64,000 bases of DNA from Candidatus Kapaibacterium sp. (GTDB lineage Bacteria; Bacteroidota; Ignavibacteria; Kapaibacteriales; UBA2268): NCBI GenBank assembly GCA_026390695.1, contig JAPLFL010000128.1, forward strand, positions 124,001 to 188,000, given 5' to 3'. A model generated the notes under the pieces. It saw only the letters and a list, made by a program, of their open reading frames with translations, searched no databases and was not told where the DNA came from. Shown here one piece after another: positions 1 through 64,000 of this stretch (position 1 is its first letter; each line of letters starts with the position of its first letter). Both the position numbers and the translations under genes were made by a program.

Positions 1-434
1 TTCCCTGTATCGTTATCTAAAAAACTTAATGGTCTATAAATAACTGGAGCATCTACTGGATAATATGAAGGAGATGCATCATGGATTTTATTATACAAAC
101 CAAAGTCTGTTAAAAATTTACCTGCTCGTATTTGAAAAACTGGACTAAATGAATATTCGAGGAAAGTTTGAGAAATTTTTATTGCTCCTTGAACACTACT
201 TTCAGATATATCTGCACCATCTTCAAATTCAAAGTCAGTGAGGAATCGTACATTTGAGCTAAGTTCTGAATTAAACATCAAATTAATTCGCCTTACTTGA
301 ATATCTGTTAATGATTTTTGGAAATCAATATTAGTTAAATCAAATTGTGAATAGCCCCAGATGGCGGGTGACTTTGCCAAGACCACCGAATTGCTCAGTA
401 GGAGTATGTATATTAGGTATTTAATTCTTTGCAT
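1..434 (-). CDS. Outer-membrane beta-barrel (porin-like) protein, 3' part missing
   Basis: This gene runs off the left edge; 144 codons are visible with no stop. The ATG is at 432-434. The protein begins with a basic residue, a hydrophobic stretch and a VLAKS-type cleavage region, so it is exported. The mature part reads WGYSQFDLTNIDF, then alternating-residue segments such as NVRFLTDFEFEDGAD and FQIRAGKFLTDFG. These resemble the first strands of porin-like barrels (phosphate-selective porin or DUF-type barrels), where an 'RAGKF..DFG' strand-turn is common. The specific substrate cannot be told. No partner gene is visible on this side. The barrel call is inference from strand pattern; export is well supported. 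Confidence 0.6.
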   Translation of the reverse strand, partial: MQRIKYLIYILLLSNSVVLAKSPAIWGYSQFDLTNIDFQKSLTDIQVRRINLMFNSELSSNVRFLTDFEFEDGADISESSVQGAIKISQTFLEYSFSPVFQIRAGKFLTDFGLYNKIHDASPSYYPVDAPVIYRPLSFLDNDTG

Positions 435-568
435 AAATAAACCAATTTAATTTAATCTAATACAATTACCAATTACAAAAATACGGAAATTCCAACTACT
501 TTCCAAAAAAATATACACTAAATCATAATAAATTGAGTTTCTAATACAAAACCGCAACATTTGTAGTA

Positions 569-754
569 ATATCATTTCCTTAATGAATTAGGAATTATTG
601 TCATTCCCGAGCATGAGACTGTGTAAAAACCTACAAATTTAAATAACTTGTCATTCCCGAGCATGCGGGAATCCCCATCTATGGCACCTTAGGAGATTCC
701 TGCATTCGCAGGAATGACAAGAAATTGCAGTTTTCACACATGCTCATACGCAGG
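569..754. repeat. Composite palindromic repeat copy
   Basis: The core at 650-718 is an inverted repeat: GTCATTCC at the left, a spacer with ATGGCACC, and GGAATGAC at the right. Each arm is itself palindromic. It is followed by a tail (gaaattgcagttttcaca) that also follows the copy at 11558. The left flank 569-600 (aatgaattaggaatt) is the reverse complement of the flank after the 11558 copy, so the two loci share a long element in opposite orientation. The rest of the 435-1006 gap shows no gene. Confidence 0.8.
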
Positions 755-940
755 GTAGAATCTTCCTTCGACTGATAAAGAGAAATTTCGCTCCTAATGA
801 CCATCCGGTGATTTTTTTCGCAATTTCACACGACTCATTCGCAGGAACTTTCATAATTATAGAAATCACAAATTAGAATGAAAATATTATTTTGGCTGTC
901 TCATAAGTTTGAAAACCTTGGATTTGTCATAATGCATTAA

Positions 941-972
941 AAAAGCCCCTTCATATCCGAAGAGGCTTTCTT
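941..972 (-). terminator. Rho-independent terminator after the IPT/FGE lipoprotein gene
   Basis: AAAGCC-C-CTTC, a six-base loop and GAAG-A-GGCTTT form a stem-loop flanked by an A run on one side and a T run on the other. It lies about 35 bases beyond the stop codon of the minus-strand gene at 1007-2890. Confidence 0.75.
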
Positions 973-1006
973 ACAAAATTTCTAACTGTCTTAAAACTTT
1001 ACAAAC

Positions 1007-2890
1007 TTACTTAGTTCTGACAATTCTGAATCCGGTATTATAATTAAACTTAACCGGTGGTAGAGAATTACGAATAAAAGAAGAACATCTGGCAGGCAAA
1101 TCGGCAAAAGATCCACCACGAACTTCTATCATAAATCCTGCATTAAAATCAGGGAATACAACAGGGTCAGTCTTGGGATTTGAGTCATAAAGCATATCAT
1201 CTTCACCGTCCCAGCACCATTCCTGAACGTTACCGTGCATATCGTAAAGTCCCCAGGCGTTCTTTGCTTTTCCTGCAACAGGACTTGTTTCTCCCACTGC
1301 ATCCACATTTGACCATCCCATATCGCCTATCTTACCTGTTCCGCCAAAATCACCAGTTGTACCTGCACGGCAAGCATATTCCCACTCAGCTTCAGTTGGA
1401 AGACGATAGCCATCTCCAGTTTTATCAATAGTTACTGAAGTTATATCACCTGATCCATTTTTTGTGATAATATAAACAGGTTTCTTCTTTTCAAAAATTG
1501 ATAATTTATTGCAAAAATCAAGAGCCCGGAACCATTCTACTTGCTCAACAGGACGATTATCACCAAGGTATTTACTTGGATTGGAGCTCATTGACATTAC
1601 ACTCTTCCACTGTGCCTGCGTAATTTCAGTAGGAGACATATAAAATCCTTTACTGATGGTTACTTCATGAGGAGGTTGATTCTTAGCATCACCTGAATTT
1701 GATCCCATTGTAAATTTTCCCGGCTGAATTTCTACCATTGGAATTAATGGCTGGCTGATATAAATATCTTTTGAGTTGCTTTCGACAGAATTAACAGAAA
1801 CCCGTACCTGATTGGTTCCTATCGAAAGATTGACAGGAGAGTTGACTTTAATCAAATTATCTGACCAAAGAGTTACAGTAGAAACGGAATTCCCCTGAAT
1901 TTTAACAAAATTTGTGCCTTGAGTAGTTCCGAATTTTTTCCCGTAAATCTTTATTTCATCACCTAAGTTCAATTGATTAGGCGAAATCGAATCTATAACA
2001 GGTGAGCCTGTATTATCTACTACAAGCGTGAAATTTATTCCATTGGATGTTTTTGATCCGACTGTAACTTTAACTAATCCGGTAGTAGTTCCAACCGGTA
2101 CTTTCATTATAATATGAGTAGCGTCCCAGATTAAATAATCTGTTGATGCGGCTTTTGAAGTATTAAATGTAACATAATTCGCAGGATCTTTTTTATCAAG
2201 ATTTTTTCCGGTAATAGTAATTTGATCCGCTACTTTTCCGCTTGCAGGGCTTATGTCGGAAATTATAGGATCGGAACTAAGTTGCGCTATTGTTAATAAC
2301 ATACCATTGCTTGTCAGAGTACCAGAACTAACAGTCAGTAAACCGGACTGATAGCCAGTGGGAACCTTAAAAGAAATTAATGCGGTAGTCCAACTGCTAA
2401 TAGCTGAATCGGCCACTCTGAGACCTGCAATTGAAATAAATCCAACGTTACTAACTCCGAAATTAATTCCGCTGATCGTAACTTTATCACCAGTAAACAC
2501 ACTTGATGGATTTATATTATCAATACGCGGTTTACCCGGTGCTGGAGGTTTGATTGTATAATCTACTTTATTGCTGACAATTGAATTGACTGTTACTGAA
2601 AGTTTGCCAGTGACAGCCGTAGTGGGGACTATTAGAGTGATTGCCGATTCAGTCCATGAAACATAATTCGTAGCTTTAACGCCACCAAAATCCACAAAAG
2701 AACTATCCTGAGAAGCACCGAACTGATAACCGTAAATTATTATCTGGTCACCAATAAAAAAAACGCTATCCGAAAGATTTTCGATAACAGGATGAAGAGT
2801 TACCGGTGGATTAACTGAATTATTAGAACAATATGAGAAAAACAGTATGGCAGCCAGTATTAAGCTAAACAAGCGTACATTATTTTTCAT
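1007..2890 (-). CDS. Lipoprotein with four IPT/TIG domains and a C-terminal FGE/SUMF1-like domain
   Basis: The 627-residue protein begins with a lipoprotein signal (hydrophobic core then FSYC-SNNS, lipobox Cys at about 21). Four IPT/TIG immunoglobulin-like repeats follow (about 30-115, 118-205, 207-292 and 296-380), each with 'I..isP......d.i.I.G..FG' signatures. The last 240 residues are a formylglycine-generating-enzyme fold (GKFTMGS, EITQAQW, YRLPTEAEWEYACRAG, GLYDMHGNVQEW, RGGSF, GFRIVR). Genuine FGE uses two cysteines in the segment after RGGS; here RGGSFADLPARCSSF keeps only one, so sulfatase activation is doubtful. More likely it is a ligand-binding or carbohydrate-associated surface lipoprotein. 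It ends with its own terminator and appears monocistronic. Confidence 0.85.
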   Translation of the reverse strand: MKNNVRLFSLILAAILFFSYCSNNSVNPPVTLHPVIENLSDSVFFIGDQIIIYGYQFGASQDSSFVDFGGVKATNYVSWTESAITLIVPTTAVTGKLSVTVNSIVSNKVDYTIKPPAPGKPRIDNINPSSVFTGDKVTISGINFGVSNVGFISIAGLRVADSAISSWTTALISFKVPTGYQSGLLTVSSGTLTSNGMLLTIAQLSSDPIISDISPASGKVADQITITGKNLDKKDPANYVTFNTSKAASTDYLIWDATHIIMKVPVGTTTGLVKVTVGSKTSNGINFTLVVDNTGSPVIDSISPNQLNLGDEIKIYGKKFGTTQGTNFVKIQGNSVSTVTLWSDNLIKVNSPVNLSIGTNQVRVSVNSVESNSKDIYISQPLIPMVEIQPGKFTMGSNSGDAKNQPPHEVTISKGFYMSPTEITQAQWKSVMSMSSNPSKYLGDNRPVEQVEWFRALDFCNKLSIFEKKKPVYIITKNGSGDITSVTIDKTGDGYRLPTEAEWEYACRAGTTGDFGGTGKIGDMGWSNVDAVGETSPVAGKAKNAWGLYDMHGNVQEWCWDGEDDMLYDSNPKTDPVVFPDFNAGFMIEVRGGSFADLPARCSSFIRNSLPPVKFNYNTGFRIVRTK

Positions 2891-3025
2891 TTTAATCCTC
2901 GAAATATTTAATAAAAATTATTTTAAGTAGCGACGAATGGATTTTAAGATTATTTTTACAAACAAAGAAAAAAGAATACGAAATCAATTTCCGAATTGGA
3001 AAAAATGACAACTTAATTGATTTCT

Positions 3026-3067
3026 CATAATTCATAACCCATAACCCATAACTCATAACTCATAACT
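3026..3067. repeat. Heptanucleotide tandem array (CATAACY)
   Basis: Six contiguous 7-base units (CATAATT, CATAACC twice, CATAACT three times) lie in the divergent gap between the genes at 2890 and 3250. The unit carries TAA, and its reverse complement creates TGA at unit junctions. The rest of the 2891-3249 gap is AT-rich and holds the putative promoter at 3186. Confidence 0.85.
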
Positions 3068-3185
3068 AACTACCTTCTGTCAAAAAAAATGTACACCTTG
3101 CAAAATTATCTGACAATGACTTGACTATAATCCATAAAATATTACAAAAATCTTTAATAAATTTGTAAAATTCGTATGTTTGATA

Positions 3186-3216
3186 TTGACAAATAAATTA
3201 TTTCATCGTAATTTGC
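3186..3216 (+). promoter_or_regulatory. Putative Bacteroidota-type promoter for the secreted propeller gene
   Basis: TTG at 3186-3188 is followed after 20 bases by TAATTTGC at 3209-3216, close to the -33 TTG / -7 TAnnTTTG pattern of Bacteroidota. TAATTTGCAA recurs exactly upstream of the gene at 46477. A GGAG ribosome-binding site lies before the ATG at 3250. Confidence 0.4.
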
Positions 3217-3249
3217 AAGCTGTTATTGTTAAAATAATCGGAGTCCGAA

Positions 3250-5307
3250 ATGAAAAAAATTTATTTTCTATTTTTCTTAATATTAGTTTTATCTTATGAA
3301 ACTTACTCCCAGTGGGAAGCTTGTAATAATGGCTTGTTCGGAGGTTCTATAAATGCCCTTGCAAATAAGGCAAATATAATTTTTGCAGGCACACCAAGCA
3401 AAGGAATCTATATTTCATCCGATTTTGGAGAAAACTGGAAAAGTTCAAATAATGGGCTAACTGTACTGTCTATAACCTGTATGGCAATTAATGGTAATAA
3501 TATTTTTGCAGGTACGTCAGGTGGTATATATTTATCAACAGATGACGGAGGGAACTGGAAACCTGTGAATTATGGTCTTGCAAGTTACAGAATTACCTCG
3601 TTAGCTATAAAAGGTAGTAAAATTTACGTAGGTACCAGTTCCGATTTTTATAATCAAGGAGGTCTTTTTGTTTCGACAAATAATGGATCAAACTGGACAG
3701 CCGTTAAAAGTTTGAATGCATCTTTCGTTTCGGTCGTTGCCGCTGATTCTGATAATGTTTATGCAACGATTTCAAGTAAGTTTTATCAATCTTCTGATGA
3801 TGGAATCACTTGGAGGATGACTGATTTTGATTCTACATACAATATTCAAATAAAAGCAATAATTGTTTATGGAAATAAAATTTTTGTAGGTACAAATGGA
3901 TATGGAATTTTTCATTCGACAGATAAAGGATTGAGCTGGAATAAATCCAATAAGGGGCTTACAAGTTATCGAATTTCTTCATTTACCCAAATTGCTGATA
4001 CTATTTATACCGGAACCGAATATGGAGTTTTTCTTTCCTCAGATGGCGGTGCAACATGGAATCCTGTTAATAATGGTCTAACTAAACTGAATATTAATTC
4101 AATAATTTCTGCAAAAAATTTATATGTAAGTACAGATGGGTATGGGATTTTTTCATCCACTGATTCGGGACAAAACTGGATTGCAAAGAATAATGGGATT
4201 GATAATATAAATTCAAATACCCTTGTCTCAATTGATAAAAATATCTTTGTAAATTCAAGTTCTTCCGGAATTTATTCATCTTCAGATAAAGGAGATTATT
4301 GGAATTGTTTAAATAAGGGATTAATTAATCTGCATTTTTCATTCATTTCCGTTAATAAAAACTTACTCTATAGCATTAGTACTGGTCAAGAAATATTTTG
4401 TTCTTCTGATCTGGGAAATACCTGGAAATCAATAACTGATAGTTTAAATTATAAATGGATAACTTGTATATCTTTTATTGATAATTTTATTCTTGTTGGG
4501 ACAGACAGAAACGGAATCTTTCAAAGTGGTGATAATGGGAACTCTTGGAAATCAATTAATAATGGATTGACTGACACAATTATCAGAGGCATATTCGTTA
4601 ATGGGACAAATATATATACCACAACTAATTTCGGTGGATTATTTTTATCAGCCGACAAGGGAACAAGCTGGAATTCAATAGATCAAGGACAAATTAAATC
4701 AGGTATAACATGTATGGTTTTTAGCGGAGATACAATATATGCAGGAACATCAAACAGTATTTATATATCCCGAAATAATGGGAACTCATGGGAACAGCCA
4801 CTAAAAGACCTTGAAACGCTTTATATTAATTCAATTATTAAAAGTGGAGAATTTCTATATGCCGGAACAAGCTTTGGTGCATTCGTGTCATTAGATAATG
4901 GAAGGATTTGGAGCGATATTAGTAAGGGCTTATCAAATACATTCATCAATTCTATGATATTGAATGATAATTATCTTTATGCAACAACAAATACTGGAAT
5001 CTTTCGCTCTAAAATAAGTGATTTTGGGATCAAGAGCATTGAAGACATCTCCAATTTTTCAGACACTGAATTCTTTATCTCCCCCAATCCTGCATCTGAT
5101 TTTATTACAATTACAAATCACGAATCAGGAAATTTAAATATAGAAATTTATAATTCTTTTGCTGAGAAAGTGACTAATCTCAACCCATGCTTCACTAAAG
5201 GGGAGAATGTAAAAATTGATATTTCTAAATTATCAACCGGAATTTATTTTTGCACTTATAATAGCCGAGCAGATAAGGTGTCAAAGAGTTTTGTTGTTAT
5301 TCGCTAA
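3250..5307 (+). CDS. Secreted beta-propeller protein with T9SS C-terminal sorting domain
   Basis: 685 residues with a classical signal peptide (MKKIYFLFFLILVLS, cleavage near YSQW). Residues about 25-600 consist of roughly fourteen repeats of about 40 residues, of the form 'IYAGT..GIYISSD.G.NWK..NNGL'. This is the BNR/sortilin-like propeller pattern also seen in Ycf48-type proteins. The C-terminus (about 610-685) starts with FFISPNPASDF and ends with LSTGIYFCTYNSRADKVSKSFVVIR-type strands, the T9SS type-A sorting domain. It is therefore exported through Sec and then across the outer membrane by T9SS, which is not encoded here. Its ligand is unknown; these propellers are usually surface-exposed adhesion or glycan-handling proteins. 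Confidence 0.88.
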   Translation: MKKIYFLFFLILVLSYETYSQWEACNNGLFGGSINALANKANIIFAGTPSKGIYISSDFGENWKSSNNGLTVLSITCMAINGNNIFAGTSGGIYLSTDDGGNWKPVNYGLASYRITSLAIKGSKIYVGTSSDFYNQGGLFVSTNNGSNWTAVKSLNASFVSVVAADSDNVYATISSKFYQSSDDGITWRMTDFDSTYNIQIKAIIVYGNKIFVGTNGYGIFHSTDKGLSWNKSNKGLTSYRISSFTQIADTIYTGTEYGVFLSSDGGATWNPVNNGLTKLNINSIISAKNLYVSTDGYGIFSSTDSGQNWIAKNNGIDNINSNTLVSIDKNIFVNSSSSGIYSSSDKGDYWNCLNKGLINLHFSFISVNKNLLYSISTGQEIFCSSDLGNTWKSITDSLNYKWITCISFIDNFILVGTDRNGIFQSGDNGNSWKSINNGLTDTIIRGIFVNGTNIYTTTNFGGLFLSADKGTSWNSIDQGQIKSGITCMVFSGDTIYAGTSNSIYISRNNGNSWEQPLKDLETLYINSIIKSGEFLYAGTSFGAFVSLDNGRIWSDISKGLSNTFINSMILNDNYLYATTNTGIFRSKISDFGIKSIEDISNFSDTEFFISPNPASDFITITNHESGNLNIEIYNSFAEKVTNLNPCFTKGENVKIDISKLSTGIYFCTYNSRADKVSKSFVVIR

Positions 5308-5399
5308 AAAATTATTTACAATATTTCTTTTCTCATTCGTTAATATCTGCTTTTATCAAACACAAGTTATTTTTTTATATATTTTAGTTGAGGTTTTAA

Positions 5400-5951
5400 T
5401 TGAATAGTGCAGATGTGATTTTATACAGCGGTGGCGCAATTGGTGCTGAATCTTGCTTTGGCGAATTCGCAGAAAAATACGGAATTGATGAAGTTAATTT
5501 TTCCTTTGAAGGACATGAAACAGGAAGAATGCGCGGAATCAGAATTTTAAATCATGAAGAATTGAAGCAAGGCGATGTTAGTATGGCTTATGTATCGTCA
5601 CTGATGCACAGATCATATCCTAACACAGCAACTCTTAAAAAAATTCTTCAGACGATATGGTTCCAGATCAATAGCAGTCAGGAAATTTTTGTTATCGGAA
5701 CTATTCTCCCTGATAATACCGTTAAGGGCGGAACAGGTTGGGGAGCTGAATTTGCCAAACTTTGCAATAAGAAAATATATGTTTTCGATGTAGAGAAAAA
5801 TAAATGGTTTTTGTGGAATGTTCCCAATTGGGTAGAACACAGTGAGCCAGTCATCACAAACATCCATTTTGCAGGCACTGGCACACGTAATTTGAGTGAA
5901 AACGGCAAAAAAGCAATAGAGGCATTGTTCGCACGTTCCTTTGGCAAGTGA
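5400..5951 (+). CDS. SLOG-superfamily (YpsA/LOG-like) nucleotide-binding protein
   Basis: 183 residues read from a TTG codon (TTG AAT AGT), with no in-frame ATG nearby. The N-terminus VILYSGGAIGAESCFGEFAEKYG carries the SGGAxGAE loop typical of the SLOG Rossmann-like family (YpsA, LOG, DprA relatives). A second half-loop is KGGTGWGAEFAKL, and the C-terminus has HFAGTGTRNLSENGKKAIE. SLOG proteins bind nucleotide-type ligands; the substrate here is unknown. It stands alone between the T9SS propeller gene and a convergent histidine kinase, with a shared terminator. The family call is by motif recognition; the function is open. Confidence 0.65.
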   Translation: MNSADVILYSGGAIGAESCFGEFAEKYGIDEVNFSFEGHETGRMRGIRILNHEELKQGDVSMAYVSSLMHRSYPNTATLKKILQTIWFQINSSQEIFVIGTILPDNTVKGGTGWGAEFAKLCNKKIYVFDVEKNKWFLWNVPNWVEHSEPVITNIHFAGTGTRNLSENGKKAIEALFARSFGK

Positions 5952-5989
5952 GTTTAAAAAGGTCATAAAGTTTATAAAGTATTAAAAGC

Positions 5990-6022
5990 AAAAAAGCCTC
6001 TTTCCAATGAAGAGGCTTTTTT
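5990..6022. terminator. Bidirectional terminator between convergent genes
   Basis: AAAAAAGCCTCTTTCC, a short loop and GAAGAGGCTTTTTT form a stem-loop with an A run on one side and a T run on the other. It serves the plus-strand SLOG gene and the minus-strand kinase gene. Confidence 0.85.
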
Positions 6023-6038
6023 AATGCAGCATGTAATT

Positions 6039-8492
6039 TTAAGAATTTATAATGTTCACATTACATTTATTCCTTGGTAATGTAAAATAAAAGGTAGTGC
6101 CATTTCCTTTTTCTGACTCTACCCAGATCTTACCCCCCAATAATTGAACAAAACCTTTGGCAATAGCTAAACCTATTCCAGCACCTTCGTAGGTTCGGTT
6201 AAATTGTGTACTTTCCTGACTAAACATTTCAAAAATTTGTGGAATAAATTCTTTTGAAATACCAATTCCTGTATCTTTTACAAAAAATTCGAATTCATCA
6301 GGATATGTTTTATAGCCGAAACATATATATCCTGCATGGGTAAATTTTATTGAATTATCAAGAATAATTGATAAAATTTTTGACAGCTTTTCTTCATCGT
6401 TTGTGATTATTGATTGATCTTCATTAAGATCAATTGAAGTATTGAAGTCAGTATTATTTTTTCTTGCCGATTCCAAAAAATTAGAGTATAATTCACTTAT
6501 TAGATCATTTAAATTAAATTCATTTTTTTCAACTTCAATATTTCCAGATTCAATCTGTGAAGCAAGTATAATATTGTTTAAAAGATTTAAAAGACGATTA
6601 CTGCTCTTATTCATTTCGGCTGCATATTCAATTTTCTCACTTTTTGAAAGATTTCCTTCTGTTAAAATTTTTGAGAAACCGATTATACCGATCATTGGAG
6701 TTCGGATTTCATGACTCATATTGGCAAGGAAGGCAGTCTTTAATTTATCACTTTGCTCTGCTCGTTCTATAGCGATTCTTAATTCTTCATTCTGAGCTTC
6801 TTTTTCTAAATTTTTAACTTCAAGTTCTTGAGCTAAACGGAAACTTTCAGCCACCTGATTGTTAAGTGCTGAATTAATTTTTAAAAGTAGTTGTTCTGCT
6901 TGTTTACGCTCGCTAATATCCTGAAGAATTGCTGTGTAAGTATTTTTTCCATTGATCGTTGATTTTGAGATATGGACTTCAGTCGGAAAGATTGAACCAT
7001 CCTTACGACGTCCGTTAATTTCACGTGTCAAACTCATCCTGCGTGAATGTTCAGTTGTCGATTTTCCATAAGTTTCAACTTTTTCATTGTGGGTTTTCGG
7101 AAATTCCTGTGGTAATAGTGTTGCAAGTGGCTTCCCTATGATTTCTGTTAAATTATAACCGAAGATTCTTTCAGCTCCATTATTAAAGAGAATAATATTT
7201 TGCTCATCGTCTATGGAAATTATTGCGTCGAATGTTGTATTTACAATGCCATCTAAACGCTTTTGAGCATCTATTAAAGCAATCTCAGTCATTTTACGTT
7301 CTGTGATATCAGAAGCTATGCCATCAATCCGTATAAGCCTTCCCTCTGAATCAAGAGTAGGTTTGATGGTTGCTTCAATCCATCGAATCTCATTAGCTAT
7401 TTTATGAGATATCCTGTAGGTATGATGTATCGCTTTCCCTAAAAAAAGATTTGGATAACCGGAATCAACAAATGTCCGATCTTCCGGTAATATTGATTGG
7501 TACCACATTTGAGGATTATTATTTAACTCATCTTCAGTGAGTCCGAATACATTTATATAACCTTTGGAAACAAGCAGCATTTTTTGTGTTATCATATCTC
7601 TTGAAAATATTGCGAGATCCAAATTATCGTGAAGATGCTTTAATTCATCATGAACTTGCTTTAAGGCTAACTCTGCTTCTTTTCGTTCTGATATATTCCT
7701 TGTTACGGTTAAAATTCCGGTTGCTTTTAAATTAACATCCCTGAGAAATCTTGCCGAAATCTCTACCCAAATTGTAGAACCATCTTTGCGATACTCCTCA
7801 ATCTCAATCAAAGTAGTTCTTGAAGGATCTGCAATACCACTTGACTCTAATTTCATTTGCTCTTCAAAAATAGCTTTTACTTTCTCTTGGGACGCAGTGG
7901 GTAAAGTTTGATGCGAGGTCTGGGACATTGCTTCTTGAACTGTAAATCCAAGAACGTTTTGAATCGAAGGACTAACATATATCCTGTTTAAGTTTAGATC
8001 AAATACTGAAATAATATCTGCCGAGTTCTCGGCTATGAGACGATACCGTTCTTCACTTTCCTTTAGAGATATATCTTTCACCTTGTGCTCGGTAATATCA
8101 TTAGACAGAATAAAGATACCTTCAGGTACAGGCTGAATGCTGAGATCGAACCATCCCTTTGTGCCGTCGGGATAAACAAATTCATTCTCAAAGTGGTGAG
8201 CAATTCGCTGTTCCAAACATCTTTTCATTATTGCAAATAATTCTGTAGCTTCAATGCCAGGGTACAAGTCAATTAACCTTTTTCCCAACAACTCATCCTT
8301 TTTAAAACGGCTTTGGATCACAGCAACATCATTTAGAAAGATGAATTCCCAATCAAATCCAATAATCTGGCAACCTTCCATCAGGTGGTTGAGAGTAGAA
8401 TAAAGTCGTTCATCTTTCCAAGTTTCCATCTCCTGTTTGGATTTTTGCAATTCTTGAAGAAGTTTATCGTTAGTTGTTTCTATAATGTTCAT
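6039..8492 (-). CDS. Multi-PAS hybrid-less sensor histidine kinase
   Basis: 817 residues from the ATG at 8490-8492. An upstream TTG would add 23 residues of unlikely sequence. No membrane segment is evident, so it is probably a cytosolic sensor. Four PAS modules precede the kinase (about 30-145, 150-270, 290-405 and 410-530), joined by 'ISERKQAE'-type PAC linkers. A coiled coil (about 535-590) leads to the H-box FLANMSHEIRTP, whose His is the phosphorylation site. The ATPase domain shows the N-box ILDNSIKF, G1 DTGIGISKEFIPQIFE and G2 GAGIGLAIAKGFVQLLGG. It lacks a receiver domain and no response regulator is adjacent, so its partner is elsewhere. The signal cannot be deduced. Confidence 0.9.
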   Translation of the reverse strand: MNIIETTNDKLLQELQKSKQEMETWKDERLYSTLNHLMEGCQIIGFDWEFIFLNDVAVIQSRFKKDELLGKRLIDLYPGIEATELFAIMKRCLEQRIAHHFENEFVYPDGTKGWFDLSIQPVPEGIFILSNDITEHKVKDISLKESEERYRLIAENSADIISVFDLNLNRIYVSPSIQNVLGFTVQEAMSQTSHQTLPTASQEKVKAIFEEQMKLESSGIADPSRTTLIEIEEYRKDGSTIWVEISARFLRDVNLKATGILTVTRNISERKEAELALKQVHDELKHLHDNLDLAIFSRDMITQKMLLVSKGYINVFGLTEDELNNNPQMWYQSILPEDRTFVDSGYPNLFLGKAIHHTYRISHKIANEIRWIEATIKPTLDSEGRLIRIDGIASDITERKMTEIALIDAQKRLDGIVNTTFDAIISIDDEQNIILFNNGAERIFGYNLTEIIGKPLATLLPQEFPKTHNEKVETYGKSTTEHSRRMSLTREINGRRKDGSIFPTEVHISKSTINGKNTYTAILQDISERKQAEQLLLKINSALNNQVAESFRLAQELEVKNLEKEAQNEELRIAIERAEQSDKLKTAFLANMSHEIRTPMIGIIGFSKILTEGNLSKSEKIEYAAEMNKSSNRLLNLLNNIILASQIESGNIEVEKNEFNLNDLISELYSNFLESARKNNTDFNTSIDLNEDQSIITNDEEKLSKILSIILDNSIKFTHAGYICFGYKTYPDEFEFFVKDTGIGISKEFIPQIFEMFSQESTQFNRTYEGAGIGLAIAKGFVQLLGGKIWVESEKGNGTTFYFTLPRNKCNVNIINS

Positions 8493-8870
8493 ATATTTAC
8501 TAAAATTATTTAATTTAAAGATCAAATCAACTGTTTGATAACCACTTGTGCACTTAATCAAAACATCTTCGGTTATAAATCAGTTTCTAAATCCTGATCT
8601 TCCCGATATAGATTAATACAAAAATAATTATTTCTTTTGAATTAATTACATTAGTTTTTATTAATTTATTTACTTCACTCGCCGAAATAATAAACAATAA
8701 TTTCGCCATACCTAATTTAACATGCAGTGGCGCCTATTTTCAAGAATTGTCCTGTACAATAATAATAACTTTAACATAAGCCAAAATTTTTCATAAGCAA
8801 CTTTATATAATTCAGAGGAACGAGTAGGGGCACGGTTTGCCGTGCCCTAAACTAATCCAAATTCTTTCAA
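8493..8870. other. Gene-free stretch with one perfect hairpin
   Basis: No coding sequence is evident. At 8828-8847 GGGCACGG-TTTG-CCGTGCCC forms a perfect 8-base-pair hairpin. It is followed directly by the MITE-like element at 8871. Confidence 0.6.
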
Positions 8871-8999
8871 GGGGCTGTCTCAAAACCTCATTTCTGTCAT
8901 TGATGCGAATGCAGGAATCCCCTAAAATGGCACTGGAAGGGGATTCCTGCATGCGCATCAATGACAATTTTGAACAAATATTATATTTTGGGGACAGCC
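8871..8999. repeat. MITE-like nested palindromic element with outer inverted repeats
   Basis: The outer inverted repeats are GGGGCTGTC (8871-8879) and GGGACAGCC (8991-8999). The inner palindrome at 8896-8965 runs from GTCATTGATGCG to CGCATCAATGAC, around a spacer containing TGGCACTGGA. The arms also hold GCAGGAATCCCC and GGGGATTCCTGC. This is the clearest copy showing both nested levels. A fragment of the outer repeat (gagacagcccc) lies near 10810. Confidence 0.8.
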
Positions 9000-9021
9000 T
9001 CATTCCCCATTTCTTTAATTC

Positions 9022-9091
9022 TGCATTTTGCATTCTGCATTTTGCATTCTGCATTCTGCATTTTGCATTTTCCATTCTGCATTTTGCATTT
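9022..9091. repeat. Heptanucleotide tandem array (TGCATTY), ten units
   Basis: Ten consecutive 7-base units, nine fitting TGCATTT or TGCATTC with one TCCATTC variant, fill exactly 70 bases. Unlike the other heptamer arrays here, this one has no stop codon in the unit, so spurious open frames run through it on both strands. Confidence 0.9.
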
Positions 9092-9179
9092 AAAAACTCC
9101 TTCCCACACTATACGGAACTGGAAAACTATTTACAACATATTTTATAAAATATTTTGCAAGTCGTTTGTGAACAGTTCA

Positions 9180-9211
9180 ATTGACTCTGTGATATTTAAT
9201 ATTTAATTTTG
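9180..9211 (+). promoter_or_regulatory. Putative promoter of the terminase gene
   Basis: ATTG ending at 9183 and TAATTTTG at 9204-9211 (an exact TAnnTTTG match) are separated by 20 bases, fitting the Bacteroidota vegetative consensus. The start codon is about 50 bases downstream. Confidence 0.5.
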
Positions 9212-9260
9212 CATCTTTAAATTTAGAGAGTTTACAAACTTTATTTTACTTAGGAAAATC

Positions 9261-10772
9261 ATGATCAACGATAACTTATCAGAAGCAGAAATCAAAGAAT
9301 TAGTTAAATCAACTCCGGGGAGTTTTGCTGTAATTATTTCCAGTAAAAAATACAAAACTCACTACCAAGGGAAAAATAAACGCCGAATACCTATCCCACA
9401 TCTGGAAAAGATTGATGTATTACTAAGAAAAGTCGTTGATGGTGAAATCAAGCGCTTGATTATAAATATGCCACCGCGTCATGGGAAAAGTGAACTTATT
9501 TCCAAATATTTTCCTGCATGGTTCCTTTGTAAATTTCCTGATAAACGTGTGATATTAGCAGCATATGGCTCAAGCCTGGCAGTTAGTTTTGGAAGAAAAA
9601 TCAGAAACCTTTTAAAGGGAAATTCAAAGTTTTTTAATATTGAACTCGATCCGGCATCCTGTTCAGTTCATAGTTTTTCGATCAAAGGACACGATGGTGG
9701 AATGGACAGCGTAGGTGTCGGTGGCGCAATAACCGGAAAAGGGGCGGATTTGCTGATAATCGACGATCCCGTGAAGAATTACAAGGAAGCTAATAGCCAA
9801 ACCCACCGCGATAATATCTGGGAATGGTTCATCTCTACTGCTTATACAAGAATTGAGCCCGATGGGGCAATAATTATCGTTATGACTCGCTGGCATGATG
9901 ACGATCTTTGTGGCAGATTACTTAATAAATCTTATGAGGATATAAAAGATAAATGGGAATTTCTTTGTTTACCGGCAATTGCCGAACTTGATGATCCCTT
10001 GGAACGCAATGCGGGTGATGCTTTGTGGAAGCGGCGATTTAATTTAAAGAAGCTTTTATCAATTAAAAATCAATTAGGTAATTATTGGTTTTCTGCGCTT
10101 TACCAGCAAAGACCTTCTCCGATGGGCGGCGGAATATTCAAACGATCATTCTTCAAATATTATTCTGATGATAATGAGTTCTATTATCTTTATCATTTGA
10201 ATCTAACGAAAATAGATTCGATAAAATTCCGCAAGTCAGAATGCTCAATCTACGCTTCCATGGATCTTGCCGTAACCCAAAATCAGACTTCTGACTATAC
10301 GGTGATTATTCTTTTTGCAGTAACAAAAATGAGGGATGTCCTGATACTTGACATTATTCGTGATAGATTCCAGGGTGCTGATCATTTGAACCTATTAAAA
10401 CGGGTATATGAACGCTTTAAACCCTCAATAATAGGTATTGAATCAACTCAATATCAGGTTACTCTTGTGCAATCGGCATTACGTGAAGGATTACCGGTAA
10501 AAAAGCTAAAACCTGATGCCGATAAGGTGACACGAGCGCTTGCAATGCAGGCAAGAGTCGAAGCCGGAACTGTCTATTTCAAATCCGAAGCTGCTTGGCT
10601 TAATGAATTTGAGCAAGAGTTATTAATGTTTCCAAACGTTAAGCATGATGACCAGACTGATGCTTTCTCTTACATTGCCAAATTAATTGAGCCTGTATCA
10701 AACAATGCTCCGGCTGCGGCTAATGTAAATACAAAAACAAAAAAGAGTATAACAAGGGGGTTTGAGAGTTGA
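9261..10772 (+). CDS. terL: Orphan phage-type terminase large subunit
   Basis: 503 residues, the usual length for a complete large terminase. The N-terminal ATPase has Walker A PPRHGKS (71-77), a Walker B LLIIDDP (about 164-170) and the coupling region IVMTRWHDDDLCGRLL. The C-terminal RNase-H-like nuclease shows its acidic triad in context: YASMDLAVTQNQTSDYT, IIGIESTQYQ and KHDDQTDAFSYI. In phages this motor packages DNA into procapsids. No portal, capsid, small terminase or tail gene lies nearby; the flanks are repeats and an unrelated gene. It is either the last relic of a prophage or a domesticated terminase. All motifs are intact and it has a plausible promoter, which argues against simple decay. 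Confidence 0.9.
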   Translation: MINDNLSEAEIKELVKSTPGSFAVIISSKKYKTHYQGKNKRRIPIPHLEKIDVLLRKVVDGEIKRLIINMPPRHGKSELISKYFPAWFLCKFPDKRVILAAYGSSLAVSFGRKIRNLLKGNSKFFNIELDPASCSVHSFSIKGHDGGMDSVGVGGAITGKGADLLIIDDPVKNYKEANSQTHRDNIWEWFISTAYTRIEPDGAIIIVMTRWHDDDLCGRLLNKSYEDIKDKWEFLCLPAIAELDDPLERNAGDALWKRRFNLKKLLSIKNQLGNYWFSALYQQRPSPMGGGIFKRSFFKYYSDDNEFYYLYHLNLTKIDSIKFRKSECSIYASMDLAVTQNQTSDYTVIILFAVTKMRDVLILDIIRDRFQGADHLNLLKRVYERFKPSIIGIESTQYQVTLVQSALREGLPVKKLKPDADKVTRALAMQARVEAGTVYFKSEAAWLNEFEQELLMFPNVKHDDQTDAFSYIAKLIEPVSNNAPAAANVNTKTKKSITRGFES

Positions 10773-10912
10773 AAGTTATCAAGTTGAAGAAATGACAGGA
10801 ATGAAGCCTTTGAGACAGCCCCAAAAAGACATCATTAACTGTCATTTAATAAACATTTCGGTAATTTGGATTTTGGAATAATTATCGCTTTATTTTATTT
10901 TCAGGGCAAATC

Positions 10913-11323
10913 TTAATCGGGTTTTAAAATAAATGATAGAGTACCGGCTATTCTGGTTGGTATATTAACTGCGCAGGGAGCTACATTATTGGGTAACCAC
11001 TTTGCCGGACTTGTCAAATGGCAAGGTTGATTATTCTGATATATTTCCAAAATTATTTCTCCACCAAATATCTTGGGGTCGATTGCACAACAAAGGATCT
11101 GCCAAGTCAATTTATTTTTATTTAAAAGCTGAGGACTTGTTTTTATTGTGTACATCTTAAATGCATCGTCATTGACATTTATTTTCCAAGTTTCTTTTTC
11201 GGCACCTCTTTCATCATTTAGCCGGAAATCTGCTCCGAGGGCTAATTTTTTTCCGGTACTGATCTTGACCATCACTTGCCCTTTTTTAGCCGATACTACA
11301 CATAATCTATTTGAAGTTTCCAT
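10913..11323 (-). CDS. Hypothetical protein, 136 aa
   Basis: I do not recognise this protein. The chosen ATG at 11321-11323 has AAAGGAA eight bases upstream, better than two upstream alternatives. There is no signal peptide or membrane segment. It looks beta-rich: short strands such as NRLCVVSA, GQVMVKIS and IILEIYQ alternate with polar loops. A pair of cysteines (ILCCAID) and a final AGTLSFILKP strand are visible. It is convergent with the terminase gene, with a 140-base gap that carries a repeat fragment. A link to the terminase (phage structural or cargo protein) is possible but unsupported by motif. Confidence 0.5.
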   Translation of the reverse strand: METSNRLCVVSAKKGQVMVKISTGKKLALGADFRLNDERGAEKETWKINVNDDAFKMYTIKTSPQLLNKNKLTWQILCCAIDPKIFGGEIILEIYQNNQPCHLTSPAKWLPNNVAPCAVNIPTRIAGTLSFILKPD

Positions 11324-11463
11324 AATTTCAATTCCTTTCATTGCTAAAATATAAAAATTATCTGAAATGAACAAGAGAAATGTTGAATGCTTTGTTTATT
11401 CAGAATGATTCTTTATGTATAATGTAAAGCAGGAGGCAATTATATCTTTTCCTAATTGAAGGC

Positions 11464-11745
11464 TGTCATTCCTGCGTAAGCAGGAATCTCCTGATTGGTA
11501 TTGGAAGGGAGTTACCGCATGCAAGAGTGTGCGAAAACTCGAAAATTCCAATGGAATGTCATTCCTGCGTATGCAGGAATCTCCTTCCAGTGCCACTTTA
11601 GGGGATTCCTGCATTCGCAGGAATGACAATAAATTGCAGTTTTCACACAGGCTCATTCGCAGGAATGACAATAAATTGCAGTTTTCACACAAGCTCATGC
11701 GCGGAAATAACAATAATTCCTAATTCATTAAGGAAATGATATTAT
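11464..11745. repeat. Cluster of palindromic repeat copies with shared tail
   Basis: A diverged copy (11464-11525) is followed by a full copy (11558-11627, GTCATTCCTGCG to CGCAGGAATGAC). The tail unit 'aaattgcagttttcacac' plus a half-site (gctcattcgcaggaatgac) is then tandemly repeated twice. The end, aattcattaaggaaatg, is the reverse complement of the flank at 569-600. No gene lies in 11324-11840. Confidence 0.85.
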
Positions 11746-11840
11746 TAGCCTAATTACTTTGCTCGCAAGGTTGTGTGGGAATGTAGAAACTTGTTATCTC
11801 TGATATTTTTCATCATATTGCTTGTTTTTTATTCCGATTA

Positions 11841-12506
11841 TTAATCCGAAAATTTAACTTTTCCGATTAATTGGACTCCAATAATAATTAACCAAATAAA
11901 GAATGGAATTATTACTGTTGTGCTCGAACCGGTTATATTAAGAAAAGCATTGCCGTAATAGACGATTCCATCTATTAAAAATGGGAGTTTCTTGATTGCA
12001 AATTCAGGGTAGTTGTAATTATCATAAGCAAAGACGTATAACTTGAATCCAATGAATAATTGAATGAGTAAAATCGCCTTTGTCAGATTCATTAAAAAGC
12101 TTTTTCGTGTGAAAAAAGGGCTTGACAACATTAATGAAATTATAATTGCAAGCGGCAGCCAACACTCACGGCGTAGATTGGTACTGATTGTCTTCTCAAT
12201 CGGTTTGCCTTCGGAATCATATTTATCTAAAATCACGGTTTTTACCAAAACTTCGTCGCTTATATCCTTATTGGTGATGCTTACATTTCGTTTTAATTTG
12301 TAATCTTTATTAACAGCATATTTAAAATATGTATTTCCAGTATTTACAAGCAAATTAGAATACATTATCCCTAAAAAAGGATAAGTGACAAGCAAAAGAA
12401 CAAATAAAATCACCGTTTTGGCAAGGAAGAATTTTATTGTTTGGTTGCTAAGGACGAAAAATCCTTTTTTATCTGGTTCTGTGAATATTTTATCCAGTAA
12501 AGCCAT
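11841..12506 (-). CDS. Exosortase-associated membrane protein
   Basis: 221 residues with about four to five hydrophobic segments: IKFFLAKTVILFVLLLVTYPFLGIM, LPLAIIISLMLSSPFF, ILLIQLFIGFKLYVFAY and IPFFIWLIIIGVQLI. A large extracytoplasmic loop follows the first (about 45-115). The gene overlaps the end of the exosortase gene by 73 bases on the same strand, so the two are co-transcribed and translationally linked. Exosortases often come with a dedicated membrane partner of this kind. I infer the role from context and topology, since there is no catalytic motif. The overlap is long, but no later start codon would keep the first membrane segment. Confidence 0.6.
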   Translation of the reverse strand: MALLDKIFTEPDKKGFFVLSNQTIKFFLAKTVILFVLLLVTYPFLGIMYSNLLVNTGNTYFKYAVNKDYKLKRNVSITNKDISDEVLVKTVILDKYDSEGKPIEKTISTNLRRECWLPLAIIISLMLSSPFFTRKSFLMNLTKAILLIQLFIGFKLYVFAYDNYNYPEFAIKKLPFLIDGIVYYGNAFLNITGSSTTVIIPFFIWLIIIGVQLIGKVKFSD

Positions 12507-12979
12507 ACAATCAGAGCTAAAATAATAAATAAAATCGGGAAAATTTCTGAATGAAACATCTCAAAAGTTGAGGGCGATATATTGCCTATGAAGAATAGAA
12601 GCATAATTCTTAAAATATTCAGAAAATAAATAAAGATAAAACCAATTATCAAACCAATTATTTTATATTTCAAAATTATCGGAAAAGCTATAACACCAGC
12701 TAAAAAGATTACAAGCGGTTCCGTCCCTTCGCATCCGAATGAAAGAACTACAACAAACTTTGAAGAACCGATTAAAGACCCGTTAGAGATTATATCCGTA
12801 TAAAAGATACTTAGGAATTTAGAAGATAACCATGCAGAAAAATTAATATAAGGATCGAAAAAATTATTTCCACTGAACATAATGATCAGATAATAAACAG
12901 CAATAACTCCAAAGAATATACCAAGGAATTTAAATGCCGGTTTATATTCTGAAAGTTTTGATTGTTTAATTTTTGTCAT
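12434..12979 (-). CDS. Exosortase/archaeosortase family protein
   Basis: 181 residues, mostly hydrophobic, with about six membrane segments. The family's three active-site residues are visible in order: Cys83 in LSFGCEGTEPLVIFLAG, Arg124 in LNILRIMLLFF and His143 in MFHSEIF. These enzymes are membrane transpeptidases that cleave C-terminal sorting signals (PEP-CTERM-like) and attach proteins to envelope components. The short form with 'GCEG..P' resembles the small exosortases found in Bacteroidota. No PEP-CTERM-type substrate is visible in the window; secreted proteins here carry T9SS tails instead. It is followed by its overlapping partner gene. Confidence 0.8.
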   Translation of the reverse strand: MTKIKQSKLSEYKPAFKFLGIFFGVIAVYYLIIMFSGNNFFDPYINFSAWLSSKFLSIFYTDIISNGSLIGSSKFVVVLSFGCEGTEPLVIFLAGVIAFPIILKYKIIGLIIGFIFIYFLNILRIMLLFFIGNISPSTFEMFHSEIFPILFIILALIVWLYWIKYSQNQIKKDFSSLATKQ

Positions 12980-13296
12980 TTGATAGTTGAATTGATTAAT
13001 ATAACAAATTTAAGAAAAAAATTCGGAAATAGCAACAAAACAACTATTTTTGAATAAATATTAGAATGAGGCAGTCACCTGAAAATCTGTAATTTTTCAA
13101 TCAATGAAGTGAGAAGATGATATACAATTAAAAAAATTGAGATTCATCAGTCTTTAGCAATAATATTTTATAATAATTCTTGCATATTAAAAATATATAT
13201 TGTAATTTGGTTTTGGCTTGTATAGTACATAAAAATATTCGAACTCTTGTTTTTTTAAATATAAATAAATGATTATTTCTAAATTTTGGAGGACAA
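12980..13296. other. Intergenic region between exosortase and protease genes
   Basis: This 317-base, AT-rich divergent gap has no gene or repeat that I can support. It should hold promoters for both directions, but no convincing consensus pair was found. GGAGGA at 13288-13293 is the ribosome-binding site of the next gene. Confidence 0.5.
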
Positions 13297-15721
13297 ATGT
13301 TTAAACTAACTATTTTTTTAATCTCGCTTCTGTGCGCATTTTCCACGGATTTACTATGTCAGACGCTTGACACAATTCCTATCCCCCCCCCCCCCCGATT
13401 CATCTTATGTATCTAACGAATTAATTATTTGGTTCCGACCCGAAGCACTGAATCTGAACCTTCTCTGCTGGGAATTACCGGCACCAAAAGCAAAGAAGGG
13501 AGAAAATTCACTAATGGAAATACCAACTTATATCAGACAAAATTTATATTCACAGAAATTCGCAGTAGATGACCTTATAACGGACACTACCCTCATCAAT
13601 GTAATTAAAGCCATTGGTGGTGATTCACTATCAAGGATGACGATTGCAAGTCCATGCAGGGATTCTCTTTCTCTTACGCGATATGGGGACACATTAAGAG
13701 TTGCTGATTATTTGTGGATGGTTCTGCATATTAATAACGATACAAGTGTTAGTGTCGGAGCACTTGCTCTAAATGCAGTATGCACAAATTCAATTGTATA
13801 TGCCGGTCCCGACTTTAAATATCAATTGCATAATGAACCAAATGATTTATATTATCTCGGAGTTATGGGCTCGGAGCAGAGAAGCTTTAAATCTGATATT
13901 ATGAATATTGAACGAGCATGGGATTTTCAAATTGGAAAAAGGGATATACGAATAGGAGTAATTGATGATGGAATCTATTACCCTCATTGTGATTTAGGAA
14001 CTGATCTCGGTTTTAAAGTAATTAGCGGATACAACTATTCTAATAATAATTCTCATTTTGAATCACAATCCAGTCATGGAACTCGTGTAGCTGGTATAAT
14101 TGGCGCTCTTACGAATCGTTCATGTGGTTCTAACAATCCTTCTGTTGCAGGTATTGCCGGAGGGTGGGGACCTGGGACAAATGATGAAGATTATAGATCA
14201 AAATTATTTGGCTTCCGATGTGCCGATAAAGATAATAACAATTATATCCTAAGTAAACATGCTGTCAGTGCAATCAGAGAAGGAGTCTATAATTATGTTA
14301 GCGAAGATGAAGAAGAACCTTTGAAACTTGATGTTATAAACTGCTCCTGGGAAGACTATTATGATCCTGCACTCTTTGCAGCACTCACTTATGCACATGC
14401 TCATGGGGCTTCTGTTGTGACATCTCGTGGAAATGGTAAAGGTTCAAATTATTATGGTGATGGAACTAATATCTCGTATCAATATCCAGCTTGCTATCCA
14501 AATGATATTATCACATCAGTAGGTGCAGGAAGAATAAATAAAACCAAGACTTATTATTCCCATTACGGGCTTGGAATGGACTTTCTTGCTCCGGGAGGTT
14601 ATACTAAGGATAAAGATGGAAACAACACACCCGATGAAGCAATAGTTTATACAACAACCTATAATTCAGCACCTAACTGGGGTTGGTTTGATGGCACTTC
14701 TGCTGCGGCTCCTCATGTATCGGGTCTAATCGCTCTCCTTCGCTCTGAAGACTGGATAGGTTTAGCCCCTGAAGATTACGAAGGTATGCTTAAAGCCTCG
14801 TGCGAAGACCAAGTGTATGATCAAACAGATTATATTACTAATTATGATGAAATCTCTGGATGGGGACATGTACAAGCTGATAATATTTTTAATATGATTC
14901 ATGAAGATGATTATATTTGCAAGCATTATAGTCTTGAAAATGAAGAAGCTATTTATCATGGTGATTGGATTGATATAGGAACAATTTATATGGGTAATGA
15001 ATTTTCATACTATCCTCTAAATCAAAATTATCCAAAATTATATAAAGCAAAATACCGCGAGATATATGGAACTATTGCCATTCCAAGTTCGGATTTTGTA
15101 TTTGACGATAATGTTCCACTTTACGCATGGGGTTGGTCAAGGCAATTACATCGTTTCGTGAATGGAACCGGTTATCGAAAGCCAACTTATGGAAGAGATC
15201 AATATAGTAAAATAGTTCCACTCCCTCTTTTAACAGATGGCTTCTCAGAAGTAACGACCGGAACAGGTGGTAATAATATTGTTCCGGGGATAATTCATAC
15301 AAACAACAGATATGTTGGTGTCCGTGCTTATCAATATGAATTAAAAGACCCACAATCAAATATGTTGATAGGTTATTTCCCTGACGACGGCACAGTTAGC
15401 CATGATTTAGGACTACATATCACTGTTTTCGGGAAGCAAATACCTTTGGCAGTAGAAAATCAAAGCCAGATAATCAAGAATGATATTATTGTATATCCAA
15501 ATCCTTGTTCAGATAAAATTACAATAAAATTAGCACCAAATATGGCTACTGAAGCTCTTATTGAAATATTCGACATTATAGGTAATATAGTTCTAACAAT
15601 TAATTCTTCAGGATTAAACACAAAAACCATTAATATTGAAACTCTGGAATCCGGAATTTACTATATTAAATTACAATCTGAAGGTTCAGTAAAAATAATT
15701 CCTTTCAATGTAATTAAATAG
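13297..15721 (+). CDS. T9SS-secreted subtilisin-like protease, out of frame at a poly-C tract
   Basis: The ATG at 13297 follows GGAGGA and opens a perfect signal peptide (MFKLTIFLISLLCAFS, then LLCQTLDTIP). That frame enters 14 consecutive C at 13383-13396 and then stops at an early TAA. The protease frame starts downstream of the signal and can be entered only from a TTG at 13367, which would give an unexported protein. With 13 C (or 10 or 16) the two parts join into 807 residues. Counting from the TTG, the S8 catalytic residues are Asp200 (GVIDDG), His237 (SSHGTRVAG), Asn356 (SRGNG) and Ser445 (FDGTSAAAPHVSG). The C-terminal 80 residues (VYPNPCSDKITIK to the C-terminal IPFNVIK) are a T9SS type-A sorting domain. 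A lipoprotein gene follows 8 bases on. Confidence 0.88.
13383..13396 (+). repeat. Homopolymeric tract of 14 C inside the protease coding region
   Basis: Fourteen uninterrupted C in an AT-rich genome, placed just after the signal-peptide codons. Gain or loss of one base moves the protease in or out of frame with its signal peptide. With 14 C the gene is 'off'; with 13 it is 'on', encoding a Pro-rich linker. Confidence 0.95.
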
Positions 15722-15729
15722 GTAAAGCC

Positions 15730-16797
15730 ATGAAGACATTATTTACTTATTGCATGGTTGCAATATCAATTATTTTCATTAGTTGCCACAACTCAAACTC
15801 CCCTGTGAATAAATGTGGTTTGATTGAAGATACCGGGCCAGGAGGAATAGATGTGATACCAAAATTTGAGCAAGAGTTTATTTATGGTGTTTCAAAAAAT
15901 GGCGATAAATTAGCATTTTCTTATGATGAGTTTGACGTTAAAATTCTTAATTTAAAGACTCTTGAAGTACGAAAACTTGATTTTAGTAAGCTACTAAATC
16001 AAAATGAAAGATTCCTTTGTTTATTTGAGGTAATCTGGAGTCCTGACGATAATAATCAATTATTAATCAATATGTCAGTTGGTACCGATACAAATAACAA
16101 TGGGAGATGGAATCAGTATGGAGTTAACCAATATATTTATGACGATGTTTGTAACATTTTGACAAGAATTACACCAAGTAAATTTGGGAAATATGGTACT
16201 CATGATTATAATTGTAGGGTTATCAATTGGTTAAATTGTTCAGAATATAATGGAAGTTTTATATTATTCAATATATATGGCATTTATCATATCTCCACAG
16301 GTTACTTTGATCCATTTAATAAAAAATATTCGTGTATTAGTAAAAATTGTAATTTCTATTTGAATTATTTTTTAGAATATGATAATAACGGAGTTAAGAA
16401 TTCATTTTATTTAATTAATGATTATAGGTTATTTTTTAAAGATTCATTCCACAGTATATCTAACGGGTATCCATCTTGGTCCCCAAATTCAAAAAAACTG
16501 GCTATGACAGTTATTGTTGACGGTGAGGATAATATTCCATATAGCGAGAGACGTTTTGATGAAGTTTGGATAATTGATATTGAGAAGTTCATGCGAGATA
16601 AACCAAGTATCGTGCCGGTTCAGAAGATAAACTTCAAGAATCTGTATTGCCGTTTCACTCATAATGCAGCAGTTTATATCACAGATTCAACATTAGCCGT
16701 GTCTCTTGGTCAGTGGGGTGGCAATGATTCGTTAGGCTACTTGTATGAAATAAACGAACGTGGAGATATATTGCGACAGCTTACTTTTGAGCCTTAA
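15730..16797 (+). CDS. Lipoprotein with WD40/TolB-like beta-propeller repeats
   Basis: 355 residues with a lipoprotein signal ending IIFISC-HNSN (Cys at about 20). Repeats such as VIWSPDDNNQLLINMS and GYPSWSPNSKKLAMTV are the 'W SPDG..l' blades of the TolB/PD40 family. A final blade, TLAVSLGQWGGNDS, precedes YEINERGDILRQL. It starts 8 bases after the protease stop codon and is probably co-transcribed with it, so the two may act together at the cell surface. No enzyme motif is visible. A perfect hairpin follows the stop codon. Confidence 0.7.
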   Translation: MKTLFTYCMVAISIIFISCHNSNSPVNKCGLIEDTGPGGIDVIPKFEQEFIYGVSKNGDKLAFSYDEFDVKILNLKTLEVRKLDFSKLLNQNERFLCLFEVIWSPDDNNQLLINMSVGTDTNNNGRWNQYGVNQYIYDDVCNILTRITPSKFGKYGTHDYNCRVINWLNCSEYNGSFILFNIYGIYHISTGYFDPFNKKYSCISKNCNFYLNYFLEYDNNGVKNSFYLINDYRLFFKDSFHSISNGYPSWSPNSKKLAMTVIVDGEDNIPYSERRFDEVWIIDIEKFMRDKPSIVPVQKINFKNLYCRFTHNAAVYITDSTLAVSLGQWGGNDSLGYLYEINERGDILRQLTFEP

Positions 16798-16811
16798 TCT
16801 TGAAAAACTAT

Positions 16812-16844
16812 ATTCATCCGATGACTCTAAGTCATCGGATGAAT
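16812..16844. terminator. Perfect 15-bp hairpin between convergent genes
   Basis: ATTCATCCGATGACT, a three-base CTA loop and the exact reverse complement form a very stable stem about 15 bases after the plus-strand stop codon. There is no T tract, only an AT-rich 3' side, so it is terminator-like or an RNA 3'-end stabiliser. Confidence 0.6.
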
Positions 16845-16889
16845 AAATAATAAAAACGGACTAATACTATTTAGTTTATCATTAAGCCC

Positions 16890-19697
16890 TTAACTCAAGA
16901 ACAAACCTATTATAATCCAAACAACTACACTTAGTCCGATTATTAAGGCTGTAAAACCAAAAACACGCATCATTTTGAGAAGTTGTGGTGAAGATGGTAC
17001 TTCCATATAATCATCAAGACGTCCTTCATTAATTAGTCTTTCATATTCGGCAGGGCGATCAAGCTTCAATTCCGCCAAGTGCATCTGACCTGTAAATATG
17101 ACAGTATCCATAGGGAATTTCTCAGGACGAAAATGAGTATTGAAGAAGTGTACTGTGAAAATAAATCCGGCTGCAAGCAATGCCTCGTCGCTGTGAACGA
17201 TCGTCGCAATATTTACCATCCACCCTGGTAATACCTTCGTGAATAGCACAGGCATCCAGAGCATCATTCCGGTTGATCCGATGATAAATACACCCCAGAA
17301 TACTGCAAAATAATCGAATTTTTCCCAGTATGTCCATTTACCATACTGTGGGCGTGGACCTTTTCCGAGGAACCATTTGAAAGATGCTTTGACATCAGCA
17401 AGATCTTTCATATTTGGAACCATTGAATCAGAACCGATAAGCAATTTTTTCCATGATTTGAAATGTCTTTTCTTTTTACGGAACAGATCATAGACATGAA
17501 TAATAAATATCGTAAATAGCATGGTTGCTGCAAGACGATGGATCAAGCCTGCATTTTCTGCACCACCGAACAAAGTCGCTAAAAATTGTGCAAATCCAGT
17601 ATATGAGAATTTTAGAATCATTCCCGTAACAGCAAGGCTTAGGAAACTTATAATCATCAGCACGTGGAGTAGTCTCTCCAAATGAGTAAAGCGTGCAAAT
17701 CGTTTCGCATTCTCTTCACCGGCATGATCGGCTGCAGCTGCTTTCATCTGTTTACGCATTGAAATTGATTTCGGCAACCATAACAAAGTATGTAAAAATG
17801 AAATCGTAAAAGTGCCAAGTAAAAGCAGTGTCATTGCCCAGAAAGTTATAAACAGCAAAGGCCACTTTACTCTGTCTTTGTGGGTTGCGTGAGTGAAATA
17901 ATCTGTAAACCGTTTGTTAGCGTCTTTATGGCATTTCTGACAAGTGGCTATAATATTGCTTCTGCTCAATTTTGAATTAACATCATCTACCGGCAATATA
18001 TCGTGAGAACCATGGCAGTCGCTACATTTAGCTGCTTTTGATACACCGAGACGCGAAACTTTACCATGATAAGTATCAAAATATGTTTCTGCAATGTCTT
18101 CGTGGCATTTACCACAACTTGTTAAGATTTCAGTTCTGAAATTATTTGCATCAGTCCTTTTAATCGTATGAGCTGTATGGCAATCACTGCACACTGGAAG
18201 CTTTTTTGTTGATTTTGAAACTAATGGAGAATGGATGCTCTTGTTAAATTTCTCTTCAATACCGAAGTGACATTTTCCGCATGTTAAAGAGATATTTTTA
18301 GGATTGATAGAAGAAGCCGGATTTTTTTCAGGAAGTCCGCCATGAGCCGTATGGCAATCAGCACAAGTAGCGGTTACGGTCAATCCCGACTTGATCAATC
18401 CTTTTCCGTGAATACTCTCCGAATATTTATCTACAATCTGATGTTCGGTGCCTGTATAGAGTTTTGCAGCTTGTTTCCCTTCCTGATGGCACTTGGAGCA
18501 AAGTTTCGGGACATTAAGCGGAAATATCGGAGAGTTATGATTTGTTTTACCCAAAATATTATGCGATCCATGGCAATCAAAACAAAATGGTGCATTTTTA
18601 TCATTTTTGGCTAATAACAATCCATGTGTTCCTGTTTTATACATATCTGAAACTGCGGTATGGCACGATGCACATTCAACTCTTTTCTGAATATTATCAC
18701 AGGGGCGGGCATGTTTGGGGTCAACGTCAAGATGGCATTGAGAACATGCGATTTTTGAATGCTTTGAGCCTACGATTTCATCATGATTGACGAACATTGA
18801 TTTGCCATTCGCAGCTTTTAAATTTTTATCATCATGGCATTTTCTACACGTCCCATCAGCAGCATTAGCTTCATAAAATACCTTACGAGCCTTATGTGGT
18901 TGATGACAATCAATACAAGCTGGCAATACCTTTGCTTCTTTTTCCCAAAGCTCACCCTTGATTACTTTTTTATGAACATTTTCAATTGAAGCATGGCATT
19001 TGGTGCAGGTTGCAGCAATATTTGTTCTTGAAATTGTAGAACGGGAATCAGTATGAGGTAAAATTCTATGAGGAGAGTGACATGATGCACAAGTTGCTGT
19101 GACTGTCAATCCTTTTTTCAAAAGACCTTCGCCATGAATACTTTCGGAATAATTTTCCAATATATGCTTTTGGGAAATATTTCTCATTACTGAGACAGGG
19201 CCGCCTTCTTTATGGCATTTACCGCACAGATTGGGAATATTCAGCGGATAAACCGGAGATTGTTTGTCCTTGTTCGGAACAATACTATGAGAACCATGGC
19301 AAGACTGACAGGTTGGTGCTAATGGATCTTTTTTTCCAAAGGCTTTGCCGTGCATACATTGATTATAAAGTTCCTGCTGCGATTTATGGCAGCCCCCGCA
19401 TGTGGGACGCTGAGGTTTTGCATGTGGAAATTCAGAATTTTTAAGATCAACGTGGCATCCTATGCACTTTTCTTTAGTATGAACTGATTTTACAAAAATT
19501 TTATTATTAAAAAAAACAGATACGGATTTCCCGTTACGGGTTCCTTTCAGGCTTGGGTCTTCGTGGCACATTAAACAGTCGCTGTTATCCTGTGCAATTA
19601 ATTTAATATTGACTAATAAGAAAAAATAACTAATTAATAAAAAATAACTACGAAGTCCTGCCTCTTTTTTACGCTTAAATGACGAATAAGTTAGCAT
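16890..19697 (-). CDS. 19-haem c-type cytochrome fused to a cytochrome b-like membrane domain
   Basis: 935 residues with an N-terminal signal or anchor (YFLLISYFFLLVNIKLIAQ). Nineteen CxxCH haem c sites lie between about residues 40 and 595, the region repeating 'YSESIHG.GL.K.GLTVTATCA.CH' units that indicate internal duplication. From about 610 a membrane domain with roughly five helices follows. Its helix histidines (LERLLHVLMI, GLIHRLAATM, IIHVYDLF, IVHSDEA, FTVHFFNTHF) fit a b561/formate dehydrogenase gamma fold binding two haem b. The architecture resembles CbcL-type quinol-oxidising cytochromes of Geobacter, but with far more c haems. It should move electrons between the quinone pool and periplasmic acceptors. 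It is the last gene of the minus-strand respiratory cluster. Confidence 0.88.
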   Translation of the reverse strand: MLTYSSFKRKKEAGLRSYFLLISYFFLLVNIKLIAQDNSDCLMCHEDPSLKGTRNGKSVSVFFNNKIFVKSVHTKEKCIGCHVDLKNSEFPHAKPQRPTCGGCHKSQQELYNQCMHGKAFGKKDPLAPTCQSCHGSHSIVPNKDKQSPVYPLNIPNLCGKCHKEGGPVSVMRNISQKHILENYSESIHGEGLLKKGLTVTATCASCHSPHRILPHTDSRSTISRTNIAATCTKCHASIENVHKKVIKGELWEKEAKVLPACIDCHQPHKARKVFYEANAADGTCRKCHDDKNLKAANGKSMFVNHDEIVGSKHSKIACSQCHLDVDPKHARPCDNIQKRVECASCHTAVSDMYKTGTHGLLLAKNDKNAPFCFDCHGSHNILGKTNHNSPIFPLNVPKLCSKCHQEGKQAAKLYTGTEHQIVDKYSESIHGKGLIKSGLTVTATCADCHTAHGGLPEKNPASSINPKNISLTCGKCHFGIEEKFNKSIHSPLVSKSTKKLPVCSDCHTAHTIKRTDANNFRTEILTSCGKCHEDIAETYFDTYHGKVSRLGVSKAAKCSDCHGSHDILPVDDVNSKLSRSNIIATCQKCHKDANKRFTDYFTHATHKDRVKWPLLFITFWAMTLLLLGTFTISFLHTLLWLPKSISMRKQMKAAAADHAGEENAKRFARFTHLERLLHVLMIISFLSLAVTGMILKFSYTGFAQFLATLFGGAENAGLIHRLAATMLFTIFIIHVYDLFRKKKRHFKSWKKLLIGSDSMVPNMKDLADVKASFKWFLGKGPRPQYGKWTYWEKFDYFAVFWGVFIIGSTGMMLWMPVLFTKVLPGWMVNIATIVHSDEALLAAGFIFTVHFFNTHFRPEKFPMDTVIFTGQMHLAELKLDRPAEYERLINEGRLDDYMEVPSSPQLLKMMRVFGFTALIIGLSVVVWIIIGLFLS

Positions 19698-19769
19698 TGA
19701 TTGTTCCGAATATATAACAAATAATTATTATCAAAAATCCAAATTGTTGAATTATTGTTAGTTTAATGA

Positions 19770-20459
19770 TTAATCCACATCCTCTATTTCTTCATCAGGA
19801 TTATCATTTGCCTCTTTTGCAGCATTATCTATCATTTCCTGCGAGTCATGCAATTCATGCCATCCATTTAGTATTGACTTGAAATTACTAAATAATGTAT
19901 GACCGGTTGTGGACAGATAAATATGCGAAAACATAAACAAACTTAAAAAGAAACCGATGATTATATGCAGAATAGCCATTGGCCATACTCCACCCATACC
20001 TAATATTTCACCGGGTGAAAGCTCGGGAAACATGAGCATAAGTCCTGTAAAAATAACAATTGGAACCATTACAAAGATTACAAAAAGATATGCAATCTGC
20101 TGCAAAGGATTAAATTTAATATTATCACCAGGGCCGAATGGATGCGGTTCCCCACGGAAAATACCAATCAGGTAATATCTCACCTGTTTAACTGATCTTG
20201 GGAAATATTCCAATACATTTGGTATATAATATTTCCAATTTCCGGATATTATATTGAATAAAGTATAATATGCAAAATTTACTGATAACAGAATACCGGC
20301 TGTATTATGTGAGAGACGGGCTGTATCAAAGGAAAGAAGAAACGGACTTGTATCCGAAAAGTGGAGTGATATTCCGGAAACAATCAATACTAAAAAACAT
20401 AGTGCGTTAATTACGTGCCAAATTCTTAGCCAAAGTGGATATAAATATACTTTTTTCAT
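19770..20459 (-). CDS. Cytochrome b561-type membrane subunit
   Basis: 229 residues with four to five membrane helices. Histidines sit where b-type haem ligands are expected: LRIWHVINALCF, ARLSHNTAGILL, MAILHIIIGFF and FMFSHIYLSTTGHT. This is the Ni/Fe-hydrogenase/thiosulfate-reductase cytochrome b fold. The acidic tail (DNPDEEIEDVD) is cytoplasmic or interfacial. Its start overlaps the stop of the 13-haem cytochrome by 4 bases (ATGA), so the two subunits are made together. It probably passes electrons between quinol and that cytochrome. The family call is firm; the direction of electron flow is not known. Confidence 0.85.
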   Translation of the reverse strand: MKKVYLYPLWLRIWHVINALCFLVLIVSGISLHFSDTSPFLLSFDTARLSHNTAGILLSVNFAYYTLFNIISGNWKYYIPNVLEYFPRSVKQVRYYLIGIFRGEPHPFGPGDNIKFNPLQQIAYLFVIFVMVPIVIFTGLMLMFPELSPGEILGMGGVWPMAILHIIIGFFLSLFMFSHIYLSTTGHTLFSNFKSILNGWHELHDSQEMIDNAAKEANDNPDEEIEDVD

Positions 20460-21934
20460 AAACTTCTTCTCCTTCTATTAGTCACCCAACGCATAGTTCC
20501 ATGTATAAAAACACCAATGAATGTAAATACAGTCAATAAAACACTCATTACATCTAAAAAGATATTCCTTGTTGAGCCGATTACATAAGCGTCACTCAAT
20601 AATGTTCCGTTGACGAATCCGTATTTCTCTCTTGATTGCTTTTTCTGATGTTTATATAACTTAGCCATAAGTTTGGAATTTTGCTGATGGCAGCCTTCGC
20701 ACTTTTTAATGGTTTTTTCGGGTGGTAAAATATTATGTGATAAATTGGGCGGTGCATAAGATGAATGACAATCTACACAGCGAACAGTTTCCCAGTGAGC
20801 TTCTTTATTAGGCAGCCAATCATGAGCTTTTTCAATTGTGTTTAACTTGTATTTTTTCATCATTGCTTCATCGGCATGGCAGACCACACAATAAAACATT
20901 TTTGTTCTGATCAGAGTAGCACGCTTCATCAAAGATTCTTCGTACATTTTATGCGGGATTTCAGGTTGAGCCTTAATTCCATGCTCTCCATGACAGAATG
21001 TACAGCCGGGAGCATCTTTTTCTCCTTTTTTAAGAGCAATACCGTGTACACTCATTCTATATTCTCTCGACACTTCAATGTGGCATTTACCGCACAATTC
21101 CGGCACCTTTGCCTGATTGATTCTTGAATCGGGATTATCTGCTTTCTGTAATTTATGCACACCATGGCAGTCAATACAAACGGCAGCCTCTTTCTTCCCT
21201 TTTGCTAAGGCCTGGCCATGCACGCTTTGCTCATAATTTACAAGAGATTTCGAATAAGGACTTGTAACTGCCGGATTATGTAAATGGCATGACAAGCAGA
21301 GTTTCACCTGATTTGCTTTAAGTTCGGCAGGTGCAAGAAGCGATGCTTTTGTTACAGGTTGCTTATGGCAGTAAATACATGTCGGGACATTAGGATTATT
21401 GTTTGAGTAAGCAAAAAAGTGTTCACTCTGCAGATGTTGTTCTTTTTTATCTTTATGACAATTTCCACAAAAATCCAGAAGTTTTGTAAAATGGAATTTT
21501 GAATTAGGATCCTTAGGTGATGTAATATCGTGATGACCATGGCAGCCCTTACAATCAACATTTGGAGCGCCACCCTGGCCGGTTGCTCTTGCCATCTGAG
21601 GATGGAACTTATGGCGTGATGGTGCATCATAATGACAATTCATGCAATTCGGCGTTTCGATATTGGCTTTGTGAGGAATATTATTTGGGTCGAAGCCAAC
21701 ATGGCAGCTTATACAGTTCAACTTTTTATGAACAGATCGAGCAAAAACAAACTTTTTTACGGTTAATGAAATCACTTTACCGTTTTTTTCTTTCGTTATT
21801 GAAGCATCATCATGGCAGCCAAGACAAAGGTCATTATCTTGAGCAGCCAATTTAAAATGATTCAAGCCTGAAAAGAACGAAATCAGCAAAATCAATCTCA
21901 AGATTAACTTCAATTTTTTACTAATTAATTTCAT
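20456..21934 (-). CDS. 13-haem c-type cytochrome with C-terminal membrane anchor
   Basis: 492 residues with a signal peptide (LILRLILLISFFSG, then AAQDNDLC). I count 13 CxxCH sites: CLGCH, CISCH, CMNCH, CKGCH, CGNCH, CIYCH, CLSCH, CIDCH, CGKCH, CTFCH, CVVCH, CVDCH and CEGCH. A single helix near 455-475 (VMSVLLTVFTFIGVFIHG) followed by TNRRRRSL anchors it with the basic tail inside. The paired 'CHG.H' motifs (CKGCHGHHD, CIDCHGVHK, CTFCHGEHG) supply extra axial histidines as in other multihaem cytochromes. Translationally coupled to the following cytochrome b, it is a periplasmic electron conduit of the complex. Confidence 0.9.
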   Translation of the reverse strand: MKLISKKLKLILRLILLISFFSGLNHFKLAAQDNDLCLGCHDDASITKEKNGKVISLTVKKFVFARSVHKKLNCISCHVGFDPNNIPHKANIETPNCMNCHYDAPSRHKFHPQMARATGQGGAPNVDCKGCHGHHDITSPKDPNSKFHFTKLLDFCGNCHKDKKEQHLQSEHFFAYSNNNPNVPTCIYCHKQPVTKASLLAPAELKANQVKLCLSCHLHNPAVTSPYSKSLVNYEQSVHGQALAKGKKEAAVCIDCHGVHKLQKADNPDSRINQAKVPELCGKCHIEVSREYRMSVHGIALKKGEKDAPGCTFCHGEHGIKAQPEIPHKMYEESLMKRATLIRTKMFYCVVCHADEAMMKKYKLNTIEKAHDWLPNKEAHWETVRCVDCHSSYAPPNLSHNILPPEKTIKKCEGCHQQNSKLMAKLYKHQKKQSREKYGFVNGTLLSDAYVIGSTRNIFLDVMSVLLTVFTFIGVFIHGTMRWVTNRRRRSL

Positions 21935-21963
21935 CTAACTATCTTTTTTTATTTATATATATT

Positions 21964-23490
21964 TTAATCTTTTGCAACTGATTCTGATTTTTTCTTCACT
22001 CCATGGCAGCTTGAGCAATCTTTTCTTCCTACGTACTCACCCATATCATTTCCCGGATGAATCCATTTGAGTCCGCTTGCATTCTCGCGAGTACCTTCAA
22101 CTGGCGTAGTCTGAGAGATCATCACGTGACATAGGTTACAATCCCTTGATATTACTTTTCCATCATCACTAACATGGCGGTCATCGTGACAGCGAAAGCA
22201 ACCGTTAGAATAAATATGGCCAAGGTTAACAGGATATCTTTTCCAACTAACATTCATTTGCGGGAAATAATTATGCTGGAATATATTCTGTACATCGGCA
22301 ACTGCATTATTAATTGCTTGATATTTGGTTTTAGCAACATCGGGATAAAATTCCGAATAAAATCTCTTCATAATTGTTTGAATACCAGCCATAGCCGAGT
22401 CTATATTCTCGTAATATGTTTCCATAGCATCAACTGCAATACTTTTAACAAAAGGAAGATTAGTATCAATTTTTCCAAGAGATAAATAATTATTTACAAG
22501 GAAATTAGGCTGACCATAAGAATGTGCTGGGCGATTATGACAGTCAATACAATCCATCCTATTGAGTGTCTGAGCCGATATTTTCTTCTCATCTACTTTA
22601 TTTTCTATACTTTTATAAACAGTAACCTTCCCTGTACTTACATTTTTGGACACAACATAAGGTATAATACTCTTATCTCTTTCTTCAGTGTAATAAGAAA
22701 CTTCATTTTCGATATTCATTTTATAGTGAATACCGGACTGATTGCCGGTCAAAGGATTACCACCACCGACTTTAATCAACATAGTCAGAGAAGATTTTGT
22801 ATTCTTTTCATCCGATAAAAAGTACTCGAATGTCCTTTTTTTCTCATGGTAAAAATGCCTTGGCCAATGGCACTGCTCGCAAGTTTCGGGAGCTGGACGC
22901 AAATTATGAATAGGAGTTTCAATCGGTCTGGAATAAAGATTCATTAAAACAGAATAAACCTGATATGAACCTGAGAATTTTGATTTAACATACCAGTTTG
23001 CACCGCCTCCAATGTGACATTTCACACATCCAACCTTAGAGTGAGCAGATGCTTTATAAGCAGTATATTCAGGACTCATTACTTTATGGCAAACTGTTCC
23101 ACAAAACTCATCACTTTCGGTATATTCAAAAGCCTGATAACTACCAACTGCGGTGGCAAGAGAGAAAACAAATCCACCAATGATAAAGATTCCAACACCG
23201 CGTCTGTGACGAAGGTTATTAAAATCAATAACCGGCAAACGTCTCTCAATTTTACCGCCTTTAGTTCTCATATTTTGAAGAATTATACCCAAAATAATAA
23301 AAAACAGACCCAAAGCCAAAAATCCTGGCAAGACAAGTAAAATTGCAATACCAAGGTATGGTGAACCGGTAGGATTAAATGTATTAATCATCAACAGGAA
23401 AACCATAGAAATAATAGCAAGGATGCAAAGTATAACACCAAAGATCGTTGATGGGTTATAAAAACTTCGAGGGAAAAGATACTTACTCAT
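21964..23490 (-). CDS. NapC/NirT-family cytochrome, ImcH-like, seven haem sites
   Basis: 508 residues. Membrane helices lie near 15-35, 45-70 and 95-115, followed by a periplasmic part. The first haem site is CGTVCHKVMSPEY, with three rather than two residues between the cysteines. The other six are canonical (CVKCH, CEQCH, CIDCH, CFRCH, CNLCH, CSSCH). Three helices, seven haems and the CX3CH start match what is known of ImcH, the inner-membrane quinol-oxidising cytochrome of Geobacter used for higher-potential acceptors. The start is followed by three further genes on the same strand, with gaps of 29, -4 and 72 bases, so this is the first gene of the cluster proper. Confidence 0.82.
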   Translation of the reverse strand: MSKYLFPRSFYNPSTIFGVILCILAIISMVFLLMINTFNPTGSPYLGIAILLVLPGFLALGLFFIILGIILQNMRTKGGKIERRLPVIDFNNLRHRRGVGIFIIGGFVFSLATAVGSYQAFEYTESDEFCGTVCHKVMSPEYTAYKASAHSKVGCVKCHIGGGANWYVKSKFSGSYQVYSVLMNLYSRPIETPIHNLRPAPETCEQCHWPRHFYHEKKRTFEYFLSDEKNTKSSLTMLIKVGGGNPLTGNQSGIHYKMNIENEVSYYTEERDKSIIPYVVSKNVSTGKVTVYKSIENKVDEKKISAQTLNRMDCIDCHNRPAHSYGQPNFLVNNYLSLGKIDTNLPFVKSIAVDAMETYYENIDSAMAGIQTIMKRFYSEFYPDVAKTKYQAINNAVADVQNIFQHNYFPQMNVSWKRYPVNLGHIYSNGCFRCHDDRHVSDDGKVISRDCNLCHVMISQTTPVEGTRENASGLKWIHPGNDMGEYVGRKDCSSCHGVKKKSESVAKD

Positions 23491-23636
23491 AAAATCCTCA
23501 TTTACTCTATATTTATTTTAAATTTTTATCATGATTTCTTTATATATTTTTAACGATTATCGTTATTAAAAATCTCAATATTTCATGTATAAATTTAAGC
23601 ATTCTTATCTTTGAATTAATTTTATCAGTAAATTCA

Positions 23637-24011
23637 TCATTTTATTTTAACATTAGATTTTAATCCGACAAGCCAATCAATCAAAACGTCAAGGTCAGAA
23701 TCTTCACCTTTATAGACTAAAGGATGCTTTTTCCCATTAATCTTGGTCTCGCGCTTAATCCAGATCTTGAGATTTGTTAGATTGTAAGAATTTCCGATTT
23801 CCGAAAGGTCTTTGGCAGCTTTCTCTTTTTTTGTTTTAATACCTTGCGAAGAGACAGAATGGCAGCGCACACATTTCAATTCAGAAAAAATATTCTTACC
23901 TTCTTTTATTTCCATTCCGGGATTAGATTGACAGTAAATGGTGCTTGATTCAATCTCTAACAGAACAAAAAAAGTAAATAAAAAGCAACAAATGTTAAAA
24001 ACAAATTTCAA
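23637..24011 (-). CDS. Small monohaem cytochrome c
   Basis: 124 residues with a signal peptide (FNICCFLFTFFVLLEI). One CVRCHSVSS haem site lies near 50 in the order typical of class I cytochromes (GKNIFSEL-KCVRCH), with a likely distal methionine absent or replaced: the 'KINGKKHPLVYKGEDSDLDVLIDWL' segment has no Met. The distal ligand is therefore uncertain. It lies 146 bases upstream of the ImcH-like gene, same strand, and probably serves as a soluble or anchored periplasmic shuttle for the complex. Confidence 0.75.
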   Translation of the reverse strand: MKFVFNICCFLFTFFVLLEIESSTIYCQSNPGMEIKEGKNIFSELKCVRCHSVSSQGIKTKKEKAAKDLSEIGNSYNLTNLKIWIKRETKINGKKHPLVYKGEDSDLDVLIDWLVGLKSNVKIK

Positions 24012-24143
24012 TGTAATCTAATAAAAAATTAATTAATCAATACTAAAATTCAATAACTATATATAAAAGAAAATGCAAATTACGACTAATAAAATTTTCA
24101 GCCAATTAATTTTTACTTATAGTTTAGAGAGCACTAAGTAAAT

Positions 24144-24233
24144 AATTACGAGTTACGAATGACGAATTACTAATTAGAAAACAAATAAATCATTCTACCA
24201 TTAACCATTAAAAATTAATCATTAACAATTACA
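24144..24233. repeat. Heptanucleotide arrays overlapping the end of dtd
   Basis: At 24144-24178 five units of the AATTACG type run in period 7 (AATTACG, AGTTACG, AATGACG, AATTACT, AATTAGA). At 24199-24233 five CATTAAC-type units follow. The second block contains the stop codon and last codons of the minus-strand dtd gene (24215). Confidence 0.8.
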
Positions 24234-24658
24234 ATCGTAACCGGTCCGTCATTGACCAATTCAATTTCCATCATTGCCCCGAATTTACCAGCCTCAATTT
24301 TTAAATTATAATTATTTCTTAGATAATTTAATAATTCATTGTATATGGGTTCCGAAATTTCAGGAGCAGCAGCAGCCATAAAATTAGGACGAAATCCTTT
24401 GTTAACATCACCATAAACCGTAAAATTGGAAATTACCAATATTCCGCCCCCAACATCAGAAACAGAAAGATTCATTTTATCATCATCGTCCGGGAAAATG
24501 CGAAGATTAACAAGTTTATTACTCATCCATCTAATAGTTTCGTTATTATCCCCCTCTTTAATTCCAATAAGCACAAGCAATCCGAAACCAATCTCACCGA
24601 TAATATCACCATCTACAGCAACTTTAGCACGCTTAACCCTTTGAACAACCGCTTTCAT
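24215..24658 (-). CDS. dtd: D-aminoacyl-tRNA deacylase
   Basis: 147 residues from the ATG at 24656-24658 (MKAVVQRVKRAKV), the universal DTD start; an upstream ATG inside a heptamer array would add 11 spurious residues. It hydrolyses D-amino acids wrongly attached to tRNA. The family landmarks are VVQRV at the start, GLLVLIGIKEGD, the ISNFTVYGD segment (equivalent to SQFTLYGD; here Asn replaces Gln) and NDGPVT near the end, with the Gly-cisPro pair that reads chirality. The last four or five codons and the stop lie inside a heptamer array, which may have altered the C-terminus. Confidence 0.95.
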   Translation of the reverse strand: MKAVVQRVKRAKVAVDGDIIGEIGFGLLVLIGIKEGDNNETIRWMSNKLVNLRIFPDDDDKMNLSVSDVGGGILVISNFTVYGDVNKGFRPNFMAAAAPEISEPIYNELLNYLRNNYNLKIEAGKFGAMMEIELVNDGPVTIVIVND

Positions 24659-24681
24659 ACAATCAAAATTAAATACAAAAA

Positions 24682-24716
24682 TATTAACCATTAATCATTA
24701 ATCATTAACCATTAAT
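24682..24716. repeat. Heptanucleotide array (CATTAAY) between dtd and the transglycosylase gene
   Basis: Units TATTAAC, CATTAAT, CATTAAT, CATTAAC and CATTAAT run in period 7. The array spans the 5' leader of dtd and includes the stop codon (24712-24714) of the upstream gene. TAA is present on both strands of the unit. Confidence 0.85.
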
Positions 24717-25668
24717 CACTATCATCCCCAACTTTTGCCGAATCAAGATTCCGAATTTTTGATGCTAATCTTAAAACAGCATCCACATAATCATGGCTAT
24801 TATTATAATTAAAAATTGCCGATCTTTTTTCGCTCAACTTATAACCCCAACCATTATTTTTCAAATAGTTACCAACACTCGGAACTGCATCGTTAACATC
24901 AAAGAGATCAATTTCGCCATCTCCATTTCCATCAACAGCCCAATTCATGTAACTCGAAGGTAAAAACTGAGGCAAACCGAAAGCACCAGCCCAAGAACCT
25001 TTAAGAGCAAGAATATCAAGATTTCTCTCTTTATACATTTTCTGCAAAGCTAAAATCTCTTTCAAAGCCCATTTTGATTTCTTTAAAGACCGCTCATCAA
25101 TTTTTTTCAAAAGGGAGTCAAATTCATATTCATCACCTTTAAAAATTCTCTTCAACTCAAATTTATTCTTCTGAATAAAATTAATCTGACTTGCCATAGC
25201 AGCACTGAAAAAGACAGTTGGCAACTTATAGTCACCGGTATTTTTCCCGAATTTAGTTTCAATAGAAATAATTGCGGCTATATACTCCTTAGAAACTCCA
25301 AATATGCTATCAGTGCGTCTAAAGAGTTCCTTATACTTAGAAATAAACTCATAAGCATTAATAGCGGCACGGAGTGTGGTTTGCTTAGAATAATTCGGTT
25401 TTTGTAGATAACCGATTACATTGATCCGAACACACTTCTCATCAAAATGTGTTTCAGGATCCGAGAGTAGCATATTAATAAAAGCCGAATCAGCTTTCTC
25501 AACAAGTAGAGAATCAATCACGGGTTTGAAGAAATTCATCTTCCAATATGCACCCTTGGGAATATAAGATGATGAAGAGAACCAATTTGATGCTAAAGTA
25601 AAAACCAGCATTCCAACAGCAAGCAGAGACATTTTATCGATTATTTTATTTAGTATTTTTGAAAACAT
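24712..25668 (-). CDS. Membrane-bound lytic murein transglycosylase, MltB type (SLT_2)
   Basis: 318 residues from the ATG at 25666-25668; an upstream TTG would add seven residues. An N-terminal hydrophobic segment (MSLLAVGMLVFTLASNWF) serves as signal or anchor. The catalytic Glu sits in AAIISIETKFGKNTGDY, followed by PTVFFSAA. The substrate-groove motif GSWAGAFGLPQFLPSSYMNWAVDGNGDGEIDLF includes an EF-hand-like DGNGDG metal loop, as in MltB/Slt35. It cleaves peptidoglycan glycan strands to 1,6-anhydro products. It ends 54 bases upstream of dtd on the same strand. Its stop codon falls in a heptamer array. Confidence 0.9.
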   Translation of the reverse strand: MFSKILNKIIDKMSLLAVGMLVFTLASNWFSSSSYIPKGAYWKMNFFKPVIDSLLVEKADSAFINMLLSDPETHFDEKCVRINVIGYLQKPNYSKQTTLRAAINAYEFISKYKELFRRTDSIFGVSKEYIAAIISIETKFGKNTGDYKLPTVFFSAAMASQINFIQKNKFELKRIFKGDEYEFDSLLKKIDERSLKKSKWALKEILALQKMYKERNLDILALKGSWAGAFGLPQFLPSSYMNWAVDGNGDGEIDLFDVNDAVPSVGNYLKNNGWGYKLSEKRSAIFNYNNSHDYVDAVLRLASKIRNLDSAKVGDDSD

Positions 25669-25899
25669 TCCATTTATTTTACAAGTCAAGAAATCCTAAT
25701 CATCATTCATTTTGGAAGCACCAAAAAATTTAGAGAAATTTCACTACTTTATTATCGGTAAAATTACGGAAATCAGACCAATTAAAGAAAATTTCTTTTA
25801 TTATTCGATCAATATAAATTCAAACCGGAGTATTAAAATTTAGCAAATGAATAAATTTAATTCTCGCTCGTCTATAAGAGATTACAATCAGTAGGAACT

Positions 25900-26448
25900 A
25901 TGGAAGACAAAATAAAAGAAGCAAAAGAAATCTGGACAACGTACCTTGCGATAACCACCGTTCTAATAGCCGTCTGCGCCACTTTATCAACATTTAAAGG
26001 AGGAGGCTATTCAACACGTTCTTTGATGAATCAGACAAACGCATCAAATCAATGGGCCTATTATCAGGCAAAGAGTATTAAATCCTCATTGGTCGAAATG
26101 CAAAAAGATAAATTGGATATAGAACTCAATAATCTTATCAAAATATCCAAAGATCAAGGATTGATCTCGGAATATCAGAAAAAAGTTGATACATATAATC
26201 AAAAAATAAAGAAATATGAGGTCGAAAAACAAGAAATTTACAATAAAGCAAAAGAATTTGAGGTTGCTTCGGATGATGCCAAAAAACATTCCGAAATTTT
26301 TGGTATTGCAGTTATTTTTCTTCAGGTCTCCATTCTGCTCTCCTCTATAGCAGCGCTTACCAAGAAAAAATTTGTTTGGATAATAAGTCTCGGAATTAGC
26401 ATTTTTGGCTTTCTCTATTTTGCAAACGGATTTTTTCTAATGTTTTAA
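25900..26448 (+). CDS. DUF4337-type membrane protein
   Basis: 182 residues. One helix near 15-32 (TYLAITTVLIAVCATLSTF) and a hairpin at the C-terminus (IAVIFLQVSILLSSIAALT and FVWIISLGISIFGFLYFANG) flank a charged coiled-coil middle (about 65-135). The conserved entry NQTNASNQWAYYQAKSIK is the DUF4337 signature as I know it. The function is not established. It lies upstream of accD with a 66-base gap. Confidence 0.75.
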   Translation: MEDKIKEAKEIWTTYLAITTVLIAVCATLSTFKGGGYSTRSLMNQTNASNQWAYYQAKSIKSSLVEMQKDKLDIELNNLIKISKDQGLISEYQKKVDTYNQKIKKYEVEKQEIYNKAKEFEVASDDAKKHSEIFGIAVIFLQVSILLSSIAALTKKKFVWIISLGISIFGFLYFANGFFLMF

Positions 26449-26514
26449 AAATATAATTTGGTTTTTTCATAAAGATTTCATAATTTATTTCAGTTAATTT
26501 AATTTAAGGAAAAA

Positions 26515-27354
26515 ATGGCTTGGTTTTTAAGATCTAAAAAGAATATTCAGGATTCTGTTCAACGTGAAATGCCTGATGGGCTGTGGACAAAGTGCCCCTC
26601 ATGCGGTGAAGTGATTTATAAAAATGAACTCGAAGAGAATTTCTATCTATGCCATAAATGCTCATTCCACTTTCGTATAGGCAGCAAAGAATATATAGAT
26701 ATTTTATTCGATGAAAATACTTTTAGTGAAACAAATACCAATATCAGATCTACCGATCCGCTAAAGTTTGTTGATTCAAAAACATATACAAGCAGAATAG
26801 ACGCTGCTTATAAGACAAGCGGAGTGGACGAAGCACTGACAACGGGTATTGGACAAATTGCCGGTAGAACGGTATCTTTCGGATGTATGAATTTTAATTT
26901 TATCGGCGGTAGCATGGGCTCGGTCGTAGGTGAAAAATTCTTTATTGCAGCAAAATATGCACTTGAGAATAAAACTCCATTCATTATAATTTCTGCAACC
27001 GGTGGCGCTCGCATGCAAGAAGCTGCACTATCGCTGATGCAAATGGCAAAAACTTCGGCAATTCTATCAGTACTTGCCGAACAAGGTATTCCGTTTATTT
27101 CTATTTTAACCGATCCTACAACCGGTGGAGTAAGTGCCTCTTATGGAATGCTTGGTGATATTATCATTGCCGAACCGGGCGCTCTTATCGGCTTTGCAGG
27201 CCCACGTGTTATCGAACAAACAATTAAAAGAAAACTGCCCGAAGGATTCCAGCGTGCCGAATTCGTCTTAGAGCATGGATTTGTTGATTTTGTGGCACAG
27301 CGCAATGAGCTAAGAAATATTATAATAAAAGTAATAGATTGGTTTATGGCATAA
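26515..27354 (+). CDS. accD: Acetyl-CoA carboxylase carboxyltransferase subunit beta
   Basis: 279 residues, the usual length. The zinc ribbon is complete (CPSC at 28-31, CHKC at 47-50). The crotonase-fold core shows GRTVSFGCMNFNFIGGSMGSVVGEKF, SATGGARMQEAALSLMQMAKT and DPTTGGVSASYGMLGDIIIAEPGALIGFAGPRVIEQT. With AccA, which is not in this window, it transfers CO2 from carboxybiotin to acetyl-CoA, the first step of fatty-acid synthesis. AAGGAAAA precedes the ATG. It stands apart from other lipid genes. Confidence 0.97.
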   Translation: MAWFLRSKKNIQDSVQREMPDGLWTKCPSCGEVIYKNELEENFYLCHKCSFHFRIGSKEYIDILFDENTFSETNTNIRSTDPLKFVDSKTYTSRIDAAYKTSGVDEALTTGIGQIAGRTVSFGCMNFNFIGGSMGSVVGEKFFIAAKYALENKTPFIIISATGGARMQEAALSLMQMAKTSAILSVLAEQGIPFISILTDPTTGGVSASYGMLGDIIIAEPGALIGFAGPRVIEQTIKRKLPEGFQRAEFVLEHGFVDFVAQRNELRNIIIKVIDWFMA

Positions 27355-27481
27355 AAGTTCTTTGAAATATTTACCCCAAGTGTAAAAAAAATTGAATCAA
27401 ATATAGATTAACCAAATTATAATCAGAAAAAAGTTGGTTAATGATTTATGGTCGTTTATTTCTCGGAAAGGAGAGATTCTT

Positions 27482-27769
27482 ATGCAAACTCAAGTAACGT
27501 TCAGACACTTTAAGGCTCAACAGCCTGATCTACACGACGCAGCCATGACTGCTGCCGACGGTTTTGAAAAGTACATGGAAGGGATACTTTCGACAGAAGT
27601 CATTTTTACTAATGACGTCGATAAAACAGTTGAATTTTTTGTAAAAATTAAAGGAGATACAATAGTTGCCAAAGAGGCTACCAAAGACTTTCACAGGTCC
27701 TTGACCGATGCAAATGATAAAATCGTCCGTCAGCTCATAAAATGGAAAACAAAACATACAGCTAAATAA
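27482..27769 (+). CDS. hpf: Short-form ribosome hibernation promoting factor
   Basis: 95 residues from the ATG at 27482, which follows GAAAGGAGAG; an upstream ATG lacks this site and would add 16 residues. The beta-alpha-beta-beta-beta-alpha pattern of the HPF/YfiA family is clear: VTFRHFKAQQPDLHDAAMTAADGFEKYM, VEFFVKIKGDTIVAKEATKDFHRSLTDANDKIVRQLIKWK. It lacks the long-form C-terminal dimerisation domain. It is expected to bind the 30S decoding region and idle ribosomes in stationary phase. A strong terminator follows. Confidence 0.85.
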   Translation: MQTQVTFRHFKAQQPDLHDAAMTAADGFEKYMEGILSTEVIFTNDVDKTVEFFVKIKGDTIVAKEATKDFHRSLTDANDKIVRQLIKWKTKHTAK

Positions 27770-27783
27770 TTTTAAAACATATT

Positions 27784-27821
27784 AAAAAGCTGCTCTATGA
27801 AAATAGGGCAGCTTTTTTTTT
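27784..27821 (+). terminator. Strong rho-independent terminator after hpf
   Basis: AAAAAGCTGCTCTAT, loop GAAA, ATAGGGCAGC and nine or more T form a 15-base-pair stem with one G-T pair and a long T tract, 14 bases after the hpf stop codon. Confidence 0.93.
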
Positions 27822-27940
27822 ATTTAACTAGTGACAAGAGCTATAAAAATAAAATTTTGTTTCTCGCAGCAAAGCTCCTGCTTGGTTAAGTGTTTGAATG
27901 AAATATAAATTTATACAACATTAACTATAAATAATTAACT

Positions 27941-27975
27941 ATTGTCAATTATTAACGGTTTTTTCCGTATTTTTG
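27941..27975 (+). promoter_or_regulatory. Putative promoter of the rsfS-argS-trxB operon
   Basis: ATTG ending at 27944 and TATTTTTG at 27968-27975 (an exact TAnnTTTG match) are 23 bases apart. The expected transcript start is about 25 bases before the TTG start codon of rsfS. Confidence 0.45.
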
Positions 27976-28008
27976 AGGTTGCTTTATTCTGTATTTTGAA
28001 AGAAAAAA

Positions 28009-28458
28009 TTGTTAAAACAAGGAAAACCACGTAGCTCAAAAGGATTAGCTACCTTCTGTGCACGCATCGCAGATGATAAAATCGCAAAAAATATCCTCAT
28101 TCTGGATTTGAAAACTATCGATATGAGCCCCAGCGAATATTTTGTAATCTGTACCAGTGATTCCGTCACGCAGGTACGTGCTATTTCGGATGAAATTTAT
28201 TCAAAAAGTAAAGAAGTCAAAATCCAGACTCCAAAAGTGGAAGGCATGGATACCGCTAATTGGGTAATTATGGATTTCTTCGACGTCGTGGTACATATAA
28301 TGACCAAAGAAGCGCGTGAATTCTATCAATTGGAGCGACTCTGGGGTGATTCGGACTTTTACTCAATTGACGAAGCTGGTAAACCAGTAAAACTAAAAGA
28401 TTATAAACCGGACTTCTCTCAGGTAATCGAATCCGGTGAAATGATTCATCATATTTAA
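28009..28458 (+). CDS. rsfS: Ribosomal silencing factor
   Basis: 149 residues from a TTG at 28009. An in-frame TGA lies just upstream and the next ATG is deep in the fold, so a non-ATG start is required. The family pattern is clear: LATFCARIADDKIAKNILILDLKTI, SPSEYFVICTSDSVTQVRAISDEI, and WVIMDFFDVVVHIMTKEAREFYQLERLWGD. RsfS binds ribosomal protein L14 and blocks subunit joining under starvation. It begins a three-gene run with argS (8-base gap). Its nearness to hpf, another hibernation factor, is notable. Confidence 0.93.
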   Translation: MLKQGKPRSSKGLATFCARIADDKIAKNILILDLKTIDMSPSEYFVICTSDSVTQVRAISDEIYSKSKEVKIQTPKVEGMDTANWVIMDFFDVVVHIMTKEAREFYQLERLWGDSDFYSIDEAGKPVKLKDYKPDFSQVIESGEMIHHI

Positions 28459-28466
28459 GGCAAAGA

Positions 28467-30110
28467 ATGTTAATCGCATACATCAAACCAATCTTTCAAA
28501 AAGCTCTTGCACTCACTAATGTCCAGTCTAATGTTCCATTGATATTTGAATCACCCAAAAATTCTGAAAATGGTGATCTGTCAACAAACATTGCAATGCG
28601 ACTTGCCAAAGAACTAAAGCAGCAGCCACGATCAATAGCAGAACATCTTATTTCATTACTGGAATATGATAATGAATTGATCAGTAAGGTTGAAATAGCA
28701 GGAACAGGCTTTATAAATATTTATTTCACCGAGAAATTCTTTATTAATGCTCTAAATACAATCATTCAATCAGGTGATCAGTACGGCAGAAGTAAGGCTG
28801 GCAAGGGTTTGAAAGTTAATGTAGAATATGTAAGCGTAAACCCAACGGGATTGCTGCACCTCGGCCATGGGCGCAATGCAGTGATTGGCGATACAGTAGC
28901 AAATCTTTTCGAGTGGACAGGACATGAAGTAACTCGCGAGTATTACTTCAATAATGCCGGAAATCAAATGAACAATCTTGCAAAATCAATATATGCACGT
29001 TATCGTCAGATTATGGGTGATCAGGATTATCCATTCCCCGAAGATGGCTATCATGGCGAATATATAAAAGAGATTGCGCAGGAACTTTATGAAATTAATG
29101 CTGATTCTTTAAGCGATGAAAACGAAGATAATTTGATCCAATGCCGCAAATTCGGTGAAAACTGGTGTTTCGGCAAGATAAAAGCCACGCTTGAAAGAAT
29201 GAAAATTCATCAGGAAGTTTATTATAATGAAGACAGCTTGTATAGTAGCGGGAAAATAGAATCAGTTATAAACGATTTACGCTCCCGTGGCTGGGTTTAT
29301 GAAAAAGATGGAGCTTTATGGCTGGCACTTTCTCAATTCGGCTTAAAAGATGATCGTGTAATCGTCAAATCCAGCGGTGAGCCTACTTATCGCTTACCTG
29401 ACATAGCTTATCACCGTGAAAAATTTCTTCGCGGTTTCGATATACTTGTCGATGTTTTCGGAGCTGATCATATTGCAACCGTTCCGGACGTATTGGCAGC
29501 CATAGCTGCACTTGGATTTGATAAAGATAAAGTTAAAGTCCTGATTCATCAATTTGTCACTCTAACTGAAAATGGTGAACAGGTCAAGATGTCCAAACGT
29601 ACTGGAAAAAGTTACACTCTCGATGAATTATTAGACGAAGTTGGGGCAGACGTAGTCAGGTTTTTCCTTCTTATGCGTGGTATTTCCACTCATCTTGAGT
29701 TTGATTTATCATTAGCACGTGAGCAATCTGACAAAAATCCTGTTTTTTATCTTCAATACGCACACGCACGCATCTCATCCGTTTTTGATACTGCACGAGA
29801 ACGAGGGATTAATTATGAGACAAATCCCGATATCAGCATCCTGAGCCATATTACAGAATTTAATCTTATTAAAAGTATAATACAATTCCCAAAGATTATT
29901 AGTTTAGCAAAAGATAAATGCGAACCGATGATTTTAGCTGATTATTTGCGATCTTTAGCCGCCGATTTTCATTTCTTCTATCACGAATGCAGAATTATTG
30001 GCTCAGAATCAGCACTGATGCATGCTCGACTACAACTTGCATTAACAACCAAAATAGTTATAAAAAATGGACTAACAATCCTTGGAATAAGCGCACCAGA
30101 GCGCATGTAA
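28467..30110 (+). CDS. argS: Arginyl-tRNA synthetase
   Basis: 547 residues, a class I synthetase charging tRNA-Arg. Visible parts are the N-terminal additional domain (1-95), the HIGH-type motif NPTGLLHLGHGRNAVIGD (about 120-137), the Tyr-containing catalytic insert with EYYFNNAGNQMNNLAKS, the KMSK-type loop VKMSKRTGKSYTLDELL (about 373-390) and a DALR anticodon-binding domain starting at QYAHARISSVF and ending LGISAPERM, the standard ArgRS end. It is co-transcribed between rsfS and trxB. Confidence 0.97.
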   Translation: MLIAYIKPIFQKALALTNVQSNVPLIFESPKNSENGDLSTNIAMRLAKELKQQPRSIAEHLISLLEYDNELISKVEIAGTGFINIYFTEKFFINALNTIIQSGDQYGRSKAGKGLKVNVEYVSVNPTGLLHLGHGRNAVIGDTVANLFEWTGHEVTREYYFNNAGNQMNNLAKSIYARYRQIMGDQDYPFPEDGYHGEYIKEIAQELYEINADSLSDENEDNLIQCRKFGENWCFGKIKATLERMKIHQEVYYNEDSLYSSGKIESVINDLRSRGWVYEKDGALWLALSQFGLKDDRVIVKSSGEPTYRLPDIAYHREKFLRGFDILVDVFGADHIATVPDVLAAIAALGFDKDKVKVLIHQFVTLTENGEQVKMSKRTGKSYTLDELLDEVGADVVRFFLLMRGISTHLEFDLSLAREQSDKNPVFYLQYAHARISSVFDTARERGINYETNPDISILSHITEFNLIKSIIQFPKIISLAKDKCEPMILADYLRSLAADFHFFYHECRIIGSESALMHARLQLALTTKIVIKNGLTILGISAPERM

Positions 30111-30145
30111 ATCAACAACAAATTAACCATTATCAATTAATATTT

Positions 30146-31099
30146 ATGTCAAATCATCATCAATTAATAATAATCGGCTCTGGCCCTGCAGGATTTACTG
30201 CAGGTATCTACGGAAGCCGAGCTAATCTTGATACTGTCGTTTTCGAAGGGAATCAACCCGGCGGACAGCTTACCATAACAACTGAAGTAGAAAATTTCCC
30301 CGGTTTTGAAAACGGAATTACCGGTCCGGAATTAATGGATGTATTACGCAAACAAGCAGCACGTTTTGGTGCAAAATCAATTTTTGAGAATATCTCTGAA
30401 GTTAATTTTTCCGTATATCCCTTCATATTAAAAAGTGATAATAACAAGGAGTATTCAGCCGATGCGGTAATTATCGCAACTGGAGCATCCGCTCGTCTTC
30501 TCAATGCAAAAGCCGAAGTTACATATTGGGGGCGTGGAATATCAGCCTGTGCCACTTGTGACGGTTTTTTCTATCGCAACCTGAAAGTTTATGTGGTTGG
30601 TGGCGGAGATACAGCCTTGGAAGAAGCAAACTATCTAACCCATTTTGCCAGTTCAGTCACAATCATACACCGTCGTCAAGAATTCCGCGCATCAAAAATT
30701 ATGATCGATAAAGCAAAGAATAATCCCAAAATTGATTTTATCCTTGACAGCGTTATTGATGAGTACCTTGGCGAAATGAAAGGTCCTTTTGCGAATTTAA
30801 CCGGCATCAGATTAAAAAACGTACAAACTGGCGAACTTTCTGAAGTACCGGCTGACGGCGTTTTTATAGCAATCGGTCATACCCCCAATTCATCTATCTT
30901 TAAGGACATGCTTGATATGGACGATGAAGGATATTTGATTACTAAGGGGAAATCATCATACACAAATATTCCCGGTGTTTTCGCCTGCGGCGATGTTCAG
31001 GACAGAACTTATCGTCAGGCAGTTACTGCCGCTGGTTCAGGTTGTATGGCAGCCATAGACGCAGAACGCTGGTTAGGCGAACACGGCAATAGTTTGTAA
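30146..31099 (+). CDS. trxB: Thioredoxin-disulfide reductase
   Basis: 317 residues from the ATG at 30146; earlier in-frame codons overlap argS and encode unrelated sequence. The FAD-binding GSGPAGFTAGIYGSRA, the redox pair in ACATCDGFFYR, the NADPH-binding VVGGGDTALEEANYL and the C-terminal GVFACGDVQDRTYRQAVTAAGSGCMAAIDAERWL are all present. It keeps thioredoxin reduced with NADPH. It is the last gene of the rsfS-argS-trxB run and starts 35 bases after argS. Confidence 0.96.
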   Translation: MSNHHQLIIIGSGPAGFTAGIYGSRANLDTVVFEGNQPGGQLTITTEVENFPGFENGITGPELMDVLRKQAARFGAKSIFENISEVNFSVYPFILKSDNNKEYSADAVIIATGASARLLNAKAEVTYWGRGISACATCDGFFYRNLKVYVVGGGDTALEEANYLTHFASSVTIIHRRQEFRASKIMIDKAKNNPKIDFILDSVIDEYLGEMKGPFANLTGIRLKNVQTGELSEVPADGVFIAIGHTPNSSIFKDMLDMDDEGYLITKGKSSYTNIPGVFACGDVQDRTYRQAVTAAGSGCMAAIDAERWLGEHGNSL

Positions 31100-31177
31100 A
31101 TTTCGTAAAGTTGGAGAATTAAAAGAATATGTTTTAATACACCTTACAAAGCTGGAGAGACAGTGTGTAAACTCCGT

Positions 31178-31382
31178 AAAGTTGCACTTGAAGGGGATTC
31201 CTGCATTCGAGCTTGTGTGAAAACTACCTTTTCTTGTCATTCCTGCGAATGAGCTTGTGTGAAAACTGCAATTTCTTGTCATTCCTGCGAATGCAGGAAT
31301 CCCCTAAAGTGGCACTGGAAGGAGATTCCTGCATACGAAGGAATGACATTTTTGTTAAATATGTGGCTTTTGAGACGGCCTC
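31178..31382. repeat. Palindromic repeat cluster after trxB
   Basis: Two half-copies (31178-31212 and 31235-31262) precede a full inverted-repeat copy at 31278-31347. The half-copies are joined by the 'gagcttgtgtgaaaact' unit. An outer-repeat relic (tttgagacggcctc) lies at 31369-31382. The 31100-31538 gap contains no gene. Confidence 0.85.
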
Positions 31383-31483
31383 AATTGATGATTTTCGGAA
31401 GAATGACAATCCCAAGATTTTTTTGCACTTTCATACAGTCCCAAGACTTTGTATATAAAACAAATCTCCTGAAAAAATAGAAT

Positions 31484-31524
31484 AAAAAAAAGGTGATTAA
31501 TTTTGATTAATCACCTTTTTTTTA
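31484..31524. terminator. Bidirectional terminator
   Basis: AAAAAAAGGTGATTAA, a short loop and TTAATCACCTTTTTTTT form a stem with A and T runs on both sides. It lies 15 bases after the stop of the minus-strand gene at 31539 and can serve either strand. Confidence 0.9.
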
Positions 31525-31538
31525 ATTTATATGAACAA

Positions 31539-32789
31539 TTAAAGATGGAAATTTAATCCTAAATTAAATGCAATTTTATTGGATGTCAAATATTTATCAC
31601 TCGGACGGTATAGCAAAACCGCTCCCTCTGCTGATCCTATAACATCAACAAAATTAAATAGATTGTACTCAAGTCCACCAGATATTTTCCCGAAAGGACC
31701 ACCGGTAACTCCAATCGTAGCCTGAGCAAAAGGTTTGAACCCATAAAATTTAAAATCATCAATCATGTACCGTGCGGCAATTCCACCCCAAGCAAGTAAT
31801 GGATTATGTGATACAGGCTGATTAGGACGTGTTACAGGTATGTTCTGTCCAAAAGCCTCATAACCACCCATGATACCGACTAATAAATTATTTTTAACCT
31901 TGTAAAATATGGCTAATGAAATATTCTCAATTGAACTATTGGCGTAAGGAGTGCTAATTGCCGTTGATGAATAAACCGGATTGATTCGGTTTATTTCAAC
32001 AAACCAGCTCTTACTCTTATTAAAGGCAAGTATCATCGGGGCAAACTGATGTTCCGGCGCTATATTTGTTTGTTTCAATTCGGTAGGAATATTACTTGCA
32101 AACTCTTTACTTGAATTTATCAAAGTAATACTGGAATTATTTTGATTTTCGGTAATTACAGTGGTATTTGTAACAAGTTCATCATTAGCTATGCTGGCTT
32201 CTACTGGACTGATTGAGTTATTGTCATTTGCATCATTTTCAGAAATTGCAGCAAATATCTTATTAACTGCTTTAGGAATTCTCTTTAAATTATTATTCAA
32301 ATTATTAGATTTTTCAACAACTGAAGTAGATACAACAGGTATAGGAGCTGCTTTTGACACAGTTGTCGTTAAATCTTTTTGATTTGTATTCTGAAAATTA
32401 TTTTGAGCCATGTTCTCATACTTATTAGTATAATATTCAGACGAAGCCCAGAAAGTAAGAAGTGTACTCACAAGCACAGCCAAAGCAGGGATACTGATTT
32501 TTTTCATTATTGAAAATCTGCCCACAGCGCTTGCAGCAGCCATAGCTCCTTTTTTAAGAAACGAAGGGTTAGGTGCTGTGAATCCAAGTTCAGCAAACAA
32601 ATCTCTTGTAGCTTGCTGCGGAGGATTGAACGCTTCCGTATCTATACGCACTGAGTCATGGATAGCCATTTGCTCATGCAATTCTTTTCGTAAATCTTCA
32701 TTTACCATAAGAGCAGAAAATAATTCTGACTCGTGCGAAGTACTCAATTCGCCATCGACAAATTGGGTTATAAGTTCTGACGCTGTCAT
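31539..32789 (-). CDS. Anti-sigma-factor-like membrane protein with a beta-rich C-terminal domain
   Basis: 416 residues. Residues 1-60 (ASELITQFVDGELSTSHESELFSAL, DLRKELHEQMAIHDSVR) resemble the helical anti-sigma domain that follows ECF sigma genes. One membrane helix lies near 93-112 (ISIPALAVLVSTLLTFWASS). A low-complexity Asn/Ser/Thr-rich linker (about 120-240) leads to about 150 residues of alternating strands ending in FNLGLNFHL, with an aromatic end typical of outer-membrane barrels (NNLLVGIMGGYEAFG, GFKPFAQATIGVTGGPFG). Its ATG overlaps the sigma gene stop by 4 bases, so the two form a pair. An anti-sigma domain joined to a barrel-like segment is unusual. Confidence 0.65.
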   Translation of the reverse strand: MTASELITQFVDGELSTSHESELFSALMVNEDLRKELHEQMAIHDSVRIDTEAFNPPQQATRDLFAELGFTAPNPSFLKKGAMAAASAVGRFSIMKKISIPALAVLVSTLLTFWASSEYYTNKYENMAQNNFQNTNQKDLTTTVSKAAPIPVVSTSVVEKSNNLNNNLKRIPKAVNKIFAAISENDANDNNSISPVEASIANDELVTNTTVITENQNNSSITLINSSKEFASNIPTELKQTNIAPEHQFAPMILAFNKSKSWFVEINRINPVYSSTAISTPYANSSIENISLAIFYKVKNNLLVGIMGGYEAFGQNIPVTRPNQPVSHNPLLAWGGIAARYMIDDFKFYGFKPFAQATIGVTGGPFGKISGGLEYNLFNFVDVIGSAEGAVLLYRPSDKYLTSNKIAFNLGLNFHL

Positions 32790-33382
32790 AGCGGTTTCTC
32801 GTAATAATTTTTTGAATCGTCAAATAATTTTTCTTTTAAATAGGGCTGCAAAATTTCCCTGATTTTTTGCTTTGCTCTGTGAATCTTCACTTTGACATTT
32901 GAGATTGAAGTTTTAGTTAACTCTGCAATTTCCAAATAAGAAAGCTCATTATATTCTCTCAAAATAAAAATGTCTCGATATTCATCAGGAATTACTTCCA
33001 GAGCCATTTTTATAAGATTCAGCAGTTCTTCTTTCTCGTTTCTGTCATCACTTTCATAGTACATGTAATCTTCAAAACAAATCTCGTCACGTTCTTTTCG
33101 CTTTGAATTGAAGCACAGATTGCGGGTGATTGTGAGTAAAAAGCCCGGAACATTAGTGAAATCACGATTTTCCTGTTTTGTTGACTGATAAAACCTTACA
33201 AATGCTTCTTGAAATACGTCTTTAGCTTCCTGAGGATTCCCCAAAAAACGTCTGCAATATGCATAAATTCTTGGTGAATGCCTTCTGTAGAGCTCTGCAA
33301 AGGCTCTTTCCGCATCTGCATTTCCTTTACAAAGAAATGCACATAACTCCGAATCATTATATTTCTCAAAATTTATCTGCAT
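32786..33382 (-). CDS. ECF-type RNA polymerase sigma factor
   Basis: 198 residues with the two ECF regions. Region 2 is about 25-95 (AFAELYRRHSPRIYAYCRRFLGNPQEAKDVFQEAFVRFYQS). Region 4 is about 125-180 (LEVIPDEYRDIFILREYNELSYLEIAELTKTSISNVKVKIHRAKQKI), with the helix-turn-helix that reads the -35 element. It is translationally coupled to the downstream anti-sigma-like gene, which should hold it inactive until an envelope signal arrives. The regulon cannot be told. Confidence 0.92.
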   Translation of the reverse strand: MQINFEKYNDSELCAFLCKGNADAERAFAELYRRHSPRIYAYCRRFLGNPQEAKDVFQEAFVRFYQSTKQENRDFTNVPGFLLTITRNLCFNSKRKERDEICFEDYMYYESDDRNEKEELLNLIKMALEVIPDEYRDIFILREYNELSYLEIAELTKTSISNVKVKIHRAKQKIREILQPYLKEKLFDDSKNYYEKPL

Positions 33383-33463
33383 ACAAAAGCAATAACACCG
33401 ATTTTTGAAATAAGTTACAAGCGTTTTTGATTTTTTTAAAATTATTTTTGGATGGGCTAAATT

Positions 33464-33988
33464 TTAAAGAGTTTCTTTTAATTGACTCATTGTAAAAAGT
33501 TCTTTCAGGTTTATTCCTGCTTTGGCAAGAGCTTCGGTTCCTCCCGACTGGCGGTTGATTACACAAATTGCTCCAACAATTTCAGCTCCTATTGATCTCA
33601 AATCATTTGCACTGATTACGACCTGTCCACCACTTGTAATTACGTCCTCAACTATCAATAGTCTTTTTCCTGAAACTTCATAGCCTTCTGCTATTTTGCA
33701 TGTACCATAATCTTTAGCTTTTTTTCGGACAAAAACAACGGGTTTACCAGTTTTCATCGAAAGAGCAGTTGCAAGCGGTATTCCACCCATTTCCAAACCA
33801 GCCAAAGCGTCAAAATCATTTGGCAATAATTCTGCAAGGTGCTCTGCTATAGCCTCAAGTAATGAAGGTACCGATTCAAAGCGGTACTTATCGAAATATT
33901 CATTGCTTACTTGACCGGATCGCAAAACAAAATGTCCCGTCAGATGGGCTGTTTCATAGATTTTTTTTGCTAATTCGTTTCGTTCCAT
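33464..33988 (-). CDS. pyrE: Orotate phosphoribosyltransferase
   Basis: 174 residues, slightly short but complete. It joins orotate to PRPP to make OMP in pyrimidine synthesis. The PRPP loop LLIVEDVITSGGQ (about 109-121), the substrate loop VFVRKKAKDYGT and GLEMGGIPLATALS are diagnostic. The N-terminal TGHFVLRSGQVSNEYFDKYRFES matches the OPRTase rather than other type-I PRTases. It is followed 81 bases on by the ECF sigma gene on the same strand, and preceded by tilS. Confidence 0.93.
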   Translation of the reverse strand: MERNELAKKIYETAHLTGHFVLRSGQVSNEYFDKYRFESVPSLLEAIAEHLAELLPNDFDALAGLEMGGIPLATALSMKTGKPVVFVRKKAKDYGTCKIAEGYEVSGKRLLIVEDVITSGGQVVISANDLRSIGAEIVGAICVINRQSGGTEALAKAGINLKELFTMSQLKETL

Positions 33989-34029
33989 ATTCTTCTTTAA
34001 TTAATGATAATTTTATTTTTTTATAATTC

Positions 34030-35457
34030 CTAATTCTGATTATCTATCTTCTTTATCTCCGCTCTCAGTATGCGTTTGGTAAGATCAGTTACTTTCACAT
34101 TGTTATTAATTCTCTTCCCGCAAATCCATAGAATATCAGATTTAGAGCAGAGGACAGAAATATTTTGCTTTTCTATCAATGAGACTTTTTCGTTTACCAA
34201 AAAGTTACTTACTTTGACTGTTCCATCCATTCCAAGAGGAGTAAAGCTGTCTCCGGGCTGCCATCGCCGTAATTTAAGTCTGAATGGAACAAGCTCATAA
34301 TCAAAATATTCAACTAATGGATTATTTGAAAATTTCATTTCTTTCTTTTTGATTTCTTTTAAAGTTAAAATGAAATCTGCAAAGCGGAACTCACCTTCAC
34401 GCTGAATTTCTAATATATCCTTAGGTTTATCACTGCGCTGGGTGCAGATCAGGGCATCACGGTCGCGAATTATGATGAAGTCCTTATTAATCTCGCACAC
34501 AGAGCCAACTTCCGCAGTCAGCAATTTTAATACTCTGTCAATAGATTGCAAAGGCACCGGCATTTCGAGAATATAATTCTCTATCATAAACTGAATTATC
34601 TCAGCTTGCAGAAAAGAATCAAGAGTAATAAAATTTGAAAGATTTAATGAAAAATAATTTTGTTTGGCATCAATAATCAGCATTGGCAGAGCTTTTTGCA
34701 CAGAGTTACCGATAAAATCATCTGCTTGTACCAACAGATTCATTGTTCTACCAATCACAGCTTTGAGTGCCGGATTAAACTCTTTTTCAATTAGTGGCAA
34801 TAATTCAAGTCTTAATTTATTTCTTGTATAATTTAAAAGCTCATTTGATTCGTCTTCATGCCATTTTAACTTATTTTTGTTTGCATATTCAATAATTTCT
34901 TGTTTTGTAGCCCATATCAAAGGCCGCATCAGTAGTACCTTCTTACCAAGTGGCCGGACTGCTCTGATTCCGGACAAACCCGTAAGGCCAGAGCCACGGA
35001 ACAGATTCAAAAAAAATGTTTCTATCGAATCATCAAAATTATGTGCTGTAGCGACAATTTCTATATTATTAGAACGCGCTACTCTTTCTAAAAAGAAATA
35101 TCTTAATATTCTTGCAGCATGTTCTATACTCAATGAATTTTTCTTGGCATACTCTTTAACTTTACCTTTTGAAGAATGATATTTTAATTTTTTTTGGATT
35201 GAAATGTCGTGAACGAACTGTTCATCCGCTATGGAAGCCTTCCCACGTAATTGATGATTATAATGAGCAATCTGAAGTTCGAAATTTAAATTTTTAGCCG
35301 CTTTATCCATTAAATCAAGCAATACAATAGAATCCACTCCCCCACTAACTGCAAGGACTATTCGCTCGGATTCATTCAGATTGAGTGTAGTTCTTAAATA
35401 AGTTATAAATTTATTCAGAAATACATCTTGAGTAATTTTTGGTTTTATTATTGCCAT
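34030..35457 (-). CDS. tilS: tRNA(Ile)-lysidine synthase
   Basis: 475 residues with the full TilS layout. The PP-loop is AVSGGVDSIVLLDLMD (about 38-53). IAHYNHQLRGKASIADEQFV and ATAHNFDDSIETFFLNLFRGSGLTGLSGI are family hallmarks. The central substrate domain and the C-terminal domain (RRWQPGDSFTPLGMDGTVKVSNFLVNEKVS) are also clear. It converts C34 of a minor tRNA-Ile to lysidine, needed to read AUA. It lies 41 bases upstream of pyrE, same strand. Confidence 0.95.
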   Translation of the reverse strand: MAIIKPKITQDVFLNKFITYLRTTLNLNESERIVLAVSGGVDSIVLLDLMDKAAKNLNFELQIAHYNHQLRGKASIADEQFVHDISIQKKLKYHSSKGKVKEYAKKNSLSIEHAARILRYFFLERVARSNNIEIVATAHNFDDSIETFFLNLFRGSGLTGLSGIRAVRPLGKKVLLMRPLIWATKQEIIEYANKNKLKWHEDESNELLNYTRNKLRLELLPLIEKEFNPALKAVIGRTMNLLVQADDFIGNSVQKALPMLIIDAKQNYFSLNLSNFITLDSFLQAEIIQFMIENYILEMPVPLQSIDRVLKLLTAEVGSVCEINKDFIIIRDRDALICTQRSDKPKDILEIQREGEFRFADFILTLKEIKKKEMKFSNNPLVEYFDYELVPFRLKLRRWQPGDSFTPLGMDGTVKVSNFLVNEKVSLIEKQNISVLCSKSDILWICGKRINNNVKVTDLTKRILRAEIKKIDNQN

Positions 35458-35518
35458 TATATTTTGTTAATATCAAAAATTTTCCAATATTGCAATTTAC
35501 GAAATTATCAAAGAAAAA

Positions 35519-36571
35519 ATGAACAGACGCGATTTGTTAGCCTGTACCGCAGTTTCATTAGTAGCAGGTTGTGTGCCTAAAATTGCCGGTACAGCCCTTG
35601 CAGGAACTCAATCAACAATTCTTCCATATCTATTAAAAACTGGATCCACAGTCGGGATTATATCTCCGGGTACGGCTGTGAGCGACCCTTCCGATTTAGC
35701 TAAAATTACTGAAGTTCTTGACACTCTGGGATTAAAAGCAAAATTTGGGAAATGCTTCTCCAATAACAGTAGAGGCTATAAGACAAAGTCTGCTCAGGAA
35801 AGAGTTGATGATATTCATGACTTTTTTTCTGATTCATCGGTTTCTGCAATCTTTTGTGCACGAGGCGGCTATGGCAGCGGGATTCTACTTGATAGCATTG
35901 ATTATAATCTTATTAAAAAGAACCCTAAGATTCTTTTAGGTTATAGCGATATAACGGCTCTGCATCTGGCTATTAATAAATTAACCGGACTTGTAACATT
36001 TCATGGGCCGGTTATGATGTCACCTTTTACAAATTTTACTTTTGATAATTTAAAAAAAGCATTGTTCACAGTCAGTCCAATTGGGAAGCTGATGAATCCT
36101 TCATCTATGAGTGGTATCAGAAAGATTTATCCTACTCGTTCAATTATTGGTGGGAAGGCAGCAGGAGCGCTTATCGGAGGCAATCTTTCTCTTATATGCT
36201 CTTTGATGGGAACTGAATATGAAATAGACACCAAGAGAAAGATACTTTTGATCGAAGATGTGGACGAGGAACCATTCCGTATGGATAGAATGCTCAATCA
36301 ATTACGATTAGCCGGCAAATTTAAAGATGCTGCCGGTGTAATTATCGGATTGTGCAATGGATGTGAACCAAAAGGCTCTCAGAGCTCGACATGGGATTCA
36401 AGTTTAGGCGAAATATTGGAACGAATTTTTAACCAATATGATAAGCCCGTTTTTTACGGATTGGTTTTTGGGCATACATCCGATCAATTAACGCTGCCAA
36501 TCGGCGTTAAAGCAGAAATGAATGCAGACGAAGGTAGCTTAACAATTTCAGAACCATGTTTGATTGATTAA
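35519..36571 (+). CDS. LD-carboxypeptidase (peptidase family S66)
   Basis: 350 residues. The N-terminus MNRRDLLACTAVSLVAGCV combines a twin-arginine-like RRDLL with a lipobox (VAGC), suggesting an exported lipoprotein. The S66 catalytic Ser lies in FCARGGYGSGILL. The partner residues are in LLIEDVDEEPFRMDRMLNQL (Glu) and VFGHTSDQLTLPIGVKAEM (His). Relatives are LdcA, which removes the terminal D-Ala from tetrapeptide stems in murein recycling, and MccF. A periplasmic lipoprotein form would trim murein outside the cytoplasm. It stands between divergent tilS and the GWxTD gene. Confidence 0.88.
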   Translation: MNRRDLLACTAVSLVAGCVPKIAGTALAGTQSTILPYLLKTGSTVGIISPGTAVSDPSDLAKITEVLDTLGLKAKFGKCFSNNSRGYKTKSAQERVDDIHDFFSDSSVSAIFCARGGYGSGILLDSIDYNLIKKNPKILLGYSDITALHLAINKLTGLVTFHGPVMMSPFTNFTFDNLKKALFTVSPIGKLMNPSSMSGIRKIYPTRSIIGGKAAGALIGGNLSLICSLMGTEYEIDTKRKILLIEDVDEEPFRMDRMLNQLRLAGKFKDAAGVIIGLCNGCEPKGSQSSTWDSSLGEILERIFNQYDKPVFYGLVFGHTSDQLTLPIGVKAEMNADEGSLTISEPCLID

Positions 36572-36635
36572 AAGTATTAGCTGACTGAAACGTTAATATT
36601 AGATTATATAATTTTCTGATAATAGAACTTTTCGA

Positions 36636-37982
36636 ATGAAATATTTATTTGTCTTTATTTTTACTCTTTTAAGCTTTTGCTTTAGTTCCGCACAAGAATT
36701 GTTTGACACTGCCGAGCCAGAGTTATTTTTCGATGCTCTTGTTTTCAAATCAGATTCAATAAACGATGGGAGGCTTGATGTTTTTATCGTGGCTCCCTAT
36801 CAGCTTCTTGAGTTTAAAAACAATAATGAAAAATATTCAGCCTCATATAATTTAATTATCAAAATATTAGATTCTAATAAGAATCAGGTTGATATAAAAC
36901 AATATTTTTCTATTGTTAATGCGAAGGATTATGCCGTTAGTAAAGGCTCACAGGGAGGTTTTGAGAATTGGCAATCTGTTTTTTATCTAAGGAGCGGTAA
37001 ATATAAGGTTGAAGCTTTATTAATTGATAATTATTCTAAAAGAGAATTCCTTGTCAGCAGGTCTGTGAATATACTGAATTACAATTCTTTTAATTTCTCT
37101 ACAAGCGCACTGATGCTTCTTAGTTCAATTGAGGAACGTAATAATAAATTTTCGATCACTCCTTACATTTCTGATAACATTGGCGGATTAACTGATGGTT
37201 TCTTTGTCTTTTTCGAAGTCTATAATAAAAATATTGGTGATTCTAAATTTTCTATTTCAGATTCATCCAGCCATAATTTAAAAAGACCTGACTCAGTCTT
37301 ATTTGTTTGCGAAATATCCGATGTTAATGGTAATCCTGTTTATACAGGTAAAAGGATCTTAAAATCTGTGTCAGATCCAATTAACAGAATATTTCTAAAA
37401 ATACCTTTTTTGTCTGAATTAATTTCAGGTCAATATATTCTTCGTGTATATGCGCTGAAGAAAGATGCGCCCTCAAAGCCTGAATCGGATAATTTCCTTG
37501 CTGCTGCCGAGCGTTCGGTTACAGTAAGCCAAACTATAATGGGAAAAATTTTAAAAAATTTAAACGATGCAATCAGCCAATTGCGCTATGTTGCAAATTC
37601 GGTCGATATGGATATTATCAATTCTGCAAATACAAGTGATGAGAAACTAAAACGTTTTGTCGAATTCTGGAAGAAACTCGATCCTACACCGGACACCGAA
37701 CGTAATGAAGCCTTCGATGAATATTACAAGAGAATTTATAATGCTAACAGATTATATAAGTCTTATTCTGCCGGTTGGCTGACTGATCGCGGCATGGTGT
37801 ATATTATATACGGGCCACCGGCTTCTACAGAACTTTCTCAAAATATACAAAATACCAGTAAATATGAACGCTGGCTTTATTCAGATAATCGTGAATTTAT
37901 CTTTTATGATCGTACTGGTTTTGGAGATTATCAGCTCTACAAACCATTTGCCGTTTCTGACAAGTATGTCTATGGCAGGTAA
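36636..37982 (+). CDS. Secreted GWxTD-domain protein
   Basis: 448 residues with a signal peptide (YLFVFIFTLLSFCFSSAQ). The last third holds the domain that names the family: YKRIYNANRLYKSYSAGWLTDRGMVYIIYGPPASTE, then YERWLYSDNREFIFYDRTGFGDYQL. The N-terminal two-thirds is beta-rich, with no recognised enzyme motif. GWxTD proteins are widespread in Ignavibacteria, Chlorobi, Gemmatimonadota and relatives; their function is unknown. It follows the S66 gene by 64 bases and ends in a short heptamer array. Confidence 0.85.
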   Translation: MKYLFVFIFTLLSFCFSSAQELFDTAEPELFFDALVFKSDSINDGRLDVFIVAPYQLLEFKNNNEKYSASYNLIIKILDSNKNQVDIKQYFSIVNAKDYAVSKGSQGGFENWQSVFYLRSGKYKVEALLIDNYSKREFLVSRSVNILNYNSFNFSTSALMLLSSIEERNNKFSITPYISDNIGGLTDGFFVFFEVYNKNIGDSKFSISDSSSHNLKRPDSVLFVCEISDVNGNPVYTGKRILKSVSDPINRIFLKIPFLSELISGQYILRVYALKKDAPSKPESDNFLAAAERSVTVSQTIMGKILKNLNDAISQLRYVANSVDMDIINSANTSDEKLKRFVEFWKKLDPTPDTERNEAFDEYYKRIYNANRLYKSYSAGWLTDRGMVYIIYGPPASTELSQNIQNTSKYERWLYSDNREFIFYDRTGFGDYQLYKPFAVSDKYVYGR

Positions 37983-37986
37983 TTAT

Positions 37987-38010
37987 GAGTTAGGAGTTAG
38001 GAGTTAGGAG
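37987..38010. repeat. Short heptanucleotide array (GAGTTAG) after the GWxTD gene
   Basis: Three exact GAGTTAG units and a partial fourth lie four bases past the stop codon (37980-37982). Confidence 0.7.
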
Positions 38011-38112
38011 AGGCTTCGATAAACGCTATACTATTAATGGTGTGAAAATGACAAGATGATTTACCCCCCCCTAACCCCCTTTTTCAAAGGGTTAGGTGGC
38101 TTGTCCAAAGTT

Positions 38113-38345
38113 GTCATTCTGAGCGAAGCGAAGGATCTCTCCAAAAGTGGCTGGAAGAGAGATTCTTCGCTTCGCTCAGAATGGCAATCACCATAAATTC
38201 TTTCGTTTTTCACACAGTCTCAAATGGAAGGATCAACATGAGTGCTGCTGGAAGGGGATTCCTGCATGCGCAGGTATGACAAGAAATTGCAGTTTTCACA
38301 CAAGCTCATTAGCAGGAATGACAGAAACAAAACTTTTGAGACAGA
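38113..38345. repeat. Palindromic repeat copies of two subfamilies
   Basis: At 38113-38186 the inverted repeat has a different arm (GTCATTCTGAGCGAAGCG to CGCTTCGCTCAGAAT) but the same layout. From 38256 a right half-copy, the tail 'gaaattgcagttttcacac' and another half-site of the main family follow, ending near tttgagacagactc. No gene lies in 37983-38564. Confidence 0.8.
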
Positions 38346-38564
38346 CTCAAAAAGAAATACAAGACAGTTGCTCTGTAACAAAAAAACAATAGCTTGAATT
38401 TATCATAATCTTAATGTAGATTGCAGTTTTTCATATAAAATTGTTGTACAGGTCTCAGAAAATACTTATTTTTGGTGTTTGCTTAAATTCGTTTAAGCAT
38501 TTTTTAATATAAAAGATTATAGTTTGATTGAATTTTTAAATGTATTATAGAGGTAACTTAAAAA

Positions 38565-40769
38565 ATGGGAAAATTTGAAAAAATTCGTAAAGTTTCATCG
38601 TACTTTATTGTCGTTGTTGCAGTTCTACTGGTAGCTTACTTTGTTATCAGCGGTAACTTTGAAAACGTAATGAGGAGTGATATGAACCCTCAAACCGCTG
38701 CAATAGCCATTGTGAACGGTGAAAAAATATTGAATTCCGAATTTCAGAAATTGGTCAACGATCAGCTTGAACAGCGCCGTAAGCAAGATAAGAAGGAAAT
38801 GGCTAACATTGATGAAACTCAAATACGCCAACAGATTTTCGATCAGTTAGTCAATAAAATTTTATTGGAGCAAGAAGGAAAAAAAGCTGGTGTTTTAGCC
38901 ACAGATGATGAGGTTCGTGATATTCTTATTGATAATCCTCCCGATATTCTAAAACGTCAGTTCCCTGATTCAGTGCCAGGTAGATACAATCGCGCACTTT
39001 ATCTTGAGCTTATGAGGAATCCCGAAAATGTTGCAAATTACATGGGTAAGGATCCCAGTCAGGTTACTCCTGAAGAGAAAGAAAGAGTCACCAACTCATT
39101 CAAGCAATTGATCGAAGCTGCCACAGATCAGGTTCGTATGAATATTCTTTATGAAGGTATTGCAAGCGCTCTGGCAACTACTCAATCTTTAATATCCCCC
39201 CAACATGGAAAGAATCAATATCTTACCGAAAACAGCTCGGCTGAAGTTAAGTTTATAAGCATTAATCCTAATTACTCAGCTCAGGACGTTACTGTTTCTG
39301 ATAAAGATATTGAAGAATACTATGAGAAAAATAAGGTTCATTACAAACAAAAAGAAGTCCGCAAAATTAAGTATGTAAACTTCCCTCTCCAGCCATCCCG
39401 CGAGGATACTGTTTTTGCAAATAATAACATTAAACAAATAAATGAAGTTCTTGCAACCTCAGCCAATGATGAAGAGAAGTATAATAAATTTGAAAAACTT
39501 CTGAGCCGCTATTATGGCAATAGAACTGAATATCGCTTTAAAAAAGATATTGATCCGCTTTTTGCAGACTCTTTGTTTTCTTTGAAGGATCATCAGGTTG
39601 CTGGCCCTTATTTGATTAACGGAACAAGTTATTTCTTCCGCATCGATGGATTACGTAAATCAGAGAATCCAACTATACACGCAAGTCATATTTTAATTGG
39701 TACTGAAGTCGGCAAAGATAGTGCCAAAGCCAAAGCTCAGGAAATAATCAAAAAACTTAGAGATGGTGAAGACTTTGCAAAATTAGCACAGGAATCATCA
39801 AAAGATAAAGCATCTGCCGAAAAAGGCGGAGACCTTGGCTGGTTTACAAAAGGTGCAATGATTAAAGAATTTGATTCAGCCGCTTTTAATGCGAATATAA
39901 ACGAAATTATCGGCCCGGTCGAAACTCAATTCGGTTTGCATATAATTAAAGTTACAGACCGTGAAGAAGCTGAACTTCGTTTTAGTGAAATAAAAATTCG
40001 TCCGCTTATGAGCGATCAAACTAAAAATAATTTGAAAGTTCAAAGTATAGAACTGAAGCGTGCTCTCGAAGCCGGTCAACAAATTGATGAATTAGTTAAA
40101 AAAATCAATAAAAATGTAAATGAAACTCCATTTTTTGAAAAAGGTAGTCCTGTACTTGGTTCTCATTATATTTCCAAACTTGCTTTTGAGTCACAAACAA
40201 GTCATGTGCTTGAGCAATTAGAATTAAAAAATTATGGATTACTGATTTGTCAGGTTTCTGATGCCCGCCAAGCAGGAATTGTTCCTCTTGAGGATAAAAA
40301 AGGTGAAATTTCACGCAAACTTATGCGTATGAAAAAACTTGATCTTGCTAAAGAAAAAGCTGAAAAGGTTTATCAGTTAGTCTCAAGTGGCGGATTAGAT
40401 AAAGCCGCAGCTATGGACACTCTCTATTCAGTTAAATCCGCTTCTATTAAAAATAACGGCATGGTACCAGGAGTTGGTATGGATGTTGCTTTCACAGCTA
40501 ATGCCTTCAAACTTAAACCCGGTGAAATTTCTAAACCCGTCCGTGGCGAACGTGGTTACTTTATCATACAAGTTGTAAGCAGTACTATTCCCGATGAAAA
40601 TAAAATTCAAACAGAAGGAATGACCTTTTTACAACAACTGTCTCAAACTGCCAAGCAGCAGTCATATTCCCAATGGTATGGTTCCTTAGATGGAATTGCA
40701 TGGTTCAAAAAATTAAAAGAAAATGCCAAAATTGAGGATAACAGAGGCAATTTTATGAAGGATTATTGA
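38565..40769 (+). CDS. Membrane-anchored PpiD/SurA-like peptidyl-prolyl isomerase
   Basis: 734 residues. A single N-terminal helix (SSYFIVVVAVLLVAYFVIS, about 12-30) anchors it, with the bulk periplasmic. SurA_N-like chaperone helices follow (about 45-200: VNGEKILNSEFQKLVNDQLEQ). The parvulin domain is at about 370-465 (IHASHILIGTE, AKAQEIIKKLRDGEDFAKLAQESSKD, GGDLGWFTKGAMIKEFDSAAF, FGLHIIKVTD). A partial second rotamase-like region is near 625-690 (GVGMDVAFTANAFKLKPGEISKPVRGERGYFIIQV). The layout equals PpiD, a Sec-linked chaperone for envelope proteins. It is followed by a terminator. Confidence 0.9.
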   Translation: MGKFEKIRKVSSYFIVVVAVLLVAYFVISGNFENVMRSDMNPQTAAIAIVNGEKILNSEFQKLVNDQLEQRRKQDKKEMANIDETQIRQQIFDQLVNKILLEQEGKKAGVLATDDEVRDILIDNPPDILKRQFPDSVPGRYNRALYLELMRNPENVANYMGKDPSQVTPEEKERVTNSFKQLIEAATDQVRMNILYEGIASALATTQSLISPQHGKNQYLTENSSAEVKFISINPNYSAQDVTVSDKDIEEYYEKNKVHYKQKEVRKIKYVNFPLQPSREDTVFANNNIKQINEVLATSANDEEKYNKFEKLLSRYYGNRTEYRFKKDIDPLFADSLFSLKDHQVAGPYLINGTSYFFRIDGLRKSENPTIHASHILIGTEVGKDSAKAKAQEIIKKLRDGEDFAKLAQESSKDKASAEKGGDLGWFTKGAMIKEFDSAAFNANINEIIGPVETQFGLHIIKVTDREEAELRFSEIKIRPLMSDQTKNNLKVQSIELKRALEAGQQIDELVKKINKNVNETPFFEKGSPVLGSHYISKLAFESQTSHVLEQLELKNYGLLICQVSDARQAGIVPLEDKKGEISRKLMRMKKLDLAKEKAEKVYQLVSSGGLDKAAAMDTLYSVKSASIKNNGMVPGVGMDVAFTANAFKLKPGEISKPVRGERGYFIIQVVSSTIPDENKIQTEGMTFLQQLSQTAKQQSYSQWYGSLDGIAWFKKLKENAKIEDNRGNFMKDY

Positions 40770-40802
40770 TTTTTTGTAATTTGTTAATTAATGATTAATT
40801 TT

Positions 40803-40841
40803 AAAAGGCAGTCAGGTTGTAAAACTTGACTGCTTTTTTTA
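40803..40841 (+). terminator. Rho-independent terminator after the PpiD-like gene
   Basis: AAAGGCAGTCAGGTT, loop GTAA, AACTTGACTGC and seven T form a 15-pair stem with two G-T pairs, about 35 bases after the stop codon. Confidence 0.92.
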
Positions 40842-40941
40842 TTGTCCTTTTTTAATTAGAAATCTCATTATCTTTATTTTCATGCAACAAAAACCTATTA
40901 TTTTCGTTTATGGATAACTATAATAATTAACGGAAGGAAAA

Positions 40942-42297
40942 ATGAGATTATTATCTTTAATCAGAAAATATTGCTTGAAACTAAGTGCAGCAGTATTCAT
41001 TTTTACAATTGCCAATATCGGTCAACTGAAATGCGAATTCAATAAAATTGTATTTTTCAAAGACACTTTGCCCAATGGTTTGGAAATTATTCTGCATGTA
41101 GATAGAAGCGCTCCTGTTGTTGCTACTGTCCTGCAATACAAGGTTGGTAACCGAGATGAAGACCCGAATAAAACCGGCTATGCACACTTTTTTGAACATC
41201 TTATGTTTGAGGCCACAGCAGACATTCCACGTGCAACTATCGATAAATATATCAATGAAGCCGGTGGTGAATTAAACGCCCATACTGGATTTGATGAAAC
41301 TGTCTTTTATTTTAGAGTTCCATCGAATGAGTTGAAACTTGCTCTTTGGATTGAATCCGAACGGATGCGCAAATTGAAGGTTGAATCAGTCGGCGTGGAG
41401 ACTCAGCGCGGCGTTGTTATGGAAGAAAAAAAGAATTCTTATGATAATCGCCCCTACGGCACTTTTCTTCCAAGAATGCTTGAGAAATTTTTTAATGGTG
41501 GCTCCTACTCTTGGAGTGCCATTGGCTATGAAGAACATCTGAAAAAAGCTCAGATTTCGGATTTTAAAGAATTTTACGATAATTTCTATCAGCCAAATAA
41601 CGCTACATTAGTTGTGGCAGGCAATTTTGATATGGATAGCTGCTATCAGTATATCAAAGATTATTTTGAGCAATACCCCAAAGGAACTGAACCTAAGCGC
41701 CAAGCGGTTAAAATCAATCTTCCTGATAAACCTTACCGCGAGGAAATTATTGATGAAAAAGCTCAATTGCCCGCACTTTTTATGGCTTTCCCAAGTCCAT
41801 CGCTGAGTGATTCTTTATTCTATGCCACTCAGATGCTCTGTTCGGTGCTTTCTGATGGTGAAAGTTCAAGATTATATAAAAAAATTATTAACGATGAACA
41901 AGCCGCAGTCGAAGTTAGCGCCCAGTCTATTAATCTTCAATATTCGGGTGTTTCTTTGATTGTCGGAATTCCTGCACCAGGCGTTAAAATAGAAAAAATC
42001 GAAAACATGATAAGTGCTGAAATTGATAAAATTATTAATGAAGGTATCAGCGATCAGGAACTCAATAAAATTAAAAATATTCAGGAAGCTAAATTTGTCG
42101 AGGGTAAAAAAAATGTTTTGGATAAGGCTATGGATCTTGCTCGTTTTAATTGCTACTATGAAAAACCCGAATTAATAAATACCGAGTTGGAAAATATCCT
42201 TAATGTAACTAAAGAGGATATTCGGAAAGCCGCTAAGATTTATCTCGGTAATCCGAATAAAGTTGTATTAACTTATCTACCTTCAAAAAAACAATAA
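40942..42297 (+). CDS. M16-family zinc metallopeptidase (active subunit)
   Basis: 451 residues with a signal or anchor (CLKLSAAVFIFTIANIGQL). The inverted zinc motif HFFEH (HxxEH, about 76-80), with the later zinc-binding Glu in VVMEEKKNSYDN, makes this the catalytic member. The two-lobed M16 fold is supported by the RG/Y pocket region further on (SDGESSRLYKKIINDEQAAVEVSA). The downstream gene encodes a second M16 protein without the zinc motif 10 bases away. The two likely form the paired active/inactive heterodimer known from PqqL/YmxG-like peptidases, degrading peptides in the periplasm. Confidence 0.92.
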   Translation: MRLLSLIRKYCLKLSAAVFIFTIANIGQLKCEFNKIVFFKDTLPNGLEIILHVDRSAPVVATVLQYKVGNRDEDPNKTGYAHFFEHLMFEATADIPRATIDKYINEAGGELNAHTGFDETVFYFRVPSNELKLALWIESERMRKLKVESVGVETQRGVVMEEKKNSYDNRPYGTFLPRMLEKFFNGGSYSWSAIGYEEHLKKAQISDFKEFYDNFYQPNNATLVVAGNFDMDSCYQYIKDYFEQYPKGTEPKRQAVKINLPDKPYREEIIDEKAQLPALFMAFPSPSLSDSLFYATQMLCSVLSDGESSRLYKKIINDEQAAVEVSAQSINLQYSGVSLIVGIPAPGVKIEKIENMISAEIDKIINEGISDQELNKIKNIQEAKFVEGKKNVLDKAMDLARFNCYYEKPELINTELENILNVTKEDIRKAAKIYLGNPNKVVLTYLPSKKQ

Positions 42298-42307
42298 GGA
42301 AACAAAT

Positions 42308-44407
42308 ATGAAAAATAAATTTTTAATTAGCCTAAGCACATTTGTTATTATTTTAATTCTATTGTCATTGAAATTAAATGCCGAATCGAAAGTTGACGTT
42401 AGCAAAAGACCAGAAGCGCTTCAGGAAGAAAAATTCGACTTCCCTGAAAGCATTAGTAAAAAATTAAGCAACGGGCTTAATATCTTTTTTATTGTTGATC
42501 ACGAACAACCGACTGTTTCAATGAATTTGCTGATCCCAGGCGGATCTTCGATGGATGGGAATAAACCGGGATTAGCCGAATTTTGCGCGTCCATGCTTAC
42601 AAAAGGAACGAAAATTTTTAAAGCTGAAGATATTTCAAGGATAATTGATGGTCTTGGAGCAACTCTCTCAGCTTCAGCCAATAAAGATTATATTTCGGTT
42701 AATTCTTCATTCCTTAAAAAATTCTCTGATTCTGTTATTAAAGTATTTGCCGATGTGCTAATTAATCCAAGTTTTCCGAAGGACGAACTGGAAAAACTTC
42801 TGCCGATTAAAATCTCTGAGATTCAGCAGAATAAAACAAATCCTTCATACCTGACTTCCAAACTTGCCGCACGCGTTATTTACGGTGAAAACCATCCATA
42901 CTCCCAAATTGAGAATGAAAAAACAATTGAAAATATTAGCGCAAAAGATATTAAAGAATATTATCAGAAATATTTCATTCCTAATATTTCTTGTTTAGTG
43001 ATTGTTGGTGATGTGAATCCTGATGAGATTCTCCGCCTCTTAGAAATTAAACTTTTCGGATGGAAAAGCGGAAAATTACCGAATCTTGATGTTGCTGTTA
43101 CAAAACCAATGCCAACCGGAGTGTATTTCATTGAGCGGCCGGGTTCCGTCCAAACGACTTTGTCGATAAATGCACCGGCAGTTGAGCGAAATAGCGATAA
43201 TTTTGAAATATTAAATCTTACTTCGCATATTATAGGAGCTCCTTTCAGCGGTCGTTTGTTCCGTACTGTACGTGAAAAATATTCTTATACTTATACTCCC
43301 TTCGGAAATATTTCAAGAAACAAGCATGCTAATATAATAAGTTGTGGAGCCGAGGTTAGAAATTCCGTTACCGATTCGGCAATGAATGTAATGCTTGATC
43401 AAATCAATTCATTGACCGAAAAAATTCCTGATAATACCGAAATGAATCTTGCTAAAAAATCTCTGGCTGGCGCATTTAACATGTCTTTTGAAAATTCAGA
43501 GTTTATGTCGAATGTTCTTTTCAGTGTCTTTATCAATAATATTTCGCTTGAAAAGTACAAAACATATACTTTCCGTCTGATGCAGCGCAATGCTTATGAT
43601 ATAATGCAAGCAGCACAGAAATATCTGCGAAGCGATAAACTTTATTTTGTTGTTTGCGGTTCGCCTGAGGTGAAGGCAAAGCTCGAAAAGTTTGGAACTA
43701 TCCATTCTTTCAATCTTGATTTGGAAACAACCGACGGAGAAGGTTCAAAATTGCAAAAAGTTTCTCTCGATCCTGAGGATTTAATCAAAAAAAATATGAA
43801 AGCTATCGGTGGTAAGGATAATATTAAAAAAATTAATACTTTAATCACCACCGGAACTGTCGAAATGACCATGGGCGGCTCAAAAATGTCCGGTAAAGAA
43901 ACAAAAAAGCAATTGGCTTCGAATAAATCTTTTGATAAAATTGATTTTGGAACTTCCATAACCCAGCAATGGTGCGACGGAAAAGATTTAGCCGTCGAAG
44001 TGAACGCAATAATGTATCCCGTACCCGAACATTTGAAAACAAAATTTGTGTTTGAATCCGATATGTTCTATTTTTTGAGGTTCCTTGAAGCTGGCTTTAA
44101 ATGCGAAGTGTTAGGAAAATCCAATAATCAGATATTAATGAAAGTCAAAGATAAAAAGGGCGATTCCACAACATATTATTATGATGCCGAAACCTTTTTA
44201 ATTACAAAAAGAGTCAGTTATGAAGTCGATGAAAGCAATATCCCAAGCGAAACAACCGAATTTTTCTCTGATTATGCCGAATTTGGCGGAGTAAAGCTTC
44301 CAAAAACATTCGTTTCAAAGGGAAAAAACGTGGAAGTAAAGTCATCCTACGACTACAAAATCAATGAACTAATCGACGAAGCCGTATTTAAACTACCAGC
44401 TAAGTAG
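42308..44407 (+). CDS. Inactive M16-like subunit with C-terminal LolA-like domain
   Basis: 699 residues with a signal peptide (FVIILILLSLKLNA). Residues about 40-450 form an M16 domain in which HxxEH is replaced (GLAEFCASMLTKGT), while the pocket region is kept (SGRLFRTVREKYSYTYTPFG). Thus it is a partner, not an enzyme. About 480-699 is a separate beta-rich domain (MKAIGGKDNIKKINTLITTGTVEMTMGG to YDYKINELIDEAVFKLPAK) that resembles lipoprotein-carrier (LolA/LolB-like) folds. This extension is common in Bacteroidota relatives. It is co-transcribed with the catalytic gene. A perfect hairpin follows. Confidence 0.85.
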   Translation: MKNKFLISLSTFVIILILLSLKLNAESKVDVSKRPEALQEEKFDFPESISKKLSNGLNIFFIVDHEQPTVSMNLLIPGGSSMDGNKPGLAEFCASMLTKGTKIFKAEDISRIIDGLGATLSASANKDYISVNSSFLKKFSDSVIKVFADVLINPSFPKDELEKLLPIKISEIQQNKTNPSYLTSKLAARVIYGENHPYSQIENEKTIENISAKDIKEYYQKYFIPNISCLVIVGDVNPDEILRLLEIKLFGWKSGKLPNLDVAVTKPMPTGVYFIERPGSVQTTLSINAPAVERNSDNFEILNLTSHIIGAPFSGRLFRTVREKYSYTYTPFGNISRNKHANIISCGAEVRNSVTDSAMNVMLDQINSLTEKIPDNTEMNLAKKSLAGAFNMSFENSEFMSNVLFSVFINNISLEKYKTYTFRLMQRNAYDIMQAAQKYLRSDKLYFVVCGSPEVKAKLEKFGTIHSFNLDLETTDGEGSKLQKVSLDPEDLIKKNMKAIGGKDNIKKINTLITTGTVEMTMGGSKMSGKETKKQLASNKSFDKIDFGTSITQQWCDGKDLAVEVNAIMYPVPEHLKTKFVFESDMFYFLRFLEAGFKCEVLGKSNNQILMKVKDKKGDSTTYYYDAETFLITKRVSYEVDESNIPSETTEFFSDYAEFGGVKLPKTFVSKGKNVEVKSSYDYKINELIDEAVFKLPAK

Positions 44408-44420
44408 TTTATCAAGAAAG

Positions 44421-44454
44421 CCTCTCAAGTCAGAAATAATTTCTGACTTGAGGG
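44421..44454. terminator. Long perfect hairpin after the M16 pair
   Basis: CTCAAGTCAGAAAT, one central base and its exact reverse complement, extended by CC/GG, form a stem of about 14 base pairs, 14 bases after the stop codon. No T tract follows, like the hairpin at 16812. Confidence 0.6.
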
Positions 44455-44464
44455 GAAAGATTTA

Positions 44465-44590
44465 GTTATCTCAAAAGCAGCGTTTCTGTCATTCCTGCGA
44501 ATGCAGGAATCCCCTAAAGTGGTACTTGGAAGGGGATTCCCGCATGTGCGGGAATGACATTTTTAGTAAATAATTTACAAATGAGATAAC
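44465..44590. repeat. MITE-like nested palindromic element
   Basis: The outer inverted repeats are GTTATCTCA (44465-44472 region) and TGAGATAAC (44582-44590). The inner palindrome is 44488-44558 (GTCATTCCTGCG to CGGGAATGAC). The outer arms differ in sequence from the copy at 8871 but occupy the same positions. Confidence 0.8.
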
Positions 44591-44670
44591 ATCGCTTTTT
44601 TATCAGGCAGATAGCAGAACATTTTCTTCCTTATTTCTTTCATTTATCTTTTATCATCAATCATTTACCA

Positions 44671-45854
44671 TTATTTCAATACTTTCTCAATTTCCTTCTC
44701 TAAAATTTCCTTCATTCCATCACCATATCCCGATTGAATATAATTTAATATCCCATTCTTGTCAATAATAAAGAATGTAGGATAACCGGAAATACAATAA
44801 TTCTTTGCTAAATCCTCTGATTTGTCAATAATATCATACAAAATTTTATTCTTTGTCACATGTTTTTTAATAATTTCCCTTTTATCCTTAGGATAAACCG
44901 AAATAACCTTAATATTCTTATATTTTTTGGTGATTTCATTCAGATCCGGCAAAGCAATCATGCACGGAGCACAACCAATTTCCGAAAAAATCATAATAAT
45001 CGGCGTTCCTTTATAATCTTTTATACTTATTTCTTTATCATAAATAGTTTTATGATTAAAATCCGGTGCTACTTTTCCCTTCAAAAGTGTTTTTTTCTCT
45101 ATAATCGGTGGTTTTTCAATAAATTGATAATCTTTAGGGAAAAAATTCTTCGTAAAAAGATCGCCTTACCTTTCGACTCGAAATTAAAATCCGAATAAAA
45201 TGCAATAGAATTCTGATTTGTAGAATTTTTCATAAGATAAACAGGGAAATTTGTTATTTTATCATAAGCAATCAAATAAAAACTTACATATCTTTCACCA
45301 TTAACTATCGTATCGGTTACTGTATAACGAATACGACTGCAATTATAACCGTTAATCATTGTATCGGATAGATTTATAGCCGTTCTATTTTTTTCTAAAT
45401 CAACAATATCATTCTTTAACTCAACAATTGAAAGATCGTAATAAAATGTAGCCTTAATTGGAGAAGGAATAAGCAAAGTACGACCACACAATTCAATCTT
45501 ACGCTCAATAAATTCTTCAGGCTGCTTCGATTTCTGCACATATTTCACAATTTTATTGCCATATTCCGACGGATAAAGCTCAAAATACTCAGCACCATTA
45601 TAAATATAAGCTGTTTCATCAGCAATAAAATTAAAATATGCACCAATAATAGAATCCGAAGGCTCAATCATAAATGAACTTTTACAATTAAAATTAAGAA
45701 TTTTATTAGTAAAATTATCCATATAAATATCAGTCTTATACTGAATAATTTTTTTATCCGAATAAGCCTTAAGAAACTTTGTTGCGACATCATTGGCAAA
45801 AAGATTCAGAGTGAAATTAGTAAATATAATCATAACTATTAAAAACTTTGACAT
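44671..45854 (-). pseudogene. Frameshifted exported protein: LolA-like N-terminal part plus TlpA-like thioredoxin domain
   Basis: The N-terminal part runs from the ATG at 45852-45854 (after GAGG; signal peptide MSKFLIVMIIFTNFTLNLFA) to about 45166. There the frame breaks in GGTAAGGCGATC. One extra A (GGTAAAGGCGAT) would restore KGDLFTKNFFPKDYQF-IEKPPIIEKK, joining directly to LLKGKVAPDFNHKTIYD. The C-terminal part is a thioredoxin fold with CAPC in FSEIGCAPCMIALPDL and the cis-Pro in SGYPTFFII, a TlpA-type redoxin. Without the shift it would have only a TTG start and no signal. The N-terminal part (about 200 residues, beta-rich) resembles LolA-like lipoprotein carriers. It is a recent one-base deletion or a sequencing error. 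Confidence 0.8.
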
Positions 45855-45889
45855 AGTAAACCTCATTAATTTATTATAAAATGTTCTTC

Positions 45890-45956
45890 TCATTCCTGCG
45901 GAGTCAGGAATCTCAGTTTTGAAAGAATATGAGATTCCTGCATACGCAGGAATGAC
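45890..45956. repeat. Palindromic repeat copy upstream of the frameshifted gene
   Basis: TCATTCCTGCGG to CGCAGGAATGAC around a spacer with TTTGAAAGAA. It lies 36 bases before the start codon, so it sits in the 5' leader of that gene and creates a false N-terminal extension of the open frame. Confidence 0.8.
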
Positions 45957-46154
45957 AGCAAAATCATTATTTATTCTTGTTCCCAAGCTCCTGCTTGGGA
46001 AAATAATCGCTCTTTTTTTTCTAATCATATTGTTTTTCATCTAATTATTCCTTCATTTATTCTCAATAAGATTGATTTTTTCAATAAAAAGAACAAAATT
46101 TATCATAAAAATACTTAATTTATTTCCTGAAAACTTAAAAAAACATTAACCAAT

Positions 46155-46222
46155 AAATCTTTCCACCATTTTTTATATTCTTTCCGCCATTTTTCGGACT
46201 CTTATTACCATTTTTTCTGCTC
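46155..46222 (-). repeat. Degenerate 21-bp repeats related to the 61203 minisatellite
   Basis: Read on the minus strand, about three units of 21-22 bases are seen, each holding AAAAATGGYGGAAAGA-like sequence. They share the GAAA-TGGCGGAA core with the array at 61203-61391. The rest of the 46041-46476 gap is AT-rich and gene-free. Confidence 0.5.
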
Positions 46223-46424
46223 TTTTTTGCTCTATTTTTTCCTTTATTAATATTTAAGTTGCTGTTTTTTACTTTAATTTATATATTAATCCGTACCATG
46301 TTTGCCATTTACTTGATCCGGAATCTATTCCTATATATTTTACATGTTATTGTCTTTTCAATTTTCATTCCCTACTTATTTATGCAAGTTTACAAATTAA
46401 TTTTCTTTTAATCAAGAAATTTCT

Positions 46425-46432
46425 TAATTTGC
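46425..46432 (+). promoter_or_regulatory. Putative -7 element upstream of the DUF350 gene
   Basis: TAATTTGC at 46425-46432, within TAATTTGCAA, the same ten bases found upstream of the gene at 3250. It lies 45 bases before the start codon. No clear -33 TTG is present at the ideal distance. Confidence 0.35.
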
Positions 46433-46476
46433 AATCCGTACTTTGATGAAATTTAAATTTATTATAAAGGTTTAAT

Positions 46477-47328
46477 ATGCACTTTGAATCAATCATTTTT
46501 AATGGAATTTCAATCATTGTTTTCTTTATACTCGCTCGAATACTGAATCAAGTGGTGATGCACAGCAGTTTGAAGGATCTTTTGATCGAAAAAGATAACT
46601 TTGCAGTGGGAATTCAGCTGTCAGGCTATTTATTGGGTGTAATTATGATAATTACGGCAGTCCTTACCGGCCCCGGGCATGGTTCTTTGATGGAGAATAT
46701 CGTCTGGGTTGCGATTTACGGAGTGATTGGCCTGATTTATATGGTTTTTATTGCGGAATTTGGAGTTAGGATTTTCATAAAAGGCGATATTCTTACGGCT
46801 ATTAAGCGAGGGAATGTCGCTGCTGGTATTGTTTTGGCGGGATGTTACGTTTCTACGGCAATGATATTGTCCGGTGCAATCAGCGGGGAAGAATCATCAG
46901 GTGGAAGTTTCATCAGTTCAATGATTTTTTTGCTTGCAGGATTAGTTTCATTGGTGATTTGTACTTCCTTGTTTCGCTTGCTCACCGCATATAAGGATTC
47001 CGAAGAGATTATGAAGGGCAATACTGCGGCTGCTTTGAGTTATGCAGGGCAGATGATAGCTGTCGGATTGATAATCAAAGCATCCATCGACGGAGTTTTT
47101 ATTGATTATGCTTCGAGTTTTGCTGAATTTGGCTTGGCAATGCTTTTGGTTTTGGCATTATACCCTATTAGGCAGTGGATTTTGCAGGGGATTTTGCTTG
47201 GCGGGGGTTTTTCATTTTATGGCGGACGACTTGACAAGGAAATTTCTGAGGACAGGAACATGAACGTGGGTTTAGTTGAGGCTCTGACATATATTTTATC
47301 GGCTATTTTAGCTTCCTCTTTTATTTGA
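46477..47328 (+). CDS. DUF350 membrane protein (YjfL-like), duplicated
   Basis: 283 residues with about eight membrane helices in two similar halves. Each DUF350 half has 'KDNFAVGIQLSGYLLGVIMIITAVLTG' or 'GNTAAALSYAGQMIAVGLIIKASIDG', i.e. a polar N-A-A/G start then a helix. AAAGG precedes the ATG. In E. coli the DUF350 protein YjfL is encoded with the ATP-grasp YjfC; here too a glutathionylspermidine-synthase-like gene follows 3 bases later. A channel or membrane-docking role for the modified product has been suggested for this association but is not established. Confidence 0.85.
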   Translation: MHFESIIFNGISIIVFFILARILNQVVMHSSLKDLLIEKDNFAVGIQLSGYLLGVIMIITAVLTGPGHGSLMENIVWVAIYGVIGLIYMVFIAEFGVRIFIKGDILTAIKRGNVAAGIVLAGCYVSTAMILSGAISGEESSGGSFISSMIFLLAGLVSLVICTSLFRLLTAYKDSEEIMKGNTAAALSYAGQMIAVGLIIKASIDGVFIDYASSFAEFGLAMLLVLALYPIRQWILQGILLGGGFSFYGGRLDKEISEDRNMNVGLVEALTYILSAILASSFI

Positions 47329-47331
47329 TAG

Positions 47332-48654
47332 ATGATAAATTCAAATAATTATATTGAATTTGCAGAAAAATTATATGAATCTTGTATAATTACTGATGCA
47401 TGGATCGATGGGAAGGAGCGTTTTTTATTAGATCCTGTGATTTTATCGAAAAGTCGGTATAATAAAATGAAAAAAGCAGCTGAAGATATTGGATTTATTT
47501 ATGAAGAACAATGTAAATTGATTTGGAAACGTCCTGAAATGCTGGATTATTTCAATTTAACTAATTATCAGAAGCTTCTTTGGCTATCATCTGGCGGATT
47601 ATGGCATGGAATAGCGCGTTTGGATTTATTTATTTTGGCGGATGGAACAATTAAAATGTGCGAAATGAATTCCGACACGCCAAGCGGTGAGGCCGAAACG
47701 GTTTTGTTAAATCAAATTTTTGAAGATAAATATCCTGAATACATTAATCCGAATAAAGAATTTGCAGAGAGATTTGTAAATATGATTGATTTGTTCGGAA
47801 ATCAGTTAGAAAATATCGAAGCTGTCATTCCTGTGAATACAGGAATCCCCGAAGAGCTTTCAATAAGGGATTCCTACATCCGCAGGAATGACATTTTAGA
47901 AAAAACTCAGCTTACGATTGGAATAGTTTATCCAACAGAAATGACAGAAGACCTTTCAATGATAAAAATTTATGAGAAGTGGCTGACAGATGCAAATTAT
48001 AAAGTAATTATTGGCGCACCATTTAATTTAATGAAGAAAGGAAATCATTTAACTTTATTTGATAATGAGATTGATATACTACTTCGACATTATAAAACCG
48101 ATTGGTGGACTGAAAGGGAATCGCCATGGAGTGATTTTGAATATACAGATTCCTATCCGCTTGATCTGGAGATTAATGCGGTTCTGAATGCTTATGCAAA
48201 TCGGACACTTAATGTGATTAATCCATTTGGATCGGTATTAACTCAGAATAAATTTTCCATGTCATTGTTTTACGATTATTTTGATTTATTTTCAAATAAA
48301 TCCCAAAATATTATTCGGAAATATGTTCCGGAAACAAGGCGGCTTATTGATATTGATTTTCGTCTTATAAATAAAGACGAATGGGTGCTGAAGTCAGAAT
48401 ATGGTTGCGAAGGAGATTCTGTATTAATAGGATTAAATCTTAGCCAGCAATTATGGGATGAATCATTAGAAAAACTCGTTCCAGAACATTGGATTGCACA
48501 AAGATTTTTCAATATTAAAAAGTATAAAAAGAAATATTTCCCAAATTACGGAGTTTATTTAATTACCGGAATAGCATCTGGTATTTTTACAAGATTAGCC
48601 GAAATTTCGACTGATTTTACTTCAATCACTGCCCCGACTTTTATCAAAAATTAA
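47332..48654 (+). CDS. Glutathionylspermidine-synthase-like ATP-grasp ligase (YjfC-like) with in-frame repeat insertion
   Basis: 440 residues. The family's entry motif is GTIKMCEMNSDTPSGEAETVLLNQ (about 105-128). The second substrate region is LLRHYKTDWWTE with VINPFGSVLTQNKFSMSLFYDYF. The ATP-grasp end is WVLKSEYGCEGDSVLIG and PEHWIAQRFFNIKKY. These proteins form amide bonds between acids and amines or peptides. Residues 164-189 (AVIPVNTGIPEE to RRNDIL) are encoded entirely by a palindromic genomic repeat that kept the frame. The insertion lies between the first lobe and QLTIGIVYPTE. Start is three bases after the DUF350 gene; a Gly/Ser-rich protein follows, so it is an operon. Confidence 0.82.
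   Translation: MINSNNYIEFAEKLYESCIITDAWIDGKERFLLDPVILSKSRYNKMKKAAEDIGFIYEEQCKLIWKRPEMLDYFNLTNYQKLLWLSSGGLWHGIARLDLFILADGTIKMCEMNSDTPSGEAETVLLNQIFEDKYPEYINPNKEFAERFVNMIDLFGNQLENIEAVIPVNTGIPEELSIRDSYIRRNDILEKTQLTIGIVYPTEMTEDLSMIKIYEKWLTDANYKVIIGAPFNLMKKGNHLTLFDNEIDILLRHYKTDWWTERESPWSDFEYTDSYPLDLEINAVLNAYANRTLNVINPFGSVLTQNKFSMSLFYDYFDLFSNKSQNIIRKYVPETRRLIDIDFRLINKDEWVLKSEYGCEGDSVLIGLNLSQQLWDESLEKLVPEHWIAQRFFNIKKYKKKYFPNYGVYLITGIASGIFTRLAEISTDFTSITAPTFIKN
47823..47892. repeat. Palindromic repeat element inside the ATP-grasp coding sequence
   Basis: GTCATTCCTGTGAATACAGG at the left and CCTACATCCGCAGGAATGAC at the right enclose a spacer with AGAGCTTTCAATA. It is the same family as the intergenic copies and reads through without a stop. 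Confidence 0.9.
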
Positions 48655-48681
48655 TTTTATAAACATAAAAAACATACAAAA

Positions 48682-50100
48682 ATGAGTAATAATTCACAAC
48701 ACAATGGTAATAATCCCAGTGATGGGAGCAATCGTCATTTGAAACACAGGACTCCGGCAGAAAATACCGAAGATTCGTCAAATCAGGAACAATCCTCAGA
48801 ATGGTGGAATCAAAGCCAAACACGGAGAAATAATCTCGGAACGATGATTACTCTCGGTATTGGGACAGTAATAATCGGCGGAGTGATTATTAACGAAATT
48901 TTTGAAGACAGCGACGATGTTGAACAGCAATCCGACTCACTCTCTCTTCAGAAAAAGGAAGGGTGGAATATCGGATCGGACGATAAAGCCCTGTATTTTG
49001 ATGGAAAACCAACAGAAACTGATTCCAAAAATAGCAAAGATTGGTTTAACTTCCTCAAACCTGCAAATCTATTGAAAGCATATCAGCCGACAAATGTTAA
49101 TTTTGCTCCATTCGTTGTTCCTACATTAGTACAATCGCTTGATAATAGTTCCTTAGTTAATCGAATGAGATTGAACAGCAATCCCGATATAAATAAAGCC
49201 TATTCCAAGGGATTGGGTATGCGCGAAGTTATCAAAAAAGCTAAGAATCCAGAAGAAATACTCTACATTGTCGATTCTGAAGGCCCCGAATCCGTAGCTT
49301 TTGGTGCAGCCTTGGCAGATGTCGCCGATTTAATCATAACATTCGACAACTGGCCTCATCCAATAGGTGTTGTTCCATCGCACGACACACTTTCGGAGCT
49401 GATATTCTTTGCCAAAGAGGTTCAGGAGAAGGCAGCGCTGCGTCCAAAGAATGCACCGCCTGTTTTTTTGTTAGATCGCAAGCGATATGTTGAAAAAATC
49501 AATCCAGATACACAATTTGACAACAGATATATGGCAAAATTGCCTACTGCAGAGAATTTAAAGCAGATGAATATAAAAAGTATTCTCTATTTTGTGCCCG
49601 ACAGATCAGTTCAGAACGAACTTGATGATTTGAATGATGATTTCGCAGCCTTCAAAAGCGCAGGAATTGATCTTCAAATGGTTCCACTTTCCGATTTTAC
49701 TAAGGAAGAATCCAACGATACAACAACGAATCATCAGCAACCGCGAAATGAACCCGACATGAGAAATGGAGGATACTATGAATCGCAACCTTCTTACTAC
49801 TATGGTGGCGGCTATTCACACCTTGGATTTTTCTTTATGAACTATGCTATGATGAGACCATCTTACACAATAGTTCAAAGCAGAATGCCAGCTTCACGAA
49901 TTTCTCCGCCAAGGTACACACCAGCAAGCAGACCAACTGTGTTCAACCGAACAGGGTATTCCGCTAAATCAATTGGGAAATCTCGTCCATCAAGTTTCGG
50001 AACTGTCAGAACAAGTGTAAGCAAAAGTTCAGGGAAATTAAGCGGAGTCCGAGCCGGTGGACACGGCTCATTTGGCCGTGGAGGGAGCTTCGGAGGATAA
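48682..50100 (+). CDS. Hypothetical membrane-anchored protein with Gly/Ser/Arg-rich tail
   Basis: 472 residues; not a family I can name. The N-terminus is a hydrophilic Asn/Ser-rich stretch (1-50), then one helix (about 52-70: LGTMITLGIGTVIIGGVII). A folded domain spans about 150-350, with EEILYIVDSEGPESVAFGAALADVADLIITFDNWPHP and VPPVFLLDRKRYVEKI-like segments. The last 100 residues are low-complexity (YYYGGGYSH, then Ser/Pro/Arg repeats, ending SFGRGGSFGG). That ending recalls the Gly-rich tail of YjfM-type proteins, the proposed acceptors in YjfC loci. It is placed 28 bases after the ligase gene. A role as substrate of the ligase is inference. Confidence 0.6.
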   Translation: MSNNSQHNGNNPSDGSNRHLKHRTPAENTEDSSNQEQSSEWWNQSQTRRNNLGTMITLGIGTVIIGGVIINEIFEDSDDVEQQSDSLSLQKKEGWNIGSDDKALYFDGKPTETDSKNSKDWFNFLKPANLLKAYQPTNVNFAPFVVPTLVQSLDNSSLVNRMRLNSNPDINKAYSKGLGMREVIKKAKNPEEILYIVDSEGPESVAFGAALADVADLIITFDNWPHPIGVVPSHDTLSELIFFAKEVQEKAALRPKNAPPVFLLDRKRYVEKINPDTQFDNRYMAKLPTAENLKQMNIKSILYFVPDRSVQNELDDLNDDFAAFKSAGIDLQMVPLSDFTKEESNDTTTNHQQPRNEPDMRNGGYYESQPSYYYGGGYSHLGFFFMNYAMMRPSYTIVQSRMPASRISPPRYTPASRPTVFNRTGYSAKSIGKSRPSSFGTVRTSVSKSSGKLSGVRAGGHGSFGRGGSFGG

Positions 50101-50186
50101 ATGAGTTATAAAATTCGTGAATTTCATAAATGCCAAAAAGATGAAGGGCTAAGAGATGTAGATAGAAAGTTCAGGAAAAACCAACA

Positions 50187-50825
50187 ATGAACAGACGCGG
50201 TTTCTTTAATAAAATGATCAATGGAATGCCTGATGTGTTCTTTATGGGAATACAGGTCGCATTTCCTTCGCAAGTTCGCGAAAATATCTGGCAGGAGTTT
50301 GATATTCTTATCAGCAACAATCGCGGAATTCAGTCTGCTGGTCGCAAAAGGGGATTTTATAATGAAATAGTGAAAAAATTAACTGAAATATCGATCGGTT
50401 TCGAGTTAGGATACTGGGATTTTATTAAAAATGAAAGAGATGCAGATAATGAATTTGATAACTGGGTAGCCGAACTTGAGGAAGCAACTGCAAATGAAAT
50501 AGAGGGGACTGATTCCCTCATTCTCGAACCGTTAATAATAGATGATGGCGAATTAGATTACATCGTCGTGACAGTTGCCTTCCTGATCAAGGGAAATGAT
50601 AAACATGAACAGATTTTCAGACAGATAAATTCGATCACCGAAGATCAGTTTGATGACCTGACAAGTTATTTAACTCTAATAACCCAGATAAGAAACATTG
50701 ATTTTGAATCTTGCATTGCCGATGCAGCTTTTTTAATCCCCGGCAATATAAATGAAGTTCTGTCAACTCAAGAAATTTATGGAGAAGGATGGGAATATCT
50801 CGTCGAAATCACTAAAAAGTTATGA
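50187..50825 (+). CDS. Hypothetical protein, 212 aa, in the ATP-grasp locus
   Basis: 212 residues, unrecognised, with a faint resemblance to DUF1517-like proteins. AGGAAA precedes the ATG. There is no signal or helix. The mid-part is acidic (DADNEFDNWVAELEEATANEIEGTD). The C-terminal half has VVTVAFLIKGND and SCIADAAFLIPGNINEVLSTQEIYGEGWEYL, suggesting a beta-alpha repeat with a conserved 'LIPG/LIKG' turn. It lies 86 bases after the Gly/Ser-rich gene and is probably co-transcribed with it. Its stop codon sits inside a heptamer array. Confidence 0.55.
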   Translation: MNRRGFFNKMINGMPDVFFMGIQVAFPSQVRENIWQEFDILISNNRGIQSAGRKRGFYNEIVKKLTEISIGFELGYWDFIKNERDADNEFDNWVAELEEATANEIEGTDSLILEPLIIDDGELDYIVVTVAFLIKGNDKHEQIFRQINSITEDQFDDLTSYLTLITQIRNIDFESCIADAAFLIPGNINEVLSTQEIYGEGWEYLVEITKKL

Positions 50826-50865
50826 GTTTTGAGTTATGAGTTTTGAGTTTTGAGTTATGAATTAT
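50817..50865. repeat. Heptanucleotide array (GAGTTAT/GAGTTTT) at a gene end
   Basis: Seven period-7 units (AAGTTAT, GAGTTTT, GAGTTAT, GAGTTTT twice, GAGTTAT, GAATTAT). The first unit and the TGA formed at its junction supply the last codons and the stop of the gene at 50187. Confidence 0.9.
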
Positions 50866-51675
50866 AAACACCAACACTTTTAATTGATAAAGAAACCTTA
50901 AACAATATTTAGTTCAGATGCTTTAAAAATAATAAAATAAAATCATGGTGCAAATTCATTTAAATCAATAAATATTTTCGATTTTGGTACAATGTTTGAA
51001 AAATTAATATTTCTACCCAATATATCAAATATAGTAAAATCAACTTTTTATCTAATTTATAGTCAATATACAATTGTTTATCACTTTAATAATAATACTT
51101 TATCTAGTTTCCTACTTGAAGTCTGTCATTCCCAAAAAAATGCAAGACAAATGGTTCTTTTCCGACTCCAAAATACTGCTTGGCAAAAGTATTAAGACTT
51201 TTGTAATTATCTGAAAAGTGTATTTGAGTATAAAAAAAGGTTTTTAAATATTTCTTGTTCATTCCTCTAAACTAACACCTTCCCTAACCCTTCCTCAAGG
51301 AAGGGAATTTTGGAAAATGGTTTTTGTCATAAAACAAGGTTTTCCAGTGTTTCATCAATAAAATTCTATTTTAGTCAATATTTGTGCATAATTGTTAGCA
51401 TGTGGTGAGGGGCAGGGGGTGAGCTTATTGGTATTGCTGTATAATCCAAATGAAATATCTGGGTTAAATCTAAATATTCGGCTTACTATTACCGGCTTCT
51501 GCTGTCACTTTTTTATTTTAAATGATTTCCTTTTATAAAATCGTGTAAATATTCCCTCAACTTAGCTTAGGGAACAGTTTTGTTAGGTAAGCGAAGTCGA
51601 AGAGAGCATAGAATATTCTTGTTTCATATAGAAATTGTTGACCTTTCAAATTTCGCATATCCTCATTCCTAATTC
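50866..51675. other. Long gene-free stretch with a small hairpin
   Basis: No convincing gene. CCCTTCCT-CA-AGGAAGGG at 51288-51305 is a perfect hairpin; a GTCATTCCC repeat fragment lies near 51124. A short open frame at 50992 overlaps that fragment and lacks coding character. Confidence 0.6.
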
Positions 51676-51709
51676 ATAACCATAACTCATAATTTATAAC
51701 TAATAACTC
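51676..51709. repeat. Heptanucleotide array (CATAACT) upstream of icd
   Basis: Five units (CATAAC, CATAACT, CATAATT, TATAACT, AATAACT), the same unit family as at 3026. It directly abuts the putative -33 box of the isocitrate dehydrogenase promoter. Confidence 0.75.
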
Positions 51710-51711
51710 CT

Positions 51712-51741
51712 TTGCCATCTCCCAAATTTTCCGTAATTTTG
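51712..51741 (+). promoter_or_regulatory. Putative Bacteroidota-type promoter of icd
   Basis: TTTG at 51712-51715 and TAATTTTG at 51734-51741, 18 bases apart, match the -33/-7 consensus exactly. The leader would be about 75 bases. Confidence 0.6.
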
Positions 51742-51806
51742 TAGTTGGTATATTGTACATTTTTAATTTATTATATTTCAATTATTTATTTAAATTTTAT
51801 TATTAA

Positions 51807-54050
<2,244 letters not shown>

Positions 54051-54070
54051 GAGATAAAAGATAATTCCAA

Positions 54071-54094
54071 GCCGCTCTCAGAGATGGGAGCGGC
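54071..54094 (+). terminator. GC-rich hairpin after icd
   Basis: GCCGCTCTC, a six-base loop and GGGAGCGGC form a strong stem 21 bases after the stop codon. A run of G rather than T follows, so it is not a textbook terminator. Confidence 0.55.
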
Positions 54095-54162
54095 GGGGGG
54101 AAGACTACTCAATAAATACTAATTCATCAAAAATTTTTATTTATCAGAAAATGTGAAAATTA

Positions 54163-56178
54163 ATGGACAGAATTGAAGCTGAAAAAAAATTAAATGAAAT
54201 TTTTAAGATTGATCATTTTTATGATACACAATGGTCAGTTATAGAAAAAATTTTAAAAGGCGAGAAAGTCCTGCTAATCGAAAAAACGGGTTTTGGAAAA
54301 TCATTATGTTTTCAATTCCCAGCTTTATTATTCGAAGGTACAACTATAGTATTTACTCCATTGATTGCTTTAATGAGAGATCAGGTTAACAAATTGGATT
54401 CTTTGGGAATAATTGCAAAATGTATTAATTCTAATCAAGATAACGAAACTAATTCAAGAATTATTCAAGAGGCAATAAAAAACCAAATAAAAATTCTTTA
54501 TATTGCACCTGAGAGAATGGAAAATATTGAGTGGTTAAATGCTGCAAGGCAAATGAATATTTCAATGATTGTTGTTGATGAAGCACATTGTATATCAACT
54601 TGGGGTCATGACTTCAGACCTGCTTATAAAAGAATTGTAAATCTTGTAAATTTGCTTCACGCGAATTTTCCAGTATTAGCTACAACAGCAACGGCTACCA
54701 AAAGTGTTGAAGAGGATATAAAACAACAAATAGGAAAAGGCATTTATTCCTATAGAGGTAATCTAATAAGAGATAATTTCAGATTGTTTGTAATTAAAGT
54801 AAATTCTGAAGATGAGAAATTAATTTGGCTGGGGCAAAATTTAAATAAAATTGATGGTACAGGATTAGTATATACAGGAACAAGAACAAATACAGAAATT
54901 TATGCCAAATGGTTTGATTATATAGGAATAAAATCTACATTTTACAATGCAGACCTTGAACCTGCAACTAGAGAAGAAATCGAGAAAGGTTTATTGGCTA
55001 ATAGGTGGAAATGCATTGTCTCAACAAATGCTTTAGGTATGGGAGTAGACAAACCTGACATTAGATTTATTGTCCATACTCAAACCCCCATTTCACCAAT
55101 TCATTATTACCAAGAGATTGGAAGAGCAGGAAGGGATGGTAAAAATACATTTATTATTCTATTTTTTAATCCGAATGATGATTTGAGTCTACCAAAAGCA
55201 TTTATTGAAGGTAGTAAGCCTTCCATCTCTAAATATCAAAAAGTAATATCTGCTTTGAAAAATGAAAGACTTGGTGAACAAAAGCTGATGAAAGCAACGA
55301 ATCTTAAACAAAACGAAGTTCGTACAATAAAAGCTGATTTAATCGAACAGAACATAATCAATGAAGTAAATGAAAACAAGAGCAAAATATATGAAATCAA
55401 ATTCAACGCACCGGAAGTGAATTTTCAGCCATTTAATGAATTAAAAGAGCATAAAACAAAAGATTTTGAAAAAATGATTGAATACATCAACTTAGAATCT
55501 TGCAGAATGGATTTTTTATGTAATTATTTAGGTGATGCTTCATCAAATAAATGTAATAAATGTGATAATGACACAAATCACATTGTGACAATGAATTATG
55601 ATGATTCCTGGAAGCAAAAAATTGATGAGTTCCATGGGAACTATTTTCCGGTTTTAGAAGTTTCAAGTCATAATGGTAAGCTCATTGACGGAGTTGCTGC
55701 TTCTTTCTATGGAGTCTCAAATGTGGGCAAAATGATTCATCATTCAAAATATGAGAATGGAGGAGATTTCCCTGATAATTTATTAAAATTAGCTTTAAGA
55801 GCATTCAAGAAAAAATTCAAAGATTTGAAATTTGACTTGATTATTTATGTTCCACCAACTGTATCGGGAAATTTAGTGAGGAATTTTGCACAAAAATTAT
55901 CAGAGATATTAAAAATTCCTATTTCTCACAATCTACATAAATCAAGAGAAACCAAACCTCAGAAAATATTCCAAAATGCAGTTTTAAAAAAAGAGAATGT
56001 CCAAAATGTATTCTCATATTCAAAAACAAATGAAATTATGAATAAAAATATTCTGTTAATAGATGATATCTTTGATTCAGGGTATACTGTCAAAGAGATT
56101 GGGAAATATCTAATTGCTTTAGATGTTGCTTTAATTGCCCCGTTAGTAATAGCAAAAACCGTAGGAGGGGATTTATAA
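54163..56178 (+). CDS. RecQ-type DNA helicase fused to a phosphoribosyltransferase domain
   Basis: 671 residues. The helicase core has Walker A EKTGFGKSLCF (about 40-50), DEAH at 139-142 (VVDEAHCISTWGHDFRPAY), and C-terminal motifs VYTGTRTNTEIYAKWF, STNALGMGVDKPDIRFIVHT and YYQEIGRAGRDG. The RecQ zinc-binding cysteines follow (CRMDFLCNYLGDASSNKCNKC). In place of RQC/HRDC, about 540-671 is a ComF-like PRTase: IIYVPPTVSGNLVRNFAQKL and the PRPP loop LLIDDIFDSGYT (631-642). The stop TAA overlaps the start ATG of the DprA-like gene by one base, so the two are coupled. RecQ unwinds DNA 3' to 5'; a PRTase tail suggests a nucleotide-linked output. Defence is inferred. Confidence 0.85.
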   Translation: MDRIEAEKKLNEIFKIDHFYDTQWSVIEKILKGEKVLLIEKTGFGKSLCFQFPALLFEGTTIVFTPLIALMRDQVNKLDSLGIIAKCINSNQDNETNSRIIQEAIKNQIKILYIAPERMENIEWLNAARQMNISMIVVDEAHCISTWGHDFRPAYKRIVNLVNLLHANFPVLATTATATKSVEEDIKQQIGKGIYSYRGNLIRDNFRLFVIKVNSEDEKLIWLGQNLNKIDGTGLVYTGTRTNTEIYAKWFDYIGIKSTFYNADLEPATREEIEKGLLANRWKCIVSTNALGMGVDKPDIRFIVHTQTPISPIHYYQEIGRAGRDGKNTFIILFFNPNDDLSLPKAFIEGSKPSISKYQKVISALKNERLGEQKLMKATNLKQNEVRTIKADLIEQNIINEVNENKSKIYEIKFNAPEVNFQPFNELKEHKTKDFEKMIEYINLESCRMDFLCNYLGDASSNKCNKCDNDTNHIVTMNYDDSWKQKIDEFHGNYFPVLEVSSHNGKLIDGVAASFYGVSNVGKMIHHSKYENGGDFPDNLLKLALRAFKKKFKDLKFDLIIYVPPTVSGNLVRNFAQKLSEILKIPISHNLHKSRETKPQKIFQNAVLKKENVQNVFSYSKTNEIMNKNILLIDDIFDSGYTVKEIGKYLIALDVALIAPLVIAKTVGGDL

Positions 56179-57371
56179 TGAACGAAGAATTATTATATTG
56201 GTTTGCTCTTACTCAATTAAAAAATTGGGGAATATTTAAGAAAAATCAGCTAATTGTAAAAATTATTACTGAACAAAAAATAACTTTAAGTCAGTTTTTT
56301 AATTTAAAAAGTGACAATTATATTGAAAATTTTAATCTTGATAAAAGTGATATTATTGATTTGGATAGAGTTAAAAAGGAACTTCCTAATCTTTCGTTTT
56401 TATTAGAAGATTTATTAGCTCAAGGATATGAGTTGATTACAATCAATTCATCGAAGTATTCAAAAACTTTAAAAGAAAATTTGAAACTTAAATACTCACC
56501 TCCTTTACTTTTTATAAAAGGTAACTCTCAATTATTGCAGGAAGATTCGATAGCTATTGTTGGTTCACGAGATGCGGATGAAATTTCTTTAAAATTTACC
56601 GATAAAATTGCTGAAATTGCAAGTAAAGAATTTAAAGTTATTATCAGCGGTTTTGCAAAAGGAGTAGACAAACAAGCCTTGGATTCTGCTATCAAGTATA
56701 ATGGACACAGTATAATTGTTTTACCTCAAGGGATTATGACATTTAACTCAGGCTTTAATAAGTACTATAAAGAAATTCAAAGAGGTGATGTGTTAGTTTT
56801 AAGCACTTTTCACCCGAAAGCTCCTTGGAGTGTGCAGCTGGCAATGTCAAGAAATCCTATTATTTATGGACTTGCAAAAGGCATTTATGTAGCACAATCC
56901 AGTGATAAAGGTGGTACTTGGTCAGGAGTTATTGATGGAATAAATAAAGGGAGAAAAATTTTCGTTAGGCTACCTTATACTAATGAAAAGAATGCAAATA
57001 ATATACTGATTCAAAAAGGTGCAATTCCAGTAGATCAAGGTGGAAATTTAATTGAAAATAAATTCAATCAATTAGAATTTAATGATGTACCTATTATTAA
57101 CGATGATAATAAAAAGGAAATTTCAACTTTTGATTTATCAGTTAATGCTCAAATTGAGCCTAAAGCTTCAATTGATGATAGAATTAGGGATTTATTATCA
57201 TATTCCGAATTAACATCTAAAGAGATTATTAAAACTTTGAATTTAGATTGGAAAATTCAAAAAATGACTTCCCATCTCAATAAAATACCAAATATTATAA
57301 AATTGACAGGCAAACCGTCAAAATTTTATTTAAAAGGAGATAAAAGAATAAATAATTTGTTTGGAGAATAG
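56178..57371 (+). CDS. DprA/Smf-like protein (SLOG fold) coupled to the RecQ-PRTase
   Basis: 397 residues. An N-terminal helical region (1-90) precedes a SLOG Rossmann domain: IAIVGSRDADEISLKFTDKIAE (126-147), IISGFAKGVDKQALDSAI (155-172) and IIVLPQGIMTFNSGF. GGTWSGVIDGINKGRKIFVRLP is the second half. A winged-helix tail is at about 330-390 (RIRDLLSYSELTSKEIIKTLNL). Classical DprA loads RecA on incoming DNA; this one has 'DKGGTWSG' where DprA has a 'SGSLITA' segment. Being encoded with a helicase-PRTase and with no competence genes nearby, it more likely senses or handles foreign DNA. The one-base overlap makes it the second gene of a two-gene unit. Confidence 0.82.
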   Translation: MNEELLYWFALTQLKNWGIFKKNQLIVKIITEQKITLSQFFNLKSDNYIENFNLDKSDIIDLDRVKKELPNLSFLLEDLLAQGYELITINSSKYSKTLKENLKLKYSPPLLFIKGNSQLLQEDSIAIVGSRDADEISLKFTDKIAEIASKEFKVIISGFAKGVDKQALDSAIKYNGHSIIVLPQGIMTFNSGFNKYYKEIQRGDVLVLSTFHPKAPWSVQLAMSRNPIIYGLAKGIYVAQSSDKGGTWSGVIDGINKGRKIFVRLPYTNEKNANNILIQKGAIPVDQGGNLIENKFNQLEFNDVPIINDDNKKEISTFDLSVNAQIEPKASIDDRIRDLLSYSELTSKEIIKTLNLDWKIQKMTSHLNKIPNIIKLTGKPSKFYLKGDKRINNLFGE

Positions 57372-57507
57372 AATTTGCTATAAAATAAACATCAAAAAAA
57401 TTAAATATTGAAATTTCGGAAGAAAAAATTGATCCGATAAAGACAAACGACCAATATGAAATTGATAACGAAATGCTAATCAGACTTATAAAAATTCGTA
57501 AATATTT

Positions 57508-57810
57508 ATGGACTTAAAACATCTCTCCTCCTCCCTCACTGGCGCTGCCGCAAGCCAGATGTTTGGTAAGCCTTGCCTGAAAATAAATGGTAAAGCCTTC
57601 GCCTGCCTATATGAAAATGCAATAGCTTTCAAGCTCACAGGTGATGAACACAAAGCCGCACTATCCCTTGCCGGAGCAAAACTCTTCGATCCATCCTGCA
57701 GAAACCGTCCAATGAAAGAATGGGTGCAAGTTCCAGCAGCTCATTCCGACCAATGGCAGTATTTTGCAGAAAGTGCTATGATGTATATAGTTGAAAATAT
57801 TAAGTTATAA
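57508..57810 (+). CDS. TfoX N-terminal-domain-like small protein
   Basis: 100 residues. MFGKPCLKINGKAFACLYENAIAFKLTGDEH and FDPSCRNRPMKEWVQVPAAHSDQW follow the pattern of the TfoX/Sxy N-terminal domain ('MFG....nGk.Fa....d.l.vKL', then 'F.p....mkeWv.v'). Small stand-alone forms are common and of unknown role. It follows the DprA-like gene by 136 bases; the gap has no gene. Whether it belongs to the RecQ/DprA unit is unclear. The stop codon is followed by AAGTTAT/AAGTTGT heptamer-like sequence. Confidence 0.7.
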   Translation: MDLKHLSSSLTGAAASQMFGKPCLKINGKAFACLYENAIAFKLTGDEHKAALSLAGAKLFDPSCRNRPMKEWVQVPAAHSDQWQYFAESAMMYIVENIKL

Positions 57811-57976
57811 GTTGTAAACTTAAAGGTTAATTTTTATCGAATTTCCACAAAATTCATCTAATTTTATCATTGAATATGTAATTTTAAAATATTTAAAATA
57901 TAATTATTAGTTTTAATATAATATTTGTAATCCAATAAAAATCAAACACTAACTTTATTAACTTTCAACTTAAAGC

Positions 57977-58279
57977 TTATATAATATCCTCATCTTTCAG
58001 ACCTGATATATGGTTTATTATTGGGTCGATTGTTTCCCATATTTTTGAACAAGGGACATAGAAATTCTTTTCCGTTACAATAATAGACAGAGTTGATGTT
58101 GCCTGATTCCAAGTGCCTCGGAGAATAACTCCATTATTATGAACATCAACATCCCAAGGGTTATTCCCACTGATTGTTGCACCATTTTTTCTCAATTCGT
58201 TTAGAATTTTATCAATTTTAGTTTGGCTGATGTTACCATAGTGATGTTCGCCACATAAACTAGACATAAGGTTCTCCAT
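57977..58279 (-). CDS. Hypothetical protein, 100 aa
   Basis: 100 residues, unrecognised. An N-terminal helix (QTKIDKILNELRKNGATI) is followed by strands (WDVDVHNNGVILRGTW, TLSIIVTEKNFYVPC) and a final helix (SKIWETIDPIINHI). No signal or membrane segment. This small alpha-beta-alpha layout with an amphipathic N-terminal helix is compatible with an immunity or effector-regulator protein, but nothing specific can be said. It is convergent with the TfoX-like gene. Confidence 0.5.
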   Translation of the reverse strand: MENLMSSLCGEHHYGNISQTKIDKILNELRKNGATISGNNPWDVDVHNNGVILRGTWNQATSTLSIIVTEKNFYVPCSKIWETIDPIINHISGLKDEDII

Positions 58280-58587
58280 AAATACTTTTGCCTACTCTAA
58301 TAATTTTGCAGTTTTCGGCAACCCTGCTGCTTACTTTTTTGTTTAATGTCGATGTTCAGCGGTTTTCGACAGATTCTCGGACACTAAAGCAATTAATCGA
58401 ACGGACATAAAACCTCCTGAAACGATATAAACAAATATTAAATTATGAAAAAGACAAGTTCAAACAGCTGCTCCGGCGCCTCCTTTGTTTGGGTGTGGGA
58501 TATGTGGGTGGTTTGATTGATCATATACATTGTTTTCTGAGATGAATTATATTTTTTCGAGATACTATCTCAAATAAAGAATATGTT
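58280..58587. other. Gene-free gap
   Basis: No gene, repeat or promoter that I can support in these 308 bases. Confidence 0.5.
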
Positions 58588-59850
58588 TCAATATATCCTT
58601 TTTAAATATTTTGTTGATTCTGGTAGATCAGCATTTTGTGGAACAATGATTTTCATCCCAACTGTAGGTGGACAAAGCCAATGTACTCCTTCAAATGATT
58701 TTATTTCTTTAAAAACTGAATTCTTTAATTGTCCCGAATAAACTTTATTCTTTTTAATTAAATTAGATGGATGTTTTAGACCAATATCCCAAAGTAAAGA
58801 AAAAGGGCTTTTTTTAATGTTTTGATTTGAATTCGTTGATTGAGTCCAAATATCTAATAGTGTTTTAGTAGCAGCCCCAACTCCTGCTGCTGCAATCACA
58901 TTTATTAAGGTTTTATCGGATATTGGATTAAATAATGCAGCTGATACTGTAAAAGTTGTTAATATACCTCCAAGTTTTTTGATACTATTACGAAAATTAT
59001 TATACTTTGAAGATTTTTGAATTTCAGCTAATTCGTATTTCAATTCATCAAATGGAAGATACTCATTTGAATCACATTCAAAAAGTTTCTTAAAAGCCCG
59101 TCTAAACAACAATAAATCACTTTCATATTCTTGTCTAAACGCTAAGAATTGTTTTGAAGACATATTATCAATAAATGGAATATCAAGTTCAAGAAGTAAT
59201 TGAGTTTGTTTAATATCCTTCATAACTGTAGTCCCGCAAGTTACATCACTGAATGCACTAATAGATTCTTGAATATGCTTTTTTGTAATTCCAATAAGTT
59301 CACCATTTGAAATAAATAGATTACCATTAATAAAATCCTGATAGGCTTCACTAATCAACCAATCAAATATTTCATTTGGCAAATATAGTCCTTCGCCACA
59401 AAAACAATATTCATATCCGGTAGGATCTTTCTCACTTTTTGCTATGGCTCCTACATATCCCCAACCTGCATCTACATGTAAATCTTTTGGAACAACTGTA
59501 ATACCACTATTAAATTTCAAATGAGGTCCAATATAAACATATTCTGCAGGATACCCAAGTAATGATAATCTTCTATAGGAAAATTTTAATTCGTCCAAAT
59601 ATGAGAAGGGAATTATAAGTGGTTTAATAGTTGAGTTCCTGTTGTGAATTAATCTTCTTGTATAATTGCCCCTTGCCCAAAAATCATAAGCTATCGACCT
59701 TGTCTCTTTGTTTTCCAATAGCCAATTACCAATAACTGAATAACTTGGTTCTTTAACTTCTGTGATTATACTAAAATTTCCGTTTGTATAACTTCGCTTT
59801 TTTTTTGTAACATAATCTGAATTTGTATCTTGATTTCGTTTCTTCTTCAT
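58588..59850 (-). CDS. Hypothetical protein with a hydrophobic hairpin, 420 aa
   Basis: 420 residues, unrecognised. The Lys-rich start (KKKRNQDTNSDYVTKKKRSY) is followed by a folded region (about 35-160) with IIPFSYLDELKFSYRRLSLLGYPAEYVYIGPHLKFN and GYEYCFCGEGLYLPNEIFDWLI. Residues about 205-290 are helical and charged (QFLAFRQEYESDLLLFRRAFKKLF). A weakly hydrophobic hairpin follows (about 295-335: GGILTTFTVSAALFNPI and LINVIAAAGVGAATKTLLDIW). No enzyme motif is recognised. It stands in the accessory region between the DprA block and the FN3 gene; it may be a defence or toxin component with membrane contact, but this is speculation. Confidence 0.55.
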   Translation of the reverse strand: MKKKRNQDTNSDYVTKKKRSYTNGNFSIITEVKEPSYSVIGNWLLENKETRSIAYDFWARGNYTRRLIHNRNSTIKPLIIPFSYLDELKFSYRRLSLLGYPAEYVYIGPHLKFNSGITVVPKDLHVDAGWGYVGAIAKSEKDPTGYEYCFCGEGLYLPNEIFDWLISEAYQDFINGNLFISNGELIGITKKHIQESISAFSDVTCGTTVMKDIKQTQLLLELDIPFIDNMSSKQFLAFRQEYESDLLLFRRAFKKLFECDSNEYLPFDELKYELAEIQKSSKYNNFRNSIKKLGGILTTFTVSAALFNPISDKTLINVIAAAGVGAATKTLLDIWTQSTNSNQNIKKSPFSLLWDIGLKHPSNLIKKNKVYSGQLKNSVFKEIKSFEGVHWLCPPTVGMKIIVPQNADLPESTKYLKRIY

Positions 59851-59892
59851 ATAAATTTCTTTCTCCTAAAAAATAATAAAATAATTAATTAA

Positions 59893-61116
59893 CTACACCG
59901 GATTCACCGGCACATCCACCCACACCGCCGCACATGCTGCGCTCTCACGGTACGAGTTCGCTGCAATCACGTAAAAATAGTAACGCTTGCCGTCAACTGT
60001 CAGCTCGGAATACGAATTCGTGCCCACAGTATCAACCAAAGTGTATGTACCAGCCGCCGCTCCCGTATTGACTATGCTCCGCTCGACTTTATACTCCGTC
60101 GCACCAGCAACAGCATCCCAATTCACATTCACAGTCAGCGGCGGCACAGCTCCGGTCAATCCCAACGCCAATCCGGTCGGCACCGCAAGCGAATCATAAT
60201 ACGTAAATGCCAATTCAGCAGCAAAATCTCCGAATCCACCCGAATTTCGCGCCCTCACACGATAGTGCTTCGCGGCTCCTGACGCAGGTATATACACAAA
60301 GTTCGCCGCCGCATCCGCATAAATCTCCGCCCAGTCCGTTCCGTTATCGCTCGCCTCGATTTGATAGCTCGTCGCATTCGTAACCGCGTCCCACGAAAAG
60401 GTGTTAGTGCCGAAATTATACGCAAAATTCATCGGTGCAGTCAGGCTACCACCGCCACCGGAAGACGGATAAAGCAAATAAAACTCAATTTTCGCCGGCG
60501 AATCCTTAAAATTCAACTTTGATGAGTTACTAATTTTCACCATCGTGTCCCAAACTTTGTTAAACGCAACCGCACGCTCCTCCGACCGCGTAAATGTATG
60601 CCTCATAAAGTCTTGCTGCGCATTAATTTTGTTCGTTAAATCGGATGAAAGCGTATCGAGCAGCGTAATATCGGTCTGAAGGAATCCGGCAGCAATCAAA
60701 TCGGCTTTATATGTCGTTGAATTTGCATCAAGATAAGAACTTTGGAGCAAATTCGCCATCTTAGGTGGCGATTTCCGCGCTTTTTCGTAAAGATTGTTGC
60801 CAAAAGCCTTCAACTTCACGTCCGAACCCGGCCATGCAATCCCAATATACAGCAAAAGTTTCTGATAATGCGCCCGCGCTAAGTCCATTTGCTCCTCAAC
60901 TTCCGCCGTAAACACCGATTGAGAGTTCAAATCGTTTTCATTAGTCGGAATAGCGTCCGCCGCTTCGATATCAGCAAGGAAATTAGCCGCAAAAGGCGCC
61001 GCAAAAGCCGGTGAAGCAGCCGTAAAAAGCGTTTGATCCACCACCAATTCACTCTGAAACAGGTAAGCCTGCGTCAAACACTCGTCATAAGTCTTGGAAA
61101 ATTTTTTAGTAATCAT
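59893..61116 (-). CDS. Cytosolic-looking protein with two fibronectin type III domains
   Basis: 407 residues without a signal peptide. Residues 1-215 are helical (YDECLTQAYLFQSELVVDQ, EEQMDLARAHYQKLLLYIGIAWPG, QQDFMRHTFTRSEERAVAFNKVWDTM). After a SSGGGGSLTAP linker come two FN3 domains (about 228-310 and 313-405), each with 'P....y......sW.av..At.Y.ie.s' and 'YrVrA.N..G/YfyVIAAN'. Its DNA is visibly richer in GC and uses different codons (GCC, CGC, TCC) from its neighbours, a sign of transfer. It starts just left of the 21-bp minisatellite. The N-terminal part recalls phage- or tail-associated proteins, but no family is recognised. Confidence 0.65.
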   Translation of the reverse strand: MITKKFSKTYDECLTQAYLFQSELVVDQTLFTAASPAFAAPFAANFLADIEAADAIPTNENDLNSQSVFTAEVEEQMDLARAHYQKLLLYIGIAWPGSDVKLKAFGNNLYEKARKSPPKMANLLQSSYLDANSTTYKADLIAAGFLQTDITLLDTLSSDLTNKINAQQDFMRHTFTRSEERAVAFNKVWDTMVKISNSSKLNFKDSPAKIEFYLLYPSSGGGGSLTAPMNFAYNFGTNTFSWDAVTNATSYQIEASDNGTDWAEIYADAAANFVYIPASGAAKHYRVRARNSGGFGDFAAELAFTYYDSLAVPTGLALGLTGAVPPLTVNVNWDAVAGATEYKVERSIVNTGAAAGTYTLVDTVGTNSYSELTVDGKRYYFYVIAANSYRESAACAAVWVDVPVNPV

Positions 61117-61202
61117 AATAAACTCCGTAAATAGTAAAAAATGTAGTAATCATATAAAAATAAACGGGTAAAAAAGCGTTAAATAGCTCAAACACAGCCT
61201 TA

Positions 61203-61391
61203 GAAACGCCGGAAAAACCTTTGGAAATGGCGGAACAAGCTCGTGAAATGGCGGAACGACCAAAAGAAACGACGGAACAAGCTCGTGAAACGCCGGAAAA
61301 ACCTTTGGAAATGGCGGAACAAGCTCGTGAGAAGGCGGAACGTCCTTTGGAAACGCCGGAAAGAGCTCGTGAAACGCCGGAATAACCTTCA
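61203..61391 (+). repeat. 21-bp minisatellite with 84-bp higher-order structure
   Basis: Nine units of exactly 21 bases, all starting GAAA or GAGA and sharing a central CGGAA. Four unit types repeat in order (A B C D A B C' D'), giving an 84-base super-unit copied twice. On the plus strand the frame encodes 7-residue repeats (ETPEKPL, EMAEQAR) closed by TAA but has no start codon; two minus frames are also open. The 61117-61482 gap contains no other gene. Confidence 0.92.
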
Positions 61392-61482
61392 GAAACATCT
61401 TTTTTTGTGTTTCCGGGGGTTGGGGAGGGTTGGATGATAGTTGCAGGTATCATAATTTGGTTTATTAATTCTTTAGTATGAT

Positions 61483-63666
61483 TTATAAATCTTGATTTGT
61501 ACTTTGCTTTTTCATCATCATATTATAATGTCCGATATGTCCAGTTTTATCAAATATTTTCTCAAATACTTTGAGATATTTATCAATCTTATCATCATTT
61601 GATTCAATAAATAATGGATCTTCGAAGGTATGTGAATTTTCATGCAGGATTGAAATTAGTGAATCATAAATTATCAATTCCTCAGGTTCAAATTCATTTT
61701 GTAAATTCATTTTGTAACCACCAAGAATGTTGAAATAGTTTTCAATTATCCTTCTTAATACATTCAGAATTGTGGTTGACTTACTTCCTGAATTTATATA
61801 ATCTTTAACTTCTTGCCATAATAATTCATAAGATGTTCTGATGGGATTACAGTCAAAATCTAATATTCTAGAAATATTCTCATCTTTTTTAATAATTTTG
61901 AAGCTACTCTTCTCTTTATTATATTTTTGTGTGACTTTATTATGAAAATAAACATTATGTGTTAAAACAAAAACTTGTTTCAAATTCTCTTTCTTATGAA
62001 CTTCCTCAATGATTCTCTTTATCAAAGTACTTACAATGAATAGAACATTACTATCTAAACTAGACACCGGATCATCGAAAACAACTATTTTATTAACAGT
62101 TATATCTTCATTAGTAAAGCTACCATTGATAAGATAATAGAAATAAAGAAAGGAAATAAAATTTGTTTCACCTTCACTTAAAGTATCTTTTGCTTCTTCA
62201 CCATTTTCTCTTATGATTTTATAAAAGCCTTTTTTTTCAGATTCTGATAATTTGAAATTAGTAAAATCAAATCCTTTTAATAATTTATTTATCGCATTCA
62301 ATGATGGAATAATACTTGTAATTTGATTTTCTAATTCATTGATTTCTGACTTTAAAATCAATATCTTTTTTTCATTTTCACTTAATGTTCTACTAACACC
62401 ATCAATCGTTTTTTGAAATTCAATATCATTTTTTGAATATTCTTCAAAATTCTTTCTATTTATTTCAGCAATTAAACGCCATACTTCAGAGATTAATTTG
62501 CTTTCTTCCTTTTTTCGATTAACAACTTTGTAATTATGCCCTCTGATCTTTTCTTTCGTCACATCAATAGAGTTTTTTATCGTGGTAAGATGAAGTTTAA
62601 TTGATTCGATATTAATTACTAAACTTGGTTCATTAACCTTATTGTCAATTAATAATTTATTACGCTCAAATATTGATTGAATTAATTCAAATTCGGTTTT
62701 CATCAATTGAGTATCGAGATATTGATTATTAGAAATTACTATTGCATTGATATGATTAAGTAGCTTTGTCATAAAATCAAAATAATCTTTTCTAAATTCT
62801 GATACTTGATTTAATTGTCTTTGATAAGTTTCGTCAAAGTATTCTTCTATGTGTTGTTTAAAATCTTCTTGCAAGGGTCGTTGACAAAATGGACACAAAT
62901 TATTATTCTCGTTAATGTAAGGAAGTCCTTTTTTTACCCAATCACTATTGTTCAATTTTGAAATTAATCCAGCTATAGGAATATCTTCTTTTCCGATTAT
63001 CTTCGTTACTAAAATTGTATTTTTTTCATAAGAATCAATTGAATCAACATTGATATTAGTAATATCCTGAACCATTTCAATATTTTTATTAAAAACAATA
63101 TCTGCTTCTTTTTTTAATTGATCAAGCTCTTTTAAGGTTTTTGAATTGGAATTTTCGAGCTTACACTTTTCTTTAAATTTCTGCTTGGAATTTCTAAATC
63201 CCTCAAAAGCATTTTGAAAATATCCATCATGGTCGATTTTTAGCTTCCAACACGATTCTTCAAATTTGGTTTCATCCGATTTCTTCTTATTAGTAAATTT
63301 TTCAATAATTTGATTATTCACAATGATTTGTTCATTAATAGCTGCGATTTCTTTTGATTTCCCATCTATATCTTTGATAATAGTGTCGTTTTCTTCGCCT
63401 AACGTGAAAATTCCTTTTAGGTCTTTGTCCACAGTATAATTCTTACTAATAAAATCTTTATTATACACAAGCGCTTTAATAGCAATATTATTCTTCCAAG
63501 TAATACTGCTTTCTGGATAATATTCATTATTAGCGATGATTCTGGATACGGAAGTTTTTCCACTTCCATTTGCCCCATAAATGAAATTGGTTTCTTTTAA
63601 ATTATTTAATATTGCACCATCATTGTTAAATGAAGCTACATCTTTAATTTGAATACTCTCAATCAT
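61483..63666 (-). CDS. RloC-like AAA/ABC ATPase with zinc hook and possible anticodon nuclease
   Basis: 727 residues. Walker A GANGSGKTS (31-39), ABC signature LSEGE (496-500) and Walker B IVVFDDPVSSLD (527-538) form the ATPase. Long coiled coils (about 95-250 and 265-455) flank CPFC (258-261), a zinc-hook-type turn as in Rad50 and RloC. After HNVYF-H (D-loop end) the C-terminal 90 residues contain RRIIEN (Arg638, Glu642) and H675/H679 in HENSH. This spacing (R-x3-E-x32-H) is close to the Arg-Glu-His triad known for PrrC/RloC tRNA anticodon nucleases. It may be a suicidal tRNA nuclease controlled by DNA damage or phage. The AAA_13 ATPase identity is firm, nuclease activity inferred. Confidence 0.75.
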   Translation of the reverse strand: MIESIQIKDVASFNNDGAILNNLKETNFIYGANGSGKTSVSRIIANNEYYPESSITWKNNIAIKALVYNKDFISKNYTVDKDLKGIFTLGEENDTIIKDIDGKSKEIAAINEQIIVNNQIIEKFTNKKKSDETKFEESCWKLKIDHDGYFQNAFEGFRNSKQKFKEKCKLENSNSKTLKELDQLKKEADIVFNKNIEMVQDITNINVDSIDSYEKNTILVTKIIGKEDIPIAGLISKLNNSDWVKKGLPYINENNNLCPFCQRPLQEDFKQHIEEYFDETYQRQLNQVSEFRKDYFDFMTKLLNHINAIVISNNQYLDTQLMKTEFELIQSIFERNKLLIDNKVNEPSLVINIESIKLHLTTIKNSIDVTKEKIRGHNYKVVNRKKEESKLISEVWRLIAEINRKNFEEYSKNDIEFQKTIDGVSRTLSENEKKILILKSEINELENQITSIIPSLNAINKLLKGFDFTNFKLSESEKKGFYKIIRENGEEAKDTLSEGETNFISFLYFYYLINGSFTNEDITVNKIVVFDDPVSSLDSNVLFIVSTLIKRIIEEVHKKENLKQVFVLTHNVYFHNKVTQKYNKEKSSFKIIKKDENISRILDFDCNPIRTSYELLWQEVKDYINSGSKSTTILNVLRRIIENYFNILGGYKMNLQNEFEPEELIIYDSLISILHENSHTFEDPLFIESNDDKIDKYLKVFEKIFDKTGHIGHYNMMMKKQSTNQDL

Positions 63667-63729
63667 ATCTACCTCATAAGTTAGTTATTTAATATAAATT
63701 ATATTTATCACTTAAAATCTATGTACGCC

Positions 63730-64000
63730 ACCGCCACGCCATCCTCAGCTTGTGTCTATTTTCTCATTCCCTGTCATTTTCTCCCGCTCAAAATAAGTGA
63801 TTGTCATTCTTCCTGTGTCCGTCCCACAAAAGATTTCCGTCCGTCGCATCTTTGTGCTGTTCCGCCGCCCCCGCGCCTTCCTCAGCTCGTATCTATTTTT
63901 TCATTTCCTGCCATTTTCTCCCTCTCGAAATAATTGTTTGTCATTCTTTCTGCGTCCGACTGCGTCCCTCCCACAAAAGATTTCCGTCCGACGCATCTTC
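63730..64000. repeat. Tandem duplication of about 135 bp at the right edge
   Basis: Two diverged copies (about 63730-63852 and 63868-64000) share CCTCAGCT..TGT/CGTATCTATTTT, CATTTTCTCCC, TTGTCATTC and the end CCCACAAAAGATTTCCGTC..CGCATCTT. GC-richer than the genome. The second copy runs off the window, so more units may follow. Confidence 0.75.

Follow-up and report, generated by a model that had tools for sequence, protein, structure and literature searches.

How can a gene that encodes a protease with the tail of a secreted protein lie in a different reading frame from its own export signal? The question is raised by a subtilase locus in a 64,000-nucleotide stretch of DNA from Candidatus Kapaibacterium sp. 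(hereafter the window, that is, the whole stretch analysed), the source genome being a 4.63-Mb draft in 129 contigs. We believe that the run of C at which the two frames meet very probably serves as a phase-variation switch, placed at the export signal of a T9SS-secreted subtilase and working by slipped-strand changes in the length of the homopolymer, a mechanism that is established in Neisseria and Campylobacter and that we infer here from the anatomy of the locus and from comparison with its relatives. The gene is one case of an order-wide habit, in which secreted-protein genes carry C/G tracts at their start.

As judged by base count and frame listing, a leader frame and a subtilase frame that differ from one another meet at the C run (Table 1). 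The leader frame reads MFKLTIFLISLLCAFSTDLLCQTLDTIPIPPPP... from its ATG and supplies a predicted Sec signal peptide (called by eye and from hydrophobicity, with a hydrophobic segment score of 2.72) that lies upstream of the subtilase body but, as assembled, in the other frame. A Shine-Dalgarno-like motif of the kind that precedes this ATG was found 5′ of 17 of the 36 open reading frames (ORFs) of the window, against 8% of random positions. The alternative start of the subtilase frame, TTG 13367, was rejected as the true start, as it has neither a Shine-Dalgarno-like motif before it nor a signal peptide after it. Residues D200, H237 and S445, which we take from their motifs to be the catalytic Asp-His-Ser triad, are invariant across a nine-member subtilase alignment, and the family profile matches the chains of AK.1 protease and thermitase. 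A Pfam search at E values up to 0.1 gave only the S8 and Por_Secre_tail domains in the subtilase, with no autotransporter beta-domain, and the genome encodes a PorU sortase (NF033707, 758.8 bits against a cut-off of 420).

Table 1 Features of the subtilase locus, in window coordinates
Feature	Position	Strand	Basis or remark
Shine-Dalgarno-like GGAGG	13288..13292	+	Sequence; 4 bases 5′ of the leader ATG
Leader frame	13297..13416	+	ATG, signal peptide, 39 codons, TAA 13414-13416 at 14 C
Signal peptide MFKLTIFLISLLCAFSTDLLCQ	13297..13362	+	End set by eye against family members
14-C run, proposed slippage site	13383..13396	+	Within codons of the conserved Pro-Pro-Pro-Asp motif
Subtilase frame	13367..15721	+	784 codons from TTG; 799 stop to stop
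Peptidase_S8 domain	13940..14812	+	PF00082, E=1e-30, residues 192-482
T9SS type A C-terminal sorting domain	15491..15688	+	PF18962 (Por_Secre_tail), E=2.2e-14, residues 709-774; TIGR04183, E=1.9e-10
Propeller (PD40) lipoprotein-like gene	15730..16797	+	8 nt 3′ of the subtilase stop; Pfam, lipobox by eye

These results agree with a preliminary description of the locus, which had placed a Shine-Dalgarno sequence, an ATG and a signal peptide in one frame (GGAGG at 13288-13292 and ATG 13297 are confirmed) and an intact subtilase with a T9SS tail in a second (784 codons, both domains and an invariant triad), meeting at a C run whose length is indeed exactly 14. Its calculation that the removal of one C would join the frames into an 807-residue protein was rechecked and holds. 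The two frames look like a single ancestral gene, given that family members without a tract and with an unbroken frame read RGDTIxYxxPPPDSxYxxNELII and align with both of them: LDTI in the leader frame resembles RGDTI (a pre-junction match that is short and made by eye), and PPPDSSYxxNELII continues in the subtilase frame.

For such a locus we infer a change of run length within the population, export of the protease by ON cells and polarity on the lipoprotein gene, in the following steps. Translation would begin at ATG 13297, and at 14 C the ribosome would pass the run out of the subtilase frame and stop after 39 codons, leaving a short leader peptide (OFF). Replication slippage would alter the run by one or a few C, and in one length class out of three the signal peptide and the protease would be joined (ON), such that ON cells would make the protease and export it first through Sec and then through the T9SS. 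The OFF state would probably also lower expression of the downstream lipoprotein through polarity. A relative of this lipoprotein lies downstream at 13 of the 23 other family loci (the test took 24 loci, two of which are pieces of one gene, and some of which end at a contig end downstream).

The run is exceptional in its genome. Two C/G runs of at least 10 were found, namely the C14 and one intergenic C10, so that the C14 is the only run of at least 11 in 4.63 Mb; extrapolation from the window's own C-run lengths gives an expectation of about 0.0005 runs of at least 14 per genome. CCC is the rarest Pro codon in the 36 ORFs of the window (78 of 591, tract included). That the source genome is rich in C runs overall was considered and discarded, as it has only three runs of at least 9. 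Two further runs were rejected as switches: the genomic C10, which is intergenic and lies inside a hairpin-like repeat, and a C8 at 38064 of the window, which sits between ORFs.

Of the 123 genomes of the order, 13 contain members of the subtilase family, as found with a profile of nine members (E up to 1e-60); the 24 entries represent 22 genes, as two of the genes each came up in two pieces. The order-level search scored at most 8 candidates per genome, and G040, with 8 found, may have more. The wider searches, in which the own order was included and 2 candidates were scored per genome, gave the family in 17 of the 391 class-level genomes and in 8 of the 395 phylum-level genomes. The preliminary description had proposed a comparison of orthologues, which was carried out in part and showed that they are not all tractless: all N-termini in the 13 genomes were read, and in 6 of the 22 genes a C/G run of 9-14 stands at the export signal, its placement taking three forms. 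In the first, the C run occupies the conserved Pro-Pro-Pro codons, as in the window gene (G000) and in G035, where a C10 in the homologous codons is in frame. In the second, a G run lies inside the signal peptide, as in G038, G047 and G054 (G11, G11 and G9, all assembled out of frame), which form one genus belonging to another family than the window genome. In the third, a G12 directly follows the signal peptide of the G011 member, which carries an additional N-terminal domain and is likewise out of frame. The other 16 genes, including a paralogue (35% identity) from the same genome as the window gene, have no such run.

The 13 genomes, which were picked for holding the subtilase family, have 50 runs of at least 9 in 43.4 Mb; at this density about 0.005 tract-bearing cases would be expected when 200 nt are taken at the N-terminus of every one of the 22 genes, against the 6 seen. 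If the window gene is omitted and the three congeners are treated as a single case, 3 tract cases stand against 21 genes (P=2e-8). Given this recurrence in relatives, a tract at the subtilase N-terminus is unlikely to be an accident. The backbone of the family tree is unresolved, with at least two tract changes on the tree, and the number of tract origins was judged from placement and base rather than from the tree.

Several other family members deserve mention. A G13 near the member in G066 was rejected as a switch of that gene, as it lies about 330 nt upstream and outside the gene. G040 holds at least 8 family copies (contigs C3, C4, C6, C12, C15 and C16), none with a tract, and also a run of nine C in an unrelated, secreted-looking gene (L147). 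In G014 (C20:5711-8025; L127 and L130) a family member is in two pieces with one TAA; no C/G run of at least 6 is listed in L130, and the split looks like ordinary frameshift or decay. A wider profile scan gave, among the best 80 of 313 matches, mostly partial ones at 24-31% identity from many phyla; L032 (35%), also among these 80, is by exact sequence identity a member of the family in a groundwater metagenome-assembled genome of the order (G112), which has no run of at least 9, so that its groundwater origin says nothing on the habitat of tract-bearing genomes.

The association extends beyond the subtilases. In a census of 122 genomes of the order, which were not picked for the subtilase family and for which all listed places were fetched, 59 have at least one C/G run of at least 11. 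Of 129 runs in total, 53 were dropped because a contig or locus end lay no more than 450 nt away, and 76 were classed, with positions in the same loci as the random control. N-termini of long ORFs hold 31 of these 76 runs, while 10.9% of the random positions fall there (P=2e-11), and the excess persists without the subtilase family (27 of 72, P=3e-9). The interior of long ORFs holds 4 (54% at random), the vicinity of the C-terminus 8 (14%) and the space outside any long ORF 33 (21%). The proportion of runs near ends suggests that assemblies often break near long C/G runs, and tract genes may consequently be undercounted.

An ATG led by a Shine-Dalgarno (SD) motif and open up to the tract was found in 26 genes (pooling runs of at least 9 in the 13 genomes with runs of at least 11 in the order), and 17 of 42 N-terminal cases have no such ATG, some of which are probably not genes. 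Among the 25 SD-led tract genes scored, 22 have a strongly hydrophobic N-terminus, compared with 15 among 35 ORFs of the window (P=0.0004, with a cut-off chosen post hoc). The tract may stand before, within or just after the signal peptide. The bodies led by tracts include the subtilase family, another S8 protein (L293) and a T9SS-tailed protein (L254); in L171 and L245, matches to the T9SS tail are below the cut-off.

Two further kinds of tract-led protein were observed. L181 and L184 of G014 are paralogous fibre-like proteins with YadA head and S74 chaperone domains, in which a C13 and a C11 lie between near-identical leader and signal peptide; both are out of frame, each in a different wrong phase. 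A second tract-led group comprises Cys-rich secreted proteins of about 190-300 residues (L147, L155, L193, L222, L228, L232, L270 and L294), to which the N-terminal part of L161/L170 also belongs. Several have a CCxxxxxxC-like motif, and no Pfam match was found in the seven that were scanned (all of the eight but L232). Kinship in this group was assigned mostly by eye, as BLAST joins only some pairs.

Most tract genes are assembled in the OFF state. This holds for 24 of the 26 SD-led genes, against an expectation of one third ON (P=0.0025), and for 32 of 40 tract genes without the SD rule (P=0.048); the count depends on that rule, and the genes are not all independent. Such an excess is not predicted by a freely random switch, and selection for OFF, or an ON state confined to a minority of cells, could possibly account for it. 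The states also bear on the suggestion that the run is simply misreported, that is, that its true length is fixed in frame and the gene is always on. Sequencers and assemblers generally have difficulty with long homopolymers, and the source genome is a draft of many contigs. Yet length errors cannot create a long run, and long C/G runs recur at the subtilase gene in four genera; random errors would moreover convert OFF to ON as readily as ON to OFF, yet the assemblies are mostly OFF. We therefore regard a mere length error as very improbable.

The out-of-frame bodies themselves are under constraint. Among the three congeners with G11, G11 and G9, all out of frame, dN/dS is 0.18-0.22 over about 760 codons, which implies translation of the bodies at a frequency sufficient for selection to act on them: purifying selection acts on the downstream frame in this genus, the one in which it is measurable. 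The three runs sit in nearly identical flanks, and their length differs between orthologues of related species. Values of 0.16 for the window gene against G035 and of 0.32-0.62 in four paralogue pairs of other tract-led genes carry little weight, as dS in these five pairs is 1.2-3.1, near saturation.

Constraint of this kind, like the OFF excess, would also follow if slippage of RNA polymerase or of the ribosome gave a constant small yield of full protein at any run length, with no heritable switch. However, the out-of-frame genes are split between the two wrong phases (13 against 10 of 23), which argues against any programmed shift of fixed size, and slippage in transcription and translation is best known on A/T runs, whereas the runs here are of C/G; we consider this explanation very improbable. 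That the gene is a decaying pseudogene with a chance frameshift in the run is scarcely credible, for although the gene as assembled cannot yield the full exported protein, its 784 codons are uninterrupted and encode an intact triad and tail, dN/dS is near 0.2 in orthologues that share the out-of-frame condition, and the run is far above background length. A switch by slippage during replication, as the preliminary description had proposed, thus gains support from the comparison with relatives and would fit these observations best.

To our knowledge, homopolymer phase variation has been studied mainly in host-associated pathogens. Known examples at the signal peptide are Opa repeats and the pilC poly-G run. 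In Bacteroides fragilis, capsule switching proceeds by promoter inversion, in contrast to the run slippage proposed for the window gene. The capsules of that species are an example of phase-variable surface products in the wider Bacteroidetes (PMC8698959). The nearest working analogue is NalP of Neisseria meningitidis, a surface subtilisin-like protease with a poly-C run in its coding region, which was found by immunoblot to be ON at 7, 10 and 13 C (PMC5472700 and PMC3723659). The window gene resembles it in being a predicted surface or secreted subtilase with a coding poly-C run, and the idea of a surface subtilase switched by poly-C is therefore not new. The likeness is one of outline, however: NalP comes from another phylum and is a lipid-anchored classical autotransporter, whereas the window protein has a T9SS tail and no detected autotransporter domain.

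Broader precedents differ in similar ways. Campylobacter has many poly-G/C genes (with a cut-off of 7 or more, 77% of runs lie within ORFs), and in Neisseria run lengths vary widely (for example G 9-21 or C 9-13) across modules that include outer-membrane, pilin and lipooligosaccharide (LOS) genes (PMC6321876 and PMC5953494). Compared with the phasomes of these distant lineages, the tracts of the order studied here are sparse (about 1.15 runs of at least 9 per Mb in the 13 family-holding genomes), and its N-terminal tracts cluster around export signals. Orsi et al. (2010) describe a general enrichment of homopolymers towards the 5′ ends of prokaryotic genes, where they permit reversible inactivation, for example in inlA (PMC2831843); their account is of poly-A and poly-T of up to 7 bases, whereas the order's runs are of C/G and 9-15 long. 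Searches of the open-licence literature turned up no account of homopolymer phase variation in this bacterial group or on T9SS cargo. Within the order the feature is not confined to the subtilase gene, since other secreted-protein genes also carry tracts.

On a wider scale, we tentatively suggest, as an idea that may well prove wrong, that this order possesses a phasome directed at export signals. Tracts between the start codon and the end of the signal peptide would then control subtilases, Cys-rich proteins, fibre-like proteins with YadA head and S74 domains and T9SS-tailed proteins, which would be mostly OFF, with a minority of cells bearing the cost of each and displaying it (that is, bet-hedging or division of labour). 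If switching at these genes is real, random switching of secretion would arise more widely and include T9SS proteases and surface proteins of a distant lineage; the costs and benefits of secreted enzymes would become testable, and tract lengths in metagenomes would give the share of export-capable cells.

The surroundings of the locus include genes of other kinds. At 9261-10772 of the window, near the subtilase locus, lies a gene for a terminase large subunit (Terminase_6N/6C), possibly part of a prophage remnant. Beyond the lipoprotein gene, the minus strand at 16890-21934 encodes a cluster of multihaem cytochromes and a cytochrome b561-type protein.
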